A stretch of DNA of 64,000 nucleotides from Parapedobacter tibetensis (GTDB taxonomy: Bacteria; Bacteroidota; Bacteroidia; Sphingobacteriales; Sphingobacteriaceae): assembly GCF_024704835.1 (NCBI RefSeq), contig NZ_JAMXBE010000003.1, forward strand, positions 1 through 64,000, given 5' to 3'. The notes under the pieces are model-generated. The model was not told the origin of the DNA, did no database searches, and was given only the letters and a program-made list of their open reading frames with translations. Shown here in pieces: positions 1-64,000 of the stretch. The translations under genes and the position numbers were made by a program. The stretch's first letter is position 1. Every line of letters begins with the position of its first letter.

Positions 1-1
1 T

Positions 2-97
2 GATCCGAATATCAAAATTGTTGTTATACGCGGCAAAGGATATAAAATCATTCTGCCGGGTCGAAAACACCAAAGGGGTCATTATTCCGGCGGATGA
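2..97 (+). CDS. C-terminal end of a possible winged-helix regulator, cut by the window edge
   Basis: An open frame enters from the left edge and stops at a TGA at 95-97. Its 31 residues contain VVIRGKGYKI, which resembles the wing of OmpR-type DNA-binding domains (the usual form is TVRGxGYxL). The rest of the protein would lie outside the window. The opposite strand is also open over the same bases, so the assignment is weak. Confidence 0.25.
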   Translation, partial: DPNIKIVVIRGKGYKIILPGRKHQRGHYSGG

Positions 98-120
98 AGC
101 CGTGATGGAATCGGAAGGGA

Positions 121-374
121 TCACCTCTTCCTGTCCGTTTTAAGACTCGCCAGCCGCTTCTCCGCCACGGCTTCCCGTTTGCGCCAGGCAGCTAGCTGGG
201 GTTCCTCATAGACCGGGAGCCCTTCGTCGTTCAGCAGCCCCAGCGACTTCGCTAGCTTCCGGCCCAGAGCAGCCGACTCCGGGTCTTTGACGTCGAAGGC
301 CTGTTGGCTGGACGTGATGGTGGCCGCCGCGCTTCTTCCATCCGGGTCTTGACGGCTACTTTTTGTTTGGCCAT
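121..374 (-). pseudogene. Small hypothetical gene broken by one frameshift
   Basis: A minus-strand ATG at 374-372 opens a lysine-rich N-terminus (MAKQKVAVKTRMEEAR). It then runs out of frame near 315-330. The neighbouring frame continues with protein-like sequence (DVKDPESAALGRKLAKSLGL, then a charged helix ending LASLKTDRKR) to a TGA at 123-121. Joined by a one-base correction, the product would be about 84 residues, with no recognised domain and a likely coiled C-terminus. The break falls in a GC-rich GCGCGGCGG run, so a sequencing error is as plausible as real decay. Confidence 0.45.
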
Positions 375-443
375 GGCGGGGTCACTGTATTTTCGTCACT
401 GTTAGTAACAGGTGTACGATGATTTGGTTTATATTGCTAGAAG

Positions 444-495
444 TTACGAAAGGTAACCGTAGGAACGGTGATGGCACTACGGGAAACCGGAAATG
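444..495. repeat. Dispersed repeat, copy E (5' module)
   Basis: Contains the block CACTACGGGAAACCGGAAAT. Nearly the same sequence, including the preceding AGGTAACCGnrGGAAnGGTGATGGC, recurs at 53821-53873. The shorter core CATTACGGGAAACCGGAAA recurs at 1373-1468 and 4760-4874. No coding frame is conserved between the copies. Confidence 0.6.
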
Positions 496-577
496 AAGAA
501 ATAGTAAACTGTGGACGAGTGGGCCATAAATGGGAAAGTTTTGCTAGCTTTAACACTGTGTAATAGTAAGATAAGGA

Positions 578-1099
578 TTGGAAATACAGGAAGCTATAGC
601 GTTAATTGAACCGGGAGTATTAAGGGGAGCCACCGCGCAGCATTGGACTGATCTGGGTTGCGGAAATGGAACATTTACCTATGCCCTTGCGCATCTGCTG
701 TCTCCGGGAAGCAGCATAACAGCTGTGGATAGTTTACCGCAAAGGCTGAATAAGATCATGGGGAACAGAGTTTCCATTCAATTCCAGCAATCGGATATCA
801 ATCTGGAAAGTTTTCACTTGCCTAAGTTGGAGGGTATATTAATGGCCAATTCCCTTCATTACATCCAAGAGAAAGAATCGCTTATAAAACGTCTGGAGCG
901 ATACTTCAACAAAGAGAAACAATTCCTCATCATTGAATACGAAGCGAATATCTCAAATCCGTGGGTACCGTTTCCGATTACATTCAGCAAGTTAAGCACC
1001 CTCTTTGACAGCTTGGGATATTACGCGATAACAAAGATTAACGAAAGGCCTTCATCCTTCGGCGGATCGATGTATGCTGCCTTAATCCGATCTAAATGA
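578..1099 (+). CDS. Class I SAM-dependent methyltransferase
   Basis: A 173-residue protein with a Rossmann-type methyltransferase core. Motif I is WTDLGCGNGTF at residues 23-33, followed by an acidic residue after the second strand (AVDS, D51) that would bind the ribose of S-adenosylmethionine. A post-motif stretch MANSLHYIQEKESLIKRL matches the family. The substrate cannot be told from sequence. The only start in frame is TTG at 578, because a stop lies two codons upstream (572-574). The gene may therefore start at TTG or have lost its original first codons. It stands alone between remnants. Confidence 0.75.
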   Translation: MEIQEAIALIEPGVLRGATAQHWTDLGCGNGTFTYALAHLLSPGSSITAVDSLPQRLNKIMGNRVSIQFQQSDINLESFHLPKLEGILMANSLHYIQEKESLIKRLERYFNKEKQFLIIEYEANISNPWVPFPITFSKLSTLFDSLGYYAITKINERPSSFGGSMYAALIRSK

Positions 1100-1262
1100 A
1101 CCTACTGCTGGACACCAAGATGCCGTAATTATTGCAATCAACGAAGGCCTTGCGGATACCGTAAACTATATTGATGCCTTGCGTACTGTATTCCCAAGCA
1201 TATACAGATTTGCCACACCGGCTAATATAACAGCGGGTAGCCTAAAGTACGGTGTGTGCTGA
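1098..1262 (+). pseudogene. Unidentified gene fragment
   Basis: The frame has no start codon but reads as natural protein: GHQDAVIIAINEGLADTVNY, then IDALRTVFPSIYRFATPANI, ending at TGA 1260-1262. It begins at the stop of the methyltransferase and looks like the surviving C-terminal piece of a lost gene. No family was recognised. Confidence 0.35.
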
Positions 1263-1372
1263 TTCAATCTTTTCAATACATTTGCCGCCTCGGATTCATC
1301 GTTGGGATGACTCTCTGTACAAACGAGCTGTATGACTAGCAGGATATACGAAGCGCTGCCCTACCCAGCACA

Positions 1373-1468
1373 CGCGAAGCCGCAGGCAGCAAAAACCCCA
1401 ATACTCCCTCCTATTGTTACACAAAGGTAGCTGCAGGAAATAGAAGGGCATTACGGGAAACCGGAAAG
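1373..1468. repeat. Dispersed repeat, copy A (5' module)
   Basis: Starts with GCGAAGCCGCAGGCAGC and continues through CTCCCTCCTATTG, CAAAGGTAGCTGC and GGGCATTACGGGAAACCGG. The same order of blocks occurs at 55560-55763 and, partly, at 4760-4874 and 57069-57118. It lies between the methyltransferase and the PIN toxin, with nothing else recognised in 1263-1503. Confidence 0.65.
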
Positions 1469-1503
1469 ATGAAATGTAACTTGGATTTAGGAAGCTTATT
1501 AGG

Positions 1504-1941
1504 CTAGGCCATCAACCTATCTGGGAGATTTCCAAAAACTCTTTCATGGTAAGTTATCGTAGTTTGACCGTACTGTTTTAATACGAGTAAGTCTGGATCG
1601 CCAGTAATAAGGTAGTCCGCAGCACCGTCTTTACCTAACGAGAGCAAATAGTTATCATTGCTATCTCTACTTGCTCTCACATCGCTTTTTATCTTTACGA
1701 AGGAAAGGATAGGAACAATCAATTCGACAAAGCGCTTTGCTTGCTGTAGTCTAATGTATTTTTTAAATTTATCCCTCAGTATAACAGCCTTATACTCTTC
1801 TATCAATTCATCGCAACAAAGGATGGTGTAAATGGGATTGGAAAGAAGGTTATAAAGTGTACGTCGAGAGGCTCGGCTGATCGTGGCGCTGATGTACCAA
1901 TTGGTATCAATGACAAGCGTTTTCCTATGACTTCTTGCCAT
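1504..1941 (-). CDS. PIN-domain toxin of a toxin-antitoxin pair
   Basis: A 145-residue PIN-domain protein of the family often called putative toxin-antitoxin system toxin component. Acidic residues expected to hold the catalytic metal are visible: D12 in VIDTN, the D44-E49 cluster (DELIEEY), D93/D96 in RDSNDN and D115/D117 in TGDPDLL. Such proteins are ribonucleases. The ATG (1941-1939) overlaps the end of the upstream antitoxin gene by 17 bp, so the two are probably translationally coupled and transcribed from the promoter at 2167-2198. Both genes look intact. Confidence 0.85.
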   Translation of the reverse strand: MARSHRKTLVIDTNWYISATISRASRRTLYNLLSNPIYTILCCDELIEEYKAVILRDKFKKYIRLQQAKRFVELIVPILSFVKIKSDVRASRDSNDNYLLSLGKDGAADYLITGDPDLLVLKQYGQTTITYHERVFGNLPDRLMA

Positions 1942-2140
1942 ATCGGACAGCGCTCACTTCTTTCATAATATCCGCTTCAGAAAGTGGCTCATCAGGTAGG
2001 ATGGCGTCCATAGCATCCCACCGGTCGACGAATGTCTGCTTTCCGATACGCTCGGCAACTTTTATCCGATCGGTCTTGCCAAGCTGGTTAAATAGCCGGA
2101 TTACTGCATTTACAGAAGGTGCATTTATCGTCGTCTTCAT
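1925..2140 (-). CDS. Antitoxin partner of the PIN toxin
   Basis: A 71-residue protein starting at ATG 2140-2138. The frame stays open further upstream, but the promoter at 2167-2198 puts the start here. It begins MKTTINAPSVNAVIRLFNQL and ends with an acidic, helical C-terminus (DEPLSEADIMKEVSAVR). That is the usual layout of small antitoxins, with a DNA- or partner-binding N-terminus and a toxin-wrapping tail. No named antitoxin fold could be assigned with certainty. It overlaps the toxin gene by 17 bp. Confidence 0.75.
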   Translation of the reverse strand: MKTTINAPSVNAVIRLFNQLGKTDRIKVAERIGKQTFVDRWDAMDAILPDEPLSEADIMKEVSAVRYGKKS

Positions 2141-2166
2141 GCCTTGAAAATTATTGATAATAATTA

Positions 2167-2198
2167 CAAATTTAGTCAAATAGACTATAAGTTGCAAA
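2167..2198 (-). promoter_or_regulatory. Bacteroidota-type promoter of the PIN toxin-antitoxin operon
   Basis: On the minus strand a -33 TTTG (2198-2195) is followed after 20 bases by TAAATTTG (2174-2167). This fits the TTTG/TAnnTTTG promoter known for the Bacteroidota primary sigma factor. The antitoxin ATG lies 26 bases further on. Confidence 0.65.
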
Positions 2199-2205
2199 TG
2201 GGATA

Positions 2206-2427
2206 ATGAGAGTGAGTATTTTTGGCCTAGTGCATAGCCGTTTCCGTACATCACCCGAATACCTGCAATGGAAAAACCTGTTGCACCATTATTACGACCC
2301 GTTCCCAACGGTAGAGCACTACGAGACGGTATTTGCCAACAGGCCTAATGGTTAATGTATTACATCACAGGAAAAATGACTTGGTGGCTTTTGTAAATCC
2401 TCATGCGTATACCGAACATGGTGTGTG
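2206..2427 (+). pseudogene. Two gene remnants, the second an ORF6N-like fragment
   Basis: ATG 2206 opens a 49-residue frame (MRVSIFGLVHSRFRTSPEYL and so on) that stops at 2353-2355. It is immediately followed in the same frame by a piece ending NDLVAFVNPHAYTEHGV before TGA 2425-2427. The motif F-P-HAYTEHGV resembles the conserved PYAFTEQGV of ORF6N/KilA-type proteins, so this is probably the scar of one. The first piece was not recognised. Confidence 0.35.
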
Positions 2428-2511
2428 ATTTCAAAAGCAGGACAACCCGATTCAAATCCAACATTTTATTTTAAGCGCAAATACCGTTGCTTTGTGAAAG
2501 ATTACAACGCA

Positions 2512-3069
2512 ATGAAACGTATCGCCTTAATTTGTTTTCTCCTTTCTATGACTGGTTCCGTACGAAGTCAACAGTTGGAAATGCGCTTGGACAGTGTGCT
2601 CCCCCTGCTTGAAACAGACCGGAATGGCGATACCATACGCAAATATTTCAGGTACAGGTAGTACAGCTTTCCGCTCCAACGTTTCTATAAAGATAGCGAC
2701 AACCATACAACACGGTTGAAAGAACCCTACCTGCAAATAGGTGCATTCTATGCCAAATCGCTCGCAGTAAACCCGTCTCACGCTTGGAAAAAAATACCGG
2801 AATTAAAAGTTTATGAAGCTGATTCGTCAAATTACTACAGCTCCGACGTGAATAGTTACCCGGGCAAATATGCCATCCCGGTTTTAGATTCGACGGGTAT
2901 TATCATAACGATGAACGGCATCAGCAGCCGCAACGCGGATCAGTATGAGTTTCGTGTGCTTGAAGATCAATCGCACGAATTGCTGCCCTGGACAAAACCG
3001 TTGGTGTTTACGAAAGCTTATATGCTTACGAAAATCGAAATCCCTGGCCAAGAAGATAATCCGATCTAA
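2512..3069 (+). pseudogene. Secreted/sensor-like protein interrupted by an in-frame TAG
   Basis: ATG 2512 begins a clear signal peptide (MKRIALICFLLSMTGSVRSQ). After 49 residues there is a TAG at 2659-2661, but the same frame continues with protein-like sequence to 3069, so a single nonsense change separates the halves. The second half (a 117-residue stretch counted from an internal ATG at 2716) contains YEFRVLEDQ and a W-x-KPLVF stretch. These are reminiscent of the periplasmic sensor part of Bacteroidota histidine kinases. No kinase domain follows, so the gene is probably also truncated at its 3' end. Confidence 0.5.
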
Positions 3070-3113
3070 AGAATAGCTAAAAATATGGCCGCTGCGGCAA
3101 GGCAACCTTCATG

Positions 3114-3974
3114 CTATCCCGGAATAAAAAATTGCCTGACCCTCAGCTTGTCCGGGTTGCGAACGTATAATAAACGCGTGATTTCCGCTTGGTCTGCTTC
3201 AATGCATAGCATCGAATCCAGTTCGCCCGTTGAATGGCGGAAGAAAAGCACCGCCGGCGCGCCGTTTACCAATGCGGCCCGGTACGCAAATTCGTTGCGT
3301 TGGTTTTCCGGAAGCTGCATAACCCCGACAAGGAATTTCAGCACCTTTTGCTGTCCGAAAAGCGGTTTGCGAGCCGCGGTGCGTTTGCCGCCGCCATCGC
3401 TGAAAAGTTCGACGTCGCTGCGGAGCAATGCTTCCAGCCTTGTACGATCTTCAGACTGCAATGAGAAAAGGAAGGCATCGATGAGCGAGCGGTGTTGGGT
3501 CGGGTCAATGGGCTTGAATCGCTTTCGGCTGAGTTTCTTATGCGCGCGGTGCAACAATTGCCGGCAGTTTTCTACCGAAGTGTCTACCAGATCCGCGATG
3601 TAGTGATATTCTTCGGAAAAGCTTTCCCGCAGGATAAATACGGCCCGCTCAATCGGATTAAGCCGCTCGAGCAGAAAAAGCAGTCCGTATTCGATGGTTG
3701 GGAATTCCCCGGAATCGTCGGTGATATACGGCTCGGGGAGCCAGTACCCAATATAGCTTTCCTGCTGCTTCTTCAGCTCACGCAGATGGTTAATGCTCTG
3801 GTTAACGGCCATACGCCCGAGGTAAGCTTTTGGCTGCTTTACCCCTTCTATGGAAGCCCATTTTTCAAAAGTATCATGAACGATGTCTTCCGCGTCCGCC
3901 ACAACCCCCAACATGTTGTAGGCGATATGGAAAAGGTATGGCCGAAGTGCGATAATTTCTGCTGTTAGTTCCAT
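3114..3974 (-). CDS. ECF41-like (SigJ-type) RNA polymerase sigma factor
   Basis: A 286-residue ECF sigma factor starting at ATG 3974 (MELTAEIIALRPYLFHIAYN). The upstream open frame to 4214 only covers the AhpD-like gene in another frame. Region 2 is at roughly residues 5-75 (AYNMLGVVADAEDIVHDTF) and region 4 at roughly 115-170 (LNPIERAVFILRESFSEEYH). A C-terminal extension of about 100 residues (FSDGGGKRTAARKPLFGQQK) matches the SnoaL-like domain of the ECF41 group. That group has no membrane anti-sigma factor and controls itself through this tail. It lies 19 bp after the AhpD-like gene, a partner typical of ECF41 loci, and both would be read from the promoter at 4592-4619. Confidence 0.85.
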   Translation of the reverse strand: MELTAEIIALRPYLFHIAYNMLGVVADAEDIVHDTFEKWASIEGVKQPKAYLGRMAVNQSINHLRELKKQQESYIGYWLPEPYITDDSGEFPTIEYGLLFLLERLNPIERAVFILRESFSEEYHYIADLVDTSVENCRQLLHRAHKKLSRKRFKPIDPTQHRSLIDAFLFSLQSEDRTRLEALLRSDVELFSDGGGKRTAARKPLFGQQKVLKFLVGVMQLPENQRNEFAYRAALVNGAPAVLFFRHSTGELDSMLCIEADQAEITRLLYVRNPDKLRVRQFFIPG

Positions 3975-3993
3975 GGCGTTTCCACAAAGGTAA

Positions 3994-4557
3994 TCAGTTG
4001 GTTTTTCTTTTTGCGATATCGCAAAGCATATCCGAATGGATATTAAGGCCGATATTGCCGATATTGTAATAAAACTCCGTAGCGACGATCCAAACGATCT
4101 CACAGATGGCACGTTCGCCGTAATGTGAGGCAAGCTTATCGAATAACTCGCGTTCCATCTTCCGGTCCCTGGCCAACCGGGTAACAAAATCAAGTAGCAC
4201 CCTTTCCTTGGCATTGAAAAGTTCGCTGGTTTGATAGTCGTTCAATGCGTCGAATTTTGCCTGATCCATGGAAGCCATAATTGTTTGTGAACGTCCAATA
4301 TCCATGCAAAAATAGCAAACGTTAATTCGTGCTACATGCTCGCGGATAAGCATGACCGTTTCATCAGGCAATTGCAGTTTCTTGTCGAGTTGGCCGATTT
4401 TACCGGAGAATTTACCAAAGCTGAGCGGTAGCCGGGCGGCCATGACTTTTAGGGGGGTCAACACTTTCCCGAACCGTTTACGGGTGAAATAATAAACAAG
4501 TTTCCAAAGCAAACCTTTGGGAGTTTCGATTGGCGTAAGAAAGGGAGTATCCATCAT
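3994..4557 (-). CDS. AhpD-like / carboxymuconolactone decarboxylase family protein
   Basis: A 187-residue alpha-helical protein of the carboxymuconolactone decarboxylase/AhpD fold. The redox motif is ARINVCYFCMDIG, with C81 and C84 as the CxxC pair. The usual histidine three residues after the second cysteine is not present. I start it at ATG 4557; a TTG two codons earlier is also possible. It is the first gene of a two-gene operon with the ECF41-like sigma factor, a context known for these sigma factors. A peroxide- or quinone-related redox role is likely but the substrate is unknown. Confidence 0.8.
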   Translation of the reverse strand: MMDTPFLTPIETPKGLLWKLVYYFTRKRFGKVLTPLKVMAARLPLSFGKFSGKIGQLDKKLQLPDETVMLIREHVARINVCYFCMDIGRSQTIMASMDQAKFDALNDYQTSELFNAKERVLLDFVTRLARDRKMERELFDKLASHYGERAICEIVWIVATEFYYNIGNIGLNIHSDMLCDIAKRKTN

Positions 4558-4591
4558 ATTCAATTAACGTTATGCTTTTGTTTTATTATCA

Positions 4592-4619
4592 TAGACCGGG
4601 AAGTGGAAGTTTTGTGACA
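4592..4619 (-). promoter_or_regulatory. Predicted ECF41 promoter of the AhpD-like/sigma operon
   Basis: On the minus strand TGTCACA (4619-4613) and CGGTCTA (4598-4592) lie at promoter spacing, 35 bases before the AhpD-like ATG. ECF41 factors are reported to recognise a TGTCACA -35 and a CGTC -10. The same GTCAC/GTC arrangement occurs before genes of the second ECF41-like module at 49.6-51.5 kb. Confidence 0.6.
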
Positions 4620-4759
4620 AAACAAGTCAAAAAAGTATGCGGTGAACTTGTCCTTTCCCTGATTTTCATCGTCATAGAAGAAATTTTCTACTGTGTTTTG
4701 ATTGTTCCATTTTTTAGTGATGAAACGCCATTGGTTTAACGGAAGTTGGCTCGCCAACG

Positions 4760-4874
4760 CTCCCTCCTATCATACGAAGATACGCGAAGGAAATGGATGG
4801 GCATTACGGGAAACCGGAAAGTATTGGATTTGATTAAAGGGTTGTTTGGTCTAGTGGAAAAGACAGATGCCGGA
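4760..4874. repeat. Dispersed repeat, copy B (both modules fused)
   Basis: Carries CTCCCTCCTAT, then GGGCATTACGGGAAACCGG, then GGATTTGATTAAAGGGTTG and GTGGAAAAGACAGATGCCGG. It joins the end of the 5' module directly to a shortened 3' module that lacks the promoter-like part seen at 5569-5674 and 55560-55763. Confidence 0.65.
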
Positions 4875-4984
4875 GGTTAAGAGTAACCTATTGGTGAAGG
4901 TCTAGATTGGAATAGCGGATTTAATAGGGGCTGTCACATTGGATTGCCGCTGTGCCAGCCCCCATATCAAAATTGGGTTTTGCA

Positions 4985-5155
4985 TCAACCAATGACAATG
5001 GGATTTCGGCTAGTTTGTATTCCAGAATGCTTTCTAAGTCCTCTGACTGAGAAACGAGATGGGGTAAAAGCAGGTTTTTTTGCGGTTGGTAAGATTGTTT
5101 TTAGGATGGTAGGTTGTTTTTTCTGTGCCCTTTGGTCTAAAATCTCTTCGATCAT
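4985..5155 (-). CDS. Small hypothetical ORF, possibly a truncated gene
   Basis: ATG 5155-5153 opens 56 residues (MIEEILDQRAQKKQPTILKT, rich in K, R and P) to TGA 4987-4985. It is preceded by a long AT-rich leader and a TTTG (5213-5210 on the minus strand). No family was recognised. The basic composition and truncated look would suit the start of a DNA-binding or transposition gene, but that is a guess. Confidence 0.25.
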   Translation of the reverse strand: MIEEILDQRAQKKQPTILKTILPTAKKPAFTPSRFSVRGLRKHSGIQTSRNPIVIG

Positions 5156-5424
5156 GTTAAATTAAAATTAAAATTAAGTTAATGTATAGTATCTAATAAT
5201 TAGTGCAAATGTACGTTTTATTACGCTATCATTTGTATGCTTAGTGTCATTATTACACACTTGAAAATATCTTTATATCAGCATGAATTACAGTATTTTG
5301 ATATCCCGGTTTTGAAGACGCCTAGGAGAGACAAATCCTGTCTTTACTGAAAGATGCAGCACAGCGCCCGTGCGTCTTTATCAGTTAGGCTAATCTGGAT
5401 TTCCGCTTTCCGCTAATTGAGGCT

Positions 5425-5553
5425 TCAAGTCGCTATATTCCTTTTTGCGACTCCTTCTATTACTTTGGAATCAAGGGGGCCATCTATCCTTATCTCTCCC
5501 GAACCTCCAAAGCCGTCAAAATAAAGCAGTTTCCAATCAGGATGCTCTTTCAT
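5425..5553 (-). pseudogene. Fragment of a TcmP-like (three-Cys-motif partner) protein
   Basis: Reads MKEHPDWKLLYFDGFGGSGE from ATG 5553, and the frame upstream adds AYFQI. The motif YFDGFGGSGE matches the YIDAFAGxGE motif of three-Cys-motif partner proteins and related SAM-binding proteins. Only about 42 residues remain before TGA 5427-5425. There is no partner gene nearby. Confidence 0.45.
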
Positions 5554-5568
5554 AATCTGAAAATATGC

Positions 5569-5674
5569 GGATTTGACTAAAAGGGTTGTTTGATAAATTT
5601 ATATTTGCTACATTTGTTAGTGAACAATATAACCATAAAGCCAACAACCTAATGGAAAAGGCAGATGTCGGCGG
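5569..5674 (+). repeat. Dispersed repeat, copy D (3' module with promoter)
   Basis: Runs from GGATTTGACTAAAAGGG to GGCAGATGTCGG. It contains a promoter-like GTTGTTTG...TACATTTG pair and then an ATGGAAAAGGCAGATG start that stops after eight codons. The equivalent stretch at 55665-55763 is about 85 percent alike by eye. It looks like the conserved 5' end of a gene family whose body has been lost. Confidence 0.6.
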
Positions 5675-5703
5675 ATAGTTTTGCTATTCTATAGAAAAAC
5701 TGA

Positions 5704-5901
5704 TTATTTTTTCTGCAAGGCTAAGCGGACTTTCTGAACGAAATCAATTGATACTTCTGCTGCTTTCGCTGATTGGTCGTCAGTGAAGCCAAAATCCAGT
5801 AATAAGTTTTTTACCACCTCAGACTTGCCTTCATTAATGCCTTCCTTCTTGATCGAATCAAACGCATTCTGTGTATCCCATTTGGTTTCTTGAGAGGTCA
5901 G
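5704..5901 (-). pseudogene. C-terminal remnant of an Rpn-family nuclease/transposase-like protein
   Basis: The minus-strand frame from 5901 to TAA 5706-5704 reads AFDSIKKEGINEGKSEVVKN, LLLDFGFTDDQSAKAAEVS and FVQKVRLALQKK. The EGxxEGKxEVVKNLL layout followed by a helix ending in a basic tail is characteristic of the C-terminus of Rpn/PD-(D/E)XK transposase-like proteins. The nuclease domain is missing. Confidence 0.5.
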
Positions 5902-5982
5902 TCAATTGTATAAAAACTGGAGTACTGTGTTTTTCATCAATGATTATCGAAAGACTAAATCAATAAAACAAAAAAGCCAGTT

Positions 5983-6063
5983 GCCAATCGAGTAGACGGC
6001 TCCGCCAGAGACTGACGGAGTACACCTCTCACACCACCCAGCGTACGGGTCTCGGGTGCGGCA
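5983..6063 (-). pseudogene. Probable 3' end remnant of a group II intron
   Basis: On the minus strand the sequence holds CCGTACGCTGGGTGGTGTGA, then GAGGTGTACTCCGTC and GGCGGAGCCGTCTACTCGAT. These resemble the conserved segment between the maturase ORF and domain V of bacterial group II introns. No maturase reading frame is present beside it. The assignment rests on memory of the motif, not on a structure search. Confidence 0.4.
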
Positions 6064-6095
6064 TAAATCATCAAGGTATATATAGCTTTAAGTTG

Positions 6096-6803
6096 TTATC
6101 TTGGTTCATAGGTACCCCAATAAAACAAACCGCTTTCCCTAAAAACAACGAGCTTGCCGTCAATGAGGGCACCGAATTCCTTTACATTATCCTTGGCATA
6201 GCGGAATGCTACATTCTTATACAATTGGTAGGTATTGCCATTTTCGTTGATGTCGCCTATTCCACTGCCATACGCAGTTCCGTCAGCACGGAACACATAG
6301 GTATGATCCTCGATATAAACGTCTTCGGTACCAAATCTGTATTGGTTCCCTACAAAGGTTTTACCGGCCAATTGGTTTGTGTCCGGAGTCTTACCAAGCG
6401 CACCCGTTGCCTTGTATTTGACAGGCGCCGGTTCATAGGTGTCATCGTCTCTATAAAACCTTACCTCGTATTTACTGTCCCCCAATTCATTGTTCCTGAA
6501 TCCGAATGACACCCATTTTTCCCGATCGGCCGTCTGGAAAATTAGGGAGTCGTCCGTGACTTCGTAGGTTCCCGGAAACGAACTGGTGATTGTCGTCAGT
6601 ATCCCTGTACCATCGCCCTTAAACGTAAGTATATAGGGACTGTTTCTGTCTGAATTCACGGGTGCCGTAATCCCGACGATGTAGTGGCCTTCCAACATAA
6701 ATTCAGGTAGTTTTTCCTCATCCTTGTTACAAGCGGAAAATATTCCCGCTCCAATCAATATTGAAATCCCGGAGACCGCTTTGATTAAATTGATATTCTT
6801 CAT
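6096..6803 (-). CDS. Hypothetical lipoprotein
   Basis: A 235-residue protein with a lipoprotein signal peptide: a short basic N-terminus, a hydrophobic stretch and a lipobox IFSAC with C25 as the likely acylated residue. The mature part is rich in beta-strand-like segments and has two GDGTG / RADGTAYG-type turns, as in many Bacteroidota surface or periplasmic lipoproteins. No catalytic motif or family was recognised. It is monocistronic and flanked by remnants on both sides. Bases 6804-7061 hold nothing I can assign. Confidence 0.65.
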   Translation of the reverse strand: MKNINLIKAVSGISILIGAGIFSACNKDEEKLPEFMLEGHYIVGITAPVNSDRNSPYILTFKGDGTGILTTITSSFPGTYEVTDDSLIFQTADREKWVSFGFRNNELGDSKYEVRFYRDDDTYEPAPVKYKATGALGKTPDTNQLAGKTFVGNQYRFGTEDVYIEDHTYVFRADGTAYGSGIGDINENGNTYQLYKNVAFRYAKDNVKEFGALIDGKLVVFRESGLFYWGTYEPR

Positions 6804-7061
6804 ACACTTTTTGTTTATTTTTAAAATTTCGGCTGGTCATTTATTTACATCGGCAGCCGTCCGCCTTTGTCTAAAGATTGTGAAATTCAAGCTACATCAA
6901 AGACAGCGCCTCGAAGCCTTATCCCATTCTGCGCATGGACAACCCTAGCGACGAACAGGAACAGTATGGTCAAATAGTGTCGCTTTAATAAAAATAAAAG
7001 CATCTTAGTTGCAACTATAAAGGCCACAAAGATGCATTAAATAATGTACTTGTCAAAATAA

Positions 7062-7193
7062 ATGGATAACAATAAATTTGACTTCGGGCGCTTCAAAGTG
7101 GAAGCTATTAAAGGGCTTTCTTCAGGCAAGCCTATCAACGGTGAGAACGGCATTTTTGCGCCTTTAATGAAGCCTTTTCTGGAAGCGAGTTAG
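7062..7193 (+). pseudogene. N-terminal remnant of an IS256-family transposase
   Basis: ATG 7062 begins MDNNKFDFGRFKVEAIKGLS and continues PINGENGIFAPLMKPFLEAS before TAG 7191-7193. The order of a GL-x-SGKP segment and G-x-x-APLxKxFLEA is the start of mutator-type (IS256) transposases. The catalytic part is gone. A C-terminal piece of the same family survives at 48773-48865. Confidence 0.5.
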
Positions 7194-7215
7194 TCAAGGA
7201 CGCATCCCAATCTCT

Positions 7216-7247
7216 TTTGGAACCTGCTTTCAGATTCGTTATATTTG
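7216..7247 (+). promoter_or_regulatory. Promoter of the decayed toxin-antitoxin pair, near-leaderless
   Basis: TTTG (7216-7219), 20 bases, then TATATTTG (7240-7247) gives an exact Bacteroidota consensus. The antitoxin ATG at 7255 is only eight bases after the -7 box, so the transcript would start at or almost at the ATG. Confidence 0.6.
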
Positions 7248-7254
7248 TACCATT

Positions 7255-7433
7255 ATGACAAGGAAAGAAGAAAACAGGATTATGATGGCTGCCTTAAAAA
7301 GGAGCGTAAAGAAGCAACCGCTTCAAAAGAGGCTGCTAAGGCCTTTTTGATTAAAACAGGGGTTTATGATTTGCTTTTGGGAATGGAAGAAAACAAAAAC
7401 CATCCCGACAACTTGGCTAAACTGGCTAAGTAA
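7255..7433 (+). pseudogene. Frameshifted small antitoxin-like gene
   Basis: ATG 7255 gives MTRKEENRIMMAALKRSVKK, then leaves its natural frame. The adjacent frame continues KEATASKEAAKAFLIKTGVY and NHPDNLAKLAK to TAA at 7433. Restoring one frame yields a protein of about 58 residues resembling the small partner proteins found before ADP-ribosyltransferase-like toxins in Bacteroidota. The shift lies around 7300-7315. Confidence 0.45.
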
Positions 7434-7456
7434 AATTCATATCCTATCGAAGACAC

Positions 7457-7627
7457 ATGTATTCCTCTAAACCTGGTTTAATTATTGGCTTTCATGGCTG
7501 TGAAGAATCGGTCAGAGATGACATCATCTCTGGCAAAGCGCCCATGCGCTTCTCCCCGCAAATCCGCTCTACCATTTCCTGCATCCGCAGTGCTGATGGC
7601 ATAGCCGAACTCTTTATTAATTTTTAA
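7457..7627 (+). pseudogene. Truncated toxin-like gene (ADP-ribosyltransferase-like N-terminus)
   Basis: ATG 7457 starts MYSSKPGLIIGFHGCEESVR and DDIISGKAPM, then changes character and stops at 7627. A GFHGC(D/E) opening with a following acidic helix is how I remember a Bacteroidota family related to DUF3990/ART toxins beginning. The NAD-binding and catalytic remainder is missing. It follows the antitoxin-like gene by 23 bp, so the pair is a dead module. Confidence 0.35.
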
Positions 7628-7647
7628 CACAAATTAATGAAAATCGT

Positions 7648-8649
7648 TCAATGGATTCTATTATTGAGGGTTTCCTTATTGTATTTGCTTCTATACACAA
7701 GCGGCGAAACTCCTGTAAATCTTCTGAACACTTCGCGGAACGCTTTCAAATCCGAATAGCCTACGTCGTACATCACTTCATTAATCGATTTTCGGGTAGT
7801 TTCGAGCGATTTTTTTGCTGATTCAATTTTTACCCGCTGCGCATATTCAATCGGTGTATTTCCTGTGGCTTTTATGAATCTCCTGTCAAAGTTTCTCCGG
7901 CCTACAGAAAATTTGGAAGATAAAGTCTCTATGGATATTTTTTCAGTTAATCTACTTTCAATATATGCCTGAGCCTGCCGGACCATCTCATCGCCGTGCT
8001 GCTTCTGTCCGTTGAATATGATAAATGGCGATTGGCTTTGCCTGTCCATTTCGATCTGGAAAACTTTGGAACAAAAAATTGCCGTCTGCCGGTCATAATA
8101 CTTCTCAACAAGGTAAAGTATCAGGTTTAAAAACGAATAGGCACCACCATTGGTATAGATGCCATTTTCATCCGTTATCAGTTCATCGGTTTGCAGATTT
8201 ACATTGGGAAATAAAGCCCTGAATTTATTGGCAAAGTTCCAGTGGGTCGAACAGTTCTTACCGTCAAGTAAACCTGCCGAGGCAAGCATGAAGGCGCCAC
8301 TGCACATCGTGGCTATTTCTGCACCATTTTTATATTGCTTTGCAATCCAATCAACAAGAGCAATGTTTCCCTTCTGGGCTTTCTCGAAGCTGCTGCCCAA
8401 AGATGGGATAATGATCAGGTTTGTTTTGCCAATTTCTGAAATGTGGACATGGGTCTTCACCGAAAAAAGCCCGCCGGCTAAATCTGTATGTTGTGTTATG
8501 CCCGCTATCTCAATTTTAAACAACTCCTTGCCGCCACTCTCCTGGTAATATTCATTGGCTCTGGTAAATATTTCATAAGCGCCTGCAATGCAAGCGACAG
8601 TACCGAGGTTTGTCTGGCCATCTGGGGCGATTATGGTAATATGCTTCAT
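7648..8649 (-). CDS. GlxA-type regulator: DJ-1/PfpI domain with AraC DNA-binding domain
   Basis: A 333-residue regulator. Residues 1-190 form a DJ-1/PfpI-like domain with the nucleophile-elbow cysteine C116 (ATMCSGAF). About 235-325 is an AraC-type double helix-turn-helix (RRNFDRRFIKATGNTPIEYA and a second helix pair ending FTGVSPLVYRSKY). It probably binds a small ligand and activates neighbouring genes. Its close paralogue is at 11514-12503 in the opposite orientation. The two bracket DinB, NAD(P)-binding and SRPBCC genes and may control them. Confidence 0.9.
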   Translation of the reverse strand: MKHITIIAPDGQTNLGTVACIAGAYEIFTRANEYYQESGGKELFKIEIAGITQHTDLAGGLFSVKTHVHISEIGKTNLIIIPSLGSSFEKAQKGNIALVDWIAKQYKNGAEIATMCSGAFMLASAGLLDGKNCSTHWNFANKFRALFPNVNLQTDELITDENGIYTNGGAYSFLNLILYLVEKYYDRQTAIFCSKVFQIEMDRQSQSPFIIFNGQKQHGDEMVRQAQAYIESRLTEKISIETLSSKFSVGRRNFDRRFIKATGNTPIEYAQRVKIESAKKSLETTRKSINEVMYDVGYSDLKAFREVFRRFTGVSPLVYRSKYNKETLNNRIH

Positions 8650-8943
8650 TGTTTTTCTTGCAAAGATAATAAAATTTTTATGTCCAAATCAACCCACCAT
8701 AATGTCTATTTTGACCTATCCTAAGGTATACTATTTACCTCTAAATTTGTCAATAATTTAAACACAAAATAATGCAATGAATAAATTAAAGGATAAAGTA
8801 GCAGAACTATTTCTGCAGAATGTGGACCATAGGGCTTACATCGGGCATTAAATTTCTTATGTAAGATCAAGAACAATACGAATCATTACCAAACATTTAT
8901 GGCCTGCATCATCGTGAGCAGGCCACTTTAAAATCTAAAAAAT

Positions 8944-9471
8944 ATGAAACTTAAAAGTTTAGCAGTCGCACTATGTTTAATCATAGGCAGTCAATTGGCA
9001 AGGGCGCAAGTAAAAGTAGCTGATCTGGTAAAGGATTGGGAAAGGTCAAAGGCTTATACGAAGGAATACCTGGATGCAATGCCAGAAAGTGGCTATGCTT
9101 TAAAGCCTACTCCAGAAATGCGCTCTTTTGCGGAGCAATTGTTACACCTGGCAGATGCTAACTATGGTTTCGCTTCGGCAGCTACAGGCACGAAAAGTCC
9201 GTTTGGTCAGGGCGAATTGGAAAAAACCGGCGATAAATCCAAATCTAATGTGAGCAAATTGGTGCTGACCAGCTATGATTTTGTGATCGATAATATAAAA
9301 AAGATGTCTGACGCGCAATTGGATGAAGCCATCAAATTGTTTGGAAACTTCGAAATGTCTAAAAGAATGGCTTTGGCTAAGGTTTTTGAACATCAGGCAC
9401 ATCACAGGGGTCAAACAACAGTATATCTTCGACTGGCAGGAATTAAGCCTCCGCAGGAAAAACTGTTTTAA
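8944..9471 (+). CDS. DinB-family protein with signal peptide
   Basis: A 175-residue four-helix DinB/YfiT-type protein. It starts with a cleavable signal peptide (to about residue 21, ARAQ). The metal-binding histidines expected of the fold are visible at H68 (LLHLADANY) and H150/H154 (EHQAHHRGQ). DinB-like proteins are small metal-binding proteins, some acting as thiol transferases; the reaction here is unknown and it would act in the periplasm. It is the first gene right of the GlxA-type regulator and is transcribed away from it. Confidence 0.85.
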   Translation: MKLKSLAVALCLIIGSQLARAQVKVADLVKDWERSKAYTKEYLDAMPESGYALKPTPEMRSFAEQLLHLADANYGFASAATGTKSPFGQGELEKTGDKSKSNVSKLVLTSYDFVIDNIKKMSDAQLDEAIKLFGNFEMSKRMALAKVFEHQAHHRGQTTVYLRLAGIKPPQEKLF

Positions 9472-9610
9472 TATCAACAAGAAAGAACGCAGTTGCATCT
9501 TTATTTTGAGAATAGCAACTACCATGGTCCATGTTCCTTAAAATGTTAAAAAATTTGGAATACGAGCGACGACTCAAAAAGTTCGGTTATTACAAGAAAT
9601 GAAAACCAGA

Positions 9611-10372
9611 TTATACACTTAAATCACTTTCGTAAATATTTCGATTATTTATTATACAATCCTTCCACCAATCCATCCATTGTTCAGGGTTTTGTTTTAA
9701 AATGAATTGTAAAGCAAGTTCCCGTCTTTCGGCTAACAATTCTCCTTTTGCTTTTGTAATGTTTTCCTTCAGTTGTGGCAAATTCAAATCGGTGCAATAA
9801 ATTGGGCTTCCAGGTTGTTGCCTCCAGGATTCTTGAAGATTGCCAATATCCAACGCATCAAAGCCACTGTCATTTACAAGATCAGCAACCAAACTTTTTG
9901 ATTGTTGATCGTCGCCCGAAATCGGAAGTGCTATACGTGTAGCAGAACCTTTGGGAAGTCCTGATTGCACAAGTGAACCTGCAATAATGTTATTGTAAAC
10001 TTTCACAACGGGTTGTTGAAGTTGGTTTGATACCCACACGCTCTCGGGCATTCCATTCTCAATTTCATCAATCCGACCATCTCTAATAGGATAGTAGTTG
10101 CAGGTGTCAATAACAATTGTCTTCGCAGAAATATTTTGACCTAAAGATTTTGATAACTTTGGTATTTCTATTAGCGGTATGGAAACTATTAGAACATCAA
10201 TATCCATGACAGCCTCTGTTAATGTTACGGCTTTTGCTCCTGTTTCTTCCGCTAACTCTTTGAGCTTTTCTAAGCTGCCGGCATTAGCCATTTTTATATC
10301 GTGACCTGCCTTTGAATACTGCCGTATCAATGTAGCACCAATTTGCCCCACTCCAATAATTCCGATTTTCAT
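9611..10372 (-). CDS. NAD(P)-binding reductase of the NADPH-dependent F420 reductase-like family
   Basis: A 253-residue protein with an N-terminal Rossmann fold: GVGQIG at residues 7-12 directly after the first strand, followed by a second strand and a VSIPLIEIP segment. The order matches the NADP oxidoreductase coenzyme F420-dependent family, which in Bacteroidota usually act as NADPH-linked reductases without F420. The C-terminal half (WRQQPGSPIYCTDL) differs from short family members and may hold the substrate site. It is divergent from DinB's strand and lies downstream of the SRPBCC genes on the same strand. Confidence 0.8.
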   Translation of the reverse strand: MKIGIIGVGQIGATLIRQYSKAGHDIKMANAGSLEKLKELAEETGAKAVTLTEAVMDIDVLIVSIPLIEIPKLSKSLGQNISAKTIVIDTCNYYPIRDGRIDEIENGMPESVWVSNQLQQPVVKVYNNIIAGSLVQSGLPKGSATRIALPISGDDQQSKSLVADLVNDSGFDALDIGNLQESWRQQPGSPIYCTDLNLPQLKENITKAKGELLAERRELALQFILKQNPEQWMDWWKDCIINNRNIYESDLSV

Positions 10373-10459
10373 TTTGTCTGATTGTTTGTTATTTCACCAC
10401 TGGAGACGGATGAACGGGATAGCGCCAAGAGCATAACACCGATTGTGGTCGTTGCAGCT

Positions 10460-10906
10460 TCAGTGCCAATTGCTGATCTTGACATCGCTGGGGTCTGGCG
10501 CACCTTTCCCGGTTTCGAGAAGCGACTTCAGGCTCATCAGAAAGATCGCCCACTTGGTGCTGCAATGGTACATGAACTCCACAGGCTCCCTCCAACCTTG
10601 ATGTTTGAAAAGGATGATGATGTAGTCATCTTCTTGTTTCAATTCCCAACTTACCTTTGTGCCGACCCATTCTTCAGGCCCGTCAACCACTTCCCATAAC
10701 ACCCGCGTAGCAGGATGAAGCTCAATAACCTTCATGTCGAAGCCACCGGCCCCAAAGCGGAATTGGAGCACTCCGCCGACTTTGTTGCCTTCTCCCTGCG
10801 TGTCGTTCGTCCACCAGGCGGAAAGACCTTCGCGTGTGGTCAATGCCTTATAGACGTCATCCATAGATGACGATTTGATTCCGATTCTGTGCAAAATATC
10901 TACCAT
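10460..10906 (-). CDS. SRPBCC (AHSA1-like) domain protein
   Basis: A 148-residue START-like/AHSA1 protein. The family signature is clear: VYKALTTREGLSAWWT at residues 17-33, a G-x-x-FRFG segment, WEVVDGPEEWVGTKVSWEL and a final helix WAIFLMSLKSLLETGKG. These are hydrophobic-cavity proteins that bind small ligands; the ligand is unknown. A paralogue starts just upstream at 10963-11373 on the same strand, suggesting a tandem duplication and a common transcript. Confidence 0.85.
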   Translation of the reverse strand: MVDILHRIGIKSSSMDDVYKALTTREGLSAWWTNDTQGEGNKVGGVLQFRFGAGGFDMKVIELHPATRVLWEVVDGPEEWVGTKVSWELKQEDDYIIILFKHQGWREPVEFMYHCSTKWAIFLMSLKSLLETGKGAPDPSDVKISNWH

Positions 10907-10962
10907 AGTCTTCCTTTTTTATATTTAATTATATCATGATAAAATAACTTCTTTTACATTTC

Positions 10963-11373
10963 CTAATGAGGTGTCCCCGTTCCGGTTTCACAAAGGGATT
11001 TCAGGCTCTTCATAAACAAAGCCCAGTCATAAGTGCAGCCTGCAAAAGTATCAGTGACTGCTCTCCAGCCGGCATGAGTAAATCGTAAAATCGTACTTCC
11101 TTCTTTTTCTTCCATATCGAAAGAAATGTCGGTACCAACCCATTCTTCAATCGAATTGATGCATTTCCATTCTACCTTTTTATTAGGGGTAAGCTTGGTT
11201 ACTTTCATTTCGTTTCGAAATTTCCCAAAAATAAATACGTTCACAAATCCCACTTCCGGTTTGGCTGTGGTTTGCTTAGCCCACCAGCTCGCAAGTCCCT
11301 CCTGTGTGGTAAGAGCATTGTATATTTTTTCGGGAATAGCTTTTATAGTTACGTTAATTCTGATTTCTACCAT
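10963..11373 (-). CDS. SRPBCC (AHSA1-like) domain protein, paralogue
   Basis: A 136-residue protein of the same family as the next gene: IYNALTTQEGLASWWA, then IEEWVGTDISFDM and the closing helix WALFMKSLKSLCETGTG. The two share most motif positions but the cores differ, so the duplication is not recent. The start ATG 11373 faces the second GlxA-type regulator across 140 bp, an arrangement that usually means divergent control by that regulator. Confidence 0.85.
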   Translation of the reverse strand: MVEIRINVTIKAIPEKIYNALTTQEGLASWWAKQTTAKPEVGFVNVFIFGKFRNEMKVTKLTPNKKVEWKCINSIEEWVGTDISFDMEEKEGSTILRFTHAGWRAVTDTFAGCTYDWALFMKSLKSLCETGTGTPH

Positions 11374-11513
11374 GATTTAATTTACTATATTGTGAATGAA
11401 ATTATTGAGCAGTAAAAATAGTATCTTTAAATTGATATTAAGAGGGGGGAAATTAGACATTATAATAGGTTAATTCAGACATCACAAGTTTCTATCCTTA
11501 CCAAAAAAGTTAA

Positions 11514-12503
11514 ATGAAACATCTTTCTATAATAGTCCCTGACGGACAGAACAACTTAACAACTATCTCCTGTATAACAGGTGCTTACGAAATATTTGCT
11601 ACAGCTAATGAGTATCTGGAAAAAACCGGCAAAGAAAAATTATTTAAAATTGAATTGGCGGGCGTTTCAGAAAAAGTGGGTTTCCATAACGGCTTGCTTA
11701 CAGTGAATCCCCATATCAACATTTCAGCGATAACTAAAACCAATCTCATCATTATTCCATCATTTAATTATTATGATAAAAAAGTTGTGAAGGAAAACAA
11801 ATTGCTGATTGACTGGATTGAGAAACAATATAGTAAGGGTGCTGAAGTAGCAAGTATCTGCACCGGCGCATTTATGCTTGCGGCAGCAGGTTTACTGGAT
11901 GGAAAAATTTGCTCTACACATTGGGTTGCCGAGGACAATTTCAGAACTATGTTTCCAAAAGTGAATTTACAAACGGAGAAATTGATTACTGATGAAAAGA
12001 GAATTTATACGAATGGTGGCGGTTACTCGTTCCTGAACCTGATGATCTATCTCGTGGAGAAATATTATGACAGGCAAACAGCCATCTATTGTGCCAAAGT
12101 ATTCCAGATTGAGATCGACAGGCAAAGCCAGTCAGCCTTTACCATATTTACCGGCCAGAAGTTGCATGGGGATGAAATGGTAAGAGAAGCACAAGCCTAT
12201 ATTGAAAGTAAATTGCATGAAAAAATATCTGTTGAAGATTTATGTTCCATGTTCTCTATCGGAAGACGAAACTTTGACAGAAGGTTTATTAAAGCAACCG
12301 GAAATACGCCACTTGAATATGTGCAACGGGTAAAAATTGAATCGGCAAAAAAAGCATTTGAAATCAGTCGCAAAACAATTAATGAAGTAATGTATGAAGT
12401 GGGTTATTCGGATGTTAAAGCGTTTCGTGAAGTATTTAGAAAAATTACGGGAATGTCGCCATTGGAATACAGAAGTAAGTACAACAAGAGGATTTTGGTC
12501 TAA
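11514..12503 (+). CDS. GlxA-type regulator: DJ-1/PfpI domain with AraC domain, paralogue
   Basis: A 329-residue paralogue of the regulator at 7648-8649. It has the same domain order, C116 in the same place (ASICTGAF) and long identical runs in the DNA-binding half (GRRNFDRRFIKATGNTP, then a motif ending SPLEYRSKYNK). It is divergent from the SRPBCC pair. The ATG is preceded by AT-rich DNA with no exact TAnnTTTG box. The paralogues probably recognise related sites around this cluster. Confidence 0.9.
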   Translation: MKHLSIIVPDGQNNLTTISCITGAYEIFATANEYLEKTGKEKLFKIELAGVSEKVGFHNGLLTVNPHINISAITKTNLIIIPSFNYYDKKVVKENKLLIDWIEKQYSKGAEVASICTGAFMLAAAGLLDGKICSTHWVAEDNFRTMFPKVNLQTEKLITDEKRIYTNGGGYSFLNLMIYLVEKYYDRQTAIYCAKVFQIEIDRQSQSAFTIFTGQKLHGDEMVREAQAYIESKLHEKISVEDLCSMFSIGRRNFDRRFIKATGNTPLEYVQRVKIESAKKAFEISRKTINEVMYEVGYSDVKAFREVFRKITGMSPLEYRSKYNKRILV

Positions 12504-12522
12504 CAGGAGTTGACGAATGCTC

Positions 12523-12729
12523 TTACAACGGCTCTTTCTTCCCTTTTCTACTCGGACGATTAACGTGTAGCATTTTTACAATTTCCGCATTTGTCAATTC
12601 AACAAATTTGCGCTGTAAGCAAACAACAGCGTTATCAAAATTTCCCTTATCCAAGGACTCCGTTAATTCTTCCATACCCATCAAAAAGTAGCGCCTTCCG
12701 TTTCCTCGAATTGATAAAGCCGTCTTCAT
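12523..12729 (-). CDS. Small hypothetical protein
   Basis: A 68-residue frame (MKTALSIRGNGRRYFLMGME, then an acidic helix and NAEIVKMLHVNRPSRKGKK). Its composition looks natural and the basic tail would suit nucleic-acid binding. No family was recognised. The 25-bp direct repeat 12693-12717 lies inside its first codons. The second copy of that repeat at 18093-18117 occurs in a different reading context, so the gene may have been cut by whatever brought the cassette at 12.7-18.1 kb. Confidence 0.4.
   Translation of the reverse strand: MKTALSIRGNGRRYFLMGMEELTESLDKGNFDNAVVCLQRKFVELTNAEIVKMLHVNRPSRKGKKEPL
12693..12717. repeat. Left 25-bp direct repeat bracketing the TonB receptor/two-component cassette
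   Basis: Begins GCCTTCCGTTTCCTCGAATT and ends GATAA. It is identical over 25 bases and in the same orientation to 18093-18117, exactly 5400 bp away. The flanking bases differ on both sides of both copies. Confidence 0.8.
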
Positions 12730-12865
12730 TGCTTCCCCCTCATTTTTTTATCCAAGCGTATACAAAAACGCCGGATTCGTATATAAACACCTCGGATTTG
12801 TCTCATAATCCATAAACGCCTGCTTTTAGAAATTACTTTTGGTTCAGCATCAATAAAGCAAAAGA

Positions 12866-15259
12866 ATGGATACAATGAACAGAACGGAAGTAGTAGCAAA
12901 AGTATCGCAATTATCAACTTCAATATTACTAATCAGTTGCCTCTTGTTTTCGATACATACTTCTGCCCAGGATAACAGACCTGTACAGACTATCCGGGGT
13001 ATAGTCATTGACTATGCATCAGGAACTCCCCTTCCTTCCGTTTCGGTCGGGCTTTTAGACTTACCGCAAACAGCAACAATGACTGACAATGACGGAAAAT
13101 TCACGATAAACAATGTTCCTGTCGGACGTCATGATTTACAAGCATCATTTGTAGGGTATGAACCGGCTATCTTTCACGAGATCATGCTGACATCGGCAAG
13201 AGAAGGATACCTTGAAATCCAACTGAAAGAAAACGTTCAACAGCTTGATGAAGTGGTAATCAGGTCGCGAATCAATAAAGAGGAACCCTTGAATAAAATG
13301 GCCCTATCCGGTGCGCGTATGCTTAGTGTGGAAGAAGCCAGCCGCTTTGCAGGTGGCATGGACGATCCGGCACGTTTGGTTAGCTCATTTGCCGGCGTAT
13401 CGCCAAGCGTGAGTACCAACGGTATATCCATACATGGAAATGCTCCTAGCCTGCTCCAATGGCGATTGGAAGATGTGGAAATACCAAACCCGAACCATTT
13501 TGCGGATGTGGCTTCATTGGGTGGAGGTGTATTATCGTCGTTGAGCAGCAATGTGCTAGGCAATTCCGATTTCTATACAAGTGCTTTCCCTGCCGAATAC
13601 AACAATGCGGTCTCCGGCGTGTTCGATATGAAGTTAAGAAATGGAAACAACCAGCAATTCCAGCACACCCTGCAAGCAGGAATACTTGGATTGGATGTCG
13701 CTTCGGAAGGACCTATCAGCAGAAAACATAACGCTTCATATCTATTCAATTACCGATATTCGACAACCGGATTAATGAACAAAGTAAGTCCTGCCGGAGA
13801 TTTGGAACAAGCGATGGACTATCAGGATCTGAATTTCAAGTTTAATTTCCCAACGGAAAAAGCCGGAGTCTTCTCCTGGTGGGGAACAGCGCTAATAGAC
13901 AAAATCAAACCCGAAATTGAATCGCCCGAAGAATGGGATTACAGGGATGATGCGAGCGATTCGAGAATGAAGCAGATAGCTGCCGCTACAGGGCTTAGCC
14001 ATCGCTATTTATTCGGCAACGATGGTCTACTGAAAACAACACTGGCCACAACCTATTCAAAAACGGATGCATGGGAGGATGTATTTGATTTTGATCTGGT
14101 TTCATCGCCATCCCTTGATTTCAAAAGCCGATACACCAATCTTGTACTGACATCTTCTTTCAACAGGAAATACAGTTCGAAGCATACGAATAAAACAGGG
14201 TTTACGATAACAAATATGAACTATGATATGGATTTCGACCTGGCCCCCTATTCTACCATACCGATGGAACGGATCGCTGAAGGAAAAGGAAATACGAACC
14301 TGGTATCGGCTTATACCAGTTCCTTATTCAGCCTCAATGACCGAATTTCTGCAACATTAGGTGCAAACGGCCAGTTTCTTACATTAAATAATAGCTGGAC
14401 AATAGAACCCCGCGCTGCTATTAAATGGCAGGTATCATCGAAAAATTCATTTGGCTTCGCGTATGGTTTACACAGCCGTATGGAAAAAATGGATGTCTAT
14501 TTCGTGAAAACAAAAGCAACAGGAGATGAACTGATAAATAACGACCTGGATTTTACGAAAGCACATCATGTTTCTTTATCATACAATTATAAAATGTCTG
14601 ATAACATGAACCTCAAAGTAGAACCCTATTTCCAATACTTGTACGATGTGCCTGTCATTGCCGACAGTCCGTACTCGGTACTCAACCGCAGTACATTTTA
14701 TGTTGAAGATGCGTTGGTTAACAAAGGCGAGGGACGTAACTATGGGGTAGATGTTACGTTTGAAAAATATATGACTAAAGGCCTATACTATATGGTGACG
14801 GCATCTGTATTCGATTCAAAATATTATGGCGGCGATGGCGTATGGCATCATACCAAATTTAACCGTAACTATATCCTAAATGGGTTGGTCGGTAAAGAAT
14901 GGATGGTGGGACGCAATAAGCAAGATGTGCTGGGTGTAAACCTGAAACTGACATTACAGGGAGGCAACAGGTATTCGCCAGTAGATGAGGAGGCTACATT
15001 AGCTCATCCTGACAAAGAAACGCAATATAACGAGACAAAAGCCTATTCGAAACAATTATCCCCGATGTTTCTTGCCAATTACACGTTTAGTTACCGGATG
15101 AACCGTAATAACGTTTCGCATGAGTTTGCAATCAAAGGAATGAATGCCACAGGATACAAGGAATATTTCGGGCACGAATATAACCTCAAAACCGGAGTGA
15201 TAGAACCAAGGCGGTTAAAGAATTCCATTCTCAACATCGTATACAGGCTTGATTTTTAA
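12866..15259 (+). CDS. TonB-dependent outer-membrane receptor
   Basis: A 797-residue outer-membrane protein. A signal peptide ends near residue 34 (HTSAQ). A carboxypeptidase-regulatory-like beta-sandwich follows at about 42-125 (IRGIVIDYASGTPLPSVSV to EIQLKENVQQLDEVVI). Then come a plug domain (about 150-260, with SIHGNAPSLLQWRLEDVEIP) and a beta-barrel ending in a terminal aromatic (YRLDF). It lacks the SusC signature and has no SusD partner. It is the first of four genes reading into two histidine kinases and a LytTR regulator. The receptor may be their target or may sense the same ligand. Confidence 0.9.
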   Translation: MDTMNRTEVVAKVSQLSTSILLISCLLFSIHTSAQDNRPVQTIRGIVIDYASGTPLPSVSVGLLDLPQTATMTDNDGKFTINNVPVGRHDLQASFVGYEPAIFHEIMLTSAREGYLEIQLKENVQQLDEVVIRSRINKEEPLNKMALSGARMLSVEEASRFAGGMDDPARLVSSFAGVSPSVSTNGISIHGNAPSLLQWRLEDVEIPNPNHFADVASLGGGVLSSLSSNVLGNSDFYTSAFPAEYNNAVSGVFDMKLRNGNNQQFQHTLQAGILGLDVASEGPISRKHNASYLFNYRYSTTGLMNKVSPAGDLEQAMDYQDLNFKFNFPTEKAGVFSWWGTALIDKIKPEIESPEEWDYRDDASDSRMKQIAAATGLSHRYLFGNDGLLKTTLATTYSKTDAWEDVFDFDLVSSPSLDFKSRYTNLVLTSSFNRKYSSKHTNKTGFTITNMNYDMDFDLAPYSTIPMERIAEGKGNTNLVSAYTSSLFSLNDRISATLGANGQFLTLNNSWTIEPRAAIKWQVSSKNSFGFAYGLHSRMEKMDVYFVKTKATGDELINNDLDFTKAHHVSLSYNYKMSDNMNLKVEPYFQYLYDVPVIADSPYSVLNRSTFYVEDALVNKGEGRNYGVDVTFEKYMTKGLYYMVTASVFDSKYYGGDGVWHHTKFNRNYILNGLVGKEWMVGRNKQDVLGVNLKLTLQGGNRYSPVDEEATLAHPDKETQYNETKAYSKQLSPMFLANYTFSYRMNRNNVSHEFAIKGMNATGYKEYFGHEYNLKTGVIEPRRLKNSILNIVYRLDF

Positions 15260-15283
15260 TGTATCTTAGCCATTTTCCTACAG

Positions 15284-16318
15284 ATGATTAAAGAAAGCAA
15301 CTTTTTGCCGCTCTTCCTGTTCGATACTAAATATCGTATCTGGCGACACCTGCTTTTTATCGTAGTTGGAGCTGTCATTACCTTTAATCAGGTATTCATA
15401 GCTTATCAAGACAGTCAGGGCATTTTGGGAAACCGCATCTATCTTATTTGTTTTTCCCAATTTGTGTTGTATGTGATGGCCATGTACTTTAATTACTTTT
15501 ATCTGACACCTAAGTTTCTTTTAAAAGGCAAGTACATCGTTTATTCAATCATGCTGTGTGTGCTTGTGTTTTCATTGCCAACACTATCCATATTGGAGGA
15601 ATATTGGGTGCGCAATGCATTAGGCTTACCACATCGGATATCTTCTTATACCAGCCCGCTTATTCTGGTTGATAATTTGGCCGCTTGCATGATTACAGCG
15701 ATCTGTTTTTGCGGAGTTTCCGTAGTGATCGTGTTCCGTAACTGGATAACTGGGAATGAACATGTCAGTCAGTTGGAAAGGGAACATCTTAAATCGGAAC
15801 TGAATAAACTGAAAGGACAGCTAATAGCTCCTGCATTTTTATCCGAGACCCTTAGAAATGCATCGGATTCAGTAGAAATGGATCCGGAAAAAACGACCGG
15901 TATGTTGATGCAATTGGGACAACTATTGAGATATCAACTATACGATTGCAACAGGGATAAGATATTACTCAAATCAGAGCTGAACTTTCTGACTAAATTT
16001 CTCGAACTGGAACAACTAAACAGGTTCGACATTCAATATGATATTCATATCGAGGGAGATATAAGTAAGGTATTTGTTTCACCTATGCTTTTTTTCCCTC
16101 TTGTTCAATATGCGATTGTGGATAATGTTTCACTGGATTTGCTTTTTAGCCTTGAAAATAGATCATTATCTTTTATATGCAAATCGGATGGTAAAAAGGA
16201 ATTGGGTGACGACGCGCTTTCTTTGATAAAAAAGCGGCTGGAATTACAGTATCCGGGGAAACATGCATTGATGGTGAGCCCGGGAATGACAGGACTTAAA
16301 ATAGCGATTTCGGAATGA
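15284..16318 (+). CDS. Degenerate LytS-type histidine kinase (pseudokinase)
   Basis: A 344-residue membrane protein with the layout of the next gene: four or so transmembrane helices (about 20-155) and a His_kinase/HATPase-like cytoplasmic half. Key residues are missing. The phosphoacceptor box INPHFLFN of the neighbour is IAPAFLSE here (histidine replaced by A184). The N-box VENAVKHN is VQYAIVDN (274-281), and the glycine-rich G-box is absent. It should not phosphorylate, and may instead regulate the active kinase by dimerising with it. Its stop overlaps the next ATG by 4 bp, so the two are translationally coupled. Confidence 0.85.
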   Translation: MIKESNFLPLFLFDTKYRIWRHLLFIVVGAVITFNQVFIAYQDSQGILGNRIYLICFSQFVLYVMAMYFNYFYLTPKFLLKGKYIVYSIMLCVLVFSLPTLSILEEYWVRNALGLPHRISSYTSPLILVDNLAACMITAICFCGVSVVIVFRNWITGNEHVSQLEREHLKSELNKLKGQLIAPAFLSETLRNASDSVEMDPEKTTGMLMQLGQLLRYQLYDCNRDKILLKSELNFLTKFLELEQLNRFDIQYDIHIEGDISKVFVSPMLFFPLVQYAIVDNVSLDLLFSLENRSLSFICKSDGKKELGDDALSLIKKRLELQYPGKHALMVSPGMTGLKIAISE

Positions 16319-17391
16319 CAGCGACATTGATAAGTAGAGACGGTATAACTTCCTTCCTGACTGACGATGAATACCGTATATACAGGCATCTTACGTTGCA
16401 GCTCGTTATGCTGATCATATCACTCAGCATGTTTTTCGATGCTCCGGACAAACTCAATACATCATTAAACCGCTTTTACGGTTGGATCACCTATTACCTC
16501 TTTATCAACATGCTCGTGTATGTTAATGCATATGGGTTGTTCCCTCGCTTTTTGGCAAAAAACAAACTGGTTGCTTATATCATTTCAGTTATTCTATTTA
16601 TTGTCTTTGCATTGTTTGTGATGGTGCTATTACAAGAACTTTTTTATGATATAGCCGTGACCCATCAACAACCTTCGAGTATTGCCATGTTCCTGAATAT
16701 TGCATCTTCTATGCTGGCAATGTTACTTTTCCTCGGAGGAGTATCAGCTCTTTTATTAGTTAAACAATGGATGATAAGCAACCGACGGATTAATGACCTT
16801 CGTCTCGCAACCTTCCAGTCGGAGCTCAACTTCCTTAAAAGCCAGATTAATCCGCACTTTCTGTTCAATATGATTAATAATGCAACTATCATGGTGGACG
16901 AAGATCCAAAGATGGCTTCCCGGATATTGGTAAAACTTGACGACATGTTACATTACCAGTTCAACGACAGCACACAAGATGTAGTTTCCTTGAAAGCCGA
17001 CATTGCTTTTCTTAATGATTTTCTGGATTTGGAAAAAGTCCGCCGTGATTATTTTGAATATCTCGTTACAGTAGAAGGAGGTGTTGAAGATATTGAGGTT
17101 CCACCATTGCTTTTTATCCCCTTTGTGGAAAATGCAGTAAAGCATAATCTCGACACCAATAGATCTTATGTGCATATCAGATTCAGGGCGGAAAACCGCC
17201 GTCTGTTTTTTGAATGTGAGAACTCAAAACCGATGAAGCTCATAAAGCGAGATGTCGGCGGACTGGGATTGGCAAATATCAAACGCCGTTTAGACTTATT
17301 GTTTGAAAATAACTATGCCTTAGACATCGCGGAAACAAGAACCACTTATACCGTAAATTTACAATTGAACTATGAAGTGTGTTATCGTTGA
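16315..17391 (+). CDS. LytS-type sensor histidine kinase
   Basis: A 358-residue sensor kinase. It has four predicted membrane helices in the first 150 residues and a His_kinase box SQINPHFLFNMINNA with H181. The N-box is FVENAVKHN (N273, N278) and the G-box is GGLGLANIKRR (315-325). All residues needed for ATP binding and autophosphorylation are visible. No large periplasmic sensor domain exists, so it probably senses within the membrane or through the upstream pseudokinase. It overlaps the previous gene by 4 bp and the response regulator by 20 bp. Confidence 0.9.
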   Translation: MTATLISRDGITSFLTDDEYRIYRHLTLQLVMLIISLSMFFDAPDKLNTSLNRFYGWITYYLFINMLVYVNAYGLFPRFLAKNKLVAYIISVILFIVFALFVMVLLQELFYDIAVTHQQPSSIAMFLNIASSMLAMLLFLGGVSALLLVKQWMISNRRINDLRLATFQSELNFLKSQINPHFLFNMINNATIMVDEDPKMASRILVKLDDMLHYQFNDSTQDVVSLKADIAFLNDFLDLEKVRRDYFEYLVTVEGGVEDIEVPPLLFIPFVENAVKHNLDTNRSYVHIRFRAENRRLFFECENSKPMKLIKRDVGGLGLANIKRRLDLLFENNYALDIAETRTTYTVNLQLNYEVCYR

Positions 17392-18088
17392 TGATGAGCC
17401 CATCGCCCGTAAAGGAATAAAGAAATTAGTTGTTCAGATTTCTCAACTGGAATTACTTGGCAGCTTCAATAGCGCGGAAGCGGTATCCGGATTTATACAA
17501 ACAACATTCGTGGATTTAGTATTCCTTGATATCCAAATGCCTGGTATAAATGGTATTGAGTTTGCACGAAGCATACCCAAACATACACTGATTATTTTTA
17601 CTACGGCATATTCAGGATATGCGCTCGACAGTTACGAGGTCGATGCCATCGATTATCTGGTTAAACCTATTGATCCTGCCAAATTCAGAAAGGCGGTAGA
17701 CAAGGCTATTACTTACCATTCTTTATTACTGGAAGAAGACAAGAAAAATATTGAAAACATTGAGGATGAATACATTTTTGTCAAATCGGACAGACGTTTT
17801 TTCAAAGTAACCCTGAAAGATATTCTTTTTATTGAGGGGCTGAAAGACTATGTAATCATTCAAATGGACGGGCAACGTATCATCACGCGCATGAATGTGA
17901 AAAATATGCATGACTTGCTCCCCAAAAGCACATTTCTGAGGATAAACAGGTCATATGTCGTCAACAAAAACCACATTGATTCTTTTGACAATAATGATGT
18001 CTTTATCAAAGATCATGAAATAGCCATCGGAAATTCATATCGGGAGGCCTTTTTTGAAGAATTCATGAAGAATAAACCGTCGCAATAA
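17372..18088 (+). CDS. LytTR-family response regulator
   Basis: A 238-residue response regulator. The receiver domain (1-120) has the acidic pair D7/D8, the phosphoacceptor D53 (FLDIQMPG), T/A at the switch (TTAYS) and K98 in VKPID. The LytTR DNA-binding domain spans about 135-235 (FVKSDRRFFKVTLKDILFIE, then FLRINRSYVVNKNHID). It should be phosphorylated by the kinase next to it and bind direct repeats before its targets, probably including the TonB receptor gene. The stop codon ends 5 bp before the right 25-bp direct repeat. Confidence 0.9.
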   Translation: MKCVIVDDEPIARKGIKKLVVQISQLELLGSFNSAEAVSGFIQTTFVDLVFLDIQMPGINGIEFARSIPKHTLIIFTTAYSGYALDSYEVDAIDYLVKPIDPAKFRKAVDKAITYHSLLLEEDKKNIENIEDEYIFVKSDRRFFKVTLKDILFIEGLKDYVIIQMDGQRIITRMNVKNMHDLLPKSTFLRINRSYVVNKNHIDSFDNNDVFIKDHEIAIGNSYREAFFEEFMKNKPSQ

Positions 18089-18092
18089 ATGT

Positions 18093-18117
18093 GCCTTCCG
18101 TTTCCTCGAATTGATAA
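18093..18117. repeat. Right 25-bp direct repeat bracketing the cassette
   Basis: Identical to 12693-12717 and in the same orientation. It lies 4 bp after the response-regulator stop codon. On the minus strand the surrounding frame reads MAIITYQFEETEGTFIATV, which is a different frame from the small gene at the left repeat. Confidence 0.8.
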
Positions 18118-18194
18118 GTGATGATAGCCATGAAACACAGGCGGCCAGATACCAGCATGGCATGCCCGCTGCCTTGAGCTGCTAAAAACAAGAA

Positions 18195-18258
18195 ACCACC
18201 CAAGATGTGGGTGGTACATGAAAAAAGATCCCCGTTCCATTTGCATGGAACGGGGATC
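18195..18258 (-). terminator. Two tandem hairpin terminators, U-tracts on the minus side
   Basis: A 14-bp perfect stem (18227-18240 with 18245-18258, loop TTGC) is preceded on the plus strand by AAAAAA, which becomes a U-run after the hairpin on the minus strand. A second stem of 8 bp (18195-18202 with 18208-18215) is followed on the minus strand by TTCTTGTTTTT. The stems may also stop plus-strand transcription from the response regulator, though no U-run follows on that side. Confidence 0.6.
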
Positions 18259-18474
18259 CGCCCCAATGGGATTAGGGGCTATCAACCTAAACCTAGCACA
18301 AATATCGGAAATATAATGGACATTGCCCAACGCTTTGAGGGGATAATTCCTAAAATCTTCATTTTTGTATATTCCTGTACCAATGGCCGGAAGACTGATG
18401 ACTAAAGGAACCCACTTCCATAGAAGCGGGCCCTAAGCCGTTAAACACGCAATCGGGATGGATATGTTCCATTG

Positions 18475-18600
18475 ATTAATGCTTATCCAGCTGAACTGCA
18501 GGATAGAATGCAGTCCATTCGAGAAGTCATTCACAAGGTAGTACTTGAGGCATAAGAAGTGATAGGCTATCAAATACCTTGTTTTAAATACAAAGGGTAG
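18475..18600 (+). pseudogene. DUF1801 (YdhG-like) fragment with an in-frame stop
   Basis: The frame reads INAYPAELQDRMQSIREVIH and KVVLEA, then TAA, then EVIGYQIPCFKYKG before TAG 18598-18600. DUF1801 proteins have yPeevqerLxxiRexI...PeAeExisYgiPxFk, so the stop falls just after the PEA motif. Both ends of the protein are missing. The remainder of 18259-18474 shows nothing else assignable. Confidence 0.5.
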
Positions 18601-18610
18601 TTTCCCCGTT

Positions 18611-19270
18611 TTAATCTTTAACCAATTCCTTGACCTGACCAACGATATAGCCACTTTTGAAATAAGCATATATGTCCTCTCCCGGACAGCTGGTTTGCTG
18701 GCTATGGTCTCGATGAGTGGAGATATCTGTGGGCGATATATCGTACTTAATGCACGAATCGACCAGTAAGTCTATCAATACCTGCAAGAGCTTATCGTCG
18801 AGTTTTTGCTCGTTGTAATTACCTAAAAAGCAGATCAGCAGGTGTCCTGTAGGATCATATTCTGTATTTGTTTCTCCCACGGTCAACGGATTTCTCCCCT
18901 CGTATACGGTTCCGTCTGGTGAAATCAAAAGATGGTAAGGAATGTCTGACCAGTTGCGGTCTGGCCCCATACACCAGTGTTGCAAGTTCTTTAATCGCTG
19001 CTTAGCGTCATCTGAAGAGGTTAAAAGTTTGCCCCCTTCATGATGAACCGTAATCTGTATAGGTACGTGTCGCTTAAACGGTCTAGCTGGCTGTGCCTGC
19101 CAACTGCTCCGTGGTACAATCGGTACCGTGTCTCGATAAGCCGCCGTGTCTTCACTAAGCGATGGTGTCACTGCTGCGCAAACCATGCCCTGTTCGGGCA
19201 AGGCAGCAACCGCTCCCAGCATAATCAATCCCAGTATGGTTGATGTAGCGTATATTTTCAATCGGGACAT
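18611..19270 (-). CDS. Peptidoglycan-recognition-type N-acetylmuramoyl-L-alanine amidase
   Basis: I start it at ATG 19270 (MSRLKIYATSTILGLIMLG, a signal peptide); a TTG eight codons earlier is possible. The amidase_2/PGRP fold shows zinc-binding histidines in ITVHHEGG. Further family segments are W-x-DIPYHLLISPDGTVYEGR and, near the C-terminus, THRDHSQQTSCPGEDIY, where H and C complete the zinc site. It would cleave the bond between muramic acid and the stem peptide in the periplasm. It lies 39 bp after the Gfo/Idh oxidoreductase gene on the same strand. Confidence 0.88.
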   Translation of the reverse strand: MSRLKIYATSTILGLIMLGAVAALPEQGMVCAAVTPSLSEDTAAYRDTVPIVPRSSWQAQPARPFKRHVPIQITVHHEGGKLLTSSDDAKQRLKNLQHWCMGPDRNWSDIPYHLLISPDGTVYEGRNPLTVGETNTEYDPTGHLLICFLGNYNEQKLDDKLLQVLIDLLVDSCIKYDISPTDISTHRDHSQQTSCPGEDIYAYFKSGYIVGQVKELVKD

Positions 19271-19309
19271 GGTTTCGTTTTTTTTATTAATCAACCGACT
19301 CCTATCTTA

Positions 19310-20671
19310 CTACCCAATATAAGGATGTTGCCAAGACTTCCGATAGGGTCTCCTCAATAGCTTTGTCGCTTCCGGATCGTTCACGCATATTTTTTGTTGC
19401 GGATCGTATATAAGTGGCCGATTCAACTGCATGGATAGATTGGCTAGTATGCAACTGGCAGTTGATATGTGCCCCTCTTCAATATCTGCAACAGGTAAAT
19501 GGTCATTTTCAATAGCCGATAGGAGATTCAACATATGGCGCCGCGTAGCCGGCGCTGCGTTCAGTTCAATTCTGGGCTCATTCAAATCCGCTGGATACTC
19601 TTCCTTTTCATAAACTACATCTTTGACAATATGATCACCTTTACCTGTTGGAATAAACTCATACTTCATGGTACTTCCCTTTAGGGTGCCCTTATCACCA
19701 TAAATAATAAATGCCCATGGATATTCGGGATCAGCTGGGGTTCCCCATGTCCGATGCTGCCATATACAGTTCAGTTCATCGTATTCAAAAATAGCAGTCT
19801 GCGTGTCGGCAATGTTGGACTTTCCTCCTTTTTGAACGTAAATCCCTCCGGTTGCACTAATCCGCCTCGGCCATTTAAGTTGCAACAACCAACGCACCGT
19901 ATCAAACATATGGACACACATATCTCCCGTGATTCCATTTCCATATTCCATAAACGTTCTCCACCAGCTTCCATGCGGCAAACCATCGTAGGGTCGTAAA
20001 GGAGCAGGGCCGGTCCACATTTCATAATCAAGAAAGTCGGGAACTGGCGCTAATGGTGGATTCCCGTTCTTCCTCATATGATAGTAGCAACACATCTCCA
20101 CGTGTGATATTTTACCGAGCAGCCCTTTATCGATCACCTGCTCTTTAGCATCAATCAGATGAGGGGTGCTTCTCCTTTGTGTACCTACCTGCACCTTTTT
20201 GTTGTACTTTCGTGCTGTGCTGAGTATGGCTTCTCCTTCAAGTACATCAATGCTAACGGGTTTTTGTAAATAAAGATGTGCACCTGACGTCATGGCATCA
20301 ATGGCCTGTCGCGCATGCCAGTGATCTGGAGTACCGATGAGCACTAGATCCAATTTGTGATCTGCCAGCATCTTTCTGTAATCTCCGTACAATGCTGGAA
20401 CCTTCCTAGAGACTTGTCGCTCACTAATCAGCCTCCCTGCTTCCGCTAGACGATTGCTGTCTACATCGCACACGGCAACAACATGAATATCGCTGACCTG
20501 AATGAGTCTGAAAACATCACTTTTCCCGTACCAACCCGCCCCAATTAAACCAACCCGCATGTTGTTACGTGTGTCAGCAAACGTTAATCCGTTAGCTTGC
20601 AAGGCAGATAAAGTTAGCACTGTGCCAGCACCTTGAATGAATGTTCTACGGTTCGGATGAAAGTCTGTCAT
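19310..20671 (-). CDS. Gfo/Idh/MocA-family oxidoreductase with a twin-arginine-like signal
   Basis: A 453-residue enzyme. The N-terminus NRRTFIQGAGTVLTLSALQ (R8-R9) is a Tat-type signal, so the protein is probably exported folded with its cofactor. A Rossmann NAD(P) site follows (VGLIGAGWYGKSD), then the family motifs LVLIGTPDHWHARQ and LYLQKPVSID, where K of QKP is the usual catalytic lysine. A later stretch GNGITGDMCVHMFDTVRW carries the catalytic aspartate/histidine. It likely oxidises or isomerises a sugar or a derivative. The substrate is unknown. Confidence 0.9.
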   Translation of the reverse strand: MTDFHPNRRTFIQGAGTVLTLSALQANGLTFADTRNNMRVGLIGAGWYGKSDVFRLIQVSDIHVVAVCDVDSNRLAEAGRLISERQVSRKVPALYGDYRKMLADHKLDLVLIGTPDHWHARQAIDAMTSGAHLYLQKPVSIDVLEGEAILSTARKYNKKVQVGTQRRSTPHLIDAKEQVIDKGLLGKISHVEMCCYYHMRKNGNPPLAPVPDFLDYEMWTGPAPLRPYDGLPHGSWWRTFMEYGNGITGDMCVHMFDTVRWLLQLKWPRRISATGGIYVQKGGKSNIADTQTAIFEYDELNCIWQHRTWGTPADPEYPWAFIIYGDKGTLKGSTMKYEFIPTGKGDHIVKDVVYEKEEYPADLNEPRIELNAAPATRRHMLNLLSAIENDHLPVADIEEGHISTASCILANLSMQLNRPLIYDPQQKICVNDPEATKLLRRPYRKSWQHPYIG

Positions 20672-20870
20672 AATCTATTGGTCTATTATTTTCAATGAGG
20701 AAACAAAAACGAAGATAATATTTATTTTACTTGTGTTCATCTCGTGTATTTTAAAACTACACCACCAGTCAAAAGCTGTTGTGAGGAAACAAGAGACAAA
20801 TTTTGCTTGCAAAAGCAAATTTATCTAAATTTACAGTAATAAGGTTGAATAGTTTATTGAAATACACCTG

Positions 20871-21446
20871 ATGAACAAAGGAACGGCTAAGTTAATCTAC
20901 TCGATGCTCATATCGTTGGACGGATACACGGAGGATGAATATGGTAAATTCGGATGGGCCGCTCCCGAAGACGAGGAAGTGCACTCCTACATTAATGAGC
21001 TCGGTTCTTCCATTGGCATCTACCTCTACGGGAGGAGAATCTATGAGACGATGGTCTATTGGGAGACTGCGCACACGATACCTGACCAACCGAAGTTCAT
21101 ACTCGACTGGGCTCGTCAGTGGCAGGCAACCGAGAAGATTGTTTATTCAAAGACACTCTCAGAGCCAATTAGCGCACATACGCGAATTGAGCGGGAGTTC
21201 GATCCCGATGCGGTACGGCTACTTAAGGCCAAGGCCGAGCACGATATTGCTGTTGCCGGTCCAGAACTTGCCGCGCAGGCATTAAAGGCCGGTCTTGTCG
21301 ATGAGTTACAGCTGATTGTCTGTCCCGTAATTGTTGGGGGCGGAAAACGGTTTTTCCCGGACGGCATGCGATTAGGCCTGGAGCTGATCGGGGAGCATCG
21401 GTTTGGCAATAGCGTAATGGTCCTACGGTACGCCGTCCGAAGTTGA
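20871..21446 (+). CDS. Dihydrofolate reductase-like (RibD C-terminal domain) protein
   Basis: A 191-residue protein of the RibD_C family: LIYSMLISLDGYTEDEYG at the start, LYGRRIYETMVYWE in the nucleotide-binding region, IAVAGPELAAQALKAGLVDE and PVIVGGGKRFFPDG near the end. Stand-alone members are NADPH-dependent reductases of unknown substrate. An imperfect palindrome (about 20809-20826, AAATTTTGCTTG / AAAGCAAATTT) lies about 45 bp upstream and could be an operator. Codon use is somewhat more GC-rich than the next gene. Confidence 0.85.
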   Translation: MNKGTAKLIYSMLISLDGYTEDEYGKFGWAAPEDEEVHSYINELGSSIGIYLYGRRIYETMVYWETAHTIPDQPKFILDWARQWQATEKIVYSKTLSEPISAHTRIEREFDPDAVRLLKAKAEHDIAVAGPELAAQALKAGLVDELQLIVCPVIVGGGKRFFPDGMRLGLELIGEHRFGNSVMVLRYAVRS

Positions 21447-21469
21447 ATTGTATTAACACCGATAACAGA

Positions 21470-22069
21470 ATGAACTATAAAAGCATTGCTGAAAGAATAA
21501 TTGACCTGAAAAATGCGGACTTGGAACTTAGGGACAGACTTGTTCAAAACGGACAACTTGGAGAAGGATATAACGAAGAAATGGAAAAATTGCACAACAG
21601 GAATGCGAAGATATTAAGTGACATCATAGACACAATCGGTTACCCGACAATTGACAAAGTAGGTAAAGAAGCCAGCGAAGCGGCTTGGTTGGTCATACAA
21701 CATTCAATCGGACAACCCGACTTTATGAAAAGGTGTAGGGAACTGTTGCAAAATGCAATTAGTGAAAATAACGCAAACTCCAGAAGTTTAGCTTACCTGA
21801 CTGACCGAATAGCTGTATTTGAAGGGAAACCACAGCTTTACGGAACTCAATTTGATTGGGATGAAAACGGAAAGTTAAATCCAAATCGCTATGACGACAT
21901 AGCTAACGTGAATGAAAGAAGAAAATCTATCGGGCTTAATACACTTGAAGAACAGACTGTAGTGATAAGACAACAAGCAGAAAACGAGAATCAAATTCCA
22001 CCGAAAGACTTTGATAAAAGAAAAAGTGATGCTGATGAATGGAGAAAGAAAGTAGGGTGGATAGCATAA
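21470..22069 (+). CDS. DUF6624-type protein
   Basis: A 199-residue protein beginning MNYKSIAERIIDLKNADLEL at ATG 21470. An in-frame TTG at 21443 would overlap the previous stop. Helical N-terminal half, then the family's recognisable block GKEASEAAWLVIQHSIGQPD, AYLTDRIAVFEGKPQLYGTQ and FDWDENGKLNPNRYDDIANV. Its function is unknown in the literature I know. The 3' end at 22069 coincides with the broken end of a methyltransferase gene on the other strand. Confidence 0.75.
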   Translation: MNYKSIAERIIDLKNADLELRDRLVQNGQLGEGYNEEMEKLHNRNAKILSDIIDTIGYPTIDKVGKEASEAAWLVIQHSIGQPDFMKRCRELLQNAISENNANSRSLAYLTDRIAVFEGKPQLYGTQFDWDENGKLNPNRYDDIANVNERRKSIGLNTLEEQTVVIRQQAENENQIPPKDFDKRKSDADEWRKKVGWIA

Positions 22070-22344
22070 CCATGATAAATGGTCATATCTCTTCCGTAAT
22101 GTTTTCTTGCCATTTCAATAGCCGTTTTTGATATCTCAATCCCTGTTACCGCTATGCCGTTGTCTTTGAAAATTTGCGCATTCCGTCCGTAGCCAATGCC
22201 GGGAATGAAGACACTTTTTACCGAATTTTGAACAAAAAAATCCTTGGTTAGTACTGCTGACTTTGATGGTTCAAAACCCCACATTTCCTGCTTTTCAGTA
22301 AAGGCAGATTCCCAAAATTCAGGTTTTTCGTTTTCATTTATCAT
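21991..22344 (-). pseudogene. Class I SAM-dependent methyltransferase, C-terminal part lost
   Basis: ATG 22344 begins MINENEKPEFWESAFTEKQE and has motif I FIPGIGYGRNAQIF followed by VTGIEISKTAIEMARKHYG. The family match ends at about DMTIYHG (near 22069). The frame then runs into the antisense of the DUF6624 gene until 21991. About half of the enzyme is absent, so it is not functional. The junction falls exactly at the DUF6624 stop codon. Confidence 0.75.
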
Positions 22345-22413
22345 AACGCCTTTCAATTTGGCTTCTAATGTAAGCAACTTGCCAAAGCTGCTAAGGGTTT
22401 AGACATATGGTAA

Positions 22414-25301
<2,888 letters not shown>

Positions 25302-25325
25302 AATAAAACCGTAAGTCGCTAAAAC

Positions 25326-25799
25326 ATGAAAATCAAAATAATTCTTTTGGCAGGTCTTTTGGTGGGTAGTTTGGACATTATTGCTGCCTGTGTAGATTAT
25401 TATATTGCTACTGGCAATGGGCCGGCAGGGGTACTTCGGTATATTGCCAGTGGTGTTTTCGGGGATCAAGCATTTACAGGAAGTAGCGCTATGATCGTGT
25501 GGGGATTGTCTTTTCATTATGTGATTGCTTATTCTTTTACAATACTCTTCTTTTGGTTGTATCCACGAATAAAATTCATGGCCACCAACCCGGTCGCTAC
25601 GGCGGTCTTGTATGGTATTTCGATGTGGATCATAACGGCCCTGATAATCGTTCCATTGAGTAGCACACCACCGCTACCCTTTGTGTTTTGGAAGGCAGTT
25701 AAGGCTGTTTTGATTTTAATTTTTATGATCAGCTTGCCACTGGCCTTTATTGCAAAAAGGACGGCAGACGGAAAGTCTCCAACAAATACAAGGAATTGA
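25326..25799 (+). CDS. Small integral membrane protein of unknown function
   Basis: A 157-residue protein with four hydrophobic segments (about 5-22, 55-78, 90-110, 122-143). It begins MKIKIILLAGLLVGSLDIIA and has DYYIATGNGPAGVLRYIASG, a block I recognise from uncharacterised Bacteroidota membrane proteins of this length. It lies 24 bp after rph on the same strand and may share its transcript. No function is implied. Confidence 0.7.
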   Translation: MKIKIILLAGLLVGSLDIIAACVDYYIATGNGPAGVLRYIASGVFGDQAFTGSSAMIVWGLSFHYVIAYSFTILFFWLYPRIKFMATNPVATAVLYGISMWIITALIIVPLSSTPPLPFVFWKAVKAVLILIFMISLPLAFIAKRTADGKSPTNTRN

Positions 25800-25882
25800 A
25801 TTAATGCAACTGGGAATGGACGAAGCGGCCTGCTGACTCATTGTAGAAGAGGTCCCCGAAAGTAGCACCCAACAACGATGAA

Positions 25883-26089
25883 TTGAAGATTATCAGCCAA
25901 TTGTTTATCCAAATCGAAGACGAGTTGACCTATAAGGACAGTTCGTCTGAGGAGATGATCCGGATCCATTTGAAACAGATCATCATCCGGGCAACCCTAG
26001 GGTACGATGATCCTACCTATTTCAATCGGATGTTTAAACAGAAAGCCGGACACTCACCGGCAGCGTTCAGGAAAGGGATCCGGAGTTAG
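25883..26089 (+). pseudogene. AraC-family regulator with a large internal deletion
   Basis: The frame (TTG 25883, open upstream to about 25866) reads LFIQIEDELTYKDSSSEEMI and RIHLKQIIIRATL, then jumps to GYDDPTYFNRMFKQKAGHSP and AAFRKGIRS. The first part is the linker before an AraC DNA-binding domain and the second its last helices. About 60 residues covering the first helix-turn-helix are missing, and so is the sensor domain. Confidence 0.6.
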
Positions 26090-26184
26090 CAGAAAAATCC
26101 CTTAGTCAGCATAAAATTCCATTAGCGGGAAAAAAGTACAATTTCTATATATTTTTTTGTCTATATTCGGTTTGTTATCAGCAA

Positions 26185-26192
26185 TATCTTTG
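26185..26192 (+). promoter_or_regulatory. TAnnTTTG box before the esterase gene
   Basis: TATCTTTG lies 46 bases before the esterase ATG. A TTTG occurs only 10 bases upstream, so the -33 element is not at normal distance. The box is therefore a moderate candidate. Confidence 0.4.
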
Positions 26193-26238
26193 TAGTGTTA
26201 AAATAATAATCATATCATTCACTTTAAACACAACAATC

Positions 26239-27237
26239 ATGGCACAACAAACGTATCAACCAGCCGCTCAGGATCTCAATATTTCAAAAGAGACAAGGGC
26301 ATTTTTACAAGCATTGAACAGCGGCGGCGGAAAGCCGTTGGAAACATTGTCACCCGTTGAAGCAAGGTCGGTCTTGGTGGGTGCACAAGAATCGGTAACC
26401 TTTGACTATTCCGACATCGAAGAATCGGAAAAAACGATTACCGAGGACGGACTCACCGTAAAGCTCCACATCGTAAAACCGAAGGGTGTAAAAGAGGGAT
26501 TGCCGGTCTTTATGTTCTTTCATGGCGGTGGATGGATTTTGGGCGACTATCCCACGCACAAAAGGTTAGTCAGGGATTTAGTGGTAAACAGCGGCGCCGT
26601 AGCTGTGTTTCCTGACTACACCCCTTCCCCTGAAGCGCGGTTTCCGGTGGCCATCAATGAAGCATATGCAGCAACGAAATGGGTGGCAGCACATGGAGCT
26701 GAAATCGGGGTAGACGGCAGTAAATTGGCGGTTGCCGGAAACAGCGCGGGTGGCAACATGGCGGCGGTGGTTTCGCTGATGGCGAAGGATAAAGGAGGCC
26801 CCGAAATTTCAAAGCAGGTTTTATTGTGGCCGGTCACAGATGCCGATTTCAGCAGACCTTCTTACGCAAAATACGCGCAAGAACGTTTCCTTACAACTCC
26901 TGCGATGAAGTGGATGTGGGACAACTATCTTCCAGACGTGGCCACCCGCAAAAATAAATACGCTTCGCCTTACCAAGCATCTTTGGAAGAATTGAAGGGC
27001 CTGCCACCTGCATTAGTTCAGATCGCTGAAAACGACATCTTGCATGATGAAGGTTTGGCATACGGCAGAAAACTGGATGAAGCGGGCGTTCCCACAACGA
27101 TTACGGAGTACAAAGGGCTTATCCACGACTACGGCATGCTGAATCCCTTGGCACATATTCCCGCAGTCCGGGAAGCGGTTGCCGATGCGGCAATTGCTTT
27201 GAAAAGCGCACTGTTTGCGGGGAGTTTTGTCAGGTAG
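26239..27237 (+). CDS. Alpha/beta hydrolase (HSL-type esterase)
   Basis: A 332-residue esterase of the hormone-sensitive-lipase family. The oxyanion-hole motif HGGGW is at residues 95-99 and the nucleophile motif GNSAGG has S169. The acid is probably in ENDILHDEG and the histidine in GLIHDYGM. A preceding segment DYTPSPEARFPVAINEAYAA is typical of the family. No signal peptide is visible, so it should act in the cytoplasm on acyl esters of unknown identity. It is probably monocistronic. Confidence 0.9.
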   Translation: MAQQTYQPAAQDLNISKETRAFLQALNSGGGKPLETLSPVEARSVLVGAQESVTFDYSDIEESEKTITEDGLTVKLHIVKPKGVKEGLPVFMFFHGGGWILGDYPTHKRLVRDLVVNSGAVAVFPDYTPSPEARFPVAINEAYAATKWVAAHGAEIGVDGSKLAVAGNSAGGNMAAVVSLMAKDKGGPEISKQVLLWPVTDADFSRPSYAKYAQERFLTTPAMKWMWDNYLPDVATRKNKYASPYQASLEELKGLPPALVQIAENDILHDEGLAYGRKLDEAGVPTTITEYKGLIHDYGMLNPLAHIPAVREAVADAAIALKSALFAGSFVR

Positions 27238-27474
27238 TGAATCGACAGCATCCAACACAGCCATATCCGTCAGGGTATGACTTTTTTGTGTTCCCTGAAC
27301 GCCGACCATCGCAAAGGTAGGTAACAAAATCTTAGTGGAGAAAAACCCGATCATCTGTGAGGATTGCTACGTGTATGGCATCATTTTAAAAAAAGAACAA
27401 TTGCTCCCTATTTTCTTCTTATTTTAGCCGTTAAGAATAGTTGTCGATTAAGCTTAGTAACTAAAATTAAGGAT

Positions 27475-28269
27475 ATGCGGAGAGGTTTGTTGACTATTGT
27501 ATGTATGGTTGTGTTGGTTTGGGGCGCCTTCGCGCAGGATCAAGCGGACCAGGCTAAATATGAGCTAATCCGGGAAACTATTAATTTCCTAGCAACAGAT
27601 AAAGCTGTTTCGAAGGACACCAATTTTAGGATATCCTGTGAAACGCTGGATTATGACTGCTTCAAACAACAGTTGTCCAATAAGCCCATAGCGGGAATCG
27701 AGCGGTGGTACAACAGTTGGCGGTCCATGACGGCTACTGACGAAGCAGGGTTGGTTGCCTTGCGGGACCAACTATTCGCGGATATCTTAGAACGGCCGGG
27801 GAAGGGCTATCGAAAGAAACTTGCTGGTTACGACGGGTACAGCTCCCGTATCGAATACCTGATTCATCAATACGCGGATGGAATGCCGATGGAGGAAGCC
27901 GCTGTGGATACTGCCCCGGCGCCACCCATTAACCCTGCCGAATTACATCCAACCAATCCTGAACAACTTACTAACGACAACCCAGAAAAAGACGATACTA
28001 TGATAGCTTACCTCGCCATCGCCATTGGCATCATTGCATTAATCATTGCCGCCCTGCCCATTTTTAAAAAAAGGGAGCAGCAACTGCCCACTGATTTCCA
28101 AGGATTACAGGAACAGCTGGATGAATTAGCCGTACGGATGAAACGCTTGGAACAGCGAATAGCGGATAACGAAACAAAGGATGCTATCGCCAGTTTGACG
28201 GAGATCATGGAGTCGGTAGAAAAACGGGTGGTGGAATTGGAAAACAGTTCCGAATCTGACACGGATTAA
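27475..28269 (+). CDS. Hypothetical membrane-anchored protein with coiled coil
   Basis: I start it at ATG 27475, because the signal peptide MRRGLLTIVCMVVLVWGAFA begins there. The ORF is open to 27364. A periplasmic part of about 160 residues (FRISCETLDYDCFKQQLSNK, LIHQYADGMPMEEA) is followed by a proline-rich linker and one membrane helix (AYLAIAIGIIALIIAALPIF). A cytoplasmic coiled coil (LQEQLDELAVRMKRLEQRIA) closes the protein. No family recognised. The layout suggests a scaffold or signalling protein across the inner membrane. Confidence 0.65.
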   Translation: MRRGLLTIVCMVVLVWGAFAQDQADQAKYELIRETINFLATDKAVSKDTNFRISCETLDYDCFKQQLSNKPIAGIERWYNSWRSMTATDEAGLVALRDQLFADILERPGKGYRKKLAGYDGYSSRIEYLIHQYADGMPMEEAAVDTAPAPPINPAELHPTNPEQLTNDNPEKDDTMIAYLAIAIGIIALIIAALPIFKKREQQLPTDFQGLQEQLDELAVRMKRLEQRIADNETKDAIASLTEIMESVEKRVVELENSSESDTD

Positions 28270-28325
28270 CAGCCTACTACGCCAAGCCGAAAACCGTTGG
28301 CAGTAAGCTTAAATGACGTTTCGAT

Positions 28326-28940
28326 ATGAGAAGAAACTTATCAATACTATTCGCAATAATTGCCTGGTTTGCTGTCTTGACACAATATTACTTGATGATA
28401 GAAAATCGGGTTGTTTCAATCGGTGAAACGACAATCCGCTTCTTTAGTTTTTTTACAATTTTGACAAATTCGCTTGTTGCGATTTACTTTACGTTAATCC
28501 TATTTAAAATCAAAAGTGGCTTTCTCGCAATCATCAATAAACCAGGGACGTTAACAGCTATTACAGTTTACATTACTATTGTTGCACTTGTTTACCAAAT
28601 TATTTTACGACATATATGGCAGCCGACAGGACTTCAAATGGTTGTAGATGAGTTGCTTCACACGTTAATACCAATTATGGTAATCATTTACTGGTATTTG
28701 TATAAAAACAACTCATTGGCGACATACAAGCAAATACCAAAATGGTTAATATATCCAGCAATTTACCTGCTATATATTTTAATAAGGGGAAAGTTTTCTG
28801 ATTTTTATCCCTACCCTTTTGTTGACGTAGGAAATCTTGGTTTATCAAAAGTCCTAATAAACAGTGTTTTATTGATATCTTTATTTGTTGGACTTTCAGC
28901 CATATTTATCAGCGTTGAGCGAAGACTCCAAAACAAGTAA
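28326..28940 (+). CDS. Pr6Pr-family membrane protein
   Basis: A 204-residue protein with six hydrophobic segments, the hallmark of the Pr6Pr (FAR-17a/AIG1-like) family. Motifs visible are RFFSFFTILTNSLVAIYF near 38-55, IILRHIWQPTGLQMVVDELL (conserved H and W) and YILIRGKFSDFYPYPFVDVG. Members are integral membrane proteins of unknown function; eukaryotic relatives are lipid hydrolases, but that cannot be inferred here. It starts 56 bp after the previous gene. Confidence 0.8.
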   Translation: MRRNLSILFAIIAWFAVLTQYYLMIENRVVSIGETTIRFFSFFTILTNSLVAIYFTLILFKIKSGFLAIINKPGTLTAITVYITIVALVYQIILRHIWQPTGLQMVVDELLHTLIPIMVIIYWYLYKNNSLATYKQIPKWLIYPAIYLLYILIRGKFSDFYPYPFVDVGNLGLSKVLINSVLLISLFVGLSAIFISVERRLQNK

Positions 28941-29062
28941 TAAGAAAGCCTACCGCGCATCCATAAGATTATTGCGTATATTTGTGAGTTAACAGTCTTT
29001 GAAGGATACCCCAATCCGTAGACGCAATTGCATTTGTTCCAGAAGCATAAAAAGAATAACGT

Positions 29063-29485
29063 ATGAAAACGCAAGAAAAATCTGTTGGACTGACCAAAGA
29101 CGTTGGTTGGCAGTTTGGGCTGAGAAAAACGTTTCCTTACTCAAAGGAATACTTATGGGACTTTATGTTTTCAGATAAAGGATTAAAGGTTTGGCTTGGA
29201 GAGCTCAATGAAGAATTAGCAATCAAAAGAGCTTATAAAACCAAAGAAGGAATAGAAGGGCTTGTCAACGTTTTCACACCCTATTCCCATATCCGAATGA
29301 ATTGGAAAAAGAAAAATTGGGAGAACATATCAACAGTTCAGGTTCGTGTTATTGGCAATCAAGAAAAAGCAACGATTAGCTTTCACCAGGAAGAACTTTT
29401 AGACAATAACCAAAGAGAAGAAATGAAATTGTATTGGAACGAAAAAATGGCTGAAATAGAGAAAGTGATAACGACTGAAAGATAA
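29063..29485 (+). CDS. SRPBCC (AHSA1-like) domain protein
   Basis: A 140-residue START-like protein: LRKTFPYSKEYLWDFMFSDK, GLKVWLGELN, then YSHIRMNWKKKNWENISTVQ and a C-terminal helix LKLYWNEKMAEIEKVI-like. It is more distant from the pair at 10.5-11.4 kb than they are from each other. Ligand unknown. No operon partners are obvious on this strand. Confidence 0.75.
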   Translation: MKTQEKSVGLTKDVGWQFGLRKTFPYSKEYLWDFMFSDKGLKVWLGELNEELAIKRAYKTKEGIEGLVNVFTPYSHIRMNWKKKNWENISTVQVRVIGNQEKATISFHQEELLDNNQREEMKLYWNEKMAEIEKVITTER

Positions 29486-29556
29486 CAGCGAACCGCTAAC
29501 AGTCGTTTGCCGCAAGTGGCGAGCCACCCGAAATCAACACTGTATCAAAGACTTTT

Positions 29557-30012
29557 TTATCCCGAGGGATCTGGACTAAGCGAGCCGACTACTTCGTCTG
29601 AGGGCGTTTTCGCCAGTTCTTCCCTGATGGTTTTGCGGAGCTTGTGATAGGCGCGCAATTGGCCCCATGTTTTCCCGATAAATGCGCCGGCAAGGCAATA
29701 GAGAAAAGCAACACCGGCGTAATACCAACTCCATGTTAAATCTCCTCGGCCCAACCCTTGCGCGAAAAATACGATGAGTGCAAGAACAATGAAAAATTTC
29801 CCGTCCCCGCAACCGCAAGCGTTATAGTAACGGTTCAATTTTGACGCCAGTAGTTGGTTTTCGATTTCATTCCGGCCGGGCAACTGCACATCGACTGTAA
29901 GCATGGGCCGGTCAAATATACCGGCGTTCAGTAGTGATTCCAATTGCTTCTGATCGGTAATGGTCATGACATGCTTTTTCGCTCTCATAGCGTTAACTAA
30001 AAAATCAACCAA
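29557..30012 (-). CDS. Hypothetical two-helix membrane protein
   Basis: A 151-residue protein (start ATG 30012, or ATG 29988 giving MRAKKHVMTITDQKQLESLL). It has a soluble N-terminal half, a cysteine motif NACGCGDGK at about 65-73, and two membrane helices (FFIVLALIVFFAQGLG and WYYAGVAFLYCLAGAFIG). A basic cytoplasmic helix (LRAYHKLRKTIREELAK) follows. It is the last gene of a minus-strand operon with the 44-residue membrane peptide and the metzincin-like protease. No family recognised. Confidence 0.6.
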   Translation of the reverse strand: MVDFLVNAMRAKKHVMTITDQKQLESLLNAGIFDRPMLTVDVQLPGRNEIENQLLASKLNRYYNACGCGDGKFFIVLALIVFFAQGLGRGDLTWSWYYAGVAFLYCLAGAFIGKTWGQLRAYHKLRKTIREELAKTPSDEVVGSLSPDPSG

Positions 30013-30131
30013 GCAATGGCCGCAAGAATTGCGGCTACTACAAGAAACACATATAAACCAGTGGAAATCTTGGCATTACAGTTAGCATCATTCTGATACT
30101 TCGGTTTTTCGTTATCTGTAGGTGTTTTCAT
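29997..30131 (-). CDS. 44-residue single-pass membrane peptide
   Basis: Starts at ATG 30131 (MKTPTDNEKPKYQNDANCNA). It has one hydrophobic segment at the C-terminus (GLYVFLVVAAILAAIAWLIF). It lies 13 bp after the protease stop and overlaps the next gene by 16 bp if that gene starts at 30012. The placement supports a real short gene. Function unknown. Confidence 0.55.
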   Translation of the reverse strand: MKTPTDNEKPKYQNDANCNAKISTGLYVFLVVAAILAAIAWLIF

Positions 30132-30144
30132 AATAAGCTGTATT

Positions 30145-31125
30145 TTAAATAAATGTACAATGTCTGCTCCCCCGGAGGGATGCAATCTGGAAATTGTTCA
30201 TGCCCCGGTTTATGAGCTCCCCTGCCCCATCTACCCGAATCCTTGGAAACATAAGGTTATCGACATCGGCCGCATCCTCCAGATGTGGCAGGAGGCAGGC
30301 GTGCCCGATCTCGTGGGCGATTGATTGGATTCCCTGGATAATGGGTTCAACAACGACATAGTTGTGTGTGGCGGAAAAACTGCATCCGACAGTTGTGCGG
30401 GGAGTAATGTCATTAATGACGAATACGATCAATTCCGCTCCATAACCTACCACTCGTTTCCAACCATCCTCAAAAGCGCAATCCGCCGAAACCAATTCAT
30501 AATAGGAGCCTCCTATCCACCAGTCGCTGAAAAATCCGCCTGCGCCGCACTCCACGTTATTCGCCATATCATTGGTCACCAATTGGGGTACGCAGACCCC
30601 AGTATAGATTAATTCAACATTGCATTGGGTATTGAATACCTCCTGTGCGGTTTGAATGCCTCTAATCGCTACGGCTTCGGTGGTATGGGGCACGCCATTG
30701 TTATTAAGGATGATGAGTTTGACATACATTTTCTTACGTATCCGAACCCCCGCAAGTGATAGGATAAAATCTGGCAGACTGATGATTCGCCATATAATTT
30801 CCGTAACCCAGTTTAATATGGTCCTTATGATTCCACCCAGAATCGGTATGCTCAAAATAATGTTGACCAAAAAACTAACAAGGTCCAATACGAACCCTAC
30901 GACAGTGCAAACGACTTCGGTCACCAGCCGCGTTACCGTTTCGATTACCCAAGTGACTACCTTTACCACAATGACGACTATCCAACAAAACCATTTGTTG
31001 CAGCACAAGCACCACCAGTTGCAGGGTTGCTCGCGGCAACGCCGCTCTTCTCGGTTTACCCAACTCTCAATGGGCCGAGAGATGGTCTCCGTTATCCAAG
31101 TTTGGATTTCTGTACAAATTCTCAT
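30145..31125 (-). CDS. Metzincin-like zinc protease with a hydrophobic cysteine-rich N-terminus
   Basis: A 326-residue protein. Residues 30-47 hold six cysteines (C30, C35, C39, C41, C42, C47) among tryptophans. Residues 48-125 are a long, mostly valine/isoleucine amphipathic stretch (IVVIVVKVVTWVIETVTRLV) without a standard signal peptide. The C-terminal domain carries HEIGHACLLPH (H271, E272, H275, H281), the metzincin zinc spacing but with leucine in place of the usual glycine. A Met-turn-like DNLMFP (M292) follows. It should be a metallopeptidase anchored or inserted in a membrane. Two small membrane-protein genes follow in the operon. Confidence 0.7.
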   Translation of the reverse strand: MRICTEIQTWITETISRPIESWVNREERRCREQPCNWWCLCCNKWFCWIVVIVVKVVTWVIETVTRLVTEVVCTVVGFVLDLVSFLVNIILSIPILGGIIRTILNWVTEIIWRIISLPDFILSLAGVRIRKKMYVKLIILNNNGVPHTTEAVAIRGIQTAQEVFNTQCNVELIYTGVCVPQLVTNDMANNVECGAGGFFSDWWIGGSYYELVSADCAFEDGWKRVVGYGAELIVFVINDITPRTTVGCSFSATHNYVVVEPIIQGIQSIAHEIGHACLLPHLEDAADVDNLMFPRIRVDGAGELINRGMNNFQIASLRGSRHCTFI

Positions 31126-31281
31126 GACGAATTCAATTAGGATTATTTAATCTGATTTATATCAAATATCTGAAGCCCAATGATTTCCGACAATACCTGA
31201 TTTGGTGTATTTTAAGTTTAGAAGAAGCAACCGAATTGGATATTATCCCCATGCCTCGCCGGTGTTGTTCGCCAAATACTT

Positions 31282-31938
31282 CTACTGTCTATAAAATATC
31301 CCCACGGTAATACTATGAGCACCAAATTTTTCATCAATGATATCACTAAAAATAGCATAAGGTGCATAATTATAGCGTGCCAGTATTCCAAAATCCCGCA
31401 TTCGTAGTTTGGCGCCTTGGCTGATGTGAAACGTGCTGAACGGCTTGACAAAAGCCGGCTCCTCTTCTTTATCCTTTTTCCATTGTGGCCATTGATTGTA
31501 TTGCTCTCTTTCTCTTACATCATCATATAGGTAAAATCCATATCCCAACACTGATGTCCACTCCAGATCCATATATCGTTTTTGACTGATGGGATATACT
31601 TTGTCTAATTTGAGCCCTACCATCCCTGAAAATGATTTGGTATGGCTTTGATACTCTTCATTCGTATAGGCAAAGTCTTTGCGATTCGGAAAATTTACAC
31701 TAAATCCATAACTCAATATGCTATGATGTTCTTGTTGGGTTCTATACCAGAATCCGAGATTAGGTGCCGCATTCATCATACGTTTAAGGTTCCCAATAGG
31801 AATAGTGATACCCGCTTCTATAACCAATGGTTCAAAAACGTTTGAATATCCTCCTTTTTGATATGCGGAGTCAATCTCTTGTGCTTGAAGTGATACAGAT
31901 GTAAAACAACAAGTTAGTATGAATAGTAAAGTTCTCAT
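31282..31938 (-). CDS. Hypothetical secreted/outer-membrane protein
   Basis: A 218-residue protein with a signal peptide (MRTLLFILTCCFTSVSLQAQ). The mature part has alternating strands with many aromatic residues (GFWYRTQQEHHSILSYGFSV, LKLDKVYPISQKRYMDLEWT) and ends in an aromatic-rich strand (SITVGIFYRQ). That fits a small beta-barrel. It is the second gene of a pair with the LA_2272-like protein, 5 bp after its stop. Confidence 0.6.
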   Translation of the reverse strand: MRTLLFILTCCFTSVSLQAQEIDSAYQKGGYSNVFEPLVIEAGITIPIGNLKRMMNAAPNLGFWYRTQQEHHSILSYGFSVNFPNRKDFAYTNEEYQSHTKSFSGMVGLKLDKVYPISQKRYMDLEWTSVLGYGFYLYDDVREREQYNQWPQWKKDKEEEPAFVKPFSTFHISQGAKLRMRDFGILARYNYAPYAIFSDIIDEKFGAHSITVGIFYRQ

Positions 31939-31943
31939 TTTTC

Positions 31944-32612
31944 TTAAAAATTAATAAAGGGTAATGTTCTTTTGGCATTCTTATTAAAAAAACCAAGCTG
32001 TAATCCGCTCAACGCATTAGTTTTGTTGTAGATTCCTAGTTGAACCCCTGTGAATTTCTCTGATTTGTTGACTATTCCTAGTTGGAGTCCGCTCATCGCG
32101 ATATTATTATTATACAGCCCAATGTTTGCCCCTTGCGATTGGTAGGAGAAATTTCCTATGCCGGAAATGTGCAGACCATTCAACTGTTTGACCGAATTAT
32201 AGGCCACGTTGATACTAACCCCGTTTACAGATTTACCGAGATTGTACATGGCGATGCTAAGGCCATTATGAACGGTGCCGCCATAATATCCGCCTAAAGC
32301 TAGGTTTACACCATTGGAAACTAACTTCGTCGGCTCTTCACGACTATAATTGTCCAACATTTGCGTTTCCCGAGGCCCATCACCATTAAGACCATGAAGA
32401 ACGGCGAAAGGTGATAATATGAACAGGTCTACATTCAATCCGTTCACTACCTGGGTATATGGACTCTCTTGGAAATGTCCCACTCCCAGTACCATTCCAT
32501 TAACTTTTACAGTCTCTTTTGTCATCGGTGAGAGGCTGAACATTTTGGTGCGTTGTGCTTGTATTGTCCCTGCATTTAGCAGAAAGCAGATACCGATAAT
32601 AATTGATTTCAT
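31944..32612 (-). CDS. LA_2272-type surface-repeat protein
   Basis: A 222-residue protein with a signal peptide ending near QAQ. The mature part is built from repeats of roughly 18-22 residues of the form GxxIGxYN / GLQLGIVNKSEKFTGVQLGI, recognisable as LA_2272-like surface repeats, which probably form a beta-solenoid or barrel at the cell surface. It is first in an operon with the beta-barrel-like protein and divergent from the BetR-like regulator at 32816, whose operator region it shares. Confidence 0.7.
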   Translation of the reverse strand: MKSIIIGICFLLNAGTIQAQRTKMFSLSPMTKETVKVNGMVLGVGHFQESPYTQVVNGLNVDLFILSPFAVLHGLNGDGPRETQMLDNYSREEPTKLVSNGVNLALGGYYGGTVHNGLSIAMYNLGKSVNGVSINVAYNSVKQLNGLHISGIGNFSYQSQGANIGLYNNNIAMSGLQLGIVNKSEKFTGVQLGIYNKTNALSGLQLGFFNKNAKRTLPFINF

Positions 32613-32737
32613 CTAATTATTTTTCTTTTATCGGTTGATGAGAGCTCGATGTAAATAATTGTTGCCCTGTGCGTCAATATTATTATTTACATCTCGGTTT
32701 CATATCCTATATTTTTTGATTTTACAGCACAAACATA

Positions 32738-32804
32738 TTGTGATTTTCACTTATAAATTTGTGTAAAACAATAATAATATGCTGTATATTTGCGATAATC
32801 ACAA
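32738..32804. promoter_or_regulatory. Divergent promoter region with an 8-bp inverted repeat
   Basis: TTGTGATT (32738-32745) and AATCACAA (32797-32804) are exact inverted copies around the plus-strand promoter (TTTG 32758-32761, 23 bases, TATATTTG 32785-32792). A second short palindrome CACAAACATATTGTG (32728-32742) overlaps a minus-strand TATGTTTG box at 32737-32730. The layout suits autoregulation by the adjacent regulator with control of the surface-repeat operon. Confidence 0.5.
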
Positions 32805-32815
32805 ATCAACAGGAT

Positions 32816-33772
32816 ATGTATCAAGAGCGACTGATTAGCGCGATTACGAAAAAAATAGGAAAACATCAATCTGTTATCGATGAGGTATCGCATGTGTTAG
32901 ACATCAGCTATGATGCTGCTCATCGTCGGATTTCCATGAAAAGCAAGTTTTCCATTGAAGAAGCCGTGTTGCTAGCACAACATTTTGGTATTTCTATGGA
33001 CAGAACATTTCAGGGGGGAGAAAACGTATTGGTTAAAAAGACCAAAGAGATACGAAGTTTCCACGATCTGGCTCTTTATTTAGAAAATTCACTCAAATCC
33101 TTGACAGAATACCAAGCCAATAATCAGACAACCCTATATTATTCAGCAAAGGATATTCCACTGTTTTATACCATAGAGACCAATCTATTGTCTAAATTCA
33201 AATTATATGTTTGGTTAAATTTATTGGATTTTGATCATGGAGATATGTCTTTTGAATCCTTTCAATTACAAGCTCCAACGGTAGAAAACAGCAAAAAATT
33301 AAAAGATTTTTATAATGCTGTAAATACACGTGAAATATGGAATGATACCACTATCAATAGCACATTACAACAGATTATGTACTTCTTTCAATCAGGGCTA
33401 TTGACCATCGAAAACGGAAAATTATTATGTGATAGCTTGAAAGAGCTGATATACTCGTTAGCCGAAAAATGTGTTCCGAATAATGACCAGTATCAACTCT
33501 ATTATCATGATTTACTTATTTTAAATAACAATGTACTCGTATCGGATGCCCATCAGAAATCGCTGTTCGTGCCTTACACCATGTTAGGTTATTTCATTAC
33601 AAAAGACATGGATACGTGCAAAAATGCTGCGGATTTCTTTCAACATCAACTAAAAAACTCCAAACTACTAAATACAGCAGGTACACGTGACAAAAAAATG
33701 TTTTTTAATAGGGCTTATCAAAAAATCGACTTTTATAAGAATCAAATTACATCTATTCAAGAATTTGGATAA
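32816..33772 (+). CDS. BetR-like helix-turn-helix regulator
   Basis: A 318-residue protein starting MYQERLISAITKKIGKHQSV at ATG 32816, chosen because it follows the TATATTTG box by 24 bases. The frame is open to 32759. The first 70 residues are a helix-turn-helix of the BetR type (VSHVLDISYDAAHRRISMKS, EEAVLLAQHFGISMDRTF). The rest is an alpha-helical sensor part of unknown ligand. It is divergent from the surface-repeat operon and probably controls it. Confidence 0.7.
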   Translation: MYQERLISAITKKIGKHQSVIDEVSHVLDISYDAAHRRISMKSKFSIEEAVLLAQHFGISMDRTFQGGENVLVKKTKEIRSFHDLALYLENSLKSLTEYQANNQTTLYYSAKDIPLFYTIETNLLSKFKLYVWLNLLDFDHGDMSFESFQLQAPTVENSKKLKDFYNAVNTREIWNDTTINSTLQQIMYFFQSGLLTIENGKLLCDSLKELIYSLAEKCVPNNDQYQLYYHDLLILNNNVLVSDAHQKSLFVPYTMLGYFITKDMDTCKNAADFFQHQLKNSKLLNTAGTRDKKMFFNRAYQKIDFYKNQITSIQEFG

Positions 33773-33870
33773 CTAAGGTGGCAGCGCTATTTTAGTACGC
33801 ATAAGGATTCGATGTCGAGCAAAAATCGACTGCACGAACTATGGAGATGGGTATTTCCAGCTATGCTTCA

Positions 33871-34470
33871 TTATTCATAATCCGAAACCTCCGGCATGTT
33901 CGACGGTCTATGATAGGCCGTACCCCGGATTCGGATTGTATTGCGGTCATCGATGTTTTTCTTGGACTTGGTGAGTACCTTGATCAATGGGATATCGATG
34001 CCTTCGGATGGGTTTGAAATCTTGTCGATGAAAATGGTCAGCAGGTTGGATTCATCCACACTATATAAATCGTAATCTTCTTTAATGACCTGACCATCGA
34101 TCATGAAAATGACAAACCCATTGGCTTCGGGTGCGTATTTCGATTTCAGATCCGATAAGGAAATAAGTTTTGGGAAATATTGCTCTTTGGTGGTTATATA
34201 GATTTGACCGTGGTAAGACAAATTAGCGATCTCGATCGTATCCTTGATTATTTCCAGATGCTCAATCATGTGCCGGTCTAGCGTTTTGAAAACTGATGCG
34301 CTTACATGTATGCCATTGATGAAAAATGCCGGACCATCTTTCTTCTGGCTCTGTGGAACGTGGATGACTTTGAATGTGGTATCGGGCTGCCGCTTTGCAC
34401 CCACTGAATCCAATTGCTGCCCTAAGACGGTAATCGGGAGCATGAAGAAAACGAAATATAAAGCTTTCAT
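33871..34470 (-). CDS. Hypothetical secreted protein
   Basis: A 199-residue protein with a signal peptide (MKALYFVFFMLPITVLGQQL). The mature part has AFFINGIHVSASVFKTLDRH and ANGFVIFMIDGQVIKEDYDL, a layout reminiscent of the plug-like segments in small TonB-associated proteins, but no family is certain. It is monocistronic. Confidence 0.6.
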   Translation of the reverse strand: MKALYFVFFMLPITVLGQQLDSVGAKRQPDTTFKVIHVPQSQKKDGPAFFINGIHVSASVFKTLDRHMIEHLEIIKDTIEIANLSYHGQIYITTKEQYFPKLISLSDLKSKYAPEANGFVIFMIDGQVIKEDYDLYSVDESNLLTIFIDKISNPSEGIDIPLIKVLTKSKKNIDDRNTIRIRGTAYHRPSNMPEVSDYE

Positions 34471-34689
34471 TGCTTAAGTATTTATTTGGTAATGGGTTAT
34501 TTTATTCGAATATACGTAAATATCTGGATATTAGCGTGAGCAAGGAAATAAGTAAGCGAATGTCAACCAATGGCGCAGCCGTAAAAATACAGGTGCTTGT
34601 GGAGCAGCTTCAGCCGGTAGCTGAAAGCATGGAGCAGGCTAGTCTGGGACTACTGAACGTGTATACTTTCCTTTCTCTTTTTACCGTTT

Positions 34690-34815
34690 TTAATTGAGCC
34701 TATAGTCGTTGGGCGTACATCCCACCCGCTGCTTGAAAAGCCGCGTGAAATGCTGGGGGTACTTGAATCCGAGATTATAAGCAACTTCGCTGATGGTTTT
34801 CTGCGGGTCGGGGGA
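34690..34815 (-). pseudogene. C-terminal remnant of an AraC-family regulator
   Basis: The minus-strand frame reads PQKTISEVAYNLGFKYPQHF and TRLFKQRVGCTPNDYRLN before TAA 34692-34690. This is the second helix-turn-helix of AraC proteins (I-x-x-VAYxxGF-x-x-x-x-F-xRxFK-x-x-x-G-x-xP). Everything before it is gone and the break at about 34815 joins a hydrolase remnant on the other strand. Bases 34471-34689 hold no convincing gene. Confidence 0.65.
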
Positions 34816-35084
34816 TGAAACCATTCAAGAAGCCAGGCAATCCGAATTCTGGCAGCCGCTCACCCGCCTTGCACATACATTAGCGTACGATGCAGCATGC
34901 TTGGATGCATTACAGCCGGGCGACCTTTCGAAAATCATGCAGCACGTCCTGGTGCTGACCGGAGAGGGCGCCAATCTGGGAGACGGCATGGAAGAGATGG
35001 AGCCGGATTTCTTTAGCAAGTCTGCGGAAAAAGTTATTTCCTTGTTGCCCAATGCGGCCGGAATGACTATCAACGGCTCACCAC
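34816..35084 (+). pseudogene. C-terminal remnant of an alpha/beta hydrolase
   Basis: The frame reads DETIQEARQSEFWQPLTRLA, HTLAYDAACLDALQPGDLSK, IMQHVLVLTGEGANLGDGME and AEKVISLLPNAAGMTING. The helical-cap-then-LVLTG pattern is how the last third of alpha/beta hydrolases looks, with the position of the catalytic histidine just beyond the break. It stops resembling a hydrolase at about 35084, where it meets the lipoprotein gene. Confidence 0.5.
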
Positions 35085-35510
35085 CAGTTCCAGCTCGCCG
35101 GATACCAAGGCGATGTGGCAACAATCAAAGGTAACCACATAGTCTGCCTTGACCACCTCACGGTTGCCGATATACCCCTGGAAACGCAGTTTAGTATGTT
35201 TGAATTGTGGGATATGCTCGTGGTCGATGTCGCTGGCTATCGGATAGCTACCCAGTCTTCTGTGGGTATACCATTCGTCGCTGTGATACGTCTTTGTCAA
35301 GTCCTTACCGTCTGCCACGCGGGTCACTTTTATTCGGTCGAGTATTACCGGTTCACCCGATTGGTCTACAAGCTTCACGGCAATCCACCGCAGCTCCTCA
35401 GTGCAATAAACCGTGCTGCAATCCTGTACTTCTTCACTTCCCAGTTCCCTTTTGCTGCAGGATAGCGTGACGGCAATCAGCAGCGCGCATAAGATGTTTA
35501 TTCTTTTCAT
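35070..35510 (-). CDS. Hypothetical lipoprotein
   Basis: A 146-residue protein with a lipoprotein signal (MKRINILCALLIAVTLSCSK, lipobox LSC with the cysteine at residue 18). The mature domain is beta-rich with a cysteine pair (DCSTVYCTEE and FDCCHIALV). No family recognised. The stop codon lies in the junction with the hydrolase remnant, but the protein itself looks complete. Confidence 0.6.
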   Translation of the reverse strand: MKRINILCALLIAVTLSCSKRELGSEEVQDCSTVYCTEELRWIAVKLVDQSGEPVILDRIKVTRVADGKDLTKTYHSDEWYTHRRLGSYPIASDIDHEHIPQFKHTKLRFQGYIGNREVVKADYVVTFDCCHIALVSGELELVVSR

Positions 35511-35599
35511 CGTTGGTCAGTTTCCGTGTAAGACGAGACGTAGCGCTGTTTCGCTACGCTTTACCCTATACATACGCTTCATTTACAGCCTTCCAATTT

Positions 35600-36523
35600 C
35601 TAATCTTGCAAGCGATAAGCCTTACGCCACTGGTCGAACCGGCTTACCCGCCGCCGGCTGATGGATACCTCCGCGATTTCGCGTTCTACCCCATCGCTGC
35701 CTACTTTCGTATACGGCACCACCAGCCGTACTTGGCGGTTGCGATTGGGAAGTCGCACGCCGTCATCCGTGATAGCGGATTGATGGATGATCATGTCGGG
35801 CGCGATGCGCATGAATTCACGGGCATCCAATCCCTTCTCCAGCTCGTCGAGCGTGTTTTCCAATACCGGATCAGACCGTTTCGCCGAGCCACGCAGGCAT
35901 ACGCGATTCATTTTGTGCCTGTGGTGATAGCAAAACTGGATGGCCGTTGCCGGGATGTTGCCTTCGAGCGTAAGCAGGTGGGTCAAATAACTGCTTTTCG
36001 GTGTGGCCCCAGTAGGTTTGAGCCGCAGTATACCATGGATGAATAGCACCACGAGGTTGACCAACGCCATGTGCAGCAAATACACCATTAAGAAAAAGGC
36101 GTTCGGCGAAAACCTGAAAACACCATCCAGCAACCACTCAAACAGCAACCACTGCAGCCCGTAGGTCAATACCCCTACTCCTACTACACCAACGGCAACC
36201 TGCATCCAGCCGCGGCGGGCCACCCGCCGGTTAGCCCATCCAAATCCATTCAGCGCAGAAGTCACGAAGTCAACCAGCGTTACCGCGGTGAGTGAAACGG
36301 CAAAAACCACCGAAAAGACGATAAGGTAGTGGCGGTTAGTAAAGATCAATGCCCAACGGAGGCCCATGCCGTTGCCATATAGCAGCAAGGCACCCACGGA
36401 AGCCAGCGCCAGCATCACCCAAGCATGTTTCAGCGAAAAGAACGAAAAATAGGTACTGTGTTTCTGCATATCCGTTTCATTAAATGCCGGATACGCGTGC
36501 AACACCATAGAAGGCTTAGGCAC
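35600..36523 (-). CDS. Membrane-bound LytTR transcription regulator
   Basis: A 307-residue protein (first ATG 36523; ATG 36469 gives MQKHSTYFSFFSLKHAWVML and may be the true start). Four hydrophobic segments occupy about 35-170. The C-terminal about 130 residues form a LytTR-like DNA-binding domain: YLTHLLTLEGNIPATAIQFC, LENTLDELEKGLDAREFMRI and APDMIIHQSAI, matching the sL-x-x-le-x-L-F-x-RiHxsy-x-x-x pattern. Such one-component membrane LytTR proteins are common in Bacteroidota. It probably senses at the membrane and binds nearby DNA, possibly the repeats at 36737-36800. Confidence 0.8.
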   Translation of the reverse strand: MPKPSMVLHAYPAFNETDMQKHSTYFSFFSLKHAWVMLALASVGALLLYGNGMGLRWALIFTNRHYLIVFSVVFAVSLTAVTLVDFVTSALNGFGWANRRVARRGWMQVAVGVVGVGVLTYGLQWLLFEWLLDGVFRFSPNAFFLMVYLLHMALVNLVVLFIHGILRLKPTGATPKSSYLTHLLTLEGNIPATAIQFCYHHRHKMNRVCLRGSAKRSDPVLENTLDELEKGLDAREFMRIAPDMIIHQSAITDDGVRLPNRNRQVRLVVPYTKVGSDGVEREIAEVSISRRRVSRFDQWRKAYRLQD

Positions 36524-36736
36524 CCGTCACCGGGCCGTCATCAATCCATATACTCATGTTAGTCATACTTCTTAACCCAAAGTTAAGCATCTTGGTTTAT
36601 GCTTGCAACCCCCAATTTAGGTAGTTCGGCCATACCGCTGACGAAGCGGCCGTTAGCACGTGTGAAACGCCAGTTACCAGGTGGTAAAACGTTGTATTCT
36701 TTTTTTCACCAAGCCCGGGTGACCCAACACCCGTCC

Positions 36737-36800
36737 GTACCAAACGCTACCTACCGTGTACCATCCGCTACCATTCGATCACAAAGCTGTACCATCCGCG
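36737..36800. repeat. TACC-centred repeats with about 10-bp period
   Basis: GTACCAAACG, CTACCTACCG, TGTACCATCCG, CTACCATTCG and, after 11 bases, GTACCATCCG lie in phase with the DNA helix. They sit between the membrane LytTR regulator and the operon at 36878 and resemble a cluster of operator half-sites. Nothing else was recognised in 36524-36877. Confidence 0.45.
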
Positions 36801-36877
36801 GAAACCCAAAGCAAAAAGCTTCTTTTTTCTGCCTTACACTACCTAATTTTAAGCTTGAATAGCAATCCGTAATAGGT

Positions 36878-37207
36878 ATGAGACGCTTGGCACAAGGCTT
36901 AAAGAACATCACCATCTGGCTATACTGTTGGTTACGCGACCTTGGGGTCAGCCCCGTGGGGGTCTTTGTCTTCCTGTTGGCCGTGGTGATGGCGTTTATC
37001 CTGCCCAAAGGCGAACCCTGCACCTGCGAGGAGCAGCTCGATCCCGAATGGGTAGCCGCCCTGCAGCACCAACGGGAAACCGATTACGAAGCCTTCCTCG
37101 AAACGCGCGGCACCGTCATACTATGCGCTGCGCAATGGCTCCAATTGAAGGAGCATCTTGAACGAACAAATCCCATTTTACAAACACACAAAAATTCCAT
37201 CAGATGA
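36878..37207 (+). CDS. Hypothetical single-pass membrane protein
   Basis: A 109-residue protein: a short cytoplasmic start (MRRLAQGLKNITIWLYCWLR), one membrane helix (VGVFVFLLAVVMAFILPKGE), a cysteine pair PCTCEEQ, and a helical tail. It overlaps the next gene's ATG by 4 bp (ATGA), so the two are coupled. No family recognised. Confidence 0.55.
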   Translation: MRRLAQGLKNITIWLYCWLRDLGVSPVGVFVFLLAVVMAFILPKGEPCTCEEQLDPEWVAALQHQRETDYEAFLETRGTVILCAAQWLQLKEHLERTNPILQTHKNSIR

Positions 37208-37854
37208 CTACACAAGTACTTGACTTTTTTATTGAGCAACTGATAACCAACTGCGACACACTCAAGTCATTCAATTCCGAACTCGTCGTGCTGCTCACCC
37301 CGCTGGTGCGCAAAGAACACAGCACGGCCGCGCGCCAATTGATGCTCAAGGATCATATTCCGCGCAAATTATACATCAAGCTATCGGGTTTTGCCTTGGG
37401 CTCGCGTGAGAGCTTCCGAAACCTGTTTCCGGTAGCCCCTTACCTATGGCTGGATCCTGCGTTGATGACCGATTGGCGGGCATTGCTTAAGAAAAAACCC
37501 GCAAGGTTTGACATCTCCGTTGAACAACATACCGATGTATACTCGTTAAGCCTGGCCGATATCAAATTGCTCATCGACCGCGTCCCGGAGATAAAAACAG
37601 CCCTAAGAACGCTCATGAAAGATCAAAATACATACCTGAATAGTTACGACCACAACCTGCATCAATATGACGCCAAGGAACGATACGCGCATATGGTCGA
37701 AGACTTTGGCGATTTGCTTGATAGCATCCTCAAGAAATACCAGGCCGCACACGTGGGTATCGCTCCTGAATCGCTCAGCCGCATTCTCCGCGAATTGAAC
37801 CGAAACAATTCGACACCGCCGCGTCATCCGTTGAGTATGCTGTTTGCCTTTTAA
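37204..37854 (+). CDS. Crp/Fnr-like regulator without an obvious cyclic-nucleotide domain
   Basis: A 216-residue protein. The C-terminal 80 residues look like the Crp/Fnr DNA-binding part (RYAHMVEDFGDLLDSILKKY, then GIAPESLSRILRELNR, where the LSRILREL helix is the recognition helix). The N-terminal half is divergent from a cNMP-binding fold and has no clear phosphate-binding cassette. Coupled by 4 bp to the small membrane protein. A strong palindrome follows 20 bp after its stop. Confidence 0.65.
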   Translation: MTTQVLDFFIEQLITNCDTLKSFNSELVVLLTPLVRKEHSTAARQLMLKDHIPRKLYIKLSGFALGSRESFRNLFPVAPYLWLDPALMTDWRALLKKKPARFDISVEQHTDVYSLSLADIKLLIDRVPEIKTALRTLMKDQNTYLNSYDHNLHQYDAKERYAHMVEDFGDLLDSILKKYQAAHVGIAPESLSRILRELNRNNSTPPRHPLSMLFAF

Positions 37855-37874
37855 AAAAGAAAAGCGGTATTTAG

Positions 37875-37910
37875 TTAACCAGGTTAGGCGAATCGCCTAA
37901 CCCGGGTTAA
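37875..37910. promoter_or_regulatory. Palindrome between the Crp-like and AraC genes
   Basis: GGTTAGGCGA (37882-37891), one base, TCGCCTAACC (37893-37902), extended outward by TTAACC and GGGTTAA. There is no U-run after it. It sits about 30 bp upstream of the AraC promoter box at 37933-37940, so it is more likely an operator than a terminator. Confidence 0.5.
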
Positions 37911-37932
37911 TACGGCCTGTTGCTCTTGCGGC

Positions 37933-37940
37933 TACCTTTG
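37933..37940 (+). promoter_or_regulatory. TAnnTTTG box of the AraC gene
   Basis: TACCTTTG lies 18 bases before the GTG start at 37959, which implies a very short leader. No TTTG occurs at the -33 distance; the region there is the end of the palindrome. Confidence 0.45.
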
Positions 37941-37958
37941 TAAGGTAAGCTACGAGGC

Positions 37959-38984
37959 GTGTCTGTTTTATTCCATATCGACTTTCCCTTCCAAGTCGCC
38001 GAAACCCATTACCGGGCCGGCGAGCACGCCCCGCTATGCGCCCATCCCATACCTTTTGCCAACACGGTGGTTTACCACCACCCGCGGCCAGCGGCATTCA
38101 CTGGCATCCGGCAATATTATGCAAATAGCCTGCTTACCATCGATCTTATGGAAACCCAAAGTGCAAAACCGCTCCTACTAGCTGCCCTTCCCAAGCGACA
38201 ACCCCTATACGCGCTTTCTATCGTATTGGAGGGGCACTTCCGCTTCGGATCTTCTACCCAATCCCTTTGCGCAGTATCCGCTCCCGGCACCGCTTACCTC
38301 GCCCGTATTGGTGGGCAGCAGTACCCCATCCAAGCGCCGGCTCACCTTGGGCGGTTGATCAGTATCGGCATCCATACCGCCCAATTGGCCGTTATCGGCG
38401 AAGACTTTGCCGAGCTCGCCACGCTTTTGACGGGCGACCCGAAGTCAGATCATCATTACAGCCCCTCCATCCAAGCCGATGCGCTATTCATCCGCCACCT
38501 CATTAAGCTCATCAGCCCGCTGGGCATCCAGCGGCGTAAAGACTTCAACCAGCACTTGCAAATCCACCTACCAGATGTTTTCTCCGCATTCAAGGGATTG
38601 CTCCACGGCAAGGGGCAAGCGCATTATGACCGTGACACGCTCGATGCCATCCTGACCCGCATTTCCTTAATCGTCGCCGAAACCCATCGCGCGCCCCAAC
38701 CGAAAGCGATAGCCGGCGAATTCCATATTACCCCTAAAAAACTGGAGCGCCTTTTCCAAAACAGCATGCAGCTCTCACCAACTGCCTACATCCAACAACA
38801 GCATATGGAAGCTGCAGGCACCTACCTCACAGACCACCCCGATCTGCCCATCTACGAAATCGCCGAGGTCTTTCGCTATACCCATACCGCCGCTTTCAGC
38901 AAGGCCTTTACCAAGCATCACGGCCTTTCGCCCCAAGCCTACCGGGCAACGATCAAGTTGTCCAAAACCGACACCACATACTAA
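37959..38984 (+). CDS. AraC-family transcription regulator
   Basis: A 341-residue regulator starting at GTG 37959 (VSVLFHIDFPFQVAETHYRA), placed by the promoter box just before it. The first about 200 residues are a ligand-binding part of the AraC_binding_2 type (LLLAALPKRQPLYALSIVLE, APGTAYLARIGGQQYPIQAP). The last about 100 residues are the double helix-turn-helix: AGEFHITPKKLERLFQNSMQ and IYEIAEVFRYTHTAAFSKAF ending HHGLSPQAYRATI. A transcription factor of unknown ligand; no operon partner. GC content is higher than in the left half of the window. Confidence 0.85.
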   Translation: MSVLFHIDFPFQVAETHYRAGEHAPLCAHPIPFANTVVYHHPRPAAFTGIRQYYANSLLTIDLMETQSAKPLLLAALPKRQPLYALSIVLEGHFRFGSSTQSLCAVSAPGTAYLARIGGQQYPIQAPAHLGRLISIGIHTAQLAVIGEDFAELATLLTGDPKSDHHYSPSIQADALFIRHLIKLISPLGIQRRKDFNQHLQIHLPDVFSAFKGLLHGKGQAHYDRDTLDAILTRISLIVAETHRAPQPKAIAGEFHITPKKLERLFQNSMQLSPTAYIQQQHMEAAGTYLTDHPDLPIYEIAEVFRYTHTAAFSKAFTKHHGLSPQAYRATIKLSKTDTTY

Positions 38985-39064
38985 ACCGTTTGTCTATACC
39001 AGACAACTTAATAGGCTGATTTTGAATATACCTTTGTTTTCATAACTAACGCATAGCAAGATGA

Positions 39065-39112
39065 AACCTGCATTTTCATCGCCTAAAGAAAAAGGCGATG
39101 AAAATGCAGGTT
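39065..39112 (+). repeat. Perfect 19-bp inverted repeat in the 5' leader
   Basis: Arm AACCTGCATTTTCATCGCC (39065-39083), a 10-base loop TAAAGAAAAA, and its exact reverse complement (39094-39112). It lies between the TACCTTTG box at 39029-39036 and the ATG I prefer at 39145. It could be a folding leader element or the scar of a mobile hairpin. Confidence 0.7.
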
Positions 39113-39144
39113 CCATGAGGCCATCAAGAACAAATTATTTTCGA

Positions 39145-39609
39145 ATGAAAACAAAACAATACATAACAACGAAACCCTGGGCAACACCGCCCACCCCAGC
39201 CACCACACCGGCGATGATCCAAGCCTTTTGGCAACGCCTCTTCCACGAGCGGACTACGCAGGCGGAGCTGGATTGGCTGCACGGCTTCGGCAATATGGTT
39301 TATGCGGATACCTACGCCTCGCCGTTCATCATCCGGCTGTACCACAACGACCCCAAAGACAAACGGGTGGCCTACCTGTCGGTAACGGATGGATGCGTAG
39401 AATGGCGCTTCGGCATCAAGGCAGCAGGCTTCAACCAGTGTCCGGTGGTGACCGATCCGAGACTGATTGAATGGCTGGACAGCCTGTTCTGGTGGTACAC
39501 CGCCCCTGAAGCGCAACAGAATAGCGGTAGGCTAGCCGATATGCAACGGCTCGTGGCCGAACGGATGCGTACAATCAAGAAAAAACAAGGGCTATGGAAG
39601 CGCACCTGA
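39145..39609 (+). CDS. Hypothetical protein
   Basis: A 154-residue product from ATG 39145 (MKTKQYITTKPWATPPTPAT); the frame is open to ATG 39061 but that would translate the inverted repeat. It has AFWQRLFHERTTQAELDWLH, FIIRLYHNDPKDKRVAYLSV and LIEWLDSLFWWYTAPEAQQ, a natural globular composition without a recognised family. GC-rich like the surrounding AraC-mauE block. Confidence 0.55.
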   Translation: MKTKQYITTKPWATPPTPATTPAMIQAFWQRLFHERTTQAELDWLHGFGNMVYADTYASPFIIRLYHNDPKDKRVAYLSVTDGCVEWRFGIKAAGFNQCPVVTDPRLIEWLDSLFWWYTAPEAQQNSGRLADMQRLVAERMRTIKKKQGLWKRT

Positions 39610-40094
39610 ATAATACGGCCGCCAACACGGTATTTTCGATGGGGAGCACCGTATGTCATGCCGCGGTTCCCCCGCGGTCAGCAAGCGATGGAGGCTCGGG
39701 CCGGGTGCCCCTTAATGATAACACCCCGCCCCTGCGCAAACCGGCGGTGCTGGTAACTTTTTATCCGGATCCGTCGCAAGGGACGCCAGGCACGGCGATA
39801 AGTGCTAATCTAATCCACACGGGAACGACGCCATCGAGGATGCGTCGCAACAGGTTTTCGTGGATCACCAGCGGGCTGGCGCGATTGCAAGCGCAACTTT
39901 ACAGGAAGTACCTGGAAATGGAATTGTTGGCGCTGATGCATTGCTTCATATTCCGCTACCTGCGGTTTGTGATTTGGCAGATCAACATCAGCCGGGCACA
40001 GGTGTTCCACGCGAAAACCTTTCCCTCCGTAGCCGTAACCCGATTCGTGCATGATCGCAGGCATGCGTTGTTCCGGCGCGGGGCCGTGACGTAA
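39594..40094 (+). CDS. Hypothetical protein, uncertain
   Basis: A 166-residue frame overlapping the previous gene by 16 bp. Only the C-terminal half (LQAQLYRKYLEMELLALMHC, FIFRYLRFVIWQINIS) looks like a real protein. The N-terminal half is low-information. A competing minus-strand frame covers 39810-40097. It is kept because the start is positioned as in a coupled operon, but the call is weak. Confidence 0.3.
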   Translation: MEAHLNNTAANTVFSMGSTVCHAAVPPRSASDGGSGRVPLNDNTPPLRKPAVLVTFYPDPSQGTPGTAISANLIHTGTTPSRMRRNRFSWITSGLARLQAQLYRKYLEMELLALMHCFIFRYLRFVIWQINISRAQVFHAKTFPSVAVTRFVHDRRHALFRRGAVT

Positions 40095-40232
40095 CAACCA
40101 ATCACCTAGCCCCTATCCCTTCATCGCCAAGCGGGCGATTACCTTCTGTGGGCGAGGTACCGAGGCAGCAAGGCACTGTAACGGTGAACTAGGGAAAATA
40201 AAGCTTGGTAACATCACTTAAATTTAGGCAAT

Positions 40233-41057
40233 ATGGGTACGCAGATAGTGCAAAACAAGAGTCAGACTAACGGATGGGGATCAACCGTCGCATACGGATT
40301 GTCACTGCTTTTCGTTTGCCTCTTCCTCTATACTGTTTACCACAAGGCGGTAGGTATGGAAGCCTTCGAGAAGGGTATCGCTCGCATTCCTTATTTCGGC
40401 AGCCAAGCCGGAGCCGTCGCGTCGGGTGTGTTGGCCGCCGAAGTGTTGGTATCCCTCCTGATCATCTGGCCCGATACCAATCGGCTGGGACTTTGGGGAG
40501 CGCTTTCGCTAATGGTGGTATTCACGGCATACATTGGCTCCATGTTACTTTTCGCGGAATCCCTGCCCTGCCAATGCGGTGGTGCGATCGAAAAGCTTAC
40601 CTGGCAGCAACACCTCTTATTCAACTGCGGTTTTATTGCCCTGGCCGCAGGGTTGCTGCTGTACGATTACAGGGTAAATCTTAAACAATTAATACGTAAA
40701 GCTATGTCAGCTATTACAGCTAAAGCAAAAAAAGCCACCCTCGGGATGTTGGTGGCTGCATTTGCGCTCGGGTTCAGCGCATTTACAACCAGCCATAACC
40801 GGCAGAACCAACCTTGGTATTATGATCCAAGCAAAGGCACTCCCACCCAAGCCCAAAGCTATTCGGAAGAGGAGGTCGCCGATTGTGATGATTTTGAAGA
40901 GATCATCTGCGAAATTCTTGCGCCGGCCACCAGCGCGAATCAGCCCGATATGAACCACGAGGTGTCTCCGGGTGTAACGGTGGCCGACCAGATCACCGAG
41001 GCATTGACGGGAGGGTTGAGCACCAATGCAACCGTCCAGTCCTTCCGGTCGCAGTAA
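40233..41057 (+). CDS. MauE-like redox-associated membrane protein
   Basis: A 274-residue protein with four membrane helices in the first 150 residues (GLSLLFVCLFLYTVYHKAVG, then VLAAEVLVSLLIIWPD and so on). C113 and C115 sit in SLPCQCGGAIEKLTWQQHLLFN, the motif of MauE/DoxX-like proteins that pass electrons across the membrane. A second part of about 100 residues begins near 160 and ends in a Cys pair (DCDDFEEIICEI). Bacteroidota SusC/SusD/TlpA loci often carry this gene. It is convergent with them across a bidirectional terminator. Confidence 0.8.
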   Translation: MGTQIVQNKSQTNGWGSTVAYGLSLLFVCLFLYTVYHKAVGMEAFEKGIARIPYFGSQAGAVASGVLAAEVLVSLLIIWPDTNRLGLWGALSLMVVFTAYIGSMLLFAESLPCQCGGAIEKLTWQQHLLFNCGFIALAAGLLLYDYRVNLKQLIRKAMSAITAKAKKATLGMLVAAFALGFSAFTTSHNRQNQPWYYDPSKGTPTQAQSYSEEEVADCDDFEEIICEILAPATSANQPDMNHEVSPGVTVADQITEALTGGLSTNATVQSFRSQ

Positions 41058-41080
41058 TCCGGCCGGTCACATGGGTAATT

Positions 41081-41112
41081 AAATCTGAAGGAACCCGGGT
41101 TCCTTCAGATTT
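41081..41112. terminator. Bidirectional terminator, 32-bp perfect palindrome
   Basis: AAATCTGAAGGAACCC joined directly to its reverse complement, ending TTT. It lies 24 bp after the MauE-like stop and 9 bp after the end of the SusD gene, so it can stop both converging transcripts. Confidence 0.8.
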
Positions 41113-41120
41113 TCATCAAG

Positions 41121-42503
41121 TCACCTATTTTGTGGCATACCTGTAGCCAGTATGACGTCCTGAGGCAGTAGATAAATATATTTGGGATCGTTTGGCGGCA
41201 GCGTATAAACCTGTTTGGTTGACCCATCATCGACTTCCCTCATTAACGTTTTCGCAAAACGTTCATCCTTGTTCAGCCGCCGCAGATCAGACCACCTTAC
41301 ACCCCTAAATGCCAACTCCTTACGGCGTTCACCTACAATGATTGCCAATGCCCCAGATTCTGTCGTAGCGGTGTAAGGTTCATAGGTTCCGGTTTTCCAC
41401 CTCGTTTCCAGCAATTGATTCAGGGCCGAAATTGCCTCCGCAATGCGCCCCGCCCTTGCCCTGCATTCCGCCCGTATCAGGTATAACTCGTCTGTTGCCA
41501 ATCCGGCAAAATATGTGGAGTTACTTCCGGTATAGCTACCCCGGAATCCAATATAACCGTTGCCTTTGTCGAAGTAATAAGCCGATTTCCGCAAATCGTC
41601 CTCGGCGTAGGCATGATATAATTCATCCGGAATATTTGCCCGGGTATTCAACAACAGCTGGCTTCCGTTTGTACAGAAAGCGAAATAAAGGGTTTCTTCA
41701 TGAAAGGGGGTGAATGGATAGTTGAGGCTGAAATCAAGTTGGTTGAAATCCAGGAGAGCTGCCTGCCGGGTAAGGGCAGCATCCGCCATTTCGTCTGCCA
41801 GTTCGTATTCTTCCATGGAAAGGTAGATCCGCGCCAAAGCGGCGTAAGCCGCCGTCTTGTTTGGCCTCGTTTTGTAATCGGTATGTTCCGGCAGAAGAAC
41901 AACAGCCTGCTGCAGATCATCTATAATCCGGTCGTATGTTTCTTTCACGGTAGCCCTCGTGGATTTTACATTAAAGTCGGACGTGAGACGCAGCGGAATA
42001 CCCAACCCGTCGTTGCTTCCGTTGACTTCATACGGAGCGCTGTAAAGCTGGGCCAAAAAATAGAAAGCATATCCACGGATAAAAAGCGCTTCGCCCTTCA
42101 ATATATCCCTGAGGGCTGGGTTGGCTTCCTCGATTCGGTCCAATGCTTCCAATACAACATTGGCCGTCGTGATGGCCCTGTAACTGTTTGTCCACTGCTG
42201 CCCTGTATTTGTCGGCAGGAAAAACGGCGCTGCATCCCACAGATAGATCGCCTGATCGAACGCTGGCCGGCTGGAAAAGACGCTATAATCCAGAAAATAA
42301 TCATCCGTTCCCATTTCCAGCAGGCCGGGCGCGTGTCTATTGATTTTATCTTCGTCATCCAGCAATGCCCTCAGATCTGCCAGTGTTTCCGGTGTGGAAA
42401 CAGATACGTCCGGCTTGGCGTCGAGGAATTCACTGCATGCAAACAGATTACCGAGGACAGCTCCGGCAAGCACGGCAAAAAAACATTTCTTCACGTTTTT
42501 CAT
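41121..42503 (-). CDS. SusD/RagB-family nutrient-binding lipoprotein
   Basis: A 460-residue outer-membrane lipoprotein. Lipobox LFAC with acylated C23. A helical SusD-like N-terminal domain (SEFLDAKPDVSVSTPETLAD, TPETLADLRALLDDED) and RagB-like repeats: ALDRIEEANPALRDILKGEA, then FIRGYAFYFLAQLYSAP and the closing block DELYLIRAECRARAGRIAEA plus ERRKELAFRGVRWSDLRRLN. It partners the SusC-like receptor upstream and covers its barrel. Ligand unknown; the operon carries no glycoside hydrolase or peptidase to tell. Confidence 0.92.
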   Translation of the reverse strand: MKNVKKCFFAVLAGAVLGNLFACSEFLDAKPDVSVSTPETLADLRALLDDEDKINRHAPGLLEMGTDDYFLDYSVFSSRPAFDQAIYLWDAAPFFLPTNTGQQWTNSYRAITTANVVLEALDRIEEANPALRDILKGEALFIRGYAFYFLAQLYSAPYEVNGSNDGLGIPLRLTSDFNVKSTRATVKETYDRIIDDLQQAVVLLPEHTDYKTRPNKTAAYAALARIYLSMEEYELADEMADAALTRQAALLDFNQLDFSLNYPFTPFHEETLYFAFCTNGSQLLLNTRANIPDELYHAYAEDDLRKSAYYFDKGNGYIGFRGSYTGSNSTYFAGLATDELYLIRAECRARAGRIAEAISALNQLLETRWKTGTYEPYTATTESGALAIIVGERRKELAFRGVRWSDLRRLNKDERFAKTLMREVDDGSTKQVYTLPPNDPKYIYLLPQDVILATGMPQNR

Positions 42504-42520
42504 TCTCTTAAGTATATGGG

Positions 42521-45500
42521 TTAAAAGGTTGCAGACAGACCAATCGTATAAGCCCTTGCAGGAGGCAATTCGTAATAATCAGGGTCCAGGCCCGATTGAT
42601 TGGCGCTCCAAAGCAGCGCTGCATTGTTTACATTGCAATTCACCTGTAACTGATTGGTTTTTCCCAGCCATTTCGGTTTAAACGTATAAGCAAGCCGGAT
42701 ATCCTGCAACCGTATTACGTCGCCTTTGTCGATATTGGCGTCGGAATAGGCATAAAAATTATCGCGGGCGGAATTTGCCGGATAAACCAATGAAGGCACC
42801 GTGGTGATCCGCTCATCGCCGGGCGCCTGCCAGCGTCGGTCAAAATCACGGTGTGTTGCCCAGGAATTGAACAGCGCAGCGTAATTGATCGTTTGGCGCT
42901 GGAAATAATGCCCGAATTTATACGTAATGTTGATAAAGAGCTCCACCCCTTTCCACCGGAAACTATTCTGCAGCGAGCCATAATAAGGCGGCAGGGCTGT
43001 ACCGTGGTAACGGAGGTACTGCATGGAATCCGCCAGCAAACCGGAATAGTTCTTGGATACTTCGCCGGCCAGGAACCCTTGCGGATCGCCGGTCTGCGGA
43101 TCAAGACCGGCAAACCGGTAGGAGAATATCGGGTACAATGGCTTATCCAAGGTGGGAAGCAAAGATGTACCGGCGTAGGAAGCATAGGTAAGGGAAGCAT
43201 GTTGGGCACCGTAATATTTCGTGACCCGGCTGGTATTATTTGATAACAGTACCGTGGAGTTCCACTCGAATGCACCGTTCAAATTGCGGGTAGTGACTTG
43301 GATATCAAATCCACGTCCCTTTACCTCGCCCACGTTGCGGCGGATGCTCGAAAAACCGGTCGTTGGGTCAAGCGCATCGTCTGTTATGAGGTCTGTGGAT
43401 TTCTTGGTGTAGTATTCAAACGTGCCGCTTACCCTGCCGCCAAACACCGAGAAGTCGATGGCATAGTTGATCATGCGCACGTCTTCCCATTTGAGCTGCG
43501 GGTTGGGCAACGTGGTTATCATAGCCCGGCCAAGGTTGGTCCGCCACGAACTCGACGGCGAAAGGTAGGTAATTACCGGCAACGTGCTCGCCATGCCCCC
43601 GGAATTGCCACTGTGCCCGTAGGTCGCGCGGACCTTCAATAAGTCCAGCCACTGGACACCCGTAAGGAATCGCTCTCTTGTGGCAACCCATGCTGCGCCA
43701 GCCGACCACAGCGGATTCCACCGGTCATTGGTGGCCACGCCAAACAGGTTGGACGCATCGCGGCGGGCTGAAAGCGATACGATATACTTCCTGTCGTAAG
43801 AATATGCGCCATTCCCGTAAAACGACACGAATCTACGCAGGCCGGCATCCAGACCGCCATACCAGTCGACCCTGCTATCGCCTGCCAGCCCCCCGTATAC
43901 CGGGTAGGTATTCACATAATCCACCTGCTGTGTAGTGAGCAGGTGCTCGTTGTAACCGTAAGCACGGAACCCACTGGATTTATCCGGTCGGTGGGAGACT
44001 TCCGACCCTACAAATACCGTCACATTTTGTATCCCGCGGAATGTGCGGTCCATATTGAGCTGTAAGCGAACTCGGTGGCTTTCCATCCCCGAATTAGCGC
44101 TGTTGAGGATACCGCCCGGCGGAATGATATGGGTCACGGATTCACCCGCGACCTGCGTAAACCGGTTAATTTCGTTTCGGGCGTAGAACGAACGCTCGCT
44201 ATATACCGTTTGCATCTCGCCCATCTGTTTTTCAAAAGCGTACAGACCCTCAATCTTCAGCCAGTCCGTAATGCCGTAGTTCACATTCAGATTCGCTATC
44301 AGATGCTGCGTCCGGCGGTTCATGCCAGCGTTGTGCCGTTCATCATACGGCCGCATCTTCCAATCCAGCAACTTGCCGTTCCCCGCGGTATCAACGAAAT
44401 TATAGTTGTATTGATACGGTATTGCCAGTGCCTCGCCGCCATCCCCGACCAATCTGGCGTAAGGGTATAAATTAGATTTTCCGCCACCCACAACGATGGG
44501 ATATGATGTCGCCGCACCCACGCCGTTGGCTGTGTTCGATTGCGTGTATGCGACCACGGTCTGCAGTTCCATCCGCTCCACCGGCTTCAGCGTATTGGTG
44601 GCCCGCAGCGTCAACCTGCCCATGTGGTTGTTTATGGTCGTGCCTGCATTGTCGTCATAACCCACGGAAAGGCGGTAAGCACTACGGGAATCACCTCCTG
44701 ATAGGGAGACGTTGTATTGCTGTTTTACGGACGGGCGGTAGAAATAGCGCATCATCTCCTCGCGGTAATCATAGCCGCGGTAACCATCAATAGCCGCCAT
44801 CGCATCAGCCTCGTTTAGCAACCCGTTATCACGCTTGTGGAGGATATCCACTACAGGCGAAAAGACATACCGCCTGGCGTTGACACCGTTGAGCTGGGTA
44901 TCATAAAATCCATTTTCATACAACATCAGCTCCATATCGATGAAGTCAGCGGCACGCATGTGCGGATAGTAATAGAGGTTTGGCTTTTCACCGACGGTAG
45001 CGTTAGCGGTCGCAGAAATCTGCGTTGGCTGGTCGGCCAACGGTTTTTTCATATTGATAACGATGACACCGTTTCCGGCCCGTGCACCCCATATCGACGT
45101 AGCGGCGGCGTCCCTGAGCAGTGTTACCGATTCCACATCGTTTGGGTTGATGTTACCGATGTCACCTTCGAAAGGGAAGTTATCCACGACGACGAGTGGC
45201 TGTGTAAGCGCATCGGAAAGCGTATTGATACCGCGGATGTTGAGCCGCGGAGCCGACCCGGATCGGTTGTCGAATTGCAGCCCCGGGGCAATACCATCCA
45301 GCCGTTCGAGGATATTGGTGGTGATCCGGTTGTTCAGCAATGCACTATCCAGCTGCACGAATGAACCGGTTGCCCGCTCCTTCGGTATGCGTTGGTAGCC
45401 TGTGCTCACGACTACCTCTTCCAATATCCGGGCCTCTCCGGTGAGTATGACCTTCAGGAATGAAGTGCTATCATTGAAATGTGCGGTATATCCGTGGTAT

Positions 45501-45724
45501 CCGACGTGGGAGATATGGATCGCCCCCGCAGACAGCGGGGTATTGAACTGGAAGAGCCCCCGCGCATCCGAGAAAACGATCTGGCCTCCCGTCCCGATGC
45601 TGATGCTGGCCTTTTCGATTGGCCGTCCATCCACATCTACGACCGAGCCTTTGATCTTATGCTGGGTACGTCCTTTGTGTATGCCCAGCAGCATACAGCT
45701 AACTATAAGAAAATAGATTTTCAT
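42521..45724 (-). CDS. SusC/RagA-family TonB-linked outer-membrane receptor
   Basis: A 1067-residue receptor. Signal peptide at the start; carboxypeptidase-regulatory-like domain about 22-105 (KGSVVDVDGRPIEKASISIG); plug about 115-230 (FVQLDSALLNNRITTNILER with the SusC block LNIRGINTLSDALTQPLVVV, VESVTLLRDAAATSIWGARA and NGVIVINMKKP). A barrel follows to the C-terminal aromatic. It lies 17 bp before SusD on the same strand and 5 bp after the TlpA-like gene. The three are one operon, taking up an unknown large nutrient. Confidence 0.93.
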   Translation of the reverse strand: MKIYFLIVSCMLLGIHKGRTQHKIKGSVVDVDGRPIEKASISIGTGGQIVFSDARGLFQFNTPLSAGAIHISHVGYHGYTAHFNDSTSFLKVILTGEARILEEVVVSTGYQRIPKERATGSFVQLDSALLNNRITTNILERLDGIAPGLQFDNRSGSAPRLNIRGINTLSDALTQPLVVVDNFPFEGDIGNINPNDVESVTLLRDAAATSIWGARAGNGVIVINMKKPLADQPTQISATANATVGEKPNLYYYPHMRAADFIDMELMLYENGFYDTQLNGVNARRYVFSPVVDILHKRDNGLLNEADAMAAIDGYRGYDYREEMMRYFYRPSVKQQYNVSLSGGDSRSAYRLSVGYDDNAGTTINNHMGRLTLRATNTLKPVERMELQTVVAYTQSNTANGVGAATSYPIVVGGGKSNLYPYARLVGDGGEALAIPYQYNYNFVDTAGNGKLLDWKMRPYDERHNAGMNRRTQHLIANLNVNYGITDWLKIEGLYAFEKQMGEMQTVYSERSFYARNEINRFTQVAGESVTHIIPPGGILNSANSGMESHRVRLQLNMDRTFRGIQNVTVFVGSEVSHRPDKSSGFRAYGYNEHLLTTQQVDYVNTYPVYGGLAGDSRVDWYGGLDAGLRRFVSFYGNGAYSYDRKYIVSLSARRDASNLFGVATNDRWNPLWSAGAAWVATRERFLTGVQWLDLLKVRATYGHSGNSGGMASTLPVITYLSPSSSWRTNLGRAMITTLPNPQLKWEDVRMINYAIDFSVFGGRVSGTFEYYTKKSTDLITDDALDPTTGFSSIRRNVGEVKGRGFDIQVTTRNLNGAFEWNSTVLLSNNTSRVTKYYGAQHASLTYASYAGTSLLPTLDKPLYPIFSYRFAGLDPQTGDPQGFLAGEVSKNYSGLLADSMQYLRYHGTALPPYYGSLQNSFRWKGVELFINITYKFGHYFQRQTINYAALFNSWATHRDFDRRWQAPGDERITTVPSLVYPANSARDNFYAYSDANIDKGDVIRLQDIRLAYTFKPKWLGKTNQLQVNCNVNNAALLWSANQSGLDPDYYELPPARAYTIGLSATF

Positions 45725-45729
45725 GAGAT

Positions 45730-46284
45730 TTAGATGTTTTTGGATTTCAGGAGAATGATCAATTGATCATTATGTACGAATTCGTTGTTTGTGATGGCCA
45801 GTATCTTGCCCTTGGGGCTTATCCAAACGTAGTGCGGTATGGCCGAATGCGGGAATCGCTTGATGAGGTATTCATCATAAACGATCGATGGCAGTGAGGC
45901 CCCGCCCTGTTCGGTTAAGGTAGTTCGATAGGTATACGCTACTTTTTCGTAGGTATCCCGCCTACGCTTTACATTTACCAGCATCACAGCAAGCTCATCC
46001 GAAAATTCGGCTTTCAGCGCTTCGAGTTTAGGGAGATTATTACGGCAATAGCCGCACCATGTGGCCCAAAAATCCAGGATGAGGAATTTGCCTTTGTATT
46101 GTTCCAGCGACATCCACGAGGTGTCACCGTTGTGGTAAACCAAATGCTTCGTTGTCCAGAATTCAGCAGGTACCCGCGCGCCCACTTGGAGTGTCTGCGG
46201 TTCGACCACCCCTGCCTCCCGCTGCGCGTCCGTTTGTGCATACAGGCCGGTAGCCGAAGTGAAAAGCAGAAAAGCAATCACCAT
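45730..46284 (-). CDS. TlpA-type thioredoxin-fold protein
   Basis: A 184-residue protein from ATG 46284 (MVIAFLLFTSATGLYAQTDA, a weak signal peptide). The frame stays open upstream to 47253, but that stretch is low-information. Thioredoxin fold with LILDFWATWCGYCRNNLPKL, the redox pair C77/C80. Part of the TlpA/AhpC family acting as a periplasmic thiol-disulphide reductase. It is first of the operon with SusC and SusD, and may serve disulphide bonds in the exported proteins. A GC-rich hairpin (46299-46324) lies 15 bp before the start. Confidence 0.8.
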   Translation of the reverse strand: MVIAFLLFTSATGLYAQTDAQREAGVVEPQTLQVGARVPAEFWTTKHLVYHNGDTSWMSLEQYKGKFLILDFWATWCGYCRNNLPKLEALKAEFSDELAVMLVNVKRRRDTYEKVAYTYRTTLTEQGGASLPSIVYDEYLIKRFPHSAIPHYVWISPKGKILAITNNEFVHNDQLIILLKSKNI

Positions 46285-46298
46285 CACCCCCAAAGCGA

Positions 46299-46324
46299 GG
46301 CCCAGCCCGCTACGGGCTGGGGCC
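46299..46324 (-). promoter_or_regulatory. GC-rich hairpin just before the TlpA start
   Basis: GGCCCAGCCCG, CTA, CGGGCTGGGGCC, with one bulged G. On the minus strand it ends 15 bases before the ATG, where it could hide the ribosome-binding site or work as an attenuator. It lies inside the open frame that extends upstream. Confidence 0.45.
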
Positions 46325-46447
46325 TTCGCGTGGGTACAAACACATGATTCTTCACTGTTCTTTCGACAAGTGCGTACAAATGGGCCAAGCTGCCACGGGC
46401 TTCGAGCTGCCCCCATCCTCCATTGCGATATTCTTGCCCTACCTTTG

Positions 46448-46487
46448 AGCCACGTATTAGCCACGTATAGGCCACGTATTAGCCACC
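46448..46487. repeat. Tandem GCCACGTAT repeat
   Basis: AGCCACGTATTAGCCACGTA, TAGGCCACGTATTAGCCACC: four units of 10-13 bases. It lies in the long non-coding stretch between the TlpA gene and the structured RNA. Similar words recur nearby (GAAGCCACCTTGATGCCACC at 46640-46662). Confidence 0.55.
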
Positions 46488-46975
46488 TTTTATATCGTGT
46501 GAGGTGGGTGTATGATGCCCGAGTAATCCCTGAGCAAAACCTATCTATTATCCGGCGATAACGAGGGACAGCACCGTGACGCACGCGATGCACGATCCCA
46601 AGGCTCTCTCCGAGTTGGGTTGGGAGCTCAGACTGGACTTGAAGCCACCTTGATGCCACCTTCAACGCACCTTGTTCGCATTCCGGGGCATTGAGTGCGC
46701 ATCGAGTTGGCTTGGAGGTGGCATCCAGCTCCGAAGCCGACCCCAAGCGGCCCCCAACATCACTCCACCCCGATCCATGCCCCATCCCTTGCATATCCGA
46801 ATGTGCCTTTCTCCCGTAGGTGTGCCGTGTACCCTTCGGTAAAGTGTCGCTTTTCGGCCTTTTTACCGAGATATACACGGGTATCACAGGGATATGGCCC
46901 GAATGAGGGATAAGGGAAGGCGGGCTGAAACACGGGATTGGCTTAGCTTTCCGAAGACCAAGCACACCAGCGCCC

Positions 46976-47105
46976 GACTTTCTCCTGCCCGTGTTCTGCC
47001 ATCTCCCGTGCCGTGCGCGGGGCGTATGCGGCACGCATCCGTGGTTTTCCCGCATACAGCCCGCATACGCCCCGATAAATTCTCGGGAGATGGCAGGAGA
47101 AAGTC
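46976..47105. repeat. 130-bp nested inverted repeat
   Basis: Three nested arm pairs: GACTTTCTCC (46976-46985) with GGAGAAAGTC (47096-47105); TGCCATCTCCCG (46997-47008) with CGGGAGATGGCA (47084-47095); GGGGCGTATGCGG (47019-47031) with CCGCATACGCCCC (47061-47073). All are perfect. The arms are stacked with small gaps, so a single long hairpin can form. A tandem AAAGTCCGAAG repeat follows at 47100-47125. No coding frame explains it. Confidence 0.75.
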
Positions 47106-47340
47106 CGAAGAAAGTCCGAAGAAAGGCAGGACGTGTTCGCGAGCTTTCTGCATAAGTATCCCACTTATCCGGTGCGTATTGCAGGTGTATGTGGTGAGTT
47201 GGTCGTATTTGCTTGAGGCAATACAAGCCCCTTAAGCGTAAATTTTGCTTCATTAAATATCAGATTGAGTGAAAGAATAATCGGTTAATCCAAGTGTTCT
47301 TTCACATCAATCCGGCGCCTTGACTATATTTTTGTAAAGA

Positions 47341-47722
47341 TTGGAGGTTGGCTGTACCCAGGGCCGGGATCGAACCGCTATTGCGATTCCTCCTTTTGGA
47401 GGCCTGTAGCCGGTTAGTTGATGTTGTTTAAGTGGTACCATAGGTTTTGATGTTTATCAAAACCTCGTTAACCAACTGTAGCGAAAACTCCCGAAGGAGC
47501 CGGGCCACTCTTGGCTGTCTACACAACGGACCGCTTAGGACGGCGCTGCCGAAGCAGCCACTACCCGAGGGCAGCACCAGAACACAAACCGCAAGTTGAC
47601 CCGGATCCCCAGGATATGGGGTGTCCGGGTGCTCACCTACGCCTCTGTGTTCTTAAAGTTCCTAAGCTTTGTGTAGAACGAGGCTTTTGTGAGCACCCAC
47701 TTTACATTCTTTTAATGGGTGT
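47341..47722 (-). ncRNA. Candidate structured RNA, minus strand
   Basis: A run of stems that favours the minus strand as RNA. Two hairpins have the extra-stable cUUCGg tetraloop (47488-47499 and 47545-47558). Others are a 9-bp stem (47443-47451 with 47456-47464), CCTCC/GGAGG (47389-47402), and a long composite stem: GGGTGCTCAC (47627-47636) with GTGAGCACCC (47689-47698), inside it GCCTC/GAGGC and GTTCT/AGAAC. A T-loop-like GGTTCGATCC (47376-47367) lies near the 3' end, but the matching tRNA acceptor and D-arm are absent. A TATTTTTG box on the minus strand (47730-47723) is at the 5' end. No coding frame in either direction is convincing. Confidence 0.4.
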
Positions 47723-47808
47723 CAAAAATACTGATTTTAATTTAACTCTCTATTTGTCGTTATTTTTACTATAAATTTTAAAAAAATTGATTCGGTTTAC
47801 TAATTTTT

Positions 47809-47826
47809 TTATCTTTACAAAGATAA
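47809..47826. promoter_or_regulatory. Perfect 18-bp palindrome between the RNA and the XRE genes
   Basis: TTATCTTT AC AAAGATAA. The minus strand of the palindrome contains TATCTTTG, an exact -7 box for leftward transcription. It lies 72 bp before the first XRE gene, where an XRE dimer would be expected to bind. Confidence 0.6.
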
Positions 47827-47897
47827 TGGCAATTAAATAACGTGCCAATCTAAAAACCTAATAATCTTATCAGTTTTTTAGATAAACCTTAATTACG

Positions 47898-48311
47898 ATG
47901 GATGTTAGCACAAAATTAAAGCTTCTCAGAGAACGACATTCCTACACACAAGAATTTGTCGCAAGTAAGCTTGGAATTAGTCAATCGACATATTTTAACT
48001 TGGAGGCTGGCAATACAAAACTTTCGGTAAAGAGAGCGGCTCAATTGGCTGAGATATATGGTATCCCTGCTAGCTTTTTCTTTGATAATGCTTGCACCTT
48101 TACCAATTACAATATAGGAGACTTTAGTCGTACAATAAACCGTTCTGAAATTAGTAATAGCGATTTAAAAGACATTAAATTGCTATATGAAAAGCTTTTA
48201 CAAGAGAAGGATCTATTGATTGACTTCTTGACCAACGAGCTTAATGTGTGTAAGAAAGAAAAGAAAATTCTGTCCGAGTTATTGAATGTAAAATTGGCGC
48301 AAAACATCTAA
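47898..48311 (+). CDS. XRE-family helix-turn-helix regulator
   Basis: A 137-residue protein. N-terminal XRE domain at about 1-62 (LKLLRERHSYTQEFVASKLG, ISQSTYFNLEAGNTKLSVKR, AAQLAEIYGI), followed by a linker FTNYNIGDFSRTINRSEISN and a coiled coil to the end. The segment NYNIGxxSRTI is shared with the next gene. It is probably a repressor binding the palindrome upstream. It is divergent from the candidate RNA. Confidence 0.8.
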   Translation: MDVSTKLKLLRERHSYTQEFVASKLGISQSTYFNLEAGNTKLSVKRAAQLAEIYGIPASFFFDNACTFTNYNIGDFSRTINRSEISNSDLKDIKLLYEKLLQEKDLLIDFLTNELNVCKKEKKILSELLNVKLAQNI

Positions 48312-48359
48312 TTGGACAAAATTGACTACTTTTATCCAATCAAACTTATATAACATAAA

Positions 48360-48650
48360 ATGGCTGAAACAATCTTTAAAGGACTGCGTGTAGAAAACAA
48401 CTATGACATTGACCAAGTTGCGGCTGAATTAGACATAACTACTGCTGAGTATGAACTAATAGAATCTGGTGTGGCCAAGATTTCTTACGAACAGGCTGGC
48501 AAATTAGGGAAGTTTTATGGCATAGATCCCAAACATCTTCTGGGCGTGTCTGAAAGCGTGAATTATAATATTGGCAGGTATAGTCGAACTATTTATGCTC
48601 AAAAGTATTACGAAAAATCAGAAGAGTCAGAGACTAATAATAAAGAGTGA
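48360..48650 (+). CDS. Small XRE-like regulator, partner of the previous gene
   Basis: A 96-residue protein with an XRE-like fold: VENNYDIDQVAAELDITTAE, YELIESGVAKISYEQAGKLG and KFYGIDPKHLL. It then repeats NYNIGRYSRTIYAQKYYE. It is 48 bp after the first gene and shares its tail motif, so the two are probably an old duplication working together. Confidence 0.7.
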   Translation: MAETIFKGLRVENNYDIDQVAAELDITTAEYELIESGVAKISYEQAGKLGKFYGIDPKHLLGVSESVNYNIGRYSRTIYAQKYYEKSEESETNNKE

Positions 48651-48772
48651 CACGATTGACAGGATACTCCAAGGCGGGGCCGAAATCCATTGCGTGTTGT
48701 ACAAGGCGGCATTGGTTTTGATGGAAGAGGTGAGGAAGTTGAAATCCGGCAAATAATGTAAAACCTAATCCC

Positions 48773-48865
48773 ATGGAAGCCTTTACCTCCGAGCAGGCGC
48801 TACTGAAACTGCTGTACTTGGTCATCCGTGATATAACAAAGAAATGGACCATGCCCATCGGTTGA
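48773..48865 (+). pseudogene. C-terminal remnant of an IS256-family transposase
   Basis: Reads MEAFTSEQALLKLLYLVIRD and ITKKWTMPIG. The block EALLKLLYLAxxNIsKKWTMPIR is a hallmark of the last 60 residues of IS256 transposases. The frame ends just after MPI. Preceding bases (48645-48756) read DRILQGGAEIHCVLYKAALV, an unidentified fragment. Confidence 0.6.
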
Positions 48866-48992
48866 CCATCTCGCAATTGTTTATTAAATTTGGGGATAGA
48901 CGATATTCAGCAAGCTCATGATTTGAGCCATGATACGTCAATACTTCTTTGCCTTCTTCCGGCAATCTTTCGTTAACGCTTATCCAGTTCAT
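48866..48992 (-). pseudogene. DUF551 gene, C-terminal part lost
   Basis: ATG 48992 begins MNWISVNERLPEEGKEVLTY and continues HGSNHELAEYRLSPNLINNC. The W-x-SVxERLPxxGxxVL start is that of DUF551 proteins. The reading frame runs into the IS256 fragment at about 48868, so the end is missing. Confidence 0.5.
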
Positions 48993-49083
48993 TGCTATAA
49001 TCTTTAATATACATATCGAAAATACGATAGAATTCATCTTTTGACAAAGGGCTTTCTTTTACCAATTCGACGCAATCGGTTGT
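48973..49083 (-). pseudogene. C-terminal fragment of an unidentified gene
   Basis: The minus-strand frame reads EHTTDCVELVKESPLSKDEF and YRIFDMYIKDYSNELDKR, ending at TAA 48975-48973 and overlapping the DUF551 start. Its own start is lost at about 49083, where the acetyltransferase fragment begins on the other strand. Confidence 0.4.
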
Positions 49084-49560
49084 ATGTTCCGCACTTGGCC
49101 GGAAGCTAAACGTAGTCTTCACCCCACTTGTTCGTTTTCGGCGATTGGCCAGCTTACGGATAAAATTTTATCCAACCATTCATTGGAAGACCCACTTGGA
49201 GAAACTTCTCCATTAGGGGAATTATATAAAGAAAATGCCCAAGTTTTGTTGCTTGGTGTGGGTTTTGATGTTTGTACCATGCTGCATCTTGCAGAACAAT
49301 TGGCATGGCCCAATAGACTAAAAAGGAAACAAGCATCCCCAATAATAGAGGCCGATGAGCGTAAATGGAAGGTTTATGAAGAGTTTCCTTTGATAGATTC
49401 CAGACATTTTCTGACCATAGGTAAACATATGAAAAAAGAAAAATTAATGGGTGAATTTCCAATCGGGATCGGAGTTGGCAAGATAATATCTGCTAAAAAA
49501 CTAGTTGATTATGCAAAAACTTTTTGGGAATCTAATGAGACGCCTGATAATCTATTGTAA
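49084..49560 (+). pseudogene. C-terminal part of an AAC(3)-type antibiotic acetyltransferase
   Basis: 158 residues from ATG 49084 reading MFRTWPEAKRSLHPTCSFSA, SLEDPLGETSPLGELYKENA and VLLLGVGFDVCTMLHLAEQL. This is the second half of aminoglycoside 3-N-acetyltransferases, with the conserved HPTxSxxAxG, LGxxSPxGxLY and LLLGVGxDxxTxLH motifs. Whole family members are about 260-280 residues. The first about 110, including part of the CoA site, are missing, so activity is unlikely. The break at 49083 also cuts the gene fragment on the other strand. Confidence 0.75.
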
Positions 49561-49621
49561 ATCAAATATTAAATGTTAATAAATAATATTAAAAATTTTC
49601 TAATTTCTAATAGCTACATAA

Positions 49622-49648
49622 GCCACGTTAATATACGTTGATTGTTCG
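49622..49648 (+). promoter_or_regulatory. Possible ECF41 promoter before the second sigma gene
   Basis: GCCAC, 17 bases, GTTCG, ending 21 bp before the sigma ATG. It matches GTCAC-N17/18-GTCTT of the two downstream promoters at most positions, including the shared CGTTGATTGT stretch seen at 50529-50556. One base deviates in each box. Confidence 0.4.
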
Positions 49649-49669
49649 TAGTGACTAAAATATATTATT

Positions 49670-50521
49670 ATGCTGTCTGAAAATAAAGAATCATACTATC
49701 CTTTGCTTTTTCCTTATGCTTACAATATTCTGGGAATCGTCGAAGATGCTGAGGATGCGGTACAGGACATCATCATTAAGCACTTAACAGGAACCGCAAC
49801 TGATTTGAGGAACGAAAAGGCTTATTTGATAAGGAGTGTGATCAACCATTCCATTAACAAAAAGAAAAGGAACTCAAAAACTGTTGGTGCAAATTGGCTT
49901 CCTGAACCTCTCGAAACCCGGGGAGCAGATCATTCCATAAACAGTCGTGAAATTCTGTCGTATTCCCTTCTCGTTCTCATGGAACGTTTAACGCCGAAGG
50001 AGCGTGCCGTCTATATATTAAAGCAAGCTTTTGATTACTCCCATGATGAAATAGCCGGTGTTTTTTCTTTTACAGTTGGTAATTCAAGAAAATTGTTCAG
50101 CAGAGCGAACAGCAAGCTTGGCGGGATACGTCACGATGAAAAGCGAAGTGCATTTTTTGACCCAAATGTTTTGAATGATTACATATCTGTAATTAAAAGT
50201 GGGGACATCGCTTCTTTAGAAAATATGCTTTCAGCTGACATTTTGGTGACTGCAGATGGTGGAAGCAAATTTAATGTGGTCAGCGAGATGACCTGGGGCA
50301 TTGCGGATGCTTCAAAATTGATGCTATATGTCTATGAAAAATATCAGCAACATTTTTCTATTGAACAGGTTTTTTTCAACCATCAACCGGCACTGCTCTT
50401 TTTCGATAAAGGAATCCTCATCAATTGCCAGGTATTTGAATTTGCTGCAGCTAACATGAAGATAAGACGCATATACTCAGTAGTTGACACGGATAAATTA
50501 AAAAATATAAAATCGTCTTAA
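49670..50521 (+). CDS. ECF41-like (SigJ-type) sigma factor
   Basis: A 283-residue sigma factor. Region 2 about 1-75 (YYPLLFPYAYNILGIVEDAE, DAVQDIIIKHL, YLIRSVINHSINKKKR), region 4 about 105-160 (LTPKERAVYILKQAFDYSHD). A C-terminal SnoaL-like extension about 165-275 carries DILVTADGGSKFNVVSEMTW. The layout is the same as the protein at 3114-3974, and both belong to the ECF41 group, in which the tail controls activity. The genes after it (FMN reductase, small membrane protein, monooxygenase) are the oxidoreductase-type partners expected. Confidence 0.85.
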   Translation: MLSENKESYYPLLFPYAYNILGIVEDAEDAVQDIIIKHLTGTATDLRNEKAYLIRSVINHSINKKKRNSKTVGANWLPEPLETRGADHSINSREILSYSLLVLMERLTPKERAVYILKQAFDYSHDEIAGVFSFTVGNSRKLFSRANSKLGGIRHDEKRSAFFDPNVLNDYISVIKSGDIASLENMLSADILVTADGGSKFNVVSEMTWGIADASKLMLYVYEKYQQHFSIEQVFFNHQPALLFFDKGILINCQVFEFAAANMKIRRIYSVVDTDKLKNIKSS

Positions 50522-50528
50522 AATACCC

Positions 50529-50556
50529 GTCACGTTTGACTACCGTTGATTGTCTT
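50529..50556 (+). promoter_or_regulatory. Predicted ECF41 promoter of the FMN reductase gene
   Basis: GTCACGTTT (50529-50537), 14 bases, GTCTT (50552-50556), 24 bases before ATG 50580. The same blocks with the same 14-base gap occur at 51389-51416. Confidence 0.65.
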
Positions 50557-50579
50557 GTGTATATAAAAATTAAGAAATT

Positions 50580-51149
50580 ATGTACGAAGACATCAAAAAT
50601 GGAAACGACAGAATACTGTTCTTTTCCGGCAGCAACCACAGCGCATCGATAAACCAACTGGTCGTATCGCATCTGGCCAAAACAATAGGTCAAGACCAGG
50701 CGAATACGATTCATCTTAAAAGTTTTCCATCACCGGTTTACTCATTGGAAGATGAACAAACTACCGGTATTCCGGATAAGATAACTGAATTAGTAGATCT
50801 TCTTGACCAATTCGACAAGTTTGTTGTTGCCGTGCCCGAATACAACGGCTCGGTACCAGGTTTCTTTAAAAACACACTCGACTGGATTTCACGGGCGCGG
50901 AAGAATTACCGTGTATTTCAAAACAAAAAGATATTCTTAATAGCCGTTTCTCCTGTAGGTGGGGGCAGTTTCGCATTAAAACATGCAGGGGATATATTAC
51001 GAAGGTTGGGTGCGGAAATTTTGGGAGAGCAGACCATTGGCAACTTCAACCCATCGCAGTTTAACGGAGACATCGATAAATCCGAATTTTTTTCAGAGCT
51101 GCAAGGTATGGCATACTCAATTAGCGATCATTTTTATAAAACAAAATAA
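50580..51149 (+). CDS. NADPH-dependent FMN reductase family protein
   Basis: A 189-residue flavodoxin-like reductase. FMN-binding loop FFSGSNHSASINQL at about 14-27, the conserved VVAVPEYNGSVPGFFKNTLD (residues about 82-101) and FLIAVSPVGGGSFALKHAGD. It would use NADPH to reduce FMN, quinones or azo compounds. It follows the sigma factor gene by 58 bp behind its own predicted ECF41 promoter and precedes the small membrane protein directly. Confidence 0.88.
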   Translation: MYEDIKNGNDRILFFSGSNHSASINQLVVSHLAKTIGQDQANTIHLKSFPSPVYSLEDEQTTGIPDKITELVDLLDQFDKFVVAVPEYNGSVPGFFKNTLDWISRARKNYRVFQNKKIFLIAVSPVGGGSFALKHAGDILRRLGAEILGEQTIGNFNPSQFNGDIDKSEFFSELQGMAYSISDHFYKTK

Positions 51150-51377
51150 ATGTCCGAAATGAGCAAATCTAAGACTACGGCCAAGCATAAACAGGTTTTT
51201 ATACTATGGCTTGCTATTTATCCATTAATTACATTGATCCTGTTTCTGTTCGACGAACATCTGATGCGGTTTGTATTACCGGTTCGAACTTTAATGCTCA
51301 CAGTAGTTATTGTTCCGGTTATGGCCTATGTAATTACGCCATTTTATTATAAGCTCTTTGCCAACTGGTTTAAATAA
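51150..51377 (+). CDS. Small two-helix membrane protein
   Basis: A 75-residue protein starting one base after the reductase stop. Two hydrophobic segments (VFILWLAIYPLITLILFLF and TLMLTVVIVPVMAYVITPFY). Its placement in the ECF41-like operon is a clue to a shared redox or membrane-stress role, but the family is not known to me. Confidence 0.65.
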   Translation: MSEMSKSKTTAKHKQVFILWLAIYPLITLILFLFDEHLMRFVLPVRTLMLTVVIVPVMAYVITPFYYKLFANWFK

Positions 51378-51388
51378 ATCAAGTATTT

Positions 51389-51416
51389 GTCACGTTTTAT
51401 AGCGCCTTTTTGTCTT
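51389..51416 (+). promoter_or_regulatory. Predicted ECF41 promoter of the monooxygenase gene
   Basis: GTCACGTTT (51389-51397), 14 bases, GTCTT (51412-51416), 68 bases before ATG 51485. Its spacing equals that at 50529-50556 while the bases between the boxes differ. Confidence 0.65.
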
Positions 51417-51484
51417 AATGGCAAACCATGTTATTAATAAAGCATAAAGCAAATTAAATATACACTTTTAAAAAAAATAAAATC

Positions 51485-51799
51485 ATGATCACAGTAATTG
51501 TAACTTACACAGTAAAAGAAAGCTATGTCTCAAAAAATAAAGAAAACATAGCAGCGTTCCTTGAAGATTTTAACAGGTTGGACGCAGAGCGCTTCGGGTA
51601 TACCATCTACCAAAAGGAAAATAAAAACACCTTTGTGCATATCTCTGAGTATAAAGATGAGATTATTCAAAAAGAGTTGCTCAATATTCCTTCCTTTCTG
51701 TCCTTTCAACAGCAACGCGATCAAAATCTGGAAGTTGAGCCTACTATCGAAATGTTAGCTATAGCTGGAAGCTCAGGAGCCACGGCAAAGAAGTATTAA
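51485..51799 (+). CDS. Antibiotic-biosynthesis-monooxygenase-like (ABM) domain protein
   Basis: A 104-residue ferredoxin-like protein: ITVIVTYTVKESYVSKNKEN at the start, RFGYTIYQKENKNTFVHISE in the middle, IPSFLSFQQQRDQNLEVEPT toward the end. ABM-fold proteins act as cofactor-free monooxygenases on quinols or as dimeric ligand binders. It lies after the FMN reductase operon with its own promoter, suggesting joint induction by the sigma factor. Confidence 0.75.
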   Translation: MITVIVTYTVKESYVSKNKENIAAFLEDFNRLDAERFGYTIYQKENKNTFVHISEYKDEIIQKELLNIPSFLSFQQQRDQNLEVEPTIEMLAIAGSSGATAKKY

Positions 51800-51999
51800 A
51801 TCTTAAGCGTTTACGTATCGTATCTAATCGGGCCTTCATGCAATTTGGAAGCCCAGATTAGATATTTACCAAGATTGAGTATAATAGTTCATAACAGAAT
51901 TGTCCGTTTGCAGGAATCGTATCCAAAATATTAGGAACCATTATTTTCTTGAACATTGATCGTCTGGGGAGAAAATGATAAGCTATTTTCAAAAAAGAA

Positions 52000-52501
52000 C
52001 TATATTTTTTCTAGCAACACACCCTTTACAAATTCATACGCATCAGCTATAGGATAAGATACCCCTGGCCTGAGAAGGCCTTCCATGTCACTTCGGAAAT
52101 CTGTATCTATTAATTTCTTCTCCATATTGTCAAGAAACTCCTGTCGGGAAATGGTATTGCCCTCCCGCTCCATGTAAAACTGCCAGGCCCGTATAATCCG
52201 GGCCGGATCAACATCAGTCTTGATCATCGCATGCCACATATCAAACAAGTCCCGTCCTTTGCGTCGCTGATAGAGAGCTCTTAATTTAGTGCCTAACAGT
52301 TCCGTCAACTCATACGTTGGAATGGAAACTTGCCCGGTATACCATGGAGATTCCATTGTATAAGCTGTCTCCTGAATGCCATAAATGGTGTGGTGCTCTC
52401 TGCAATTGACCTCGATTTTCAGACGCAGTGGTACTCCTTCCTCTGTCCTCTTGCCAAGGGACCTTTTTACGCCATGCGGTGATGTATGCCTTTGGTACCA
52501 T
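52000..52501 (-). pseudogene. AbiEii-type nucleotidyltransferase toxin with an internal deletion and frameshift
   Basis: ATG 52501 begins MVPKAYITAWRKKVPWQEDR, the normal start of AbiEii-like toxins. The next frame picks up GVPLRLKIEVNCREHHTIYG, IQETAYT and ELTELLGTKLRALYQRRKGR, which is the C-terminal part, to TGA at 52000. The stretch between, which should hold the GG-S/D-x-D nucleotidyltransferase motif, is missing (on the order of 130 residues). The toxin is therefore dead, while its antitoxin gene upstream is intact. Confidence 0.8.
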
Positions 52502-53304
52502 TAATCTGTCTCTACTGTTGTATTAGGAACTACTTTCCAATCGTTGCCAGTACCCATGTCTGTTGTATCCATTTGTGGCCTCAGCAGTACTGGAAAATGG
52601 CTAACGGTTTTCAAATAGGATTTTAAAGGGGCGCTCAATTCGCTCAAGCCAAGTACTTCTTCGAGCAAAAAACCCAGTCGCTGTATAGCTGTGACAGGAG
52701 AATAACGCTCGGCGGTTTCGAGCAACTTATCGGCACTCATGATTTCTGATAGCTCTTCCATCACGGTAGCAACCCGCCCCAATCCACCTACACGGTCGTG
52801 GTAATATACCAAGTCAAGGGCGGTTAACTCAGGCGATGAAATATTCATGTACCCGGTCTCCACCTTTTTCTGTACGATATCTTGTGCCTCCCATTCTTTT
52901 TTGATGAAAAATCGGATATTTAGGTTATCCTTTTTGATATCACGGATACTGGGTTTGGCAGTAATAACGGCAAATGATTGTGGCTGTTGGTGGGCTGCGC
53001 CATGATACGCCGCTGCATTCAAAAGGCTTACATAATAGTCTCTGTCAAGGAATGCCATTAAATCAGCAACAAAAAAAGAAGGGGGCGGTATCCCCTTACT
53101 TCTATATTCGGGCGTTACGATGACGTAAAACTCATTTCGAACTAATGCGATTTCATGTTTTTCTTTCAATCGGTACAATGCCTTCTTGATGGCTTCGTCT
53201 GATTGCTCAAACTTGTTACGCACTTCTTGCAATGAAAAGGCATACCTTCCACGGGAACGAAGCTCCACGAGATAGTCTTCTAAATATGCGTAACTATTCT
53301 TCAT
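52501..53304 (-). CDS. AbiEi-type antitoxin (type IV toxin-antitoxin)
   Basis: A 267-residue protein: winged-helix N-terminus (SLQEVRNKFEQSDEAIKKAL, YRLKEKHEIALVRNEFYVIV), then the AbiEi C-terminal block YYVSLLNAAAYHGAAHQQPQ and MNISSPELTALDLVYYHDRV. AbiEi binds operator DNA and neutralises AbiEii without touching it. The stop overlaps the toxin ATG by one base (TAATG). An inverted repeat CATCTGCAAAAAGGGA / TCCCTTTTTGCAGATG (53313-53356) lies just before the start and could be its operator. Confidence 0.85.
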   Translation of the reverse strand: MKNSYAYLEDYLVELRSRGRYAFSLQEVRNKFEQSDEAIKKALYRLKEKHEIALVRNEFYVIVTPEYRSKGIPPPSFFVADLMAFLDRDYYVSLLNAAAYHGAAHQQPQSFAVITAKPSIRDIKKDNLNIRFFIKKEWEAQDIVQKKVETGYMNISSPELTALDLVYYHDRVGGLGRVATVMEELSEIMSADKLLETAERYSPVTAIQRLGFLLEEVLGLSELSAPLKSYLKTVSHFPVLLRPQMDTTDMGTGNDWKVVPNTTVETD

Positions 53305-53408
53305 GTTAAGTTTACATCTGCAAAAAGGGATAAAGTTCGTCCCTTTTTGCAGATGTAAACTTACAAGTATTTTTCGTAATTACAAACAACGCCTCTTAAA
53401 TCCTATTG

Positions 53409-53655
53409 CTAGGGCTTACACACCTTACACGCCCATACCCATTCTTGACGGCCTCTTTTTCTTCGTGGTCTTGATCTGGCTCTTCTTAAGGTATTGGCAT
53501 CCTGCCTTGTGGTACTTCTCCCCTGTTTTGGTGATATACACCGTGGCGTCCTTTTGCTCGGCGGTGGTATAGGCCACTTCCCTACCCTGCACATTCGAAG
53601 CCGCAGGCAGCAGGAACCCCAAAACGAGGAAAAGGTAGACGATACGCTTACGCAT
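53409..53655 (-). pseudogene. Small secreted protein with the YHxxxCxYL motif, two frameshifts
   Basis: ATG 53655 opens a signal peptide (MRKRIVYLFLVLGFLLPAAS) and then VYITKTGEKYHKAGCQYLKK and SQIKTTKK. The natural continuation EAVKNGYG and the closing ACKVCKP occur in two other frames before TAG 53411-53409. The CxYL/CxxC pair suggests a small zinc or disulphide domain. The shifts fall in an A-run (KKKR) and a G-run, which are typical sequencing-error spots. Confidence 0.55.
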
Positions 53656-53820
53656 GATGGTTTTGTGTTTGTTCTCTATTGACGGTTAATGGTTAGTGAA
53701 TTGGGCTATTGATTATATGATGTTATTGATTAATTAAATGTATTTACTTAGGCCTATTGGTTTATAATGGTCGTTATAACATGCAAGGTAAGACATCGGA
53801 TTGAGAATTACAAATTTTGA

Positions 53821-53873
53821 TTACCCAAAGGTAACCGCGGGAATGGTGATGGCATTACGGGAAACCGGAAATG
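53821..53873. repeat. Dispersed repeat, copy F (5' module)
   Basis: TTACCCAAAGGTAACCGCGG, then GGTGATGGCATTACGGGAAA, CCGGAAATG. It is close to copy E at 444-495 over more than 45 bases. It lies in 53656-53998, where nothing else was recognised. Confidence 0.65.
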
Positions 53874-53998
53874 CGTAATAATCCTAAATCAGCACACCGA
53901 TTGGAAAAACTCGGCCTATGGATATATAAAGGAGTCCGGATTATGATCCTAATGCGTAATTCGTTGGTTATTTCGACAACATTCAATTACTTTGTAAC

Positions 53999-54133
53999 AT
54001 GGCTTTATTAACCATCAAAGTTCCGCAAAACGCTAAATCCCGCATTACCGAGTTCGTGAAGGAACTTGGCGGCGAGGTTATTTTGCCTCGCTTCCATGCA
54101 ATCGGTGAACGCAGATTGGGAAAGAAGCATTAA
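53999..54133 (+). CDS. Small antitoxin-like protein, possibly truncated
   Basis: A 44-residue frame (MALLTIKVPQNAKSRITEFV, KELGGEVILPRFHAIGERRL). The first 28 residues look like the start of a ribbon-helix-helix-like small protein of Bacteroidota toxin-antitoxin loci; the rest does not. There is no toxin gene behind it. Probably a remnant. Confidence 0.35.
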   Translation: MALLTIKVPQNAKSRITEFVKELGGEVILPRFHAIGERRLGKKH

Positions 54134-54153
54134 ACTTGGGGGTTGAAGTTTAA

Positions 54154-55104
54154 TCAGTGGCTAAGACGGTTTATAGAGGCGATGAGTTTACGGATTTGTC
54201 CTAGTGCGTCCTCAAATGAAAGCGTCGTTCCGTCCGGTGCATAAGACATGCCCCCGACAAAACGGTTATATTCCGACCGGTATTCCTGATCGCTATCCAA
54301 AATGCCCAACATAATGTCGAACTTTTCCCGGATGGATAGGCCGGTGATGGTGACTGATCGATAATCATCCGCATCGAGTGTCTTGATTAGTAAAGATTCG
54401 AATGATGGATGTGCCAAGGTGCGGTCGCTCAATATAGCTAAATCATGGATATGGCGTACAATATCGGGATCGTCATCGTTCTCGCCACGCACCCTGTCAG
54501 GTATCCTCCAGACCAAAGCACTGATTTTGTCGCAGGCGTTTTCTACCGGATCGAGACAGGCTATGGTGCCAACTTCGGGCTCCCGCTTCGCAACGTCATG
54601 GAACAATGAACTCACCGGATGGTACGAGGCTGGCAAAATCAGATCAGCTACGGTAAACTCAACCTTTAGGTGAGGTCTTAACGCCTCCTGCTTACTGAAA
54701 AGTGTCGGATAGGTTAGCTCAAGAGCAAAAAACCGATTGCCATTCCGCGCCGTCACTTTTTTCGGATCTACTTTCAAAAACTTATCCACACATTGGATGA
54801 CTGTTGCCTTGAAACCGGAAAGTAGCTTGCGTTGGCGTGTAGGGCTTTCTGCCGCAAGGCTTGGCGATACAACCCGGTAGTCAACGTCCTCACTGAACCG
54901 CTGGAGCAACCGATGGGCTTTGGAGAGCGCCGTACCTCCAGAAAATATCAATTGGAAATCACGATGGGCAACGGATGCTAGCCGGGATATAATCTGCGTA
55001 ACGTACCAGTCTTTCTCGACAAATGCCGGACGGATCCCCATGAGGACGGCGACCTCTTCGATGATGTCCTTATCTGGAAATCCGTTCATATCGGATGGAC
55101 ACAT
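54154..55104 (-). CDS. AbiEii/AbiGii-type nucleotidyltransferase toxin
   Basis: A 316-residue protein from ATG 55104 (MCPSDMNGFPDKDIIEEVAV); a TTG four codons earlier is also possible. The nucleotidyltransferase signature is intact: LIFSGGTALSKAHRLLQRFS, EDVDYRVVSP (GG-S...D-x-D). The C-terminal half is helical (CDKISALVWRIPDRVRGEN, DIVRHIHDLAILSDRTL). Such toxins modify nucleotides or tRNA and arrest growth. It overlaps the DUF6088 gene by 35 bp, forming a complete pair. Confidence 0.85.
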   Translation of the reverse strand: MCPSDMNGFPDKDIIEEVAVLMGIRPAFVEKDWYVTQIISRLASVAHRDFQLIFSGGTALSKAHRLLQRFSEDVDYRVVSPSLAAESPTRQRKLLSGFKATVIQCVDKFLKVDPKKVTARNGNRFFALELTYPTLFSKQEALRPHLKVEFTVADLILPASYHPVSSLFHDVAKREPEVGTIACLDPVENACDKISALVWRIPDRVRGENDDDPDIVRHIHDLAILSDRTLAHPSFESLLIKTLDADDYRSVTITGLSIREKFDIMLGILDSDQEYRSEYNRFVGGMSYAPDGTTLSFEDALGQIRKLIASINRLSH

Positions 55105-55486
55105 CTTTGAAACCAATTTTGCGGCTGACCCTGCCCGTTACGCCAATCAACCTCCCCGTAGGAACCTGGGTGGAGCGACCAGCTTCATAATCCAGCTCGG
55201 CACGAGTAGGAATGACTTTCTCACCCAATCGATCCAGCGCCTCTTTGGCTAGCACAGGTATAGGGCTGATGGGTAGGACATCACCTGTCAATGCCGACAC
55301 CCGCGCTTTCGCGTAGAGTCCATAACCGATCTTCACGATTTTTCCCTGTGCTACCAATTGCCTAAGCGCCCTGCCCACTTGGTCATAACCTCCCAAATCC
55401 ACGAAGTCTTCCCGAAGCAGGACACTGGACTTTTTGCGGGTAATCCTAGCAAAAATCCGATTAACTATTGAACGCTTATTTTCCAT
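55070..55486 (-). CDS. DUF6088-type antitoxin of the AbiEii pair
   Basis: A 138-residue protein from ATG 55486 (MENKRSIVNRIFARITRKKS); an upstream open frame is not protein-like. A winged-helix-like first half (LREDFVDLGGYDQVGRALRQ, LVAQGKIVKIGYGLYAKARV) and a second half ending RVSRKIGFKDVSIRYERISR, as in DUF6088 proteins that precede AbiEii-like toxins. It probably represses the operon and neutralises the toxin. Confidence 0.85.
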   Translation of the reverse strand: MENKRSIVNRIFARITRKKSSVLLREDFVDLGGYDQVGRALRQLVAQGKIVKIGYGLYAKARVSALTGDVLPISPIPVLAKEALDRLGEKVIPTRAELDYEAGRSTQVPTGRLIGVTGRVSRKIGFKDVSIRYERISR

Positions 55487-55559
55487 TGTATTACAGTCAC
55501 TTTCAATTACAAAAATACGACATTTAGTTAGAACATACAAATGTATGTGAAATCCTGAA

Positions 55560-55763
55560 CATCCGAAGCCGCAGGCAGCAGGGGCCTCGTTGCTTCCCCC
55601 TATTGCCATCCAAAGGTAGCTGCTGGAAATGTAAGGCATTACAGGAAGGCGGAAGGTAGTGGATTTGGATAAAAGGGTTGTTTGATAAATTTACATTTAC
55701 GACATTCGTTAGCAAACAATATAGCCATAAAGCTAACAACCTCATGGAGAAGACAGTTGCCGG
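55560..55763 (+). repeat. Dispersed repeat, copy C (complete)
   Basis: The longest copy. The 5' module (CCGAAGCCGCAGGCAGCAGG to CATTACAGGAAGGCGGAAGG) is followed directly by the 3' module (GGATTTGGATAAAAGGGTTG to GACAGTTGCCGG) with the promoter pair GTTG...TACGACATTCG altered in the -7 box. After ATG 55744 a frame of 17 codons follows (MEKTVAGYRFFKQHWGN). Nothing else is recognised in 55487-55968. Confidence 0.7.
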
Positions 55764-55968
55764 CTACCGGTTCTTTAAGCAGCACTGGGGCAATTGATAT
55801 GCAACCGAAAGTTGAGGTGATGGTTTGATTGGCAGCGTGCCGACAATTAACCTTTAGCTTTTGTTTACGATTTCCGTAATAAATCGCAATCAAAAACTTG
55901 TATTCTAATTCTTTCATATTCAAATACAATTTACTATGTTTGTTAGCAAATAGTCACTGAAAAATATA

Positions 55969-57021
55969 ATGAACCAACCTACTAAATTTGAAAAGCAACT
56001 TTTTGCCGATATCGTTAAGTTGATTGAAGAAAGCAAGCAACAGCTTGCCCAAACCGCAAATAGCACACTAACTTATCTTTATTGGAGAGTCGGCAAACGT
56101 GTAAACGAAGATTTCCTTGCCGAAAAAAGAGCAGCTTATGGACAACGAATCATTGCAACATTGTCAGATGGCCTAGTACAGCGATACGGCAATAACTTTT
56201 CGGAGAAGAACCTTAGACGAATGATGCAGTTTGCCTCGGTTTTTTCGGACGAACAAATTGTCGTATCGGCGATACGACAATTGAGTTGGACGCATTTCAT
56301 TGCGTTGATTCCATTGAAAAGTGAACTTCAACGGGAATTCTATTTGGAACTATGCAAAGCGGAAGCGTGGAACGTAAAGACGCTCCGAGATAAAATAAAT
56401 AGCATGCTCTATGAACGAACCGCCATTAGCAAACAACCCGATGAATTAATCAAGCAGGAACTGCAAGCACTTCGTGAAGAAAACAAAATGAGCCCTGATC
56501 TCATCTTTCGAGATCCTTATCCATTGGATTTCCTAAATCTAAAAGACACATATAGTGAAAGGCATCTAGAGGATGCGATCTTGAGGGAACTGGAGCGGTT
56601 TATCCTCGAATTGGGACAAGGGTTCAGCTTCGTGGAACGCCAAAAGCGCATGATTATCGATGGAGAAGATTTCAAATTGGATTTGCTGTTTTACCACCGG
56701 AAACTCAAGAGGCTTATTGCGGTCGAGTTGAAATTAGGTCGCTTCAAAGCCGCCTATAAAGGCCAGATGGAACTTTATTTAAGATGGTTGGAACGATACG
56801 AAATGGAAGAGGGTGAAAACACACCATTAGGACTGATTCTTTGTGCCGAAGGCAACCACGAACAAGTGGAACTCCTTCAACTCGATAGAGTCGGCATCAA
56901 GGTTTCCGAATATCTTACCCAACTACCGAGTAAAAAACTGCTAAAGGAAAAATTACACCAAGCTATTGAGGTGTCCAAAAAGCACATCGAGAATAAGCTT
57001 AAGCAGGAAGATAAATCCTAA
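55969..57021 (+). CDS. DUF1016 / PDDEXK nuclease-domain protein (YhcG-like)
   Basis: A 350-residue protein. The DUF1016 N-terminal half (about 10-165: TYLYWRVGKRVNEDFLAEKR, LSDGLVQRYGNNFSEKNLRR, LSWTHFIALIPLKSELQREF) is followed by a PD-(D/E)XK nuclease domain. In that domain EDFKLDLLFYHRKLKRLIAV and ELKLGRFKAAYKGQMELYLR give the D-(x)n-E-x-K core. Members sit in defence islands and mobile-element contexts. It is complete and stands alone, downstream of repeat copy C. Confidence 0.88.
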   Translation: MNQPTKFEKQLFADIVKLIEESKQQLAQTANSTLTYLYWRVGKRVNEDFLAEKRAAYGQRIIATLSDGLVQRYGNNFSEKNLRRMMQFASVFSDEQIVVSAIRQLSWTHFIALIPLKSELQREFYLELCKAEAWNVKTLRDKINSMLYERTAISKQPDELIKQELQALREENKMSPDLIFRDPYPLDFLNLKDTYSERHLEDAILRELERFILELGQGFSFVERQKRMIIDGEDFKLDLLFYHRKLKRLIAVELKLGRFKAAYKGQMELYLRWLERYEMEEGENTPLGLILCAEGNHEQVELLQLDRVGIKVSEYLTQLPSKKLLKEKLHQAIEVSKKHIENKLKQEDKS

Positions 57022-57068
57022 CGCAACGATGCCGAGTCAAAGCCGGAATAGCTTGGGTTTTCTTTTAT

Positions 57069-57118
57069 CCGAAGCCGAGGCAGCGGATGGAAATGTAAGG
57101 AAGATTACGGGTAAACAG
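57069..57118. repeat. Dispersed repeat, copy G (short)
   Basis: CCGAAGCCGAGGCAGCGGAT, GGAAATGTAAGGAAGATTAC, GGGTAAACAGAT. The first and middle blocks match copies A and C; the end is diverged. Confidence 0.5.
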
Positions 57119-57132
57119 ATTGAAGTTTTAAG

Positions 57133-57460
57133 ATGCCAAAGTTCTATGAATATTTTGTTTGATTGTTCTATTTTATTCAAATGAGCACGAACCTATCCAT
57201 GTACATGGAAAATACAATGGTAGGGAGAGCAAAGCGGAGATAATCATAGAGAACGGTGTAATTGTTGCGATAGCCATCAAAGAAGTACGGGGCAAAGCCC
57301 CACTTGACAGTAGAACAATGAAGAGGTTTCAACGGTTGGTAGAGGTAAAGAAGATATTGTGAAGAAATGGATTGATTTTTTTGTATACAACCGAGAAATT
57401 TCGGCGGAAACAATACAGCTGTTGAGGCTCTCATTGCGCCACTGGATCTGTATCAATTGA
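57133..57460 (+). pseudogene. DUF4160 gene with two frameshifts
   Basis: ATG 57133 gives MPKFYEYFV, then TGA. The next frame continues LIVLFYSNEHEPIHVHGKYN, SKAEIIIENGVIVAIAIKEV and PLDSRTMKRFQRLVEVKK. A third frame resumes DIVKKWIDFFVYNREISAET. Joined, it is a full DUF4160 protein (FYSNEHxPxHVHxxY motif). The first shift lies in a TTTTG/TTTG stretch and the second after KK, so sequencing error is possible. DUF4160 proteins usually pair with DUF2442; none follows. Confidence 0.6.
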
Positions 57461-57586
57461 TACACTTTAGAAAGGTTGTCAGCACAGGGCTGATAAATAT
57501 ATTCCAGCTTCCCGTGTAATTTGCCTATTTACGTTTTGCACATCTTTGCATATTATTTTGTATTTTTGAAGATAAAAGGATTTCAT

Positions 57587-57865
57587 ATGCAAACAACATA
57601 TCGTTTAAAGGCAAAAGACATCAGCATGTCACTCCTCAAATCCTTGAAAACCTTATTCGAAGGACAGGAAGTGGAGATTATAGTCAAATCTGTTGAGCAA
57701 AAAAAAGGAAATTTGACAGCCGATGCTTACAACGGATTATTGCAGATGGTAAAAGATAATCGCCAAAAAGCACCGGTAGTGCCCCAGGATATAGACATAC
57801 GAGGAATGATTGATGATGCCCATAACCCCGAAGGGCTCAGCGAAGCTAATCCTGGGAATATCTGA
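57587..57865 (+). CDS. Antitoxin-like small protein
   Basis: A 92-residue protein starting at ATG 57587 (MQTTYRLKAKDISMSLLKSL); the frame is open to 57521. An N-terminal DNA-binding-like segment and LFEGQEVEIIVKSVEQKKGN, then an acidic flexible tail. This is the layout of antitoxins that precede PIN toxins (the next gene starts MNYIDTDV, a PIN-type beginning). Confidence 0.5.
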   Translation: MQTTYRLKAKDISMSLLKSLKTLFEGQEVEIIVKSVEQKKGNLTADAYNGLLQMVKDNRQKAPVVPQDIDIRGMIDDAHNPEGLSEANPGNI

Positions 57866-57866
57866 T

Positions 57867-58100
57867 ATGAATTATATAGATACCGATGTTTCGGCTAAGG
57901 TGAAATTCCTAACCGAGCGCTTTACTGATGCGTTCCCCATCAATGAAGTCATCGAGATAACGGTTGTTAAAACAACCCCTATCCTCGCACCGAGCTACTT
58001 GTTCTTCCCCGATACCACGGAAAGCAAACAGATTGAAAGCGCCATGGAAACGTATGGGGTAAGGCCGGAATCCTCAAATCTCCTCAAGGATAAGTGGTAG
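57867..58100 (+). pseudogene. Chimeric short gene: PIN-like start fused to an unrelated tail
   Basis: A 77-residue frame starting two bases after the antitoxin-like stop. The first eight residues (MNYIDTDV) are those of PIN toxins (xxYxDTxV). The remainder (SAKVKFLTERFTDAFPINEV, ILAPSYLFFPDTTESKQIES, YGVRPESSNLLKDKW) is a different protein's C-terminus that I do not recognise. It is probably the result of a deletion joining two genes in frame. Confidence 0.4.
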
Positions 58101-58169
58101 CTAACCAGTTGACCTATTATATCCAATAGTTTTCGTATTTTTGTATTTCACAGCGGAAAGGAGGCATAT

Positions 58170-58397
58170 ATGTATTCAGAAGCACGGAAATTACATTTAA
58201 TTGAAGAGTTGTTAAAAGTAAAGAGCGATACCGTTCTTGCCCAGGTGGAGGTCGTTCTAAAAAAAGCGAAAAAACCGGTTAAAACCCAAAGGCTTTCTCA
58301 GAAGTACGCTGGTTCGTTAAACCTAACCGGTGATCAATATGCTGATTTTCAAAACCAAGAAACGGAAGGACGCAAAGAGTGGGAAAGGGATATTTGA
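58170..58397 (+). CDS. Antitoxin of a PIN toxin pair
   Basis: A 75-residue protein (MYSEARKLHLIEELLKVKSD, TVLAQVEVVLKKAKKPVKTQ, then a charged tail). Its helical first half and proximity to the toxin fit the antitoxins of PIN pairs. It overlaps the toxin start by 19 bp. Confidence 0.7.
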   Translation: MYSEARKLHLIEELLKVKSDTVLAQVEVVLKKAKKPVKTQRLSQKYAGSLNLTGDQYADFQNQETEGRKEWERDI

Positions 58398-58765
58398 TTG
58401 ATACCAATACGGCCATTGATTACCTGGATGATAAGCTGCCGCAAAAAGGCATGCAGTTTATGCATAAAGTGATCGACAACGTACCCCTGGCACCTGTCAT
58501 TACTAAGATCGAAGTTTTGCGATATAATGCACCTGAAAACGCCTACAAGGTCTTAACTGATTTTATGGCAGATAGTACCGTGCTTGATTTGGACAACCAA
58601 GTCGTTGATGAAACCATTACAATCTGTAAGACCCATCGCATTAAACTACCTGATGCCATCATTGCTGCTACAGCTTCTGTATTTAAGCTACAGTTATTGA
58701 CCAGAAACGTGTCAGACTTCCATCATATAAAAGGGTTGAAAGTGGTAAACCCACATGACTTGTGA
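58379..58765 (+). CDS. VapC-family PIN-domain toxin
   Basis: A 128-residue protein starting at GTG 58379 (GKGYLIDTNTAIDYLDDKLP). All four acidic PIN positions are visible: D in LIDTN, E in ITKIEVLRY, D in LPDAIIAAT and D in TRNVSDFHH. These proteins are Mg-dependent ribonucleases, often cutting tRNA or rRNA. Coupled to the antitoxin by overlap; both look intact. Confidence 0.88.
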   Translation: MGKGYLIDTNTAIDYLDDKLPQKGMQFMHKVIDNVPLAPVITKIEVLRYNAPENAYKVLTDFMADSTVLDLDNQVVDETITICKTHRIKLPDAIIAATASVFKLQLLTRNVSDFHHIKGLKVVNPHDL

Positions 58766-58815
58766 TGTGAGGATTTTTGCTGTTTTAAAGTTGCAGCAAT
58801 TAAACCATGCTCATG

Positions 58816-59052
58816 CTAGTTTTCAATTATTTCCGCAAGTCTTTCTTTAGCCCAATCATTTTCAGGATTTAATTCTAAAATCTCATTAAATTTTTTGATT
58901 GCTTCGCTTTTAAGTCCTACACTGAGATAGACATCAGCAAGAGTACCTAAGGTATGCCATGATTCTGGATTATTGACCACCATTAATTTTAATACATCAA
59001 TAGCGTGGTTATATTCTTTGGCTGTACGGTATTTACTTGCCAAATTATTCAA
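58816..59052 (-). pseudogene. C-terminal tetratricopeptide-repeat fragment
   Basis: 78 residues from TTG 59052: YRTAKEYNHAIDVLKLMVVN, NPESWHTLGTLADVYLSVGL, KSEAIKKFNEILELNPENDW. Two TPR units with the usual W/G/Y/A/P pattern. The frame is open upstream but has no good start, and the protein-like signal ends at about 59052, so it is the tail of a larger protein. Confidence 0.5.
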
Positions 59053-59535
59053 AAGACGACCTTCAACATTTCCATCTCCACCGCACGTGGTATTATCATT
59101 GTCAAAACAGCCGGTTCATTCATTAATAAGTACTATGTCCCTGTATTTGATGCAAGGACATTATTGAAGGAGATGCAGGAGCCAGAGAATTGAATAGGTT
59201 CATTGGTCGTGGAGCCCATCGCGAAGGCCATAGTGCTAAAGGAAGAACTGGATATACGGGAACTTGGCAAGCTAGCTAGATATTAGGCACAACATTTAAA
59301 AATATTCGAAATTGAGCACGGTGTTGTGATTTGCTTTATTACTCATGGCGTGTTTATTTTTCAACGGCATTCGTGAGCTCCCTATGGTCGGTTCTTTGAT
59401 TTATTGATATTGGCAACAGCTGTCATCATAACATCATTAGCCAAAACACTATTGAGTTGTTAAAAATGTTAAAAGGCTATCAGTATGACCGTTGGCGTGA
59501 TAGATTTGCCATAAGTAAACTTAACTATCGACGCT
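59053..59535 (+). other. Gene scars, no intact gene
   Basis: The plus strand at 59060-59193 reads NISISTARGIIIVKTAGSFI and NKYYVPVFDARTLLKEMQEP, ending TGA 59193. A second piece, EPIAKAIVLKEELDIRELGK, follows and ends at about 59285. Neither was identified. The rest (59286-59535) shows nothing assignable. Confidence 0.3.
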
Positions 59536-60687
59536 ATGACAAACTGGCCAACCCTCGGGATAATTTGTATCGCCATCATCTCCTCGGCAGGAAGCACCAA
59601 TAAAGCCCACGCTGTTTCGCCAGACAGTTGCCTTATTGTGGGTGAACTGATCGGTGCAAAAAGAAAGAATGTCATCCTCTTCAAAGCGAGTGAAAGTCCA
59701 TTGGTTCATCGGATAACCATACCGGTGATCGGGAATGCATTTCGCTACAAAATGGAAAGCAGCCACCCCGAGGCTTATATGGTGGTACCTGAAGACGACT
59801 TTTTGGAAGGGCCGATGAGGCCAATGATCATCTTCACCGAAGGTACCGTAACGTTAAAACTTCATCCGGTATCGCGGTATGAAGAGAACCGGGTCAATGG
59901 CGGTTCGCTGAATCAAGAATATCAGCGATACCAAGCAAGCTTGCGCCAAACATTTAGGGAAAAGTGGGCAACGACAGTTCGACTTTGGGAGGCTGTAGAA
60001 GCGGATAGCCTGAAAAAGGATGAAGCATTGGCCTTGGATTCCGTATTGAGGAGTGAGACATTGGATTGGGAATTTCAGTATGTATCGAACAACCGCACGT
60101 TGGTTTCGTACTACATCCTGAAAAACTATGCGATGCTTAATGCGGATGAAAAACACATTTTTTCGCGGGTTAAGGAACTGTATCCGGCTTTTGTGTCTGC
60201 TTTTCCGAACCATCCCTATACTTCCTTGATTGGATTCATCGTGAAAGGTAAAACCTCCCTCGAAGATGAAAGACGCTTCATTGACTTTGAAGCGGAAGAT
60301 CTTGAAGGAAATGCAGTGGATTTGCAGAGTCTTTTGGCGCCCAAAGCTACCTTGATCAATTTTTGGGCATCGTGGTGCGGGCCCTGTATTATCAAAACAC
60401 GGACGATGCTCCCTATTTATGAAAAATTTAAAAATAAGGGATTTGACATCATCAACGTGGCAAGGGAATTTGACAATACCGATGCGCTAAAGAACCTACT
60501 GGAAAGGGAGAATCATTTATGGAAGACGAACCTTGTGGATCTGAACGGCAAATATTCGATATGGGAAAAATATACGATCAATACGCGCGCTGGTATGATG
60601 GTGCTGATAGACGGCTATGGCAACGTACTGGCCGTGGATCCGACAGCCGACCAAGTAAACGACATTCTGGCAGGTCTAGCGATGTAA
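59536..60687 (+). CDS. TlpA-like thioredoxin-fold protein with a DUF4369-type N-terminal half
   Basis: A 383-residue exported protein (signal peptide to about residue 26). The first half (VGELIGAKRKNVILFKASES, YKMESSHPEAYMVVPEDDFL) resembles the DUF4369-type domain of Bacteroidota TlpA proteins. A helical linker follows, then the thioredoxin domain with INFWASWCGPCIIKTRTMLP, C281/C284. Family members reduce disulphides in the periplasm. It stands alone between the scars and the aldo/keto reductase gene. Confidence 0.82.
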   Translation: MTNWPTLGIICIAIISSAGSTNKAHAVSPDSCLIVGELIGAKRKNVILFKASESPLVHRITIPVIGNAFRYKMESSHPEAYMVVPEDDFLEGPMRPMIIFTEGTVTLKLHPVSRYEENRVNGGSLNQEYQRYQASLRQTFREKWATTVRLWEAVEADSLKKDEALALDSVLRSETLDWEFQYVSNNRTLVSYYILKNYAMLNADEKHIFSRVKELYPAFVSAFPNHPYTSLIGFIVKGKTSLEDERRFIDFEAEDLEGNAVDLQSLLAPKATLINFWASWCGPCIIKTRTMLPIYEKFKNKGFDIINVAREFDNTDALKNLLERENHLWKTNLVDLNGKYSIWEKYTINTRAGMMVLIDGYGNVLAVDPTADQVNDILAGLAM

Positions 60688-60850
60688 AAAAAGGTGTTTT
60701 TGGTATATTAGATAGATGCGAAAACAAGCTTACGCGGCACTAACCTCGGGGAAAATAGAACGTAACGTTTGGGGAGCTGCTGAACGACGCCACCAAACAA
60801 TACCGGCAGGTAACTTGTTGGGATTGGCAAGGAATCAACATATAAGCATT

Positions 60851-61852
60851 ATGGCAACATGGATAAAAGACGGCGCGTTCCATCTAAACGAAAAGCTGGG
60901 ATTAGGCGGCGGGCCGATAGGCACCGCATTCGAGAAAATAACGAAGGACAACGCCCTGGAAATCTTAGAGAAAGCATGGGATTCGGGCATCCGATACTAC
61001 GATACCTCACCTTGGTACGGACTAACTAAAAGTGAGCGTATTTTTGGAGAATACCTAAAAGATAAGCCCCGTGATGAATTCGTGTTTTCGACGAAAGTGG
61101 GCAGGCTATTCCACGAGGTGCCCGACGATGAAGTGCCGGAAACCATGTGGCTGGACCCGCTCCCTTATGACTTCCGCCATGATTATACAGGCGACGCCGT
61201 CAAAAAATCCATTGAAGACAGTCTTGAACGCACCGGATTAGCGCATATCGATATCGTATATGTGCACGATCTTTCTGAAGAACAGGTCGGTGACCGCTAT
61301 CCGCACTTTCTCAAGCAGGCTACAGCGGGTGCATTCAAAGTATTGAGTGATTACCGCCGCCAAGGCATCATCAAGGCCTGGGGGATGGGAGTCAATACGA
61401 TTGAGTCCATCCTGGATTGCTTGCAAACGGCTGATCCGGACATCTGCCTTTCGGCGACACAGTATTCCATTATCGATCACGAGGATGCCGTGGACCGGTT
61501 ATTGCCTGCGGTCAGGAAAGCTGGGGTGCAACTGGTATCTGGCGCTGGATACAATTCGGGCTTCATCGCCGGGCGTAACCGCTATAACTACAAGGATGTC
61601 ATACCCAAGGGATTTGAGGAGAGGAGAAATCATATCGATGTCATCGCCCGGAAACATGGTATTGATATCATAGCGGCAGCCCTCCATTTTGTTCTTGCGG
61701 CGGATGAATTCGTGTCAATCATACCCGGAGCAAGTAGCCCGGAGCAAATCGAATCGAATGTCCGGGCACTGCAAACCGAGGTACCCCTTGCCTTCTGGAA
61801 AGAACTGAAAACCGAAGGGCTGCTTTATGCGCAGGCTCAGGTGCCGGAATAA
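60851..61852 (+). CDS. Aldo/keto reductase family protein
   Basis: A 333-residue enzyme from ATG 60851 (MATWIKDGAFHLNEKLGLGG); the frame is open to 60716 but the extra N-terminus is not family-like. The (beta/alpha)8 AKR fold is recognised from IRYYDTSPWYGLTKSERIFG (D51 and Y56 catalytic), VFSTKVGRLF (catalytic K) and IDIVYVHDLS (H). It probably oxidises or reduces a sugar or pyridoxal-type aldehyde with NAD(P)H. Substrate unknown. Confidence 0.85.
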   Translation: MATWIKDGAFHLNEKLGLGGGPIGTAFEKITKDNALEILEKAWDSGIRYYDTSPWYGLTKSERIFGEYLKDKPRDEFVFSTKVGRLFHEVPDDEVPETMWLDPLPYDFRHDYTGDAVKKSIEDSLERTGLAHIDIVYVHDLSEEQVGDRYPHFLKQATAGAFKVLSDYRRQGIIKAWGMGVNTIESILDCLQTADPDICLSATQYSIIDHEDAVDRLLPAVRKAGVQLVSGAGYNSGFIAGRNRYNYKDVIPKGFEERRNHIDVIARKHGIDIIAAALHFVLAADEFVSIIPGASSPEQIESNVRALQTEVPLAFWKELKTEGLLYAQAQVPE

Positions 61853-61884
61853 AGGAAGCGAATATGCCCGAAGTGCTATAGTCA

Positions 61885-62838
61885 TTATCTCCACAACATG
61901 GTACCACTTGCAGGTTCAGCGTTGTTTTGTCCTTCGGCAATGATAGGAATGACATCTTGCGAAGGATCGTTGCCGACCTTGTACGTTTGGCCGTTAGCAG
62001 GAATGACATTTAAAATCCATTTGCCTTCATCAAACGTAGCGGGATAGTAATCCGCTGCCACCAGTAAGTTTTTACCATCTGGAGAAAAGACCGCTTCGCG
62101 CTCGGCTCGATCGCTTTCCGTTACTTGCACCAAGTCGCTGCCATCGCTATTCATGAGGTATATATGTTTGTCTATTCTTAACGAGATTTTTGATCCATCG
62201 CGACTGACATTCAAACCTCCCCATTCGTTGTAAGCCATTTCCTTAACGGGCGTGATGGATGTATAAGGCGGGTCGCTCCTGAGAACATATTTATCCTGGA
62301 ACGTAAATAGTATGCCATTGCCAGGCAGCCAGCGTACCTTGTCGCCCAAAGTTAGCTCTTCATCATTCACGCGGGGCAAATGATGCATGACATTACCATC
62401 TGTATCAATAATCACAATACCGTGATCAAAATCGGGCTGAATCAGGATACGCGATCGATCCGGGGACAACAAACCGGCAATGTTTCGATCTTCTCCGTTG
62501 ACCAGCTTATACTCGAATTCTTTTATCAAACTATTGTCGTTTGTATTGATCAGCCTGAATTTCACCTTGTCGGTAGCCCCCGCAATCTGCTCGGTTTCCA
62601 GTCTGATCTTTCCATCCTGACTCACATCCCAACCATTAAGCGAATAGTTATTATGATCGAAATAGATGGTTTTGCTGTTCGTCGCTAAATCAACCTGATA
62701 AATATGCTCTCCGAAATCGTAAAGTAGCTTACCGGACAGCTGATGACGCTGTGGTCCTGAGGTGTCCCCGCCACTACTACAAGCGATCGACAAGACGATG
62801 CAGGACAGCAAGCGTATGGAGTAGCGCAACTGCTTCAT
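61885..62838 (-). CDS. Lipoprotein with TolB-like beta-propeller repeats
   Basis: A 317-residue protein from ATG 62838 (MKQLRYSIRLLSCIVLSIAC, lipobox SIAC with the cysteine at residue 20); a start seven codons earlier exists. WD40-like/PD40 segments recur (KLLYDFGEHIYQVDLATNSK, LLSPDRSRILIQPDFDHGIV, VSRDGSKISLRIDKHIYLMN, FSPDGKNLLVAADYYP). Likely a surface or periplasmic binding propeller; partner unknown. Convergent with the aldo/keto reductase across 32 bp. Confidence 0.75.
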   Translation of the reverse strand: MKQLRYSIRLLSCIVLSIACSSGGDTSGPQRHQLSGKLLYDFGEHIYQVDLATNSKTIYFDHNNYSLNGWDVSQDGKIRLETEQIAGATDKVKFRLINTNDNSLIKEFEYKLVNGEDRNIAGLLSPDRSRILIQPDFDHGIVIIDTDGNVMHHLPRVNDEELTLGDKVRWLPGNGILFTFQDKYVLRSDPPYTSITPVKEMAYNEWGGLNVSRDGSKISLRIDKHIYLMNSDGSDLVQVTESDRAEREAVFSPDGKNLLVAADYYPATFDEGKWILNVIPANGQTYKVGNDPSQDVIPIIAEGQNNAEPASGTMLWR

Positions 62839-62952
62839 AATACAAAAATACATATTCAAAAATACATTTTTTTGCTTTCTTTATAAAAATAAGGACACGG
62901 TGAAGCAGGTTTGGTAGCAATGTGCTCATAGGCGTACCGGTTAATTGTTAGA

Positions 62953-63837
62953 TTATTCAATTCCAAAATACTGTTTTAACATATCCAATAGTGGGCTTAA
63001 GCCGCTTTCTCGTTCCGTCTTCCAGACGAGTTTCATATCCAGTTGATTCGGCACATTTTTAAGTTCAATCGCTTTAATATTCAAGTTAAAACCTTTGATG
63101 GTAGATTTCCCCATCATGGTTATACCCAATCCTGCTTCTACCATACGAAGTACGGAAGATGTATTAGGTGAACGATGGGCAATATTGGGAGCATAACCGT
63201 AACTGTTGATTATTTTGAGAATTTCCTCCATATATCCAAAACCCTCGGCCTGTGGATGTAATATCCATTTTTCTTTTGTGCAATCTTTCAAATCCTTGAA
63301 ATTAGATTGATCTATAAGATGGTCTTTGGGGAGAATCAGCAGGTAATTTTCTTTATAGACTATACTACTGGACAGCCCTTCAGGAACAAATGCATTAGGA
63401 ACGAAACCAAAATCTACCTCGTTGTCCGTCAACTTATTAAAAATGAGTTCATTGGTTCCCTCCACTAAACTGGCCTTTAAATTAGGCACCTCCTTTTCCA
63501 TATAGCGTAACAATGCCGGTAAAACGGAGTGCATAGCAGAGCTGGCATGGCCGATACGTATTTCACCAGCTTTTCCGGTGTGTACCTGAGCCGTTATTCT
63601 GATCGTTTGTTTGAGTTGATGGATTAGTTTAAAAACCTCATTTTTAAAGTAAACTCCAGCAGGTGTAAGCTTAATCTGCTTTTTAGTCCGATCAAATAAT
63701 TCCGCACCAACCTCTTCTTCAAGTTGCTGTATCTGCCTGCTCAATGCGGGTTGGGCAATATAAATTTGTTCCGAAGCTTTTCTAAAATTTAGGGTCTCGG
63801 TCAATATCAAAAAATTTTCGAGTTGGGCAATGGTCAT
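62953..63837 (-). CDS. LysR-family transcription regulator
   Basis: A 294-residue LysR protein. Winged helix-turn-helix in the first 60 residues (QLENFLILTETLNFRKASEQ, IYIAQPALSRQIQQLEEEVG). An effector-binding domain from about 90 to 290 has GHASSAMHSVLPALLRYMEK and MVEAGLGITMMGKS. It is divergent from the exported protein whose start lies at 63931, which it may control. Confidence 0.9.
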   Translation of the reverse strand: MTIAQLENFLILTETLNFRKASEQIYIAQPALSRQIQQLEEEVGAELFDRTKKQIKLTPAGVYFKNEVFKLIHQLKQTIRITAQVHTGKAGEIRIGHASSAMHSVLPALLRYMEKEVPNLKASLVEGTNELIFNKLTDNEVDFGFVPNAFVPEGLSSSIVYKENYLLILPKDHLIDQSNFKDLKDCTKEKWILHPQAEGFGYMEEILKIINSYGYAPNIAHRSPNTSSVLRMVEAGLGITMMGKSTIKGFNLNIKAIELKNVPNQLDMKLVWKTERESGLSPLLDMLKQYFGIE

Positions 63838-63930
63838 ATTTATCGATTAAAATTATTGATCGGTTAATCAAAATTAAGTATTTTTCTTTATCAATATGTA
63901 GCTTTTACTTTGTTTTCATAAAGACTATTA

Positions 63931-64000
63931 ATGAAAGCGAAGCTGTACTCTTTAATGTTGATTTTACTTCAGTTCATTTGTTATGGACAAAATAAGGATG
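63931..64000 (+). CDS. Start of an exported protein, cut by the window edge
   Basis: ATG 63931 begins MKAKLYSLMLILLQFICYGQ, a clear signal peptide, and the frame is open at the right edge. The protein is divergent from the LysR regulator, with 93 bp between the starts. Nothing more can be said from 23 codons. Confidence 0.6.
   Translation, partial: MKAKLYSLMLILLQFICYGQNKD

Follow-up and report, generated by a model that had tools for sequence, protein, structure and literature searches.

Organization of the locus

The window, a 64,000-nucleotide stretch of the Parapedobacter tibetensis genome (NZ_JAMXBE010000003.1, positions 1 to 64,000), carries on its minus strand, in this order, a TAnnTTTG box, a GC-rich structured segment, a hairpin, a 44-codon ORF, and genes for a TlpA/thioredoxin protein, SusC and SusD (Table 1). 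The end of the promoter box lies 281 nt from the first start codon, and 53 bases separate the stop codon of the small ORF from the TlpA/thioredoxin gene. Two HTH_3 genes lie upstream on the plus strand, so that the RNA is divergent from XRE genes as first described.

Table 1. Features of the locus, listed along the minus strand after the divergent genes
Feature	Position	Strand	Evidence
Second HTH protein behind the first	48360..48650	+	Pfam HTH_3 E 8e-6
Divergently oriented XRE-type HTH regulator	47898..48311	+	Pfam HTH_3 E 6e-13
Palindrome TTATCTTTGTAAAGATAA, 8-bp arms, between the divergent genes	47809..47826		111/500 shuffles as good
TAnnTTTG box TATTTTTG of the leader	47723..47730	-	Upstream of core in 30/49 loci
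P0 5′ arm at the RNA 5′ end; alternative-fold partner of P1 5′ strand	47716..47722	-	0/10000 permutations; 30% paired (MAFFT)
P1 5′ strand, also P0 3′ arm	47689..47698	-	0/10000 permutations; 100% of cells paired, 11 sequences
P2 5′ strand; alternative partner LR at 47469-47459	47677..47684	-	Own versus other partners for P2 and LR
Helix H 5′ strand	47669..47677	-	H+PK2 0/10000; 5/9 pairs changed on both sides
Helix PK2 5′ strand	47660..47667	-	85% of cells paired; 1/8 pairs changed on both sides
Helix PK1 5′ strand	47646..47653	-	Main block 6/6 pairs changed on both sides, 65% of cells paired; 2-pair outer block 50%
P2 3′ strand	47641..47645	-	Small energy effect; 54.5% of cells paired (MAFFT)
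P1 3′ strand, within the rod	47627..47636	-	Own-partner energies, 11-sequence alignment
Hairpin P3	47600..47629	-	3/8 pairs changed on both sides
PK1 3′ strand	47579..47586	-	Own-partner energies, 11-sequence alignment
cUUCGg-loop hairpin (P4 region)	47545..47558	-	Fold, sequence
PK2 3′ strand	47533..47540	-	Own-partner energies, 11-sequence alignment
H 3′ strand	47518..47526	-	Own-partner energies, 11-sequence alignment
P8 strand; second pairing option for P3 3′ strand (47604-47598)	47500..47506	-	94.8% of cells paired; own -20.45 versus others -15.13, 0/5000
cUUCGg-loop hairpin	47488..47499	-	Fold, sequence
LR strand AACGAGGTTTT; pairs with P2 5′ strand, overlaps 5′ arm of start-codon hairpin	47459..47469	-	0/20000 permutations, 35 loci; 85% of cells paired
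Start-codon hairpin, ending one base before ATG	47443..47464	-	Fold; local hairpin at 40/43 first-ORF starts
44-codon small ORF with C-terminus SNLYKNIVKAPD-stop	47307..47441	-	Related C-termini in relatives
25 nt identical to tRNA-Leu(CAA) 3′ end, within the small ORF	47354..47378	-	BLAST; one-base uncertainty at the ends
Hairpin directly after the small-ORF stop	47269..47305	-	z -3.0
TlpA/thioredoxin-like first operon gene, conserved start MKQNLRL	45730..47253	-	Thioredoxin E 5e-10, C-terminal 166 residues
SusC-type TonB-dependent transporter	42521..45724	-	Plug E 8e-14
SusD-like lipoprotein	41121..42503	-	SusD-like_3 E 2e-39

The initial annotation had seen here an isolated, unannotated structured RNA on the minus strand that had no coding signal. 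A structured RNA on this strand is borne out by its fold and by covariation in relatives, but the RNA is not isolated: it precedes the thioredoxin/SusC/SusD operon as a 5′ leader, and a small ORF with counterparts in relatives that have related C-termini makes up the last third. That this minus-strand element is a conserved, structured leader RNA is near certain, and it is likely that it acts in cis as the leader of the TlpA-SusC-SusD operon. From its position we infer that it is transcribed as the 5′ part of an mRNA.

The RNA had also been credited with a promoter box of its own, and comparison of loci agrees with this. The TAnnTTTG motif, which we take to be the Bacteroidota -7 promoter box, occurs within 74 nt upstream of the core at 30/49 loci (shuffles: mean 3.5, maximum 9) and falls at -27 to -36 in 27 of those 30, a position that the window shares. 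A plasmid or phage origin was rejected after the search gave no match. Among the papers listed by a literature search, none was seen to describe this leader; the table entry for RF01715 was the one related item.

The MKQNLRL start of the TlpA gene has three further copies in the window's genome. By eye, about 300 GC-rich codons with short degenerate repeats (46340-47200) lie between this start and the signal peptide in the ORF at 47253-45730, and comparable repeat-rich stretches follow the operon-gene start at two other loci (L057, L063). The true start codon of the TlpA gene may lie further downstream. By eye, small GGGGnTAGCTATGCCC-type hairpins recur just inside the downstream gene in the window (47240-47215, minus strand) and at L024, L031 and L047; a similar motif, GGCCnnGCTTTG, is present at L074-L076 outside any long ORF.

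A conserved core crossed by a pseudoknot

The minus-strand fold of the window RNA has a z-score of -7.0, with 0/100 shuffles as good, against -4.0 for the plus strand. Both cUUCGg-loop hairpins, from which the orientation had originally been read, lie on the minus strand (47558-47545 and 47499-47488). The proposed composite stem is likewise present in all its parts, GGGTGCTCAC/GTGAGCACCC, GCCTC/GAGGC and GTTCT/AGAAC (47679, 47653); for the strands of the third part, relatives favour other partners.

We assessed each helix over 49 distinct loci (50 in the first version) by asking how strongly its 5′ segment pairs with the 3′ segment found at the same locus, compared with the 3′ segments of all other loci. 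Own partners paired more strongly for H+PK2 (-21.76 versus -12.97 kcal/mol; shuffled targets -12.42), PK1 (-11.77 versus -6.90; shuffled -7.00) and P1 (-13.74 versus -9.53; shuffled -5.78), and by a small gain for P2 (-6.90 versus -6.16; shuffled -5.12), with 0/10000 permutations as good in each case. In a MAFFT alignment of 11 sequences, from which the badly mapped P4 was taken out before counting, 82.9% of core cells are paired, compared with 76.0% when shuffled, and 38 core cells are changed on both sides, compared with 15.6±3.3 when shuffled and 2-13 in slid versions; 17 of the 47 pairs are changed in this way.

Pairing on this alignment is low for P2 (54.5% of cells), PK1 (50-65%) and P0 (30%). 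We put the low values of P2 and PK1 down to misaligned loops; much of the support for all three helices therefore comes from the free-energy test. Covariation among homologues, the check named beforehand, is present in H, PK1, PK2, P3 and P1, and more weakly in P2. Together, these comparisons show a predicted rod, built in the order H, PK2, PK1, P3, that is crossed by a pseudoknot of P1 and the weaker, nearly invariant P2. P1 and P2 cross the rod because their 5′ strands precede H and their 3′ strands sit inside PK1.

Distribution and downstream genes

A BLAST search of 60 genomes, the window's own included, found parts of the RNA in G003, G004, G005 and G007, all four of the window's genus, and in G026, which belongs to another genus; the remaining hits are to the tRNA-Leu end. 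In an alignment of these, an ORF with a related C-terminus comes after the RNA, and the same-genus loci then have a MKQNLRL-like operon start. R1, a covariance model built on the first 128 positions, matches 9/201 genomes of the family, and a second model built from 10 hits (R2) matches 52/399 at E≤0.01, in 12/25 genera, with eight matches in one genome (G751). This threshold applies per genome, so about four chance hits are expected among the 399. Of the 52 genomes, we inspected the R2 hits in 38; only weak hits (E 2e-4 to 1e-2) occur in the remaining 14. R2 misses more divergent leaders even at E≤5, and its counts therefore leave some out. Among 395 genomes of the class, R2 matches the window's genome and G567 only.

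A pattern scan of named genomes gave 20 places. Six are confirmed by R2, all in Sphingobacteriaceae (Parapedobacter koreensis, P. pyrenivorans, Mucilaginibacter pineti, Pedobacter sp. KBW06, Sphingobacterium alkalisoli and another Sphingobacterium), and the 14 others, from many phyla, have no R2 match.

In all, 53 loci were examined, of which 52 are distinct and 50 have distinct cores. One of them (L079) is probably a false hit, having adjoining tandem repeats and no HTH gene that we could see; it is left out of the tests on 49 loci and included in those on 50. Counting the places found by the peptide pattern, the window among them, together with three more copies found through the operon start and a copy on contig C7, we arrive at a minimum of six such units for the window's genome. 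In one operon-start copy (L092), the ORF beginning this way is 40 codons long. Eleven extra leaders lie outside the reach of R2. Their folds have z-scores of -5.0 to -8.7 in 9/11, the other two (-2.3 and -2.4) being folds that began inside the RNA, and our reading of these single folds suggests that the eleven share the rod. By eye, several of the divergent leaders (among L092, L094-L101, L103 and L104, and also L090) have a TAnnTTTG-like box in the P3 loop, for example TATATCTTTGCATATA, which is possibly a second, internal promoter.

Truncated copies occur at L024 (G007) and L025 (G005), one consisting of the 3′ part with the ORF and the other of the middle only, and both stand before the conserved operon start. 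Two further loci, L062 (G194) and L063 (G605), have an identical RNA core and divergent gene, and L062 breaks off in the 3′ part of the RNA and continues with other sequence, as if deleted.

The first long downstream genes at 49 loci include 11 for redoxins, 10 with a TonB plug, 6 for ECF sigma factors and 5 with a HEPN domain. The window's own downstream piece ended before the domain and gave no match in this count; the separate scan shows the domain. At L048, L049, L064, L069, L070 and L082, the leader leads into an ECF sigma factor gene (assigned from the proteins), mostly directly and with no small Pro-x-stop ORF between. RNA copies L071-L074 and L077 of G751 apparently precede HEPN-domain genes, assigned by their similar N-termini, unlike those in front of uptake operons. 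Such diversity of downstream genes would be odd for a riboswitch with a single ligand.

Alternative pairings and the start codon

The two alternative 5′ folds that had been claimed for the RNA reappear here: the CACCCA/TGGGTG pairing is in the MFE structure, and its equivalent is kept in relatives. For this alternative helix, P0, own partners pair at -9.90 kcal/mol and those of other loci at -6.85 (49 loci, 0/10000 permutations; -5.60 when shuffled). The 5′ strand of P2, which reads GAGCCTC at many loci, GAACC in the G751 type and GAGAC in L067, also has an alternative partner, the strand LR. When LR was anchored on the start codon, own partners again paired more strongly than others (-11.55 versus -9.71, 0/20000, 35 loci); a control region behind the start codon gave no such effect (-4.46 versus -5.17), and the signal was weak with a wide, unanchored window (3/5000 permutations). 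The anchored test covered 35/43 loci with an assigned start, with seven distant-start loci and one duplicate excluded. At a third site, column 149 in the 3′ strand of P3, A changes to G in 4/11 sequences; its P3 partner changes from U to C in all four, and its P8 partner in three, the fourth forming a G-U pair.

As a set, the alternative pairings score modestly above column shuffles (covariation score 3/500, cells changed on both sides 19/500, pairs changed on both sides 323/500), partly because MAFFT misaligns P0. A local hairpin with a 3′ arm extending to the region of the start codon is found by the same rule at 25/37 starts of divergent genes as well as at 40/43 first-ORF starts, and the mean unpaired probability around the start, 0.35 against 0.47, differs moderately.

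The leader has two features expected of a riboswitch, namely a covarying, aptamer-like core in what its position makes a presumed 5′ leader and, at the level of anatomy, mutually exclusive pairings that would expose or hide the start site (LR against P2 plus the start-codon hairpin). The balance of the inference lies with a two-state switch. In the first state, P0 and LR would form and LR would take up the 5′ arm of the start-codon hairpin, leaving the small ORF readable. In the second, P1 and P2 would lock the pseudoknotted core and the start-codon hairpin would close, turning translation off. A ligand, protein or condition would select between the two.

The same leader RNA could also function without switching, as a stable pseudoknotted 5′ structure that binds a protein or protects the mRNA, with P0 and LR as intermediates of co-transcriptional folding. 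The helices of the core are far better supported than the alternative set, and the varied downstream genes would suit such a role. We nevertheless think it unlikely, since P0 and LR pair in a partner-specific manner and the 3′ end of LR precedes the start codon by 10-41 bases in 34/35 loci, the exception being L064, where it lies at the start.

A small ORF with a proline near its end

The small ORF is a recurrent part of the leader. At 30/50 loci, a 12-60-codon ORF whose second-last residue is proline starts no more than ~310 nt behind the core, compared with 4.3±2.0 (maximum 9) in shuffles; it is this test that counts, as the peptides behind the C-terminal consensus KNII..PE were picked by their ending and the proline that they have in common is no evidence. 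Endings include KNIVKAPD, KNIICAPE, KNLISAPE, KSIAKNPV, LISPPE and KPPD, and the peptides are 14-47 aa long. None of the small ORFs tested matched a family in NCBIfam (seven tested) or Pfam (three tested). In having a small upstream ORF with a conserved C-terminus, the leaders share a feature of arrest peptides. Arrest at the Pro-x-stop end is plausible by analogy, because Bacteroidota upstream ORFs (uORFs) that end in N-S/A-P-stop arrest while the A site contains the stop codon, as part of PMC10987492 describes.

A degenerate codon pattern for the peptide ending matched 9 places in nine genomes of the genus, the window among them, against 1 control match. At each of the other eight places, a GC-rich leader is followed by a small ORF. 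A recognizable TlpA- or SusC-type gene comes next at six of the eight, and in the other two (L100, L104) only a similar operon start is readable (MKRILRYG, MERILRFG). Beyond the family, among 395 genomes of the class, the motif was found in 12 genomes (13 places) against 7 control matches, which is no clear excess.

Small ORF and RNA might instead make up a dual-function unit, in which a trans-acting structured RNA and a functional small protein share a transcript of their own that ends before the SusC/TlpA operon and is regulated by the XRE gene. A transcript end would fit the strong hairpins found past the small ORF at some loci and the T-rich tails seen by eye at L036, L050, L052, L053 and L084. 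These hairpins are significant (z < -1.5) in 11/30 loci and absent in 19/30, and we rejected a general transcription-attenuator hairpin at this place. Selection on the protein would fit the constrained C-terminal codons of three pairs of ORFs, in which synonymous and nonsynonymous changes over the last 15 codons number 7 and 0 (G003 versus G004), 3 and 0, and 3 and 0, but two pairs of very short ORFs give 2/5 and 2/6. The N-termini and lengths of the peptides also vary, which is unusual for a working protein, and the leaders of L048, L049, L064, L069 and L082 run directly into the ECF sigma gene. We consider a dual-function unit improbable, and favour a leader whose small ORF probably encodes a regulatory leader peptide that would tune the uptake operon by terminating slowly.

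The T-loop-like segment described in the initial annotation lies within the small ORF and turns out not to be an RNA module but a 25-nt copy of a tRNA-Leu(CAA) 3′ end. With this, the idea of a stand-alone noncoding RNA with a T-loop was rejected. That the rest of a tRNA is missing around it was correctly seen: ARAGORN finds no tRNA in this region, and there is no tRNA-like domain, so that identity as a tRNA or tmRNA was also rejected. Of five homologues compared, only that of G007 has the fragment in common with the window. A tRNA-Leu 3′ end has here been captured inside a leader ORF, where translation would read through it. The 25-nt identity and the truncated copies in G005 and G007 might suggest that the locus is what remains of a mobile element or of an attachment site at tRNA-Leu and that its structure arose incidentally, but this is very improbable given that relatives without the tRNA piece retain the RNA, ORF and neighbours, that the fragment lies within the ORF rather than at an element boundary, and that the structure covaries.

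Divergent regulator genes and a model for the leader

A Pfam match of HTH type (E≤0.05) was found for 29/38 divergent neighbours scanned, three of these matches being weak (L039, L062, L065). The scan covered 37 of the 44 divergent ORFs together with L090, and left out the spurious-looking ORFs of L060, L070, L072, L074, L076, L079 and L080; a divergent ORF is absent in 6/50 loci. There was no match for the divergent proteins of L048, L049, L053, L057 and L061, the ORF taken for L061 probably being the wrong one, and that of L067 has only a weak match to a phage regulator. The divergent gene of L059 encodes an SDR, that of L078 an esterase and that of L081 a nuclease-family transposase, and ten loci of the G751/G769 type (L059, L060, L071-L078) have no recognizable HTH neighbour.

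The palindrome at 47809 had been put forward as the site through which the XRE genes control the RNA. Shuffles of the intergenic sequence match or beat it in 111 of 500 cases, which is no better than chance, and we rejected it as an operator. Regulation of the leader by the XRE protein is suggested by the position of the gene, from which the protein would set transcription of the leader.

We consider it reasonably probable, judging from the sequence comparisons, that the leader is a two-state translational switch acting together with a small ORF that is probably a regulatory leader peptide, and that the XRE protein sets its transcription. A more tentative extension is that these loci could form a large and hardly described class of two-layer regulators in which a pseudoknotted RNA switch acts on a tiny ORF with a stalling Pro-x-stop end instead of on the operon itself, combining RNA and nascent-peptide sensing in series with an XRE regulator on top, and that this unit could have been reused before many TonB/thioredoxin uptake operons and ECF sigma genes.

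SusCD/TonB uptake systems are a hallmark of the Bacteroidota and, to our knowledge, few leader RNAs are known in these bacteria. If the proposed mechanism is true, the leader would add an extra layer of regulation over such systems, and if it has a ligand, the cargo of the transporters should point to it.

Comparison with known regulatory leaders

Translational riboswitches consist of a structured domain that, through strand exchange, controls a hairpin over the start codon. The leader resembles them in having a structured domain, exchanging strands and a start-codon hairpin, but it has in addition a small ORF before the operon and, beside many copies, an XRE gene; its downstream genes are varied and it has no known ligand.

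The small ORF has counterparts of its own. Parts of PMC10987492 describe Bacteroidota arrest uORFs that end in N-S/A-P-stop and lie upstream of secA/secDF, with toeprints that place the stall at the stop codon. At its end the leader ORF likewise has a proline, at the stop codon or beside it, but its ending is usually x-P-[E/D/V/I]-stop and it lies upstream of TlpA/SusC. The uORFs of the CutF/CruR type control metal and TonB-transporter genes (CutF, PMC9973294; CruR, PMC10987492). They are small ORFs with a C-terminal proline motif that stand ahead of an uptake or metal gene, in the case of CutF together with an mRNA stem-loop. The leader ORF shares the C-terminal proline motif with these and the stem-loop with CutF, but the RNA part of the leader is far larger. 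CutF is described as exported (PMC9973294), whereas no export signal was seen by eye in the small ORFs of the leader.

Relation to Pedo-repair RNA

The initial annotation had assigned the RNA to no known family. In agreement with this, the window has no Rfam match at the gathering score and, at E≤10, only a chance miRNA match, so that a known Rfam family was rejected. The Pedo-repair RNA (RF01715) in particular has no match in the window, at the gathering score or at E≤10, nor in G000, and the window does not reach its cut-off of 150 bits. Comparison by eye nevertheless reveals the same order of helices in the RF01715 consensus and in the window RNA, namely H, PK2, PK1, P3 and a UUCG-type P4 hairpin, and the consensus also holds a crossing ACUUUGC/GCAAAG pair that is not marked in the model.

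Intermediates between the two exist. L037 and L059 score 31.5 bits (E 0.0037) and 28.4 bits (E 0.024) against RF01715, with the RF01715 helices falling on H, PK2, PK1, P3 and P4 in the alignment, and a search of ten genomes with this family gave 115 bits in G769 (L089) and 93 bits in G751 (L090), both below the cut-off. R2 finds neither L089 nor L090, and this, with the lack of an RF01715 match in the window, makes the window RNA a distant relative of Pedo-repair RNA and not a member. On these sequence comparisons, a predicted leader superfamily in Sphingobacteriaceae includes Pedo-repair RNA, with the window RNA as its distant relative.

As far as the main text of the 2010 paper by Weinberg et al. 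goes, Pedo-repair RNA appears once, in a table, with Pedobacter as its range (PMC2864571). The window, which comes from Parapedobacter, lies outside that published range (PMC2864571). The pseudoknot, the switch strands, the HTH neighbour and the uptake operons do not figure in the table passage (PMC2864571). In this way, an orphan Rfam motif of one genus would be extended to a family that occurs in several Sphingobacteriaceae genera and has a fold based on covariation, an associated regulator gene and small ORF, and a specific mechanism that can be tested.

The two RF01715-like loci share further parts of the arrangement found in the window. By eye, L089 and L090 both have a start-codon hairpin. 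L089 continues with a 30-codon ORF ending in KPPG-stop; the next ORF of L090 has 147 codons, without the small Pro-x-stop ending, and L090 has a divergent HTH_3 gene.
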